Virus record (IMG/VR): IMGVR_UViG_3300019754_000010
Coordinates: 1 to 37,553 of that record
DNA length: 37,553 bases
From: a virus
Direction: 5' to 3' (one strand)
Shown in pieces: positions 1 to 37,553 of the stretch. A program made the position numbers and the translations under genes. Numbering within the stretch: position 1 is the stretch's first letter; the number at the start of each line of letters is the position of its first letter. The notes beneath the pieces are model-generated. The model was not told the origin of the DNA, searched no databases, and saw only the letters and a program-made list of their open reading frames with translations.

Positions 1-123
1 TCATTTTTTTTCTATCATTATTTTTTCTGCCATAATGAAAGTTTTTAATTTTTGCATGTTCTTTTTTCATTTGGCTGTACCATCTACAGATAATTCTTGA
101 AATTCTACTATTAATTTTTGTCA
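1..123. repeat. Terminal direct repeat, left copy
   Basis: These 123 bases are identical to 37431-37553. They lie inside the primase-helicase gene. Removing one copy lets the reading frame run without a break from base 1 into base 37430, and the joined protein keeps the expected order of SF3-helicase motifs. This is what an assembler leaves at the ends of a circular or circularly permuted contig. A true short terminal repeat is possible, but it would cut an essential gene. Confidence 0.95.
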
Positions 124-1719
124 AGAATATGCCGAAAATCTACTTTCTAAACTATCTTGAGTTAATCAAATTTGTGTATTATTTTCTCAAAAAATTTGTT
201 CTAGTAATTTTACAAATAAACCTTTTCAAGTTCATCATACTCCATGAAAAACTACAGCAGGGATCAAAACATCATTTAAATGGGTATATTTATAGATAAT
301 AGCTTCAAGTAACCATAGAGCATTTTCTACATTATTATTACAAAGATTATCTATTAAAAATTTTATTTCTGGATGTACTTCTGGTTTTTTACTAGGATGG
401 ATCATTTTTGATTTATCCAGTAAATTATAATATCATTTTTTTCATCCATCCAAATAACAGATTCATTCATAAGTTGGTATAGCTCTACTCATTCTGATGT
501 CTTCTAATTCTTTTGGTTTTACAAATAAATGTCTTGCTAAAGTGTAAGATCATTTAAAATTAAAATCTTTTACATCAAAATATTCCATTTTTGTATTATT
601 ATAAAAAAATCTATCTTTATATAATACTGGAGTTTCTTCTTTTTTTGTTGGTTTTTCTAATTCTTTTTTTGCAGTTTCAAGATCTAATATTTCAGAATTT
701 TCAAGAAGTTCTTCAAAATCTTCTTTTGTATATCACATATTAAATAGATCATTTACATCAAAATCTTTTTTTCACTCTATTTCTGGATAAATAATTCTTC
801 TTACAGGTCTTCAAATTTTTTTAACTAATTCTTTATTTGCTTTAATTCATGCTGGATCATTATCATAAAAACTAATTACTTTTTTAACTTTCTTTACTTT
901 TGATTGGATTTTATCAGCTCATGCAGAAACTCCTCACAAATTTCAAATAACACTTTCAAAACCAAGAATTTTTAATATTGCATAATCTGCTTCTCATTCA
1001 ACTATTATTACATAGTCATCAGAAATTTTATCATATATTATTCAAGTAGAAAATTCAAATTCTCATTTATAATCTTTTGGCTTTCAAATAGAAACACTTT
1101 TTAGAGCTCATCATTTATAGATAAATTTTTCTCCATCTGTTCTTCTGATTTTAGCACCAGTTAAAGTTTTTTCATCATCTCAATTTAGACAAGGAAAAAT
1201 AATAACATCTTTATAAATTGAATCTTTACCAATTCCAGAAATCCGAACATTTTCACAAAATCAAAATTCTTTTGCCAGTTCATTTATTGGATCTTTAAAT
1301 TGTTGGATTTGATCATAACCTACTCATCTTTTTTCTAACCATCTGGAAAATCAAGAAGTATTTCAAGTCATTCTATAATTTTCAAAATTTTCAGCAAGAT
1401 CAGCTCTTTTAGGGGATTTTTTAAACTCTGTTTTTTCTCACTCTATTCAATATGTTTCACAAAGGTATTTTATAGAATCTTTTAATTCTATTTTTTGAAA
1501 ATGGATTTCAAAATCTATAATTGTTCATGCTCCAAGGTGTTCAGAAAAATCTTTATATCATTTAGATCTATCTACCCAAACACATAAACTTGCATCATGA
1601 TCATCTTTATGTGCTGTAAAAAAAACTTTTCATTGTTTTTCTTTTCAGTCTTGTCAGAGCCTTTTTTTAACATGTTCTAGCAAATCCACTTCTTTTTTTA
1701 TTCTATCACTAGCTTTCAT
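1..1719 (-). CDS. Primase-SF3 helicase, N-terminal 573 codons
   Basis: This is the N-terminal part of a 769-aa replication protein that continues at 37430-36840 across the contig junction. Residues about 34-70 resemble the CHC2 zinc-binding region of DnaG-type primases, keeping the TAHKDDHDASL and GAGTIIDF segments, but the zinc cysteines are absent. A Toprim domain follows, with VEGEAD near residue 240 and FYDNDPAG near 284. A P-loop helicase begins with GVGGTGKG near residue 493, as in D5/DUF5906-type SF3 helicases. The expected roles are primer synthesis and unwinding at the phage fork. The gene follows the 83-aa gene at 1750-2001, and both lie downstream of the promoter at 2038-2065. The start is the first ATG of the frame. 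Confidence 0.88.
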
Positions 1720-1749
1720 TAATTATTAAATTAATTTATAAATGTGGAT

Positions 1750-2001
1750 CTATTTTTTATTGTTTTCTTCTATTCTTTTTAATAAATCTTTTGCCTTTTT
1801 TGTTATAGGTCTAAGTTGCTCTAGTGATATTGGGTAATCTCATTTTTTAGTTCTTAATCATCCAATTTTTACCTTTACTGTTTTATTTTCTTTTAGCAAT
1901 TCTCATAGCTCAATATTACTATATCAATATTTAACTAATTTTTCTAAAATTTGTGCTGTTTCTTCCCTCAATTCTTTTTTAACTATTTTTTCTGGAATCA
2001 T
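1750..2001 (-). CDS. Hypothetical protein, 83 aa
   Basis: I do not recognise this small, charged, Lys/Glu-rich protein. It ends in TAG. A central stretch with GYSNIELGELL could be a short helix-turn-helix-like region, but that is a guess from helical pattern only. It is the first gene after the promoter at 2038-2065 and lies 30 bases upstream of the primase-helicase, so a role in replication or its control is plausible from context. Its start lies about 30 bases downstream of the expected transcription start. Confidence 0.72.
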
Positions 2002-2037
2002 TTTTTTTAAAGTTATTAATTATAAAATAGTATATTT

Positions 2038-2065
2038 ATTTTATTCTTTTTTTTATTTTTGTCAA
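2038..2065 (-). promoter_or_regulatory. Leftward promoter, TTGACA-16-TAAAAT
   Basis: On the minus strand the -35 is TTGACA (2060-2065) and the -10 is TAAAAT (2038-2043) with a 16-base spacer made almost only of A. The -35 and spacer are nearly the same as in the promoter at 5232-5259. It lies between a stop codon and the start of the 83-aa and primase genes. Confidence 0.7.
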
Positions 2066-2081
2066 AGTTTATTTTAAACTT

Positions 2082-2468
2082 TTATTTAAAATCTTCTTCA
2101 CTCATATTTAATAAATCACAACTACAAATTTGATCTTCTTCTGGTAGGTCAAATTGTTCATCTCAAGTTTTTTGACAAAAGTCGCAAACTTCTCATCTTT
2201 CAAGTTCAAATTTTAAACTTTTAATTAATCATTCTTTTGCTTTTTTTGTGTTTGCTATATGTATATATAAGCTTTCTTCTTCTTGTTTTTCTTTTTTTAT
2301 TACTCTACTTTCTCACTTTTTAAAAAATTGTTCACAGATATGTAAAAATTCATTTGTAATATCTTTTTTATCTCAAGTAAATTTTCTATGTCAATTTCAT
2401 AGATCTTTACTTTTCCCTAAAAATACTTTTTCTGCTAGGGATGCAAATCATAATCCTATATTTTTCAT
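2082..2468 (-). CDS. Hypothetical protein, Cys-rich C-terminus, 128 aa
   Basis: The function is not recognised. The N-terminal half contains a phage-like segment (FTGDKKDITNEFLH). The C-terminal third carries CDFC followed by CSC about 18 residues later, a likely zinc-binding or metal-binding knuckle. The acidic tail ends in TAA. It sits three bases after the stop of the 86-aa gene in the leftward early operon. Nothing in the sequence fixes the role. A regulator or nuclease accessory factor is possible. Confidence 0.72.
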
Positions 2469-2470
2469 GA

Positions 2471-2731
2471 TTATTTTTTTATTCAAATAAACTCTCAAGC
2501 CTCTAGTTCAAGAGGTGTTGGTGCTCTTAATGGTCATTTTATAGAATATTTTCCATTGATCAGAGTAGTTTTTTCTCAAGTTTTTACTTCTTTTTCTACT
2601 ATTTTTCAATCTATTTCTTTTTTGATTGTTCTAGTTTCTTCAAAATCTTCAATAGATTCAACCAAAATAAACTCTTTTTTTGCATACCGACTATACACTA
2701 TTTTATCTCAAACTTTTATATTTTTTAACAT
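2471..2731 (-). CDS. Hypothetical protein, 86 aa
   Basis: This is a small protein rich in beta-type residues and Lys/Glu, with no motif I recognise. Its N-terminus (IKVGDKIVYSRYAKKEF) looks like a small SH3/KOW-like beta barrel, as in many short phage proteins that begin with a GDKV segment. It ends with TAA just before the start of the 128-aa gene, which suggests one transcript. The name is hypothetical only. Confidence 0.72.
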
Positions 2732-2772
2732 GTGTAAAAATATTATTAAATTAAAATTGTAATTGTATTATA

Positions 2773-3102
2773 CTAAATTTCCTTAAGATCTAAAATAAAT
2801 TCTTTTTCAAATAATTCGATCATCATTTTTTCTAGCTTTTTTTTTGTTTCTACCATTTTTGTATCTATATTTGTTTTATTTATTTCAAAAATTTTTATTT
2901 CTATTTTTAATCTGTTATACATATCTACATCAAAAGTTTCCATTTTTCAGATTCAATGCCTAATATTCATTTGTGTCATCATAAAGGCGACTTTAAACAA
3001 TATTAATAATTCCAGATCATTTATAGTAGATCATTTTATTACTCATACTTTTGCATCAAGTATAGTTTTTTCTGTTTTTTTATCTTTTACTTCAACTATC
3101 AT
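2773..3102 (-). CDS. Hypothetical protein, 109 aa
   Basis: This is an unrecognised protein ending in TAG. The N-terminus (VEVKDKKTEKTILDAK) is beta-like and the C-terminal half is helical and charged, with heptad-like Leu/Ile/Met spacing (residues about 60-105), so a short coiled coil is likely. Its start overlaps the end of the preceding 104-aa gene by 23 bases, which suggests translational coupling. No function is proposed. Confidence 0.7.
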
Positions 3103-3394
3103 TTTCTTGATTATCAATAAAATAAATTAATCATTTTGAATCTTCTCTAATTTTTTTTCAAGCAGTTTTTAGTGTTTTTATTAGATAAAATGGATTTTTA
3201 AAATCATCTTTTCCTTTAAAATATTCTTCTTGTAGGCGATCTTTTAATATTAATTCCAGTAAAGATAGGCTTGAATTTATGTGATTTCACATACTTAATA
3301 AACTATGTCTTATTTTATGATATGGTACTTTTTTCATTATTTGCTCTGGATATTCTATATCCATTGATAATTTTTTATTTAAATCTTTTGACAT
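3080..3394 (-). CDS. Hypothetical protein, 104 aa
   Basis: This is an unrecognised, mostly helical protein. It contains the segment KIRHSLLSMGNHINSSLSLLELILKDR split over helices near residues 26-50 (not quoted in full). It starts four bases after the methyltransferase stop and overlaps the next gene by 23 bases, so the three genes are probably co-translated. Conserved-looking H, R and W residues are absent, so an enzyme role is unlikely. Confidence 0.7.
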
Positions 3395-3398
3395 AATA

Positions 3399-4157
3399 TT
3401 ATTTATTAAGAATTACAATAACAGTATTTACCATTGTTCCAGATTCCTTAAAAGCTCATTCTTCAACTTCTATAAATTCTGGATTTAAAGCTTTTAATTC
3501 TTCATGTAGCTTAGTTGTTTTATGTTGGATCATAGAAGATGCCACAGAAACGATTCTTCATCATTTTTCTAGTAAATCATACATGTGTAATATATGTTTT
3601 ACATCTTGATTTTTTGAAAATGGTGGATTTGCGATAATTTTGTTAAATTTTCATAAATCTTTTGCATAACATTCTAAAAAATCTCTGTTTATAACTCTAC
3701 AATCATCATTATAAAATTCTTTTTCTTTTAATACTTCAAAGCATTCTTTATTTAATTCTACTAATGTTTTTTTGTTTTTAATAATTAAATCAGAAATAGC
3801 TCATTTTCATGCACTTGGTTCTAAAACTATATCTGATTCTTTTAATTCTAATTCATCAATCATTGCTTGAGCTACTTTTTGTGGAGTTTCAAAGAATTGA
3901 AATTGTTTTTTAATCTCATCTAAGGTTTGAGTTTCCCCAGCCTCCAGAACCTCAAATAATGCTGATTCTAGTTCCTCTTGAGTTCAATTAAATACATGTC
4001 ATTTTTTTGATCTATTCCATTTTCCTCAAAGACTTTCTAAAATTTTATTTACTTCTAGATAATCTTTTCTATCTAATTGTATTTTTGGTAGAAAAAATAT
4101 ATTTTCTTCAAAAGATCCTTGATCTATAATATTTTTAATATTGTCAGTAATTTTCAT
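3399..4157 (-). CDS. DNA adenine-N6 methyltransferase
   Basis: This 252-aa protein has the two hallmarks of adenine-N6 methyltransferases. SAM-binding motif I is LEPSAGKG near residue 110 (the first Gly is a UGA codon), and the catalytic motif is IANPPF near residue 170. The order, motif I before NPPF, is that of the gamma type. The N-terminal 90 residues are a phage-specific extension that may recognise DNA or partners. A lone phage methyltransferase usually guards phage DNA against host restriction or marks replication sites. A second methyltransferase, of another type, lies at 28251-28889. Confidence 0.9.
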
Positions 4158-4180
4158 TTTTATAATTAGTTATTGTTAAA

Positions 4181-4399
4181 TTAAGAGGCTTCAAATTTTT
4201 CTGGTATTCTTTTTATATCTACCCATTGATTACATTTATTACAATTTCAATAACAATAATTAATGCTATCATTACTCATTAAATAGGTAGTCAATTCACA
4301 ATCCATTTCTTTTGTTTGGAAGTCTTGTCATTGTAGAGATTCTCAACAATGAGGACATTTAATATCTTTATCAATTTCTACTGTATCAAACATTCACAT
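4181..4399 (-). CDS. Small double zinc-ribbon protein, 72 aa
   Basis: This protein contains CPHCG near residue 14 and a second cluster CYGNCNKC near residue 48. Together they give the spacing of a four-cysteine zinc ribbon. Small zinc ribbons of this kind in phages usually bind nucleic acid or RNA polymerase, but there is no direct evidence here. The start used is the ATG at 4399. Another ATG two codons downstream (4393) is also possible. It ends 23 bases before the methyltransferase start. Confidence 0.75.
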
Positions 4400-4402
4400 A
4401 AT

Positions 4403-4621
4403 TTAGTAAGTTATTAAATTAAAAGTTTCGTAATATGTTAGAAATCCATCTATTGAAACTAAATTTATAAAATTTTGGATCTCTTTATTTGTTAAACAAT
4501 TTATATAAGATTTGATTTTTCAGTCTACCATGTGAGCTACTTCTGCTCTTTCAATATTAATTGAAAAATAATTTTCTGGATCTGGTGTAACTAAATTTCA
4601 TTGTGGTGTTACTTTTAACAT
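4403..4621 (-). CDS. Hypothetical protein, 72 aa
   Basis: No motif is recognised in this 72-aa protein. The N-terminus (MLKVTPQGNLVTPDPENYF) is Pro-rich and the rest is helical. It lies three bases before the zinc-ribbon gene and after a small GGATCC-flanked hairpin (4652-4669). Its place near the start of the leftward arm suggests early expression. Confidence 0.7.
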
Positions 4622-4651
4622 TTTTTTATATAATTATATTTTAAAATAGGT

Positions 4652-4669
4652 GGATCCAATTAAGGATCC
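4652..4669 (-). other. GGATCC inverted repeat with AATTAA loop
   Basis: Two GGATCC palindromes separated by six bases can form a 6-bp hairpin between two leftward genes. No U-run follows in the leftward direction, so it is more likely a processing site, partial attenuator or chance pair than a full terminator. Confidence 0.35.
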
Positions 4670-4683
4670 TTGAATTTTTTTTA

Positions 4684-5163
4684 TTAAGCCCGAGATGATG
4701 TAAAGAATGTTCTGTTTTCATCTTCAATTAAACTTGCAGAAGCATAACTATTTAAACTTATATCTCAGTAATTATTTATTCTTTTTGTTAATATTTCTTC
4801 ATCTCTGAATGAATCTTTAACTGGTTTTACATCTTCACTCATACTACTATGTGTTTCAACTCTTTCTGCTCCTATTCTTCTTAATTTCAATGTCATTCCC
4901 TTTTTTTCTATTACTTGGTAGAAATCTACATTAGTTTGTTCATATCCCCGAGAACTGTAAAACATTGATCATACTTTTCTTTTTTCTTTATATTCTTCAT
5001 GTGCTTTTAATCTACTTCTCATTGTTTCCATATATTCATTAATTCTTACTTCATTTGAGAATCTCCAACATTTAACAGTTCTACCTTTTGTATTTCTAAT
5101 TTCTATAGTTAATGCCTCAGTATTAATTATATATGTTCTAGCTCCAATTGTTTCAGTTTTCAT
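4684..5163 (-). CDS. Conserved phage/plasmid protein with GYEQTNVDFYQV domain
   Basis: This 159-aa protein is the first gene of the leftward arm. Residues about 74-86 read RGYEQTNVDFYQV, and the C-terminus has PVKDSF then SLNSYASA. I recognise this order from a family of unknown function found in phages, plasmids and mobile elements, often fused to antirestriction domains. A single UGA glycine near residue 65 joins what look like two ORFs in the standard code. The ATG at 5163 is chosen because it lies about 62 bases after the expected transcription start. An upstream in-frame ATG at 5259 falls inside the -35 box. Confidence 0.82.
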
Positions 5164-5231
5164 AATATATATGTAAAGTTTTAAAATAATTGTAGTTCTT
5201 TGAAATGTGTTATTTACTTGACTACATAGTA

Positions 5232-5259
5232 AGTATATACTTTTTTTTATTTTTGTCAA
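5232..5259 (-). promoter_or_regulatory. Leftward early promoter, TTGACA-16-TATACT
   Basis: On the minus strand a consensus -35 TTGACA (5254-5259) is followed by a 16-base A-rich spacer and TATACT (5232-5237). It faces the replication arm and sits about 70 bases before the first leftward start codon. Its -35 and spacer closely match those at 2038-2065 and 34534-34561. Confidence 0.78.
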
Positions 5260-5302
5260 AACTTTTTTTAACTTTTTTTTTATTTTATTCTATTTTGGTA
5301 AG

Positions 5303-5554
5303 GTTACAGTAACCTCTACATTGGGTTACAAGTGTTTTTTTCGCTTTATTACGGTATAGTTACACAAGTTACATTTATATTTAATTTAATATATATATAA
5401 TATAAAATAAAAAACCTAGAAGATTTTAAAAATTATAAAAAAAAAGACTGTGGGATTTTTTTCGCTTTTTTATGTGTTTTATGTAACCTTGGCTTTGTTA
5501 TCCTATAAAGTGAGTGTAACTTTTTTGTAACTGAATGTAACGGTTACATGTAAC
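5303..5554. repeat. TGTAAC/GTTACA hexamer array
   Basis: Exact hexamers lie at 5303, 5325, 5359 and 5368 (GTTACA), at 5482, 5515, 5526 and 5536 (TGTAAC), at 5543 (GTTACA) and at 5549 (TGTAAC). The spacing at the right end is 10-11 bases, about one helical turn. Two more TGTAAC lie just after terS (6114, 6122). Ten copies in 252 bases is far above chance for this base composition. It is probably a protein-binding array. Confidence 0.7.
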
Positions 5555-5614
5555 TTGCTTTTTTGATTGATATATATAATATATTTATAGAATTTATTTT
5601 TAATTTTTTTTAAT

Positions 5615-6106
5615 ATGTGAGTACATACAAAATTTAAAAAAGAATATATTGATCAATTAAAAGAATATTTTGATGTAGAATCAAATAGGATGGAAGAAAT
5701 TGTAACAACTGGTAAAAACGAATTTGAAAAGATAGAACCTAAAGAATTTGCTAATAATTTACCAACTCAACAAGGTTTTTGTTATAAAATTAAAATACAT
5801 CGTGATACTTTTAATCATTGGTGTAATCAAGCAAAAGATCCTAAATATATTTGAGAAGATAAGGAAGATAAAAAGCTTTTTTCCGACACATATCGCATGT
5901 GTAAAGAGAATCAAGAGAAAATTTGGCTTGAAAATTCACTTAAATGATTATATAACTGACAATTTGCTATCTTTATTTGAAAGAATGTTTTTTGATACAA
6001 AGATAAAATTGAAACAGATGTAAAACATTCATGAGAAATTAAGAACACTTGATCATTAATTGGGGCTCTAACATCTAAAAGAGATAAAACTGTAGTAAAT
6101 GATTAA
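5615..6106 (+). CDS. terS: Terminase small subunit (gp3-like)
   Basis: This 163-aa protein is likely the DNA-recognition subunit of the packaging motor. The segment LYNGQFAIFIGKNVFGYKDK (residues about 107-126) matches the recurring A-I-F-x-x-K-N-x-x-G-Y-x-D-K signature of DNA-packaging protein gp3-type small terminases. Three of its glycines are UGA. It is the first gene of the rightward arm and lies two genes before TerL. The ATG is directly followed by a UGA glycine codon. The adjoining TGTAAC array would be a natural binding site for this protein, but that is inference. Confidence 0.78.
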
Positions 6107-6144
6107 AAAATAGTGTAACTTTGTAACTTTTAACCAATCACATT

Positions 6145-6327
6145 ATGCAAAAAATAATAGATGCAATCGCTCATGAATTATGAGTAGCTATAAATGATCA
6201 TGATAAAACATTTGAGTGAAAAATGAACTGGTTTTTACATAGAAAAATTGAGGATCTTTGAACAATGCTAGATTCAGCTCAAGAATTACAAAAAAAAGAA
6301 AATGATTTAAAATCTAACAATCACTAA
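6145..6327 (+). CDS. Hypothetical protein, 60 aa
   Basis: This small helical protein lies between the two terminase genes. It is charged, with a Gln/Glu/Lys-rich C-terminus, and has no recognised motif. Its TAA shares its last base with the ATG of terL, so the two are probably translationally coupled. Position suggests a packaging accessory factor, without sequence proof. Confidence 0.72.
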
Positions 6328-7922
6328 TGAATAAACAAGAAGAATTAACAGCAATTCAAGAAGCTTTAAGCGACTGGAAAAATAGAATGCACTCTTGAAC
6401 TCTATATTATATACAAGATAAGAAAGCGAGAGTTGTTCCATTTATTCCAAATGATGATCAGCTTTATTTGAACGAGAATTTACATTATTTCAATGTGATA
6501 CCAAAAGCAAGGCAAAGAGGTTTTACAACTGATATTGACTTGTTTTTTACTGATCAATGTATATTTAATGAGAATATATCAGCTTGAATTATTGCAGATA
6601 CTCTAGAAAATGCTTATAAAATATTTCAAAAGAAAGTTAAATTTCCTTATGATAATTTAGGATGACCAAACACAGAAGAAAATTCAGACTTTTATAAACT
6701 TTGACAAAAAATTAAAGAAGAATGTAAAATTGTAAAGAACAATGAAAGTACACTAGAATTTAGTAATGGTTCTTCTATTTATGTTTCAACTTCATTTAGA
6801 TCTTGAACTTTACAATTTTTACATATCTCAGAGTTTTGAAAAATAGCTCACAAATCTCCAGAAAAAGCTCAAGAAATCATCTCGGGTGCAATGGAAGCTG
6901 TTTGAGAATGAGGATTAATCTTTATTGAATCAACAGCAGAGGGAAAAAATGAGTTTTATTTTATTGTTAAAGAAGCTGAACAATTACAACTTACTGGGAA
7001 AAAATTAAATCACTTAGAACCAAAACTATTTTTTGTTCCATGGTGGAAAGATCCAGAATATACTCTAGATGATCCACATCTAGAATTAACAACTGAAACA
7101 ATTAGATATTTTGAAAAGCTAGAAGAAGCTCATGAAATATTTTGATTAACGGAAAATCAAAAGAAATGGTGGCAAATGAAAAAGAAAAGGTTAAAAGGTA
7201 AGATGGGTAGAGAATATCCATCATTCTTAGAAGAAGCTTTTGAAGTTATTGTAGAATGAGCTTATTATAAAAAAGAGATCCAACAATTATTAAAAGATTG
7301 AAGATTATGTAAGTTTAATAGAGATCCAGCTTATCCAGTTCATCTGGCGACAGATTTATGAATGGCTGATGCAATGGCTTGTATCTTTTTTCAAATAATA
7401 TGAAAAGAAATAAGAATTATAGATCGGTTCAGATGATCAAATCTATCTGTTAAAGATTTACACACGGTTAAATTATCAAAACTTTGATATAAATTAGACT
7501 ATGTATTTACTCCTCATGATTGAGCGAAAAGAAGTCAAAATGATTGAGTTAGTACATCTGATTATTTCAGAGATTTATGATATAAGGTTAAACAATTAAC
7601 TAGAGATAATGCTATTATGGATAGAATAAATTTAGCTAGAGATATGTTTTCTAATCTTTGGGTAGATGAAAGACTAGAATGTTGAATTTGACCGAAATTA
7701 TTACCAATGAAACTACTGGATTTAATCGCTCAGTATAGAGAAAAAATGGATCATACATCTGGATTATGATTAGGTTATCCACTACATAATCACGAGTCTA
7801 GTCATGATGCTGATGCTTTATGATATATGTTTAGAGCTTGTAAATGGTTAGAGAATGAAAGACTAGATGAAGATGATTTTGTTTGAGAAGTTTATGAGGT
7901 TGATATTGATGATTGTTTTTAA
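6327..7922 (+). CDS. terL: Terminase large subunit
   Basis: This 531-aa protein is the ATP-driven packaging motor and DNA-cutting nuclease. The ATPase part has a degenerate Walker A, PKARQRGFTT (residues 59-68), a Walker B region LHISEFG near 165-171 and the coupling motif STAEG near 200. The nuclease part has ATDLGMADAMA starting near residue 341, the RNase H-like D-x-G-x-x-D motif, with its glycine encoded by UGA at 7359-7361. A late acidic motif HDADALG (near 490) completes the site. Length is normal for the family. This gene is one of the best proofs of the UGA=Gly code. Confidence 0.95.
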
Positions 7923-7984
7923 ATTTGTTAAATCTATAAAAATAATTATTATAATAAAAAATACTTACTTAATTTTTTTACATT

Positions 7985-9934
7985 ATGTCAATAATCTGGT
8001 CAAAACAAGAATCTGATGCTATTATAGAGGGTATCAAAGCTGATCCTAGTGCACTAAGAATGAAAGTAGAAAACATGTATCAAGCATGATTAACACATGT
8101 ACAATTAAAAAGAAACAAGAAAAGAAACCAATTAAAAAAATTATTCCCTACCCCAGAAAAACTTTGAAAAATTTATTCAAGAGTTATCTGGAAATATATG
8201 CAACTATTCATGTCGATCAATACATTAGATTGAATGGATGTTTCATTTATATCAAGATGAACTGATATTAGAGCACAAGAAGCTTGAAATAATGCTAATA
8301 AAGTGGCTAAAAATGACTATGAAACAATGGATAAGTTTGATCTAGACACATTGTCATCATGGAATATTTGAATTACTTGAAATGCTGTAGAAGTATTTAC
8401 TTGATATGATGAAGTAGAAGACCAGCCAATAGCTTGTACTGTTGATCCACTTGCAGTAGTTCCAGATCCTCAAGACTGGAGTTCAAGAGAAGTAAAAAGA
8501 TTTATTTGATTTGAAGAAAGGTTTGAATTTTGAGAACTTAGAGCAGATGATGAAAAAAATGGTTGATCATTAATGAATACTCATTTAATAATGAAATGAG
8601 CTACATCTACAGAAGTAAATCTAAACAAACAAGCTAGAGATAGTTCTCAAGGTTATAATACAATGGTTTGAGATGATGAAATAGCTGATATTTTGACTGT
8701 ATTCATTAAATATAATTGAAGAAAATATTACACAAAATGGGCTAATAGTAGAACATTATTAATATCTATTACAGAAGTAGAGCCAAGAACCAAAGCTCAA
8801 AAGAAAGATATTTCTAGAGTTAAATTCCCAGTAATTGTAAAAAGAGCTAAACCAATTTTCTGATCATGGTTTGGTATATCTATATTTGATGAAACAGAAC
8901 AATATCAAGACAATGAATCAATCTTATTAAATCTTGAAATGATCCTGGCAAGAAAAAATGCCATGTGAGCTGATAGATATATAAACACAAAAAAGATTGA
9001 TATAAAATCAATGAATCAAAAGAAGCCATGAGGTAGAAATGTTCCAGTCAAACTAAAAGATGATGAGAATATGAATAATGCTGTATGGATGGAACCGTTA
9101 GAAACCAATTGACAAATGCCACAATTGATGAGGCAAACATTGAAGCAAGGACTACAAGAAGAAACTGGATTATCAAGTATTGCTTTTGGTGTTTCTCCAG
9201 AATGAAACCAAACAAAAGCAGAGATAAATTCACTTACAAAAAATATAAATCAATTACTTTCATATTCAAATACATTGATGATGAAAGAGGAAAAATTATG
9301 GTGGGAGCTATGGTATGAATATTATGTTTATAATCTACCATCATCAAGTAAAAAGTATGTTACATTGACAAAATGACAAGGTATTTCAGATAATTTTGAG
9401 TTTAAAAGATCAGATTTCTTACTTGATTACCCAGTTATAGTAAAAGTAGTAAGTAAAGCAGAAGAAGAAAATAAGAAAAATAAAAGATTTGCTAGAAGAT
9501 CAGTTATGATTTGAACTGTTTTAGCTAACTTAAAACAATGAACTCATGCTTTTAATGAATATATGAGAAATTATATGAGTGATGGATGATTTGAGAGAGA
9601 TGAATATATGCAATATTTTGACTATACACCATCAGAAACTAGAGCTTTACAATGATTAAATCTATTAAATGCTTTCCAAGAAAAGCCAAACTCTCCAGAA
9701 CAATGAGAAGATTATCAATCATTTATAAATATTTACTCTTTAGCTAAAGATTCTCCAGCTAAACAAGAAATTATTGATGAATATATGAATGCTTATATGT
9801 GAGAACAATTAAACAATCCAGCACCACAAGAAATGTGAAAAGTAGACAAAATGGGTCAAGCTCAAGCATGAAACATTGTAGCAAGTGAATTATCTGAGAA
9901 TAATAGTTCGGAAGCAGTCGGAGCAAATGTTTAA
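7985..9934 (+). CDS. Portal protein
   Basis: This 649-aa protein directly follows TerL and precedes scaffold and capsid genes, the standard place for the dodecameric portal. It contains a long helical N-terminus, a region with DPLAVVPDPQDW (near residue 158), and later ETGLSSIAFGVSPEGNQTKAE spread around residue 395, which matches the late helix and tunnel region of large podo/siphophage portals. The C-terminal 100 residues are Gln/Asn/Pro-rich. The length is at the upper end for portals. Identity rests mainly on position and overall pattern. Confidence 0.82.
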
Positions 9935-9986
9935 AAAAGATTTGTCTTTTGATTGAAAATTATTATTATAAATTTATAACAAAAAT

Positions 9987-10065
9987 CCAATCACAAAAGC
10001 TTATATACTAGAAGCATCTACTTGTGATTGGGTGGGTGTTTCTACTATATAAGCTTTTATTTTTA
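9987..10065 (+). terminator. Interleaved pseudoknot/terminator after portal
   Basis: A long hairpin pairs 9995-10007 with 10046-10058 (13 bp), continues past one mismatch for 8-9 more pairs, and is followed by TTTTATTTTT. Its loop contains 10022-10031, which is complementary over 10 bases to 9987-9996 upstream. The two pairings are interleaved, so the RNA can form either a pseudoknot or two alternative folds. This looks like a terminator or attenuator between the portal gene and the Acb2-like gene. Confidence 0.62.
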
Positions 10066-10078
10066 ACTATATTTAAAG

Positions 10079-10267
10079 ATGTGATATCAATATATAAAAC
10101 CGAATGATGCTCAAGTTGTAAAAATGCAAGTATTTAGAGATAAATTTGAGGAATTAGACAAATTAATTCAAGAAAATGTTGATAATTCTAGAGGTAAAAG
10201 TTTATGCTTAACTAAATTAGAAGAAGCTTCTTTTTGGCTTAATAAATGAATAACTAATAATGATTAA
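10079..10267 (+). CDS. Acb2/Tad1-hairpin-like cyclic-nucleotide sponge
   Basis: This 62-aa protein has the features of the Acb2 family of small helical phage proteins: a helix with FRDKFEELDKLI, then a Ser-Arg turn and the C-terminal signature SLCLTKLEEASFWLNKGI (residues 42-59). Known Acb2 proteins form hexamers that bind cyclic oligonucleotides and so block CBASS and related signalling defence. I infer the same here from the signature. The gene sits alone between a strong RNA structure and another hairpin, inside the head operon, so it may be expressed separately from its neighbours. Confidence 0.75.
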
Positions 10268-10274
10268 TTAATAT

Positions 10275-10336
10275 ATCGGTTTAGCTACCACTTGTAATTA
10301 AACTTTTTTTAATCGCCTTTTGAAAAGTTTCCCGAT
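10275..10336 (+). other. Nested hairpins upstream of the 116-aa gene
   Basis: ATCGG (10275-10279) pairs with CCGAT (10332-10336), enclosing AAACTTTT (10300-10307) paired with AAAAGTTT (10323-10330) and a small GGT/ACC hairpin (10278-10289 region, partly exclusive). It fills the gap between two genes. It could be a leader structure or a weak terminator. Confidence 0.35.
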
Positions 10337-10356
10337 CTCATTTAAAAATAAAAAAC

Positions 10357-10707
10357 ATGTTAAATAGTAATAATATAATTGAAAAATTAAAAAAAAGATT
10401 CACTAAGGAAAAGCTTAGAGATTTAAAGTCATTAACTCAGCAAGATTGATGGCTTGTTTTGGTTGAATTAGCTGAGCTTCATAAAATAGAGCTTTGATTA
10501 TCTACTACAAATGCTGATTTTAATGATAAAAAAGTAATAAAAGTATTAGAGAATCAATGAATATATTTACAAGCAATGGAAAATATTTTAAAGATCCCAT
10601 GAAATATGGAAGAAGTAGAAACTTTCGCAGAATATAAAGAATCTGATATAATGCCAATATACGATCAATGATTCGATCCAGATGATGATGAACCTAACGA
10701 TACATAA
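10357..10707 (+). CDS. Hypothetical protein, 116 aa
   Basis: The protein is not recognised. It is mostly helical, with an acidic Asp/Pro-rich C-terminus (FDPDDDEPND). It lies between the Acb2-like gene and the scaffold gene. Position would fit a head-maturation or packaging accessory protein, but no motif supports this. It ends in TAA and is followed by a 121-base gap that holds a possible promoter. Confidence 0.7.
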
Positions 10708-10714
10708 AAAACTT

Positions 10715-10742
10715 TTGACAAAAAAAAGAAAAATGTTAATTT
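10715..10742 (+). promoter_or_regulatory. Possible late rightward promoter
   Basis: TTTTGACA followed by an A-rich spacer is close to the -35 and spacer of the leftward promoters, here facing the scaffold and capsid genes. The -10 is poor (TAATTT or nearby TATACG at non-ideal spacing), so the call is weak. Confidence 0.35.
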
Positions 10743-10828
10743 AGATATACGAGTTTTATTCTCTCACAAAAAGAATACTTGTCTTTTAAATAGACATTAA
10801 ACAATTTATTTCTGTAACCAACAGTAAC

Positions 10829-11362
10829 ATGGTAAAGTTTGATGAGATTTCTGAGGATAATATAAATGATTTATCTCCAGAAGAACTAAGAGAAATAGCA
10901 TTATCTGGTAAATCAGAGTTAATGAGTGCAAGAGGAGTTATTTGAGATCTTAATAAAAAAATTAAGACTAATGATAATCCAAATGAATGAGATTTCAATG
11001 AAGAAAAATTCAATGAACTCCTTTCAAAAAAGCAAAAAGAAGAAAAATTTAATAATTTTCTATCTGAATCTAATTTAGATGAAGAACAATCAAAAAGAGC
11101 AAGAGAACAATTTGATGGCTGATATAATTTAGAAGACATCGTAAAATTATCTGGAGCTACTTCGTTTGAACAAAATCAAAATAATTCAAATAGAATGAAT
11201 ATCTGACATTGACAACCTTGAACTAAGCAACAATTTGAGTGAAAACTGCCTTATAGTGATTATAAACAGTTAGATAGAACTTGACAAGATGCTTATAAAT
11301 CATTTTCTAGAGGTAAATTCGGAGGTCTTGCCTTTGATAGAAGCTCTAATGATGAAATTTAA
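10829..11362 (+). CDS. Putative scaffolding protein
   Basis: This 177-aa, acidic, mostly helical protein directly precedes the major capsid gene. Residues about 1-115 are helical and charged (DLSPEELREIAL, EEKFNELLSKKQKEEKFNNF), and the C-terminal third is low-complexity with Gly, Gln and Asn and ends in a basic then acidic patch. Length, charge and position fit capsid scaffolds, which have little sequence conservation. No protease domain is visible. Confidence 0.68.
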
Positions 11363-11429
11363 GAGAATTATAGTCAAATTTCAAAAAAATTATTAAATAA
11401 TAAATAATATTTCAATAATTTTTATACCC

Positions 11430-12311
11430 ATGGCTAATGATTTAAGCAACGAAATAAAGGAAGTTTGGGAAGACGGACTTCAAGATCAATTAAGAGAAAA
11501 ATTTGTAGGGTTCAACTTTGCAAACACTAAAATGGATGGTAGATTTGTAGGTGCTGATACTGTACATTTCGCTAGACAAACTAAAATAGAAGTTCAAAAC
11601 TTAGCATCATTTAATGATTCTATTGTTTTACAAGACTTAGACTCTACTGATGAAACTTTTGCATTAACTGAAAGAAGATATTTTGCATTTACAATCAATA
11701 TTGAAGAAGATGTTGAAACTTATGTAGATCCAAGAAACCAAGCTTTAATGGATGTTATGGAAAGTTTTAATAGAGAATATGATAAACAAATATTCTGAGA
11801 ATATCCAAATGCAGGTTATGTATTTGATGATGGAGATATGGATGTAGCAACTAATGGTGGTGCTGGTTTCCCTATCATAACAAGTAAAGACAACATTGTA
11901 GGAATGTTAATTAATATTAACACTCTTATGGATGATAACTTAATTCCTTGAAATGATAGAAAAATAGCTTTAAAACCAAAAGATATCGCTCTATTCTTAA
12001 AATCTCCAGAATTAACTAGAGCAACTGAAACTGCTGAAAGAAGATTAGAAACTGGTTTAATTGGGGAAATTGAATGATTTAATATATATAAAACACTTCA
12101 ATTAATTGAAGCTACTGGTACTAGACATTCACTTGCTGTACAAGGTAAACCAATAAGTTTTGGTTCTAATATTAAACCTAATGTATATGTTTCTACTGTA
12201 GCTGAAAATACTACTAAATTCGCTTCTATAGTGAAAGGTGCTAGTAAATTTGGTACAAAACTATTTACTGAGGGTGCAGAAAAAACAGTTGATGTACAAA
12301 TTGCTGTATAA
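11430..12311 (+). CDS. Major capsid protein (HK97-fold candidate)
   Basis: This 293-aa protein is placed just after the scaffold. Visible features fit an HK97-type coat protein: a helical N-terminus, a region rich in beta residues with DETFALTERRYFAF, the ILF-like segment DIALFLKSPELTRATE, and the late segment GEIEGFNIYKTLQLIE typical of the capsid A-domain. It uses far fewer UGA codons than its neighbours: only three of 21 glycines, none in the first 122 codons. Strong expression may explain this. The fold call is inferred, and the major capsid role is well supported by context. Confidence 0.82.
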
Positions 12312-12335
12312 TAATACTTTTTAAATAAAACAATC

Positions 12336-13046
12336 ATGAGTGCAGATCCAATCCTAGAAGCAGATTGAGTAAAGGCAGTTTCGGCTGTCGCTCAAGATGC
12401 TAGAAAAAGAGCTAAGGAAGAAGCAATCTTAGGTAGAACTGTAAATAAGTTCGGTAGAGTTGTTATAGTAAATCGTAAAAAATATTCTCACATGAGAAAA
12501 TGTTGAGATTTACTTCTAGACTTAGATGGTAATCAAACTAGATTTACCAAACTAACTGATGATCAAATCAAAGCTTATAAAACTGGTAATATGAAACAAA
12601 ATCAAAAATCTTGTGAACATACTCCAGAAGATATAACTGATTTTGAAACAGATGTGAAAGCTCTGTTAAAAAAAGATCACGAAGAATCTCAAAAAATTAG
12701 AAAAGAATTTATTCAACATCAAATTGATGTTAAGAATAAAAAAGATGGTAATATTACTGTAGTAACTGCGAGTGATCCAGAAGCTGATAGTAAGAAAAAA
12801 GCTCTTGAAGAAAGAGAAAAAGAATTAGAAGCAAGAGAAAAAGAAATTGCTGATAAAGAAGCTAAAGCGAAAGAAGATGCTGTAGTTGAAAAAGAAGCAA
12901 AAGAAAAAGAAATTGCCGATAAAGAAAAAGATCTTGAAGCAAGAGAAAAAGCAATAGCAGAAGCAGAAGCAGAAGCAAAAGCTAAAGCTGATGCTACTCC
13001 TAAAACTAATGCTAATACTCCACAAGGGCAAGGTTCTAATAAATAG
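12336..13046 (+). CDS. Head protein with Lys/Glu coiled coil, 236 aa
   Basis: The N-terminal 90 residues are a compact domain (ILGRTVNKFGRVVIVNRKKY), followed by an acidic linker and then a long alpha-helical stretch (residues about 150-220) of KELEAREKEIADKEAKA-type repeats with clear heptads. The C-terminus is Pro/Thr/Asn-rich and disordered. It sits 25 bases after the capsid gene and before a strong terminator. It may be a head decoration or minor head protein. The coiled coil also creates long open frames on the other strand that are not genes. Confidence 0.72.
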
Positions 13047-13052
13047 TGAATA

Positions 13053-13092
13053 GAAAATCTCATCTCTTTTGATGGGGTTTTCCCTTTTGTTA
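13053..13092 (+). terminator. Rho-independent terminator after head genes
   Basis: A 12-bp stem pairs 13053-13064 with 13071-13082 around a TCTTTT loop and is followed by CCTTTTGTT. Two positions are G-U pairs only when the plus strand is transcribed, which supports a rightward terminator for the capsid transcript. Confidence 0.82.
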
Positions 13093-13117
13093 TTTATATT
13101 TACTAACCTATAAAATT

Positions 13118-13600
13118 ATGTCTAACAAAGATTATGAAATTAAAAATTTAACTAAGATAATTACTACTATTTGAAATTATCAAACTGAGCTTACTTGTGA
13201 TGAAATTGAAGCGAGAGTTGAAGAAGCTAGAGAAAATAATAAAATGCTTGAGTTCCATAGTCTAATTACAGAAATGACTTTTGGTAATAGAATAAATACT
13301 TGTAAAGAACTTATTAAAATAGATTTAAGAGCTGTTCAAATATTAGCTTATCAAGCTAGTTATGATATAGCTCCAAAATTAAATGAAAGAGAAGAACTTG
13401 AAAGATTAGAAAAAAGAAATGAAAAACAAGAAGCTAGATTAAAAAAATTACAAGAAAACAAAGATCAACATGTAAGAATAACAGAACTTGAAAAAACTGT
13501 TTCAGAACTTGAGTCTGATAAAAAAGAAAAAGAATTAGAATATCAAAAAATTGATTTAGAAGAAGAGATTGAAGAACTTAATGAAAAACTTGCTAAATAA
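13118..13600 (+). CDS. Coiled-coil protein, 160 aa
   Basis: This gene is isolated by terminators on both sides, so it is its own transcription unit. Residues 1-85 form a helical domain with EMTFGNRINTCKELIKI. From about residue 88 to the end it is a continuous Glu/Lys/Leu coiled coil (ERLEKRNEKQEARLKKLQ). It could be a head-tail, tape-measure-chaperone-like or regulatory protein. I do not recognise the family. Confidence 0.72.
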
Positions 13601-13605
13601 AAACT

Positions 13606-13629
13606 AGAGCTTAACGGCTCTTTTTTTTA
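13606..13629 (+). terminator. Terminator AGAGC-loop-GCTCT-T8
   Basis: A 5-bp stem AGAGC/GCTCT (13606-13610 with 13617-13621) with a six-base loop is followed by an unbroken run of eight T. It starts five bases after the 160-aa gene. Confidence 0.82.
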
Positions 13630-13688
13630 TTTGAATTTTTATATAAATATATTATACTAATTAAAAATACTTTCTAATTTATATTAAT

Positions 13689-14426
13689 ATGGATGGAGCA
13701 TGATTATTAAACTTGTTAAAAATATCTACTAGCACTCAAAATAGTGATATACCAGATTCTACATATACACTAGCACTAAGTGAATCACACTCTAAAATTG
13801 TGGAATATATTAAAGCAGAAATTGATAGTAAAATATTCTACAACGAATATACTCATGATTTAGAAACATGAAGAAAAGAATATGATGAATTACCTATAAC
13901 AAGTGGTAGTGCTGTTTGGATTAAATATGATGAATTTGAATCTGATTGAGTAACTCCTTGAAAATATGTTAAAGCAGAGATTAAAGATATAACTGAACTT
14001 GATAGAAGTTTAGCAGATTTAGAAGCTAATCAACCAAAAGAAGCTCCTATTTTTATGTTTGCTGATGATAGTTTATTTTTATACCCAGTAGCTCTTGATG
14101 ATGTAACAGATGGAATACAAGTTAGAGGTAAGATGAAACTTCCTAGAATAACTGTTGAGAGTCCAGAATCTGCTATTTTTGATTGAAAACTATCTGAATA
14201 TCATGAAGTAATAGTTCAAGGGGCTAAATGAATGATTTATGAAATAAATAAAGACAAAACATGAGCTAGAGAAGCTAGAGCTGAATATAGAGAACAATTA
14301 GAAACAATGGTTACTGAAATATCTAGTAGATATGATCAACCAGTAAATTATGAAGAACCAAGTCGGGCTGAATTGGTAACAAATTACTGATGAGAAGATC
14401 CATTCACAAACAACAATATTCTTTAA
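13689..14426 (+). CDS. Putative head-tail connector/adaptor, 245 aa
   Basis: This is the first gene of the tail cluster. Its size and position fit a gp4/gp10-like adaptor that sits under the portal of podophages or siphophages. It has an N-terminal helical bundle (LALSESHSKIVEYIKAEIDSK over residues about 28-50, not all quoted), a beta-rich centre with IFMFADDSLFLYPVA, and late VIVQGAKGMIYEINKD before a helical tail. The motif order (beta domain then HEVIVQGA helix) is typical of adaptor-like proteins, but no exact family is claimed. Confidence 0.6.
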
Positions 14427-14436
14427 AAAAATAATC

Positions 14437-15927
14437 ATGGCACAAAATTTTGAAAATTCTAGACTTTTACATTATGCTTGACAAAGTGAAGATGATTCTA
14501 TTTGACCAGAATGATCTTATTTATACTGAGAGGATGTAGAAACTAAAAGATTCGCTAAATTTGTTGAATTATGAAAAAAGCCTATCAATTTATTAGATGA
14601 TGCAGAATTATGAAGTAGTTCGATGAAACTTTGAGCCTCTACACCTAATCCTTTATGATGAGAAAATATATTCTTTTTATGAAATGATTGAAAAATATTT
14701 AATGAAGATAAAATATTGGTTTATACTGATAGTACAGAGAATGATTTAGAATATCATTCTTTTAGTATATCTGATACTTATTACTATACATCTAATTTAT
14801 GATCTTCTAGTGCTCCTTTGAGATTAAATAGTATATTACATGCTAATATAGATAATTCTTGGACTGTAAATGAAGATATATTAAATTGAGATGACTTAGA
14901 ACTAATAGAAAGATGAAATAGCTGATATCACAGATTTTTAGTTGTTTGAACGATTGCTTATATATCTTCTGGTAATAAAATAGCTAAATTTAATCATAAT
15001 ACACAAGAAATTGAAGCACAATTTGATTTTTTCCCATCAGATATAATTTGAATTAGTTATTGATCTTGAAATATAAAAGTATTTTTAAAAAACTGATTAT
15101 TATATATTTGGGATTGAGTTAATGAAGAGCAACCATTAGAAATAATAAATTTATCAGAAAAATTAGAGAATGCTAGAACAATTTGAGCTATTGATTATGT
15201 TATTGGTGGAGATTTTTGAGATTTAGCTAGATTTTTTGCACTTGATTGATATAGATTAAGTCAAATTAATAAAAAACAAAGATCTAGATTATTATGAATA
15301 AATAAATTTGATGTTTCAACAACTTGAAACTTTCAAAATATAGAAAGTTCTGATAATCAAATATTTTTATTAGATAGAGAATCTTGAAATGATAGAATAG
15401 CATCATATTGAAATAAAATTAGATGACTTAGTAAATGATATACAGTTGATTTAACAAAAGCATCTAATTGAAACATAATAAGTTGAAGTATAGACTTTTT
15501 ATTTCAAACACAATGAAAATTGTTTTATTGATATAATAACTGAACTTGAGATAGATGAGTAGAATATATTAATTTAGAACAATCAGAATGACCTTATATT
15601 GAAGAATGATTTATAATAGAGCAGTTATTTGATTGATGAGATATAATAAAAGTAAAAAAAGAAGAAAAATTTTATTGAAAATGTGAAATTCCAGAATGAA
15701 CTTCAATAGAAATACAATCAAGTGTAAATTGAAAAGATTTTGTTTCTTGTGATATTATAACAGATGCAAAAGTTTTAAATAATTGATTATTTACTTTATC
15801 AGATCAAAGCTTCTCAGCTTGAACTAATTATAGAGAAAATACATATAAAATTATACTTAGAACTACTGATTCAGATGTTACACCAAGATGGTATTGATTT
15901 AAAACTTTATATTCATTTACTGATTAA
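14437..15927 (+). CDS. Beta-rich tail protein, 496 aa
   Basis: This protein is almost all beta sheet, with repeated W/Y-G turns and Asp/Asn-Gly pairs, typical of a propeller or tail tube/tip protein. Segments such as FLVVGTIAYISSG, KVFLKNGLLYIWDGV and RFFALDGYRLSQI look like successive blades of a beta propeller (residues about 165-380). Nearly all glycines are UGA. Placed between the connector and a small tail gene, it could be a tail nozzle or stopper of a podophage, where propeller-like nozzles are common. Confidence 0.62.
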
Positions 15928-15929
15928 AA

Positions 15930-16439
15930 ATGACTGTTAAAAAATCTGAAATAATTGAAAACAAAAACTGATCAAGCATATTTAAACCAGATATGCTAGT
16001 TTTTGATGATGAAATAAAAGAAAATAACCCTTGAATTAATGCTCCTAAAATTAATGCAAGTATAGAAATACAATGAAGTGTTTGATGATGAGCTGTATAT
16101 GCTAAATGAATACATGAAATAGTAGATTGAAATAATACAGTTGATATTGTTTGATTGTGAGAATTAAATGTAGTTCATATTTTAACTACAAATGCTTCAT
16201 GAGTACCTTGAGAATCTACTTGAATTAGTGATACTTGGACTAATAGAGAGCCATTAGACACTTCATGATACTATAATTATGGAAATAATTATGAATCAGC
16301 TAGTAGAGCTATATGGTTAGTAGATGCTGATAATAATTTGAGAACCAGAGCTGATTTAACTTTTATTGCAGATTGAATTAGATTAACTTTTGTTAATTCA
16401 GACCTAAGAGCTTGATATACTATTATTTGATTTTCATAG
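15930..16439 (+). CDS. Hypothetical tail protein, 169 aa
   Basis: This is a short beta-rich protein. It starts two bases after the preceding stop and ends in TAG. A GSVGGGAVYAKGIHEI segment (all Gly UGA) is followed by VHILTTNASGVPG and a C-terminal LRAGYTIIGFS. No family is recognised, but position and composition fit a small tail or tail-fibre-connecting protein. Seventeen of its eighteen glycines are UGA, the strongest bias seen here. Confidence 0.68.
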
Positions 16440-16484
16440 AATATAATATATATTATATATAAATAGTTTTTAATTTAAAAAAAT

Positions 16485-19280
16485 ATGCCAACTGAAAAAA
16501 CTTGAGCTTGAAGTACTTTACCAAATCCAGAAGAAATAAATTTGGATCCAGAAATTAAAGTTGAAGATCAAAATATTATCCCAGATGAAACTTGAGTATC
16601 TAATACTTGAGCTGGTTCTTTAATTAATGAATCTACTCCAGTTATAGAAGAAACACCTATTATAGAGGAAACTCCTATTGTTGAAGAAAAACCAGTATTA
16701 TCTAAAGAAGAATTAGATAAACAACAAGCAGATGCAGATCAAGTTTTAAGAGATCAAGGAATAGATCCAGAAACTTGAGAACCTTTTGTGGTAGATGAAA
16801 AACCTATTGTTGAAGAAAAAGTAATAGAAGAAAAACCAATAATAACTCCAGAAGAAGAGCCTATAAAAGAAATCACATCTAAGGATATAACTGATGTAGA
16901 AAGTTTTAAAAAAGCATGAGGAAATGTAGAAAATTTACTTTCTTTGATTGAGAATAAATTTTGATGAATTCCAGAAATAAAAGGTAATGAGGTTATTTGA
17001 GAAATAAATTGAGAAAAATATAAATGGACTATTGATGAAGCTTGAAATCCTATTAGAACAAAAATAGATGAAGAAATAGCTATTACTAAAGAAGAGTTTA
17101 TTGATTCAATAACATGAATGATGACTTCTTGAGTTAGTGATAAAGATATTAAATCCTTTATTGAAAACAATAAGGGTGTTTATGATGCTAATAAATCTGA
17201 AATACTAGCTAATTTTAGACAATTATCAATAGATAGAGAAGATTTAAACAGAAATCAAGCTATTGCTAAAATGAATTGAGAAGAACTTAATAATGCTATT
17301 GCAAAGTGAAAAATTAATGTTTGAGATTTAACTCCAGAGGCAAAATTAAGATATGATAGCTACTTAAATGTAAATAGAAATAATAATATCATCACAGCTG
17401 AAGATACTAACGAATTAGTTTATGAATTACCATCTGAAGATCAAACTTTTTCTGACACTACAGCTAATTATGTAAATAATCTTAAGTGAAAAACTAAAGA
17501 AATTAAAGATTTATATAATACTGATGAGATAAAAGATTCTAGAGATAGTATTAATAGCTCATATAAAGACTTACAAAAGAAAAAAAGAGAGTTTGATAAT
17601 ATTTGAGATAAAATAAGAGAAGAAAATAAAGGATTGCCTACACATTTAGTTAACTCTAAGGTTGCAAAAGAAGAAAGAGAATTAAGAAAAGAAATAAATC
17701 AGTTAATAGATGAATATAATGTTGAATTATCAAATTATCAACTTTTAGAAAGATCAGCAGATAGAGAGGCTGAGGTTATAGAATTTGAAATGAGTATTGA
17801 TGAGATAGAATATACTAACAAATTAGAAGAATATAAATTCAGAAGATCAGAAATGAGTGAAATCTCAAAGATGTCATTAATAGAAGAAAGTAACATTAGA
17901 GCTGAAAATAGAAAAAATGAGTTTAATCTAAAACTTTTAGCTAACGAGAGAGAATATGAAGCAAAAAATAAAAAATGAGTATATCAAACGGATAGAAATT
18001 GAAACTTATTATATATAGTTGATTGAGTTTCTGAAAATGTTAAGGATAATGATGGTAATGTTGTTTGATTGGTTAGAGAAGAAAGTTATACAGATAATAT
18101 AAATGAACTAGAGGATGGATGATTTGAGATTTTAAGAACCTATAAAGACGGTAGTGTTAAATATTTTACCAGATGAGTAGCTTGAGATGATATAGTTAAT
18201 GCTAGTATATGAGCTGAAAATGTAATCTCTCAAATACCAGGTAAAGATTTATGGTGTGGGCAATTTACTAATCAATATTGAACTAAATGATGACTTATTA
18301 GTGCTACTACTTGAGAGCCAGTTTGGGTATGAAATAGTTATGCTAGTAAAAAAGAGTTTATTAATAGTGAAATTCCACAAGTTTGAGGACTTGCTGTATG
18401 GAATCCAGTTCCAGAATGAGAGTTTTGAGAGAATTGACATATTTGAATAGTTACTTGATATAATCCAAATGATTGAACTATTGAAATTACAGATAGTAAT
18501 TCTCAATGAAACAAACAAAGAAGAACTTATTCTGTAAATGTTGAAGAAATACAAAATAGTGATTGATGATTTGTTCATCTTAATAAACCTTGAGCAGAAA
18601 TAGAAAAAGCTAAATATAGCAAAGATGCAGAAAGCTGGGGTAAACAAATTCAAAGATGAGAAAGAAAAATTACAGATATACCAGCATCTGAAACATGACT
18701 AAGAACAGAAGTCGTTAATTATATTGAAGATAATGATATGTTACTTGATGAAGACAATCCTATAATTCAATGATTACAATCTCAATTTGATTTAATAGAT
18801 GAGATAGTTGATTGGGAGGAATGAGGTACTTCGTTCTTTTGAAATGATACAGATAACGAATCTCTAATAGAAGATATCTCTTGAGATAGAAGAGCTTCAT
18901 TTTACAGCTGACTTTTGACCGATCAAAAAGAGCAAATGTTAGCCAAAATACAATTCTTACTTGATGAACAACCTCTTAATAAATTAATAGAAGTAAAAGC
19001 ACAAGGTGCTACATTCGGGGCTTTAAGTAATGCAGAGTTAGCACTATTAACTAAATCAGCATCATTGTTAAATTCGGCAGCCGAAAGAGATGGGAATTCA
19101 AATTTAGAATATTTTAAAATGAGTGAAGCAGATTTAAAAAAGAATTTAAGAATATTAAGAAATTGATATAAAAAATCTTTAGAACAAAAAACTTGAGTTA
19201 CTGAATTATCAATAGATGATATTAATAGAAAGTTAGAAAATACACCAACAATAGATTTATCAAGTAGTTTAAATTATTAA
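16485..19280 (+). CDS. Large virion protein with CHAP peptidoglycan hydrolase
   Basis: This 931-aa protein probably enters or opens the cell wall during infection. Order: a Pro/Glu-rich low-complexity N-terminus (residues about 25-125), a helical region (140-330), coiled coil (about 335-500), then a CHAP amidase/endopeptidase domain (about 585-690), and a helical C-terminus. The CHAP nucleophile is Cys591 in DLWCGQF, and the catalytic His652 is in GHIGIVTG, followed by EITDSN, the usual third position. It is probably an ejected internal or tail-tip lysin. The Pro/Glu-rich part repeats IIEETPI-like units. Confidence 0.78.
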
Positions 19281-19289
19281 TTTAAGAAT

Positions 19290-21032
19290 ATGGCACAAGT
19301 ATTAAGTGTAAACTTTTGAGAAAATAAAACAGATGATATTATTAATAAAGTATCATCTGATTCTGTTAAGCAAAGTAATAGAACTCAAGAACAATTTTTT
19401 TCTGATGTACAAAAAACTATAGCTGACTGATTATATAGAAATAATGATGAAGCTATTATTTGAGTGTTAGAATATGCAAAAAATAAATGAGTTTCTTATA
19501 GTTGAATTGATCCAGATTCAATTAAATTACAAATAGAAGATAAGAATAAAGATTCAACTGATAAATCTATTTTTGATAGATTCTGAGAAACTTTTGAAGA
19601 AAGAGGTAAAGCATGAGCTGAAATATTATGAAGATGAGTAGCTTGAAAAACTTTATGAGTAGAAGATGCCCCTTGAGCTATTGAAACTTGAGTTTTATTT
19701 TGAGCGAATTTTTTATGAACTTTAGCAGATTTAACTTGAGATGTAATAGCTGAATGATTTACTGAACTTGACGAGTTTTGAGATGAATGAAGTATGCAAG
19801 AAGCTTTAAAATCTTGAATAGAATCTATAGCTAAAACTTCATGAGGTAAAATAGCTTTTAATACATTAGTTGAAGCACAACAAAATTTAGAAGAATTAAA
19901 AGAAAATAATCCAAAAAAATGAGCAAGAGTACAATGAGTATTAGATACAATTAATTGAGTTTTAACACTAGCTGGATGAACTGCTGGTACACAATGAATA
20001 AGGCAAAGTTGAAGAGTTACTGGTGATATATTAAAAGAAGCTTGAATACTTTGAAAAGAAACATTGGAAACTGTATGAACAAAAGCTAAAGATGTTATAT
20101 CAAAGGTTTGAAAAAAGACTGATGATGATTTACTTAAAAAACTAGACTTAGAAACAGAAAAATGAAAAATTTGAGATTTAGAAGTTGATATACCAGTTCA
20201 AAAAACCACTATAACTGAAAAAGTTGTTTCTCCATTTACTAAAAAAACAACTAAAGAATTAGCTGGTAGAGCAGTAAGTCCAAGAACAGTTTGAAAAAAT
20301 CCTAAACAAAAACTTAAATCTATTTCTGATGTAGAACAAAATACTAGAAAATTTTATGAAAATATTAGAACAGGTATTTTAAAATGAGATATAGACACTT
20401 TAGAAAATGCATCTCAAACTATTGTTAATAATATAGATGAAGTATGAAGTAGAATTTGAAATGCTGTTAAAAAAGTTGATTGAAATATTGACATTGATAA
20501 TAATATAACTGATGATATAATAAATGCGTTAAATGCTAAATGATCAGAAGTAAGTCCTGCAACTCCAATTCTTAAAAAATTCTTTGATTCTTTATGAGAT
20601 GGTAAATTAAATATAAGTGATGCTTATGAATTAAAGAAAGCATATAGTAATGAAGTTACTAAGTTATATAAAGCTTGAGATGCTTGAACTAAACAATATA
20701 AAGCTTTATCTGATGGTGTTAAATTCTTAAACACAAAAATAGATGATATTATAGAAACTAAGTTATGATCTGAATTTGCAAAAGATAAAGAATTATTTAG
20801 TAATTTAAAAACTATAGTTGATGATATGGTAGCATCTTCTTTGGTAGAATGAAGAAGAGCTCCAAATACATTAGCAGAACAAATTTGAATGGTTGAATCT
20901 ATATTCTCTCCAGTAAATTCAATCAAACAAAAATTAATTAAAACAGCTTGAGAAGCAGACACTAGAGGTTGAGCTTGGAAAGAATTAATTAAAAAATACG
21001 ACCAAGAAGCTATTAATAACTTTAAAAATTAG
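19290..21032 (+). CDS. Gly/Ala-rich internal or tape-measure-like protein, 580 aa
   Basis: This follows the CHAP protein and ends in TAG. Residues about 105-165 hold a Gly/Ala-rich hydrophobic stretch (GVLFGANFLGTLADLTGDVI), and a second one lies near 225 (LTLAGGTAGTQGIR). The C-terminal half is helical, with ELKKAYSNEVTKLYKAGD and RRAPNTLAEQIG. The mix of amphipathic or membrane-active segments and long helices is typical of internal core or ejection proteins of podophages, or a short tape measure. The exact family is not recognised. Confidence 0.62.
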
Positions 21033-21037
21033 ATATA

Positions 21038-21160
21038 ATGAGTACAAATTGATTAATTTTATACATATTATTTTTATTTATATTAGCTATAATATTTCCG
21101 GTATTATGGTTCGTTTATCTATTTATTTGAATATTTAATATGTTAAGGAAATCTAAATAA
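21038..21160 (+). CDS. Small membrane protein, 40 aa
   Basis: It has one hydrophobic segment (LILYILFLFILAIIFPVLWF, residues 6-25) continuing to residue 33, then a basic tail LRKSK. The start lies five bases after the preceding stop. It could be a small holin, pinholin or membrane anchor for the ejection apparatus. With a holin candidate at 25342 it is more likely a virion or accessory membrane peptide. Confidence 0.6.
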
Positions 21161-21205
21161 ATATTGAATTTTACAATTAATTTCTTATTATTTAAACTAA
21201 AGATT

Positions 21206-21361
21206 ATGTCTACATGGAAAGAAAGACCAAAACCATTAAGTGATCGTTGATTTTTAACTGCTGATACTTGAGAAGTATTAGCAGATGATATTATGAATAA
21301 AATAAACTTTCATACTTGAATAGAGGTAATAGCTAAAACAAAATGGAAAGAAGCTCGTTAA
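21206..21361 (+). CDS. Hypothetical protein, 51 aa
   Basis: This small soluble protein has a patch KERPKPLSDRGFLTADTG and a C-terminal KTKWKEAR. It lies between a membrane peptide and the tail fibre gene, with A/T-rich gaps on either side. The short length and the three UGA codons that must be read as Gly to keep the frame open support a real gene. The function is unknown. Confidence 0.6.
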
Positions 21362-21385
21362 TTTTAATATTTTAAATATACAATT

Positions 21386-24376
21386 ATGGCATTTAATTTT
21401 AAATGAGAATATGATAATGCAACAACTTATGTTATTAATGATACTGTAACATATTTATGATTATTTTATGCTTGTACTACTGGTACTACATGAAATCTAC
21501 CAACAGATGAGCTTTTTTGGGCTTTTGTTGAAACTCCAGAAATAAAAGTTGAAGATTTACCAGAAAAAACTGATTTAATAGTAGAAGATGATGAATTATT
21601 ACTTGCTGTTGATAGTGAAGATTCAAATAAAACAAAAAGAATAAAAGCAACTAAGTTTAAATGAGATAAGTGAGATAAATGAGATAAATGAGATCAAGGT
21701 GTTTGAGCTGTTTATACAACAATAAAAACTTCTGCTAATGTTAATCCAGCTTTACCTTATTCACATTATTTGGTAGATGCAAGTTGATGAGATATTTTAA
21801 TAACTTTACCAGATGTAGTAGCTTGAAATACAGATGAATTTAGAGTTACAATTGAAGCCGATACAAACAAATGTAGTATTACTACTGCTTGATGAACTCA
21901 AGAAATATGATCACAAACAACTATTATAAATCATACTGTTTGATGAAGTTTATTTTTGAAAGCGAATTGAGTAGATTGATATGATATAGTTTGAGATTCA
22001 AGAGCTTATTATAGAACTGTAACTTTAACTTGAAATTGAGTTACTGATTTATCGGTTTCTTGATATGAAAGCTGATCTATTTATCATTGTGATTTAGAGT
22101 CTTGAGAAACTAGAACTATTATAATTCCAGATACATTATCTCAGCCAGAGTGAGTATGGTTTAAGGCTATATTACATTGAGAATGAACTGTTGTAGTAAG
22201 AACTTTAACAAACCAACCAATAAATTGATTTTCTGAATTAGATATAACAAATAATTGAGGATGAGTAGAGTTAGCTTGGGTTGATGATCATTATATTATA
22301 GTACAAGATAGTAGACCAAAATCACAAAATGTAGCTTTAACATTTTATTCTTTATGAGAAGATAGTACAATAGTTGATCCAGATAGTGATTTTTATAAAC
22401 AATCTTGTAATTCAATAGATGACCCTAGGTTTGATCAATGAACACCGACTTTAACACAAGTAAGTTGAATTTCATGATTAGATATATATTGAGGTTGATT
22501 AATATGAGATGAATGAGTTATTGGTTGAGTGTTACCAGAATGACCAGTAGTTTCTAATGCTATATTAAGACTTGTTTCATGAGCTACATTTAATTATTAT
22601 GTAGAATATTATAAATATGAATTAGGATGAGCTGAAACATTATTGTGAACTTCTAGTAATTCTGTTGCAATATCATCAGCTATTTCAGCTGGATATCAAG
22701 TTACAGCAACTTTACCAGAAACTACATTTTGACCTACTGATAGACTTTTAAGAAAAATATATTTCAATAAGGTTTGAGTTTGAGTAGCTTCTACTGCTGA
22801 ATTTAGTGCAGAATGACCAGACCCTAGTTATTCACAAGTTTCAATTTGAGCTTCATCTATAACACATAATTCTTTATGAGGTATAGAAACAGCAAATATT
22901 TGAAACACTAAATGACATATAAATAATAAATATCCATTAGTTTTTCCAAATTTAACAACAACTGAAAGAGATGCTATTGTAAGCCCAGTTGCTTCAATGA
23001 AAATATTTAATACTACAACTTGAACATATCAAAATTATAATTGAGTTGAGTGGGTTGAGGATTGATGAGCTAGTTGAGGATGAAGAGATTTTCAATTATC
23101 AGAAGATTTATTAGCTTGAGAAATAGTTAAAGTGTTAGAAAGTTGAGAAGTTTGAGCTACTAGCCCGTTAGGTTTATATGGAAATAATACTAATTTTGAT
23201 TGAGCTATAAGTTCAGTATCAATAACAAAAATAGATAGAGATAAAGCATTTATTATTTATAGAGATGAATGAAATTCTAGTTTTTGAACTTGAATAGTAG
23301 CTACTGTTTCTTGAAATACAATTTCTTATTGATCTTCTGCTATATTTTCTACTGCAACCACTTTTGATCATTATGTAACACAAATAGATACAGATAAAGT
23401 ATTTATAGCCTTTAGAGATGGTGCTAATAATTATTGAACTTGAATAGTTTGAACCATATCTTGAACAACTATATCTTATTGAAGTAAATATATATTTGAT
23501 ACTACAGCATTAATAGAACAAATAGTAACTAAGAAAATAGATACAGATAAAATGTTTATAGCTTATAATAATTCAAATTGAACTTGAATAGTAGCAACGA
23601 TTTCTTGAACTATAGTTTCTTATTGAACACCTACTGTTTTTGAATGATCTAATGTAAATTATACTATATCTTGCACAAGTATTGATACTAATAAGATTTT
23701 TATATCTTATGTTCAATGAACAAGTAATTCTAATTGAATAGTTTGAATTATATCTTGAACAGATATATCTTATTGAACAGAGGTAAGATATGCTTGAAGT
23801 CATAGTGGTAGTGCAGAAGTTGTTACATTATGAAAAGATAAAGTTTTTATATGATACATAATATCTAGTAAATTAAAATGAATAGTCGCTAATATATCTT
23901 GAAATGAAATAATATTTTGATGAGAAAGTTTAGATTTATTTTCATTATCTGCTTGACAAGTAACTTGTACTACAATTAATTGACAAAAGGTTTATATGTC
24001 ATTTCAAGAAACTTGATGAGATGATTGATTTTCAATAATAGCAAAAATTAAATGAACAGATATTATTAGCTCAAGCCAATTTGAATTTGATACTAGTATA
24101 TATAATCATCCAGCTTCTTGTTTGATTGATAGTTCAAAAGTATTTTTAGCTTATGAAGCTTGAGGTACTAATTGAACTTGAATAGTCTATAATGTGTCTG
24201 ATTTAGATAACTTAATTTGAGTACTACAAGAAGATTGATTAACTTGAGAAACGAAAAATGTTACTACTTTATGAGGTATTTCTACTGCAGTAACTTGATT
24301 AACACCTGGATCTGAATTAGATTATTGAACTGTAATTAGTAGTGATGAAGTTTTAGTTCACAGAAATAATGTATAA
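21386..24376 (+). CDS. Tail fibre with collagen-like repeat and 7-bladed propeller
   Basis: This 996-aa protein is the likely receptor-binding fibre. Residues 1-50 resemble a carbohydrate-binding small domain (YDNATTYVINDTVTYLG). A collagen-like KGDKGDKGDKGDQG follows at about residues 92-105, where the first four Gly are UGA. A beta-rich shaft runs to about 590. From about 614 to 942 seven similar units of 48-52 residues carry an ID-x-D/N-KVFIAY strand and a GTGIVATISGTTISYG strand, as in a seven-bladed beta propeller. The helper gene at 24388 follows after 11 bases. Confidence 0.85.
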
Positions 24377-24387
24377 TTTATAAAACC

Positions 24388-24891
24388 ATGAAAACATTAA
24401 TAAACAAAAAAGATAATTCTTCAATTTATATTTGAGAAAATATTGAATTTGTATCAGAAAATCAAACAAAATGTTGAAAAGCATTATTTTGAATGATATG
24501 AAGTAAAGATTGAATAATAGAAGATATTGATAGCTTCCCAACTGATTGGGAGGCTTGAAAATATCTATTTATAGATTGAGAATTTATATTAGATCAAAAA
24601 AAAGAAGAAATCAGAAAAGAAAACATTCAAAAAGAAGCTTATAAAGAGTTTGTAGAATCTCTAGAAATCATTAATGAAAAATATACTAGAGATGAACAAC
24701 AAACTTTTGATTTAAAACTTAGAGAAGCTGAAAAGGTTTTATCTGGTTGAGAATCTGTATTTCTTACTGCTTTGTGTGTAGATTGAGAAACTACTAAAGA
24801 ATTAGCTGAAACAATTAAAATTAATTCTATTAATTATCAAATGTTATATGCACAAGCTGAAAAAATATTAAGAGAAAAACTTAAATCATAA
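24388..24891 (+). CDS. Tail-fibre-associated protein (DUF4376-like C-terminus)
   Basis: This 167-aa protein directly follows the fibre gene. The N-terminal part (KYLFIDGEFILDQKK near residue 67) looks like the small domain of tail fibre assembly proteins. The helical C-terminus YTRDEQQTFDLKLREAEK and later LAETIKINSINYQMLYAQAEK resemble the DUF4376-type C-terminal helices found in fibre-associated proteins. It probably helps fibre trimerisation or attachment. Confidence 0.68.
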
Positions 24892-24901
24892 ATATAAAAT
24901 T

Positions 24902-25276
24902 ATGAAATTTACTGTTGCAATGAAACAGAATTGATTATTAAAAAAAATCCCTAATACTAAATATTTTGAAGTTAGAGAAAGTTTTATTTGGTTGTTAGAT
25001 TATTCTAATAAAAAAGAAAAAATAATAATTTTAAAATGATTTAAAACTGATTTTTGAACAATACCTAGACTTTTAAGAATATTTTTTAATCCTACAAGAT
25101 ATATTAGTTATGTTTTGCATGATTGGGGTTATTCTAAATATAATGTTAAATATTCTAGAAAACAAATAGATCTAATGTTATTAGAAGCTTTAAATGTAGA
25201 GTGAGCCAGTATGATTGAAAAAAGCTTAGTTTATTTAGGTGTTAGAATGTTTTGATGGATTAAATATAAAAAATAA
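24902..25276 (+). CDS. DUF1353 family phage protein
   Basis: This 124-aa protein has the DUF1353 signature GFKTDFGTIPRLLRIF (residues about 45-60, Gly encoded by UGA) followed by YVLHDWGY (about 70-77), with its invariant His-Asp. DUF1353 proteins are found near lysis and tail genes of many phages and are of uncertain biochemical function. They may be Asp/His hydrolase-like. It lies between the fibre-associated gene and the holin, before a strong terminator. Confidence 0.85.
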
Positions 25277-25282
25277 CTTGTA

Positions 25283-25336
25283 AAAAGCTTTAAAATTACT
25301 ATTATTAAAAGTAGTGAGTTTAAAGCTTTTATTTTA
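25283..25336 (+). terminator. Terminator after tail genes
   Basis: AAAAGCTTTAAA (25283-25294) pairs with TTTAAAGCTTTT (25319-25330), continued inside by a TTACTA/TAGTGA arm that has a G-U pair when the plus strand is transcribed. A T-rich ATTTTAAA follows. It separates the tail operon from the lysis cassette. Confidence 0.75.
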
Positions 25337-25341
25337 AATAT

Positions 25342-25806
25342 ATGCCAATTAACACTACTAATACAGCAACGGGTATATTACTTACAACCTTTGCAACTGA
25401 TATACAAATAAAAGGAATTTGAACTATTTTTACTCTATTTTTTACGACCCTCATAGGCTGAAATGAACTTGCAATATTTATAATTTTTTTATGATACTTT
25501 ATAGACTTTACTCTTTGACTGGTAATAGCATTCAAAGAAATAGAGTTTGAACTAAGTAAATTCTTTAAATGAGCCTCTAAAATACTAATATATTGAATAT
25601 TCTTAGTTATTTGACTCTCATTAGATACAACATTGCACACATGAAGCTTTTTTATGTCTACAATGTTTGCATTTATAACTATATCAGACTCTATAAGTAT
25701 TCTTAGAAAAATACATAAATTATGATATAGTACACCAGTTTTTATTGAAAAATATTTATTATCTTATAAAAAGAACCTAGAAGATGGAAAATTTATGAAA
25801 AAGTAA
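25342..25806 (+). CDS. Holin, toxin-secretion/phage-lysis type
   Basis: This 154-aa membrane protein has about four hydrophobic segments (residues about 25-42, 44-65, 84-98 and 105-120) separated by short charged loops, with a helical basic C-terminus. Pattern and length fit the phi-LC3/phage_holin_4-type families, which form holes in the inner membrane to release endolysin. It uses more codons ending in C (ACC, CTC, GGC, TTC) than its neighbours, which may mean later arrival. It heads the lysis cassette and overlaps the next gene by 23 bases. Confidence 0.8.
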
Positions 25807-26008
25807 CATAACTTGGCAAGATTGTTTAGTTATACTATTATTAGCAATAATAGCTTATTTCTTTTATGTTCAAGCTTGTAATACTGAACTTTTACTAGAT
25901 ATTGAAGAATGACATTCTCAAGATTTTACAGATATAAATAATAAGTTAGATTATATTGTAGATAAATTAGAAGAACCAATAGAAACAAATTTTATTATTA
26001 AACAATAA
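25784..26008 (+). CDS. Spanin-like membrane-anchored protein, 74 aa
   Basis: It starts inside the holin gene in another frame (+1). Residues 14-30 form one membrane segment (CLVILLLAIIAYFFYVQ), followed by a helical, charged, soluble tail. This is the shape of an i-spanin or Rz-like protein, where the tail reaches across the periplasm. A lone i-spanin would need a partner, which was not seen. It could also be a holin regulator. The 14-base tandem repeat at 25997 covers its stop. Confidence 0.6.
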
Positions 26009-26024
26009 TTATTAAACAATAATT
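25997..26024. repeat. 14-bp tandem duplication
   Basis: ATTAAACAATAATT occurs twice in direct succession (25997-26010, 26011-26024). It covers the stop codon of the spanin-like gene and the region just before the start at 26028. It could have arisen by slippage and now sets the spacing of the next gene. Confidence 0.85.
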
Positions 26025-26027
26025 ATT

Positions 26028-26162
26028 ATGTGAAGAAAAGTAAATATCTATATAACACCTAAAGATCTTAAAGACTTTAAATGAAAAGAAGTTAAAATGG
26101 AGATAAAAAAAGACACAAGCAATAATTATGTTACACCTTGGGAAAAAAGACATTTAAGCTAA
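26028..26162 (+). CDS. Hypothetical protein, 44 aa
   Basis: This small basic soluble protein has RKVNIYITPKDLKDF then a Lys/Glu-rich middle. The frame stays open through two UGA codons. It lies between the spanin-like and peptidase genes with 8-19-base gaps, which suggests translation within the same transcript. No function is recognised. Confidence 0.58.
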
Positions 26163-26170
26163 TAAAAATT

Positions 26171-26884
26171 ATGTATAATTTTACTAAAAAATTTAAAAAA
26201 CATATTTACAACCAAAATATAAGTAATGATTTTGCAAATGATTGTACAGTTTTTACTCAGATGATGATTTTAGCATTAACTTATGATATTTGGTTAAAAT
26301 ATTCAACTTGAAATAGATTAGTTGATTATTTTCTAAATATATGAAAACTACATATTTGATGAGCTATATTTGAAATAATATATTGAGCTTCTGCTTATTT
26401 ATTTACTAAAAGATCTTGAACTCAAGTTATAGTAGATAAAGAAAATATTTTTAATGATAGTTTTGATAAAAAATTAAAACAATGATTTGCTTTTTGATTG
26501 TGATTAATTAATTGAAATAGTATATATTTAAAAGCTGTTAATGATTGAGTTTTAACAAAAAAGAATATAGATTCGATCCTGGAAAAATGATGATGATTTT
26601 GACATAATAATTGTTATGCCTATATTGACTGAAATTATCGGATTTATGAGATATATAAGTGAACTAGAGTTAAGTGTGAGCTAGAAACACTAAAATATTG
26701 AGCTAAGAAAGGACTTTTTTATTCTCCCGTAAGAACATTCAAAATAACTGATAAAAGCTTGGAGAAAGCACTCTTTTTTTACAAAACATGAAAAAATAAA
26801 GAAATTCCAAAAAATGAAGAAAATATTTATAATAAAGCATCTCAATTAAGAGTTTTTAGATCAGAATACAAAAAAACACCATAA
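26171..26884 (+). CDS. Cysteine/histidine peptidase-like protein (papain-like), 237 aa
   Basis: This is the last rightward gene, placed in the lysis cassette. A candidate nucleophile Cys25 lies in NDFANDCTVF, and a candidate catalytic His lies in GGGFGHNNCYAYIDGNYRIY (about residues 147-166), with Asn/Asp after it. The order Cys, His, Asn/Asp and the beta context are those of papain/C39-like peptidases, used by some phage endolysins or as protein maturation enzymes. A hydrophobic stretch lies near 60-85. Its stop codon lies inside the shared terminator. The family is inferred, not certain. Confidence 0.6.
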
Positions 26885-26897
26885 TCGGTGTTTTTTT
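26870..26897. terminator. Bidirectional terminator between converging operons
   Basis: The 11-bp stem AAAAAAACACC/GGTGTTTTTTT (26870-26880 with 26887-26897, loop ATAATC) has a T-run on either strand, so it can stop rightward lysis transcripts and leftward endolysin transcripts. The stop codon of the rightward gene is within the loop. Confidence 0.9.
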
Positions 26898-26971
26898 GTA
26901 GTTTTTTTATGTTTACTTTCCTATGTATTTATTAGCATATATATTATATATATTAATAGAGGTTTTGCAAG

Positions 26972-28024
26972 TTAAAGTTTTAATTGTTTATCTTCATCTG
27001 ATCTTCTTTTTTCCAATCAAGATAATACTATTTTTTTTCAATTTTTATAATATCAATTATATTGTTTAAAATCATTTCATAATGCAGAATAAAATCAATT
27101 TTCTAGTTTCCGTTGTTGGTCATTATTTAAACTTCATATATTATAAATAAAACTTGCAACTGCTTTTTGTACATTTAAAGGGTATTGTCTTAGGTTATAT
27201 TTTTCTACATCTCTTTGGATTCTTACTCTTGATCTTTTTCTAGCTTCTTCTATATTTATTACTTCTCATTTATAACTAGGTGTTCAAACTCAAATACTCC
27301 AATGGTTTATGTCCCAATATGCTTTTAATTCTAATCATTCGTGTTTTTCAATAAATTGTTGTATTTCTATATTCATTTCTAAATCAGTAATCCAACCTCT
27401 TTGTTCTCTAATTTTAAAAGATTTTTCAGCTTTAATTATATCTCAATTAAAATATTCAAAACTTATATTTTCTTTATCTAACCATAATTCTAAATGTAGA
27501 TGGTAATTTTGACTTACTCAGCTAACATCGGTCTTACCGATAACAGTATTGTTTTTTAATCTATCTCATACCTTTAAAGTAGTTGTAGTATGTCAGTATA
27601 TAAAATACAAATTTCAATGTTTAATTGTAATATAATTACCTATTCTTTTATCATATCAAATATATTTAACTACATATTCTTTTTTAAAGTTTGGTGTTTT
27701 AACTTCAAAGCTTTGTCATCTAATACAAGCAATATCATAAGCATACATAGAACCATTACCTTTTTTAATGTGTGAATTTTCATCTTGCACCATTCTACAA
27801 TCACTTAAATTTGTTTCATTAAGTATGTCTATATTAGCATTAGTAGTATTTATTCATAAATAAAAGTTTCATACCATTAAAACTAATATATATAGTGTTC
27901 ATAAGAACAATATCTCCTTATAGCTTCTTTTAAAGAATTTTTTATCTATATTTTTAGATATTTGAGATTCTCTATATTCATAATGTGCTTTTATTTCTGA
28001 TTTAGAAAATACAGCTTTTTTCAT
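26972..28024 (-). CDS. Membrane-anchored endolysin: M23-like + GH24-like
   Basis: This 350-aa protein has three parts. Residues 38-58 are a signal-anchor membrane helix. Residues about 87-190 are an M23/LytM-like domain, with the late His-x-His (YHLHLELW) and a GHTTTT motif, but the first zinc His is replaced (MYAYDIA instead of HxxxD). From about 225 comes a phage lysozyme-type muramidase with EGLELKAYWD and WSIGVG, giving Glu, Asp and Ser at the T4 lysozyme E-D-T positions. It probably cuts peptidoglycan as a membrane-tethered enzyme. The M23 part may be a folded linker or substrate-binding remnant. It is alone on its transcript, behind the promoter at 28073. Confidence 0.85.
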
Positions 28025-28072
28025 AACATAAAATTATTTATTAAAGTAATACCTTTTTACTGGTACATATAA

Positions 28073-28102
28073 ATTATATCTTATTTGATTGTAATTTGTC
28101 AA
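28073..28102 (-). promoter_or_regulatory. Leftward endolysin promoter, TTGACA-18-TATAAT
   Basis: A minus-strand TTGACA (28097-28102) and TATAAT (28073-28078) are 18 bases apart, about 50 bases before the endolysin start at 28024. Both boxes match consensus, so the endolysin can be transcribed apart from the small-gene cluster upstream. Confidence 0.75.
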
Positions 28103-28170
28103 AAAAATATTAAATTAGCTATTTAAAGACAATTAACAATAAATATTGTTCACTTTATTTGTACAATAAG

Positions 28171-28263
28171 TTAATATTGTTCTTCTTCTCCATACGGGTC
28201 ATAGTTATCACACTGTATTTTATTACAAGTGCATTTCTTTTTATTATCTGTTATACATTTCAT
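28171..28263 (-). CDS. Cys-rich microprotein, 30 aa
   Basis: This very short gene overlaps the methyltransferase stop by 13 bases, with ATG inside its last codons. Four cysteines (positions 3, 11, 13 and 18) and a final acidic tail suggest a tiny metal-binding peptide. There is no recognised family. Overlap and frame favour a real coupled gene, but such short frames can be chance. Confidence 0.42.
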   Translation of the reverse strand: MKCITDNKKKCTCNKIQCDNYDPYGEEEQY

Positions 28264-28889
28264 TCTATTCTTTCTTTAGCTATATTAAAATAGTTTTCAT
28301 CTAGTTCAATTCAAATAAAATCTCTGTTTAAGTTTTTAGCAACTATTCAAGTTGAACCACTACCCATACAAGTATCAATTACCAAATCTCATTCATTACT
28401 ATTATCTTCTATTAATTCAGCTAATAGTTTATGGTTTTTTTCTGTTGGATGAAATTTACTACTTCAAGTAGAGTGCATAAACCAATTTTTTTTACATTTA
28501 CTATTTAATTTTCAAGTTCATTTCTTTTTAAACCATACAGCATTTTCTGTACCATTAAGATATACATATTCTCCATTCATAGGACTAGGATTTGTCTTAG
28601 CCCATATTAATTGCCTTGTAGTACCTTGTTTTTGTTGTGATTTCTTATTAAAAAAATCATATATATAAGAATATTGTTCATTTCAACAAAAGATAATAAA
28701 TATATCAGCACTTTCATATATATGATTTAAGAAATCTTCTAGCTCAAAAGTTTTATTATCAGCTTTATCTTTATCTAAATTCCTTAATCAGTTATCATCT
28801 CTATTAACAAATTCATAAGGAATATCAGTTAATAATAGTCTACATTTTGGTAATTCTTGCTTTAAGCAATCTCAGTTTATTAGTTTCAT
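28251..28889 (-). CDS. DNA methyltransferase, beta type (N4C or N6A)
   Basis: This 212-aa protein carries the catalytic motif as TDIPY (residues 21-25), a variant of D/S/N-P-P-Y, and SAM motif I late in the protein as DTCMGSGST (about 170-178), followed by GIELDENYFNIAKERI. Catalytic motif before motif I is the beta order. HPTEKN just before motif I is also typical. It probably modifies phage or host DNA to avoid restriction. It overlaps the next gene start (28880) by 10 bases. With the gamma-type enzyme at 3399 the phage has two different methyltransferases. Confidence 0.9.
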
Positions 28890-29080
28890 TCTCTCTTATT
28901 TAAAATGTAAGTTGTTTCATCTTTTATAGCTTCTATAATATATTTCTTTTCTACATAATTAGAAGAAGAGAAAGCTTTTATATAAGCATCAGTTAGTCTT
29001 TGTATCTTTATTTCTCATTCACTTATTTCTAAGCAATGATTGACAATATCAATGTCTTGTAATTCTACTGAGTTTTTCAT
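28880..29080 (-). CDS. Hypothetical protein, 66 aa
   Basis: This small helical, charged protein lies directly upstream of the methyltransferase and overlaps it by 10 bases (MKNSVELQDIDIVNHCL at the N-terminus). It has no recognised motif. It is one of five tiny overlapping genes here. It could modify the activity or specificity of the methyltransferase, but only position suggests this. Confidence 0.65.
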
Positions 29081-29083
29081 TTT

Positions 29084-29335
29084 TTAATTGTTTAAATATA
29101 ATTTTTTATCTTCTACACTATAACTTAATGTATCTCAATAATATAAAAAATGTTGAAGTATAAATTCTAAATTATCACTATGTCATCAAGTTTCAATCAT
29201 AACTTCTTCATAATATTTTTCTCATAAATGTATATCAGTTTTTTCTATATACTCTATGCTTCAATTTTCTCAATATTTATTAAGTAAATCATCAAACCTA
29301 TCTTTATCTATTTCATTTGTAAAATATATTTTCAT
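29084..29335 (-). CDS. Hypothetical protein, 83 aa
   Basis: This is an acidic protein rich in Tyr, Glu and Asp (DRFDDLLNKYGENGSIEYIE). Acidic, small and encoded in an early small-gene cluster, it could be a DNA-mimic or defence inhibitor, but this is only an idea. An in-frame ATG at 29350 would add five residues. The start at 29335 keeps the overlap with the next gene moderate (32 bases). Confidence 0.62.
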
Positions 29336-29513
29336 ATTCTTTTTCTTCATTTAATAAATCTAATATTTGTTGCACAATCTTTTTAACATTCCCCTTTACT
29401 TCCCTTATTTTGTCATAGTCTTCTAACAATTCATTAATCCTATGTAACTCATTTTGTTCTCATATTTTTCTAGCCTTGTCTACAATTTCTGTATAATTTC
29501 TAATTTGTTTCAT
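29304..29513 (-). CDS. Hypothetical helical protein, 69 aa
   Basis: This protein is predicted to be almost all helix, with alternating Glu/Lys and Leu/Ile (RKIGEQNELHRINELLEDYD) that suggest a short coiled coil. It overlaps the 83-aa gene in another frame and ends within it. No function is recognised. Confidence 0.6.
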
Positions 29514-29514
29514 A

Positions 29515-29619
29515 TTATTTAATTATTTCTAAATTTCTATACTCTTTTCAAGGAGCTATTGTTTCTGTTTCTCATTTGTACCGTTTCCCGAACCTTTTAT
29601 ATTCATATTTAATTTTCAT
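29515..29619 (-). CDS. Hypothetical protein, 34 aa
   Basis: A short basic peptide (KIKYEYKRFGKRYKGETE) is encoded just upstream of the 69-aa gene. Two UGA codons must be Gly to keep it open. Several Tyr and basic residues suggest nucleic-acid binding. Very short, so only moderately likely to be real. Confidence 0.45.
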
Positions 29620-29662
29620 TATTATTCATTAATTTTATATCAAATAAATATAGAAAAGAATA

Positions 29663-29974
29663 TTAGATAATAAATCTCTCTTTTGGTCGTAAGTTTTTTC
29701 ATAATATAACTTCTCTTTTTACATAAGTAATTAATATATATTCTATTTTATATGGTTTAGCATATATAAATTGATGTTCTCAATCTGTAATTTTATATTT
29801 TCAATCCCTAGTATAACATACTCTTATCTTATTTCAATTGTATTCTCATTTAATTATAAATTGTTTAAAAATTTTTTCTCAAAATTTTTTTGCATCCGAT
29901 TTAGTTTTACATGTTGGATTTCTATCTTTTATTTGATAAATACAATGTTTTGTTAATTCTACATAAATTTTCAT
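29663..29974 (-). CDS. Hypothetical basic protein, 103 aa
   Basis: This Lys/Tyr/Ile-rich protein mixes helix and beta (KHCIYQIKDRNPTCKTKSDA near the N-terminus, CYTRDGKYKITDGEHQF in the middle). The pattern is like toxin/nuclease-fold small proteins (RelE/BrnT-like) with a His-rich start, but no catalytic set can be fixed. It follows the Pif1 gene by seven bases. Confidence 0.68.
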
Positions 29975-29981
29975 AATATTT

Positions 29982-31262
29982 TTATTTTAGAAAATTTTTC
30001 ACATCTTTATCAGCGAAAATATCTTTTGATTTTAGTTTTGTTAATAATTGTAATCATTCAAAAGATCTGGCTCTAGAGAATGCAACATATACTTGTCAAG
30101 CAGAAAATGCTCCCCATCATAGATTTACAGCTACATGATCAAAGCTTTTACCTTGGCATTTATGTATTGTAATAGCAAATGCTGTTTTGAATGGATATTG
30201 AGTAAATGTTCAAAGTATAATTGGATTTCAAAATCAATCATTTCAATCAGTATTCATCCATTTATTTCTTCAAACTTCTATAATTTCTCAATCATCTTTT
30301 AAAATTGTAACAGAATTATCATAAACTTTTTTTATGGTTCATAGTGTTCAATTTACATAATATCAATCTTTATGATTAACGGTAAACATTATTCTAGCTG
30401 ACTCTTTAAAATTTATCCATAAATCATTCGGATACATTTCTTGTGGATATTCTCATGATATAAATGCTTTACTATTTATTGTCTTTCATGGTAATTCATC
30501 AAGTTTTTCTCTGTTGTAATTATATGCAATTTGATTTGTTGTAGATATTAAAATAGATTTTGGATGAATTTCTTCTTTTTTTATTAATTTTGAATTAAAA
30601 TAATCTATTATTTCTGGTGTATTATATCAATCTCTAACTAAGTTTAGCATATTTACAAAAGTTTGATCATCTTGTCTATAAACTTTTTTTAATTGCACTA
30701 TTTCAAAATTTTTTATATTAAAACTCTTTCAATGGAAAAAAAATAACTTTCAATCATACTTTTCATTATATTTTTCAAATGCTGGATTTTCTTTAGTTTT
30801 TTCTCTATCTAAAAATTTTTGTTCTGGTACTGGTGGAAGCTGGTATAAATCTCATACTAAGATCAGTTGTTTTCATCAGAAAAACTCATCTTTTCAAGTA
30901 GCTTGTCGCATAACCTTATCAATCATATCAAATAAATCTGCTCTTTCCATTGATCATTCATCTATAACAAATGAGTCTATACTTTTTATATAATCCCTTA
31001 AATCATTGGTCATGGCACAGAACCATGATCAATTTTTTCAAGGTTTTAGATTAAAAAATCTATGTATAGTCATTCATCAGATCATCTCAGCAGAAACTCC
31101 AGTCGTTCAAAGGAAAATATACTTTTTCTTAGTATTTTCTTTCCAATAATTTATCAGAGTTGATTTTCAAGCTCATGCTTTTCAAGTTACAAATACAGAT
31201 TTAAATGTTTGCTCCATTATTTTTAATGCCCTAATTGCCTCTGGTTCAAACTTTAATCCCAT
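29982..31262 (-). CDS. Pif1/RecD-like SF1 helicase
   Basis: This 426-aa SF1B helicase has Walker A VTGKAGAGKST (residues 25-35) in which three of the glycines are UGA. Motif II is SFVIDEGSM near residue 97, motif III LVGDLYQLPP near 137-146, motif V-VI FAITIHKCQGKSFD and YVAFSRAR near the C-terminus. Such enzymes help lagging-strand replication, recombination or R-loop/G4 removal. It lies between the 87-aa gene and the small-gene cluster. Confidence 0.95.
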
Positions 31263-31268
31263 CTATTT

Positions 31269-31532
31269 TTATTGGTTATCTAATAGTCTGTGCATATCTT
31301 CAATATCAAGTTCAAATACATGACTTGCTTTAGCTCATGCCCAGAAAAATAAAACTTCTAGTTTTCTTTTTTCTATATTTATATCATCTATCACTTTTCT
31401 TAAAGTATCATATTTTTCTTCTTTTTTTGAGAAAAACTCCGTATATCATTCTTGATATACTACTATTAATGTGTTACTATCTTGTTCAAATACTGGATTT
31501 TTTATAGCTTTTCAGCTTCTTAAATTTGACAT
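31269..31532 (-). CDS. Hypothetical protein, 87 aa
   Basis: A small charged protein of mixed structure (SNTLIVVYQEGYTEFFSKKE) lies five bases after the SMC-like gene and six before the Pif1 gene, so it is probably in the same transcript as both. No motif is recognised. Role by context: replication or recombination accessory. Confidence 0.68.
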
Positions 31533-31536
31533 AAAA

Positions 31537-32916
31537 TTATTGGTTATTTATAAAATCCTCTTTATTTTCTACAATTTCTCCATCAGAAATAATTATAGAA
31601 TCAAATTTATCTATTATTGGTCTTTCAAGAAATAAAGAAAAATCATTTTCTAAAATCTTTTCTGTTACCTTTTCAAGTGTTTTAGTGTCTAATTCTCATC
31701 AATTTTCTATCCTTATCATTTTTAAAGGACTTCATGAAATCATTACTAAATCAATACCGACTTCTATTTTTCTTGCTGTATTTAACAATTTATACTCAGT
31801 TCAATCTACTAAAATACCATCATCTTCTGAAATTTCCATATATTCTGGAATATTAGATTCAGAAATAATTTTAGTTCTATCTGATCTTAATTCTTCAAGT
31901 TTTTCTTCTTCTGTTTTAAAATTATGTAGATTAGTTTCTTTTTCTTCTTTAGCTTTTAAATATTGTTTATATTTATCAGCTTTTTCATTTGTAGCCTCAG
32001 TATCTGCAATTTTTCTATCAACATCTTCAAGACTTCAATGTTTTTTATCTAATTCTAACTCTGTTTCTTTAATTGTTTTTTCTACTTGTTGTCATTCTAT
32101 TTTATAATTTTCTAATTGTATTTTCGCTTCTTCTAATTTTTTTTCAAGTTCTAGTATTTCTTGTTTCTTTGATTGATATTTATTTAAAATTCATTCTTTT
32201 TTATTTACCAGATTTCAAATATTCATATAATCATTTTTTGCATCAAATAGATCTTCTATTTTAACTTCTTCTGTTTTTTCTGGTATTCCAGTTTCTGTTA
32301 TTTTTTCATAAATAGCTATAGATTGATCTTTCATAAATCTAACTTCTTTTCTAGCTTCTTCTTGTTTTTCTATTTGTAAATCAATCTCATCAGTATTCAG
32401 TCAAATAGTAGATTTAATCTCTTGTATTTGTTTTGTTTTTGTAAGTGTTCAAAGTTTCAAAGGATCTAAAGTAAGAGTATTTAATAATTGATCTAAACTA
32501 TCTTGAGATATTTTTTCTCAATTTATTTCAGCCCTTAAAGATCATTTTCATTTAGTTTTAAAAATTCTTTCTATAATAATTTCTTGATCTTCTCATTTTA
32601 AAGACATATTTATAACTGCTTTATTTTCTCATGATTTAACTAAACTTGCTTCCGACACAGCTCATTTACCATAAAATTTATTACCTTGTATAGCAGTTAA
32701 TATAGCTTCTACAACACTACTTTTACCATTTCAATTATAACCTCAAATTATATTAATATCTCAAAGTTCTGTAGAAATTCAATCTATATTTTTAAAGTTT
32801 TGAATATCTATATAATTTATTTTTAAATTTTTAACATCTTTTTTAATGCTTTTTTTCATACTTTCATCCATTGCATCAAATTTTTCTTGTGGAATATTAT
32901 CAAATGCTTTAGTCAT
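31537..32916 (-). CDS. SMC/RecF-like ATPase, 459 aa
   Basis: The Walker A loop GYNGNGKSSV is at residues 59-68 (NFKNIDGI just before is the usual beta strand). Residues about 175-370 are a long coiled coil with EEARKEVRF and KKLEEAKIQLENY. The C-terminal ATPase lobe has LLNTARKIEVGIDLVMI and KMIRIENGGELD, with no classical ABC LSGGE signature or DE Walker B. This matches a phage family of small SMC-like ATP-binding proteins. It probably works in DNA repair or recombination, near the SSB-like and resolvase genes. Confidence 0.8.
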
Positions 32917-33211
32917 TTTTATTTATTAGGTTATAAATTAATCTTATAAATTTTTCTAATTTAGGATAGTTTTTTTCTATATCTCTTGAAATTAAATAAA
33001 ATGGTTTTACATAACCAATATAAATATATTTTCTAGCTACTCATTCATTATCTTTAATTCTTTTAATCTTATATCATTTTTTAATTAAAGAATCAATAAC
33101 TGCATGTACAGAGTTTGGATCTCAACAAATATCTTTAACTGATTCTCTTGTTATATATCAATTTGTTTTTAAAAACTTTACAATCTTTTCAGATTTTTCT
33201 CATCTTTTCAT
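32909..33211 (-). CDS. Winged-helix DNA-binding protein, 100 aa
   Basis: Residues 1-70 look like a winged helix-turn-helix: EKSEKIVKFLKTNGYITRES, then VHAVIDSLIKKGYKIKRIK, then a wing with KYIYIG. The first two are the helices that place the recognition helix. The gene overlaps the ATPase gene by eight bases. It may be a transcription regulator of the replication arm or a loader. It is the only clear DNA-binding regulator candidate seen. Confidence 0.75.
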
Positions 33212-33217
33212 TTTTTC

Positions 33218-33331
33218 TTATATTATTTTGTAAAATAAAATTATTAAAAAAACTACCAAAAGATGATACTTTATTTCTGAAAAGATGTAGATTATTTCTC
33301 TATTGAATCTTCTTTTTAGTCTAGTTTTCAT
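33218..33331 (-). CDS. Small membrane protein, 37 aa
   Basis: It has a basic N-terminus (MKTRLKRRFNRE) and one C-terminal membrane segment (YHLLVVFLIILFYKII, residues 22-37). It fits between the SSB-like and winged-helix genes with small gaps on both sides and has no UGA codon. It could be a superinfection-exclusion or host-takeover membrane peptide, but no motif proves it. Confidence 0.5.
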   Translation of the reverse strand: MKTRLKRRFNREIIYIFSEIKYHLLVVFLIILFYKII

Positions 33332-33350
33332 TTTTTGATAGTGTTATGTA

Positions 33351-34250
33351 TTATTCAAAAGCAGAGTCTTTTTTTTCTGCTGGAGCTTCTTTAGCATCAG
33401 TTGTATCAATAACTTCTTCAACTTCTTTTTCAAGTTCTGCTTTTTTAGCATTTTCTCTAGCTATAGTTGTTGTTTTTGGTTCATCTACTGGAGCTTCTGC
33501 GAATATTTCATTTGCTTCTTCTTCACTAGCTGTTTCTTCATCATTAGCTTTTTCTTGTTCAGCTTGTTTTTCTTCTATTTCATTTTGAATGGCTTTTTCA
33601 TCTTCTTGTAAAGTTTTTGGAACTTCAATTCAAAAAGATTTCATTAAATCTTTATATTCTTGACTAGCTTTAACTCTTTCTAAATCCCAAGGTTTTAAAT
33701 ATTTTTTAGCTATATCATCCTCAAGAATATCTAGAAAATCATCTGGATCTTCCATTCAAAAATAGAAAGATTTAGTTTCTTGTTCATGGTAATTTACTTT
33801 TTTACTTTGTCATGATACAGAAGTAATAGTTTCATAATTTAAATCTTTACCTTTCATTTCAACATCAATAAAACATTTCATTCCAAGTAATTTGTCTAAA
33901 GAAAAATCTTTAATTTCTTTTACAGATTTTACATCACAAACAGCATTAATAACTTTTCAAAGTTTAGATTTATCTGAAATTACATCATTATAATTAGCTC
34001 AGATAATACCAATTTTTTCTTCAAATTCTCAAGTTAATTCTCATTTTTCAGCATCATATTTTTCTTGCTCTGCTTCAACCTCAAATAAGATTCTAATTTC
34101 TTCCATTGGTTTTGCTTCTTCTCATTCCTTAAATGATCTATATTCTGTTCATAATTCCATTACTCAAACTATAATTGCTGGATGTCATCAAGCTGGACAT
34201 TTAAAATATCAACCTCAACCACCCTCTTTATAACTTACTTTTTTTGGCAT
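33351..34250 (-). CDS. SSB-like protein with acidic tail, 299 aa
   Basis: The N-terminal 180 residues resemble a phage OB-fold family that binds ssDNA: PAGGHPAIIVGVMELGTEYR, then ILFEVE, then the lobe DFSLDKLLGMKC and ITSVSG. A typical YFGMEDPDDF segment follows. The last 95 residues are strongly acidic with Ala/Glu/Lys runs (EEKQAEQEKANDEETASEE) like SSB tails that recruit partners. The start codon lies at the end of the long structured leader, and the transcript probably starts near 34527. T4 gp32 controls its own synthesis through a leader structure, and that may also apply here. Confidence 0.65.
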
Positions 34251-34379
34251 AATATGTACATATTACTTAATAAAATATTTTTGGTTTTTATTTGTTCGCC
34301 CAAAACCTAAAAGCTAGTTTTATATATTTTTCTTTTACTTGAAGTCCAAGAGTTTTTAAATCTTTGCTTTGATTTTGTA

Positions 34380-34461
34380 GTTATATTCTACCCCTTATAT
34401 AACCTCTATCTTAAAGGATAAGATGACCAGCCGAGAGATTATACAGGGAGTAAAATATAAC
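34380..34461 (-). ncRNA. Strand-specific structured RNA element
   Basis: On the minus-strand RNA three stacked helices form. Helix 1 pairs 34461-34447 with 34394-34380 (15 bp). Helix 2 pairs 34443-34434 with 34407-34398 (10 bp) across a 3x3 internal loop. Helix 3 pairs 34424-34419 with 34413-34408 (6 bp) over an AAGGA-complement loop of five bases. A nine-base bulge (34425-34433) reads CGGCUGGUC. All three imperfect pairs are G-U when read from the minus strand and C-A mismatches from the plus strand. The element is likely a leader riboregulator or a small RNA. It is not a known class to me. Confidence 0.75.
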
Positions 34462-34533
34462 TTTTTAAGAAATTCTTTTATCAATTGCCATTTATTATAT
34501 TTGGCTGTTGTTTTATTTCTTGAACACATAGGC

Positions 34534-34561
34534 ATTATATGTTTTTTTATTTTTTTGTCAA
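34534..34561 (-). promoter_or_regulatory. Leftward consensus promoter, TTGACA-16-TATAAT
   Basis: The minus-strand -35 TTGACA (34556-34561) and -10 TATAAT (34534-34539) match consensus at all 12 positions with a 16-base A-rich spacer. The start would be near 34527, about 275 bases before the SSB-like gene. It lies right after the resolvase stop, so SSB-like and downstream genes can be transcribed separately. Confidence 0.85.
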
Positions 34562-34580
34562 AACTTTTTTTTATTTTTTT

Positions 34581-34964
34581 TTAGAATAATAATCTGATCT
34601 CCATTTCTCATTTATCTTTTTTTTCTATTATGTCTTTAAAGTCTAGTATTTTATACTTATTAAATTTAATAGAATAGACAATTGCTATAGCTTTTCAACA
34701 TAATCAAGATACTTTTCTTCAAGCACTCATTTGTGATGGTTCAAATTGAGCTATATCTAAAATATTACTATTAATCATCTTAAATTCAGCTATATATATT
34801 CCATCTGAGTTAGCTAAAATAGAATCTGTTGGCTTCATACTTCTATCTCAATCAGAGATCTTAAATCCCCAATTTCACAAGTCTTTCCATGCTTTTAAAA
34901 AAGCTGTATTAAATTTTGATTCAATCCTGTATTTTCATGGTACTTTTATATATAAATGTTTCAT
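34581..34964 (-). CDS. RecU-like / PD-(D/E)xK Holliday junction nuclease
   Basis: This 127-aa protein has a PD-(D/E)xK-type active site: KPTDSIL with Asp48-region, followed by YIAEFKM with Glu and Lys of E-x-K near residues 60-62. Then comes FEPSQMSA (FxxxQ), as in the RecU-like resolvase Q motif. It probably resolves branched replication/recombination intermediates before packaging. It is short for a RecU but normal for phage members. It is next to SF2 helicase and SSB-like genes. Confidence 0.78.
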
Positions 34965-34966
34965 AA

Positions 34967-35068
34967 TTATTTTTTTATACAATTACTACATAAATTATCT
35001 TTTGCCCAATAACATCAATTTCTACATGCTTGAGAATCACAACATCAACATTTTTTACATTTTTTCAT
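34967..35068 (-). CDS. Cys-rich zinc microprotein, 33 aa
   Basis: It has eight cysteines in 33 residues, ordered CKKCGCC, then C-R-N-G-C-Y-W, then LCSNC. This matches a recurring small phage protein with a C-x-x-C-G-C...C-x-x-G-C-x-W...L-C-x-x-C pattern, likely binding one or two zinc ions. Its role is unknown. It lies two bases upstream of the resolvase gene and nine after the SF2 helicase stop, so all are co-transcribed. Confidence 0.75.
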
Positions 35069-35077
35069 ATAAAATTT

Positions 35078-36454
35078 TTAATTATTAATATTTTTTTTCC
35101 TTTTTCTCAAAATTTTTACTATTTCAATATCGTCTCTTTTTAATAAATATTCATTTTCAACTACTTTAAATTTTTCTGCTTTTTGTTGTTTATAGTGTGG
35201 TAAATCATTCCATATTCAAACTTTTACATCGTTTTTGTATTCATATAGCCTTAATCATCTTCAAACTGCTTGGATTACATTAGCTCAGAATTTTATAGCT
35301 GATCAAAGAAAAATTGTATCTATAAATGGAATATCTACTCATGCTTTTACTTTTTGGATGGTTCAAATTATACAAACTCTTTTTCATGCTTTCACAAGTT
35401 TTTCAGCAGATTTTATATTTTTGTCATCATCTTCTATTTGTGTATCTCAAGTTATTTGAAAAATCCATCAAAATTTTTTACTTTTTGCAAATCTTTCAGC
35501 TTCACTTTTTCTATCAGTTAAGATTAATAAACATTTTCTTTTATCAAATAATTTAATTATTTTTTCTTCTTGTTCATTATATCTATCTTCATTTTCTGAT
35601 ACTGCTGTTCTCATTTCTGCTGGATTCTCATATTCATAGATCCATTTATCTACAATATAATCATAAAAAGTAAAATCTGGAATAAAATTATATCAGTTTT
35701 TATCTTTCTTTTTTACCATTATTAATTTTCAAAAATATCTTTCTAAATCACTTTCATCAAGATCCAGAGTAAATGGAGTAGCACTTAATCAATATAAAGC
35801 AATTCATTTTTTTCAATCAAAGAAAGCATTTAATCAATTCCAAAAATCTTTTGAAAAATATATTGGAGCTTCATCAATCAAAACAAGTTTAAAATTAAAG
35901 TCTATTTTTGATTGGCATTTTGAAAATCTTTCTTTTGTCATTATTGTAATATTTCAAAGCTCTGCTTTTCATCATCAATATTGAGCTGGAGTAATATTTG
36001 AGAATTTAACAAATTTTTGAAACATTTCTCACATTGTTTTTAAATTATGTACCAAAATCAAAGTATTTGTTTGATAATAATTCGCTATATCCATGATAAC
36101 ATGGCTTTTACCTCCTCAAGTATTAGTTTTAATTAATCAACATCTATAATTAAATTTTTCATTTCTTTTTTTAACAATTCTTAAAATTTCTTCTTGAATA
36201 ATAAGATCCTCAGAAAATTTTATTTTATCTTCTGGACTTATTTCATTTAACTTTAAATTTAAAATAGGTTCAATAGTATCTAATTGAACAGATCAAGGCT
36301 TTTCAAAAATATAATCTATTGTAGGTGGTAGAATATCAGTTTTTAAATCAAAAAATCTAAATACTCTTTCAATATACCTTTTCAGATGTAAATTATATTC
36401 TTCTTTTCTTTTAGTTAAAAAAGATTGCCTTTTTCTGAGCTCAATTAAATTCAT
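35078..36454 (-). CDS. SF2 DNA/RNA helicase, 458 aa
   Basis: This is a DEAD/UvrB-like SF2 helicase. Walker A NTGGGKS (residues 111-117) has its first Gly as UGA. Motif II is LIDEAP near residue 195, motif III GLSATPF near 224, motif V-VI region TIQKVKAGVDI near 376 and QAVGRGLRLY near 405. The N-terminal 100 residues are a phage-specific domain, perhaps binding the fork. It probably unwinds DNA in replication or recombination. Its ATG overlaps the 37-aa gene by ten bases. Confidence 0.94.
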
Positions 36455-36558
36455 TTTTTAATATTGTTAGTAATTAATTTAATTTCTTCTTTACTTTTGG
36501 CTTTCAATAAAGCTTGTTGTAATTTTTGGAATAATGTGCTTTTTACTAATTTTTTCAT
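36445..36558 (-). CDS. Small basic protein, 37 aa
   Basis: This small basic helical peptide (LFQKLQQALLKAKSKEE) overlaps its neighbours on both sides (10 bases with helicase, 13 with the 92-aa gene). It needs one UGA as Gly near its end. It could assist the helicase. No family is recognised. Confidence 0.55.
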
Positions 36559-36824
36559 TTTTTAATTTTTATAAAAATAAAAGTTGCAAAAATTTTATTA
36601 AGTATATTTGCTGTAATAAAAACTTTATTTTCTCATACTTTTGTAACTAAATATGATGTATAAAACTGTATTTCTTCACTTCTAATTTTTCACAAATAAT
36701 TTATATTTGAAGATATTGTTTCACATTCTCAAATTTGTTTTATTGCAAGTTCATGAGATTTTTTATCCAGATTGTCAAAAATATATCATCAACTTAAATT
36801 TCAGTATTTATTATTTTTATCCAT
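36546..36824 (-). CDS. Hypothetical protein, 92 aa
   Basis: A mixed alpha/beta protein (LAIKQIGECETISSNINYL, then VFITANILNKIFATFIFIKI) with TAG stop lies between the primase-helicase stop and the helicase. A hydrophobic stretch near residues 70-88 could be a buried strand pair or a membrane segment. The function is unknown. Confidence 0.66.
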
Positions 36825-36839
36825 AATGTTTTTTAAAAA

Positions 36840-37553
36840 TTATTTTTTTTCTGCTTCTTTTTCAAATTTTCACTCTGGAAAATGTCAGCATCATTTTACA
36901 GATTTTTCAATTCTATATCATCTTTCAGTTTTTCAATTTATTTTTAAAGATGTTATTTTATATCTTACAGATAAATTTGAATTAAAATATTGTATTTTAT
37001 ATCTATCATCATAATAAGCATCTTTTTCTCCCATATCTATTTGATACATATCTAATAAATAATTCCTTTCATGATTTGTAATTTTATTTATATCTGGATA
37101 TTTTTCTTCTACCCATTTGAAAAATAAATTTCAAACTGATTCAGATAAATATTCTAGATCTCTTTTATCTTCATTATCTAATGGTAAAATATTTTCTTTT
37201 GTTTTAATTTCTGGAAATTTATCTAATAACCAAGCTAATAAATTTTCTATATTTTCTTTTTTTTCAATTGCTCTTGCTATTTTTCTTCATCTTGCAAGAT
37301 CTATTGATTCTCAAGTTTTAATAATAGTCCATCTTCTGTTTCAACTATCTACAGAATCAAGCTGTACTGGTTTTGCTTCATTACTACTCATTATGAACCA
37401 TGCAATATTTTCAGCTCAAACAGCATCTTGTCATTTTTTTTCTATCATTATTTTTTCTGCCATAATGAAAGTTTTTAATTTTTGCATGTTCTTTTTTCAT
37501 TTGGCTGTACCATCTACAGATAATTCTTGAAATTCTACTATTAATTTTTGTCA
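36840..37553 (-). CDS. Primase-SF3 helicase, C-terminal part
   Basis: This is the end of the 769-aa protein begun at 1-1719. Bases 37431-37553 duplicate 1-123, so the unique part is 37430-36840 (196 codons plus TAA). It carries the SF3 motif-C region IAWFIMSSNEAKPVQLDS and the arginine-containing GNRRW, then a helical C-terminus and a basic, Cys/His-containing end (KGCGHFPEGK). The order with the Walker A of the left part is that of DUF5906-type helicases. Because the duplicated 123 bases equal 41 codons, the frame is kept even if the repeat is not removed. Confidence 0.85.
37431..37553. repeat. Terminal direct repeat, right copy
   Basis: This is an exact copy of bases 1-123. See the left copy for the reading that the genome is circular or circularly permuted, with a unique length of 37,430 bases. 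Confidence 0.95.

Follow-up and report, generated by a model that had tools for sequence, protein, structure and literature searches.

A conserved predicted RNA structure in front of the replication gene of three phages that translate TGA as glycine

Results

The locus and its gene

The window, i.e., the whole stretch of DNA that was analysed, is a phage record with a length of 37,553 bases. Its ends (1-123 and 37431-37553) are identical, and this 123-bp repeat indicates a closed or terminally redundant genome. TGA is translated as glycine; in nine genes it stands at 186 of the 261 glycine codons. Genetic code 25, to which this corresponds, is the code of the Absconditabacteria and Gracilibacteria (PMC10746230).

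The locus of interest comprises a minus-strand gene, a promoter, and a gap of 330 nt between them in which a folded RNA is encoded (Table 1). The gene had been described as SSB-like in the first-pass annotation, a name that fits it only loosely. Its product reached the family score of NCBIfam NF046043, "phage replication initiation protein, NGO0469 family" (75.1 bits, threshold 75 bits), and was thus placed in a replication family; in favor of the older name, a phage RIO-1 gene, retrieved when a distant homologue served as the query, carries the annotation of a putative ssDNA-binding protein, so that an SSB function is at most putative. NGO0469 itself is called a replication initiation protein or a primase by annotation only (PMC1931599). 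The window protein also matched PHROGs of unknown function. A Pfam search yielded no family, no relative was found among solved structures, an AlphaFold model built from three sequences was uninformative (pLDDT 39), and no phage in INPHARED matched the replication or the capsid protein of the window.

The perfect consensus promoter that had been claimed upstream of the RNA was indeed present, since TTGACA and TATAAT, 16 nt apart, match the consensus at 12 of 12 positions (34561..34534). It is one of three perfect promoter sites in the window. Its -35 region, TTTTGACAAAAA, recurs together with a following A/T tract, so that copies are found at 34561, 5259 and 2065 on the minus strand and at 10715 on the plus strand; the copy at 5206-5280 has 83% identity with the leader promoter. 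Judged by their sequence, these repeats are likely to be the early-promoter set of the phage. When genes of the window phage were inspected by eye, a clear Shine-Dalgarno sequence was seen upstream of none of their starts, and an A/T-rich motif like TTTTAAT..TAATAAC recurred about 15-25 nt 5' of their start codons.

Table 1. Features of the replication gene leader in the window (minus-strand motifs are given as read 5' to 3')
Feature	Position	Strand	Basis and remarks
Promoter TTGACA-16 nt-TATAAT	34534..34561	-	12/12 consensus; predicted transcript start ~34527
5' part of the leader, partly structured, contains CAGCC (34507-34503)	34463..34527	-	Fold prediction
Conserved leader RNA element	34354..34462	-	Match of covariance model R1
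P1 outer helix, 5' strand AGUUAUAUUUUACUCC, 16 bp with 34379-34394	34447..34462	-	Fold; three-phage comparison
Middle helix, 5' strand, 12 bp with 34396-34407	34434..34445	-	Fold; window only
9-nt bulge CGGCUGGUC	34425..34433	-	Fold
Terminal hairpin, 6 bp, loop UCCUU	34408..34424	-	Fold; counterpart of arm P3
P1 outer helix, 3' strand GGGGUAGAAUAUAACU, conserved GUAGAA, U-G wobble 34453-34388	34379..34394	-	Fold; comparison
Alternative hairpin GUAG-AAUAUAA-CUAC, would undo P1	34377..34391	-	Present in three phages
Replication protein gene, NGO0469 family (earlier "SSB-like")	33351..34250	-	NF046043; genetic code 25

Folding of the leader RNA

The RNA of the minus strand at 34462-34379 forms a real structure. 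Its 34 pairs have a minimum free energy of -36.5 kcal/mol, compared to a mean of -15.3 for shuffled sequences (z -7.9), and none of 200 shuffles folded as well. The plus strand of the same region reached -23.6 (z -3.3). When 110-nt windows on both strands of three genomes (the window phage and the relatives G008 and G009 described below) were scanned, the hairpin took rank 2 of 19,696.

The shape was largely as previously described. Three nested helices were found, with lengths of 16, 12 and 6 bp instead of the 15, 10 and 6 bp given before, and the proposed nine-base bulge was recovered as CGGCUGGUC at 34433-34425 of the minus strand. It had also been stated that every imperfect pair is a G-U wobble only in the minus-strand RNA. 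This is true for four of the five (34453-34388, 34449-34392, 34444-34397 and 34438-34403); the fifth, 34446 x 34395, is a 1x1 C-A mismatch in that RNA, and it is the plus strand alone in which it would form a G-U wobble.

The top fold of the scan was a hairpin of 13+16 bp on the plus strand of the window (9995-10058). Several of its pairs are G-U, it has a single 1x1 mismatch, and it is followed by a T-rich stretch. It lies between a portal-like gene that ends at 9934 and a gene at 10079, and is probably a terminator or a processing site. Two tandem strong AU hairpins within a predicted coding region (118-588) of G009, at L290:300-450, also ranked among the best folds.

Two relatives with the element

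Two relatives were recovered by a DNA pattern in which the glycines of a Walker A motif are written as TGA, namely G009 (IMGVR_UViG_3300028549_003126, L264/L290) and G008 (IMGVR_UViG_3300005095_000366, L291/L292). Both are code-25 phages, and the identity of their replication proteins with that of the window is 57% and 32%. Against NF046043 they scored 182.9 bits (G008) and 70.1 bits (G009), the latter slightly under the cut-off of 75. In both, a homologous RNA lies directly 5' of the replication gene (L291 7951-8065 in G008, L290 5349-5467 in G009). Other searches of viral and genome contigs did not extend the group. Single-protein scans with the Dda helicase, the terminase and the replication protein missed the relatives, a scan of viral contigs with a 14-mer of the bulge gave no relative among the matches listed, which were seemingly due to chance, and a TGA pattern for the terminase led to three code-25 phages that were too distant and did not share the element. 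A structural DNA pattern, and likewise a TGA pattern for the replication gene, revealed nothing beyond G008 and G009.

The surroundings of the element were compared as well. G008 has a promoter at the corresponding place (11 of 12 matches), and no clear consensus promoter was found in the G009 leader. A sense-strand terminator between the RNA and the replication gene was found in none of the three phages. The distance from P1 to the start codon is 129 nt in the window; in the relatives it is 67 and 66 nt. Thus the two do not overlap, and there is no sign that P1 directly sequesters the start site. The start region, 66-129 nt 3' of P1, is AU-rich and lacks a Shine-Dalgarno sequence. In G008 the leader additionally contains a tRNA gene (L291:7856-7949; Rfam tRNA, 49.3 bits), which adjoins the conserved RNA on its 5' side. 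Its anticodon arm is extended by about 12 extra bases, and ARAGORN misses the gene by default.

Conservation and covariation

Across the element, 74 of 111 aligned positions are identical between G008 and G009 (67%), which is more than in the replication gene behind it (51% of the nucleotides, 32% of the residues). Their common fold is a three-way junction with P1 of 15 bp and the arms P2 and P3 of 6 bp each. All 53 cells of this junction are paired, six pairs have changed on both sides, and none is broken; when the partners were moved by 1-3 columns as a control, 43-53% of the cells were paired.

P1 could be followed through all three phages. In each of the 45 cells the pair is intact, with pairs 2, 3, 10 and 15 changed on both sides and one further pair on one side only; as the alignment was made by hand and the arms were picked for matching, this count is favorable by construction. 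The pair counts were taken from the three-sequence P1 and from G008/G009, and the four-row alignment A4 was left out, as it includes the antisense strand of G008. Between the P1 arms and the window, 26 of 30 positions agree. No other site in the genome reached this value, nor did any of 2,000 shuffled versions of the leader. All five P1 wobbles in the three phages are U-G in the sense strand, and one P1 pair alternates between A-U and U-G, which pairs only in the RNA of that strand. Wobbles of one polarity together with compensatory changes indicate that the RNA of the sense strand has been under selection, and not a DNA palindrome.

The covariance model R1, which was built from G008 and G009 only and contains no row of the window, served as an independent test beside the hand-made alignment. 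It found the window element on the expected strand and at the expected place with a score of 29.6 bits and an E value of 0.012 (284 kb searched), the best match outside the training records, whereas the best score in 946 kb of unrelated phage DNA was 25.2 bits. The covariation that the first-pass annotation had proposed to look for in related phages was therefore found, i.e., two relatives carry the element and its outer helix covaries. Comparative sequence analysis shows that an RNA in which the long outer helix P1 encloses an unpaired strand containing G+C, together with one arm or two, is kept by compensatory change directly before the same replication gene in three divergent phages.

Differences between the window and its relatives

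The arm P2 of the relatives (CUUGAU...AUCAAG) is absent from the window, where the 12-bp middle helix takes its place; relative to the three-way junction of G008 and G009, the window element has, according to the alignment, lost one arm. The bulge CGGCUGGUC occupies the place of the strand J2/3 that joins P2 and P3 in the relatives (GUUGCCGAAGC, GUUCGCCACG). This junction strand contains G+C in all three phages, the genomes of which are AU-rich, but its sequence is not conserved.

Energy minimization alone favors one long hairpin in G009, and the three-way junction was assigned there because of the comparison with G008. In a 131-nt stretch of the G008 leader, the opposite strand folds slightly better than the sense strand (-33.4 versus -30.1).

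A pairing of the bulge with the 5' part of the leader was also considered. CAGCC of the window (34507-34503) is complementary to GGCUG in the bulge (-9.9 kcal/mol), and the fraction of shuffles with an equally good complementarity was 0.038 for the window and 0.016 for G008; it is absent in G009. The sequence of the 5' partner is not conserved, and the bulge does not have a pseudoknot partner in all three phages; the complementarity is a weak lead to a pseudoknot in the window and G008, and not a general feature.

A competing hairpin

In each of the three phages, a (U)CUACA that lies further downstream is able to pair with GUAGA in the 3' strand of P1. In both relatives the resulting hairpin is UGUAGA...UCUACA. 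Compared with the P1 fold, its predicted energy is less favorable by 13.5 kcal/mol in the window, 0.4 kcal/mol in G008 and 6.1 kcal/mol in G009. The GUAGA/UCUAC pairing may be a switch, or it may simply follow from sequence conservation.

Search for known RNA classes

The first-pass annotation knew of no matching riboswitch or phage RNA class, and none was found here, because no Rfam family matches. With Rfam 15, STAXI included, the window gave no match at the gathering threshold, the weak matches being implausible families far below it, and the G008 leader gave nothing beyond the adjacent tRNA. Two further candidates were set aside: a T-box, because the junction strand of the relatives contains no UGGN, and a mimic of a Cas12a repeat, because the arms are in the opposite order. 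A literature search on code-25 phages retrieved descriptions of genes and codes, and no RNA-level control element was found in it. With no Rfam match and with conservation by compensatory change in code-25 phages, the element appears to represent a new RNA family.

Discussion

The promoter lies directly before the RNA, no sense-strand terminator lies behind it, and P1 is 66-129 nt away from the start codon; the simplest explanation is therefore a 5' leader that acts in cis. We regard it as fairly probable that the element serves a small group of TGA-glycine phages as a structured leader RNA that acts in cis on their replication operon, and it probably controls the replication gene. Transcription from the adjacent promoter would include the RNA in the mRNA of the replication gene, and the RNA would act on the expression of the operon, most likely via translation or stability of that mRNA. 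The folded part would be recognized by a nuclease or by a protein, for which the replication protein is a candidate. As no clear Shine-Dalgarno sequence precedes the genes inspected, translation should rely on an accessible AU-rich start region, and a protein bound to the leader could cover this region. The conserved competing hairpin (GUAGA...UCUAC) may allow P1 to open. The most specific version of the cis-acting leader, autogenous repression by analogy with T4 gene 32, would agree with the anatomy in outline but is rather less likely than not. It is quite unlikely that the RNA is a bistable element of a new class, in which P1 and the competing hairpin would exclude each other and a protein or another signal, received via the GC-containing junction strand, would decide between them and so set the expression of the replication operon.

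The main rival to the cis-acting leader is a processing or stability element without regulation, the long helix of which would be cut by RNase III or would shield the 5' end of an early replication mRNA. The nearly continuous helix of 16+12+6 bp directly 3' of the promoter is as one would expect for it, and in G008 the tRNA-like gene ends where P1 starts, so that processing would expose P1 at the new end. A bare duplex, however, would have no need of the conserved GUAGAA, the wobble, the UCUACA tail and the junction strand, and we consider this rival unlikely. The tRNA-like gene in the G008 leader and the GC-containing unpaired strand that all three AU-rich genomes have in common would also suit a small RNA that is released from the leader and acts in trans with this strand as its seed. 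Yet the junction strand is not conserved, no sense-strand terminator was found before the gene, and the same gene follows the RNA in all three phages. The independent small RNA that had been suggested earlier is thereby weakened, and we judge it to be decidedly improbable.

Two further explanations do not involve a functional RNA. The location in the replication region would be in accordance with a DNA feature, i.e., an origin hairpin or an inverted repeat bound by a protein, but P1 wobbles that are U-G in one and the same strand in three phages, and a P1 pair that changes from A-U to U-G and so is a pair only in the RNA of that strand, make this very improbable. A chance hairpin without function might be suspected because hairpins are plentiful in AT-rich genomes and an equally strong one exists at 9995-10058; given the homology and covariation in two relatives, it is scarcely credible. 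The cis-acting leader is the best explanation. The element offers defined predicted pairs and a predicted switch, which are open to a reporter test without culture of the host.

RNase III sites in phage early mRNAs consist of a long imperfect helix in an early leader, and the window has such a helix in such a place; the conserved junction, the wobble and the tail of the element, however, suggest more than a duplex. The STAXI motif is a structured RNA with tandem pseudoknots that often lies near SSB and other DNA-handling genes (PMC2864571). The proximity of a structured RNA to a DNA-handling gene is common to both, but tandem pseudoknots set STAXI apart, and the window element has no Rfam match. 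In the translational operator of gene 32 of T4 and RB69, a pseudoknot of about 28 nt nucleates gp32 (PMC535899). The phages described here differ from this in that they have a 100-nt hairpin or a three-way junction and no pseudoknot that is conserved in all three, and in that the gene product belongs to the NGO0469 family and is not an SSB of the gp32 type. What they have in common with T4 gene 32 is that the leader RNA of a phage gene for ssDNA binding or replication is folded and that the start region behind the fold is unstructured and AU-rich; P1 of the window ends 129 nt upstream of the start codon, and the sequence between the two is AU-rich.
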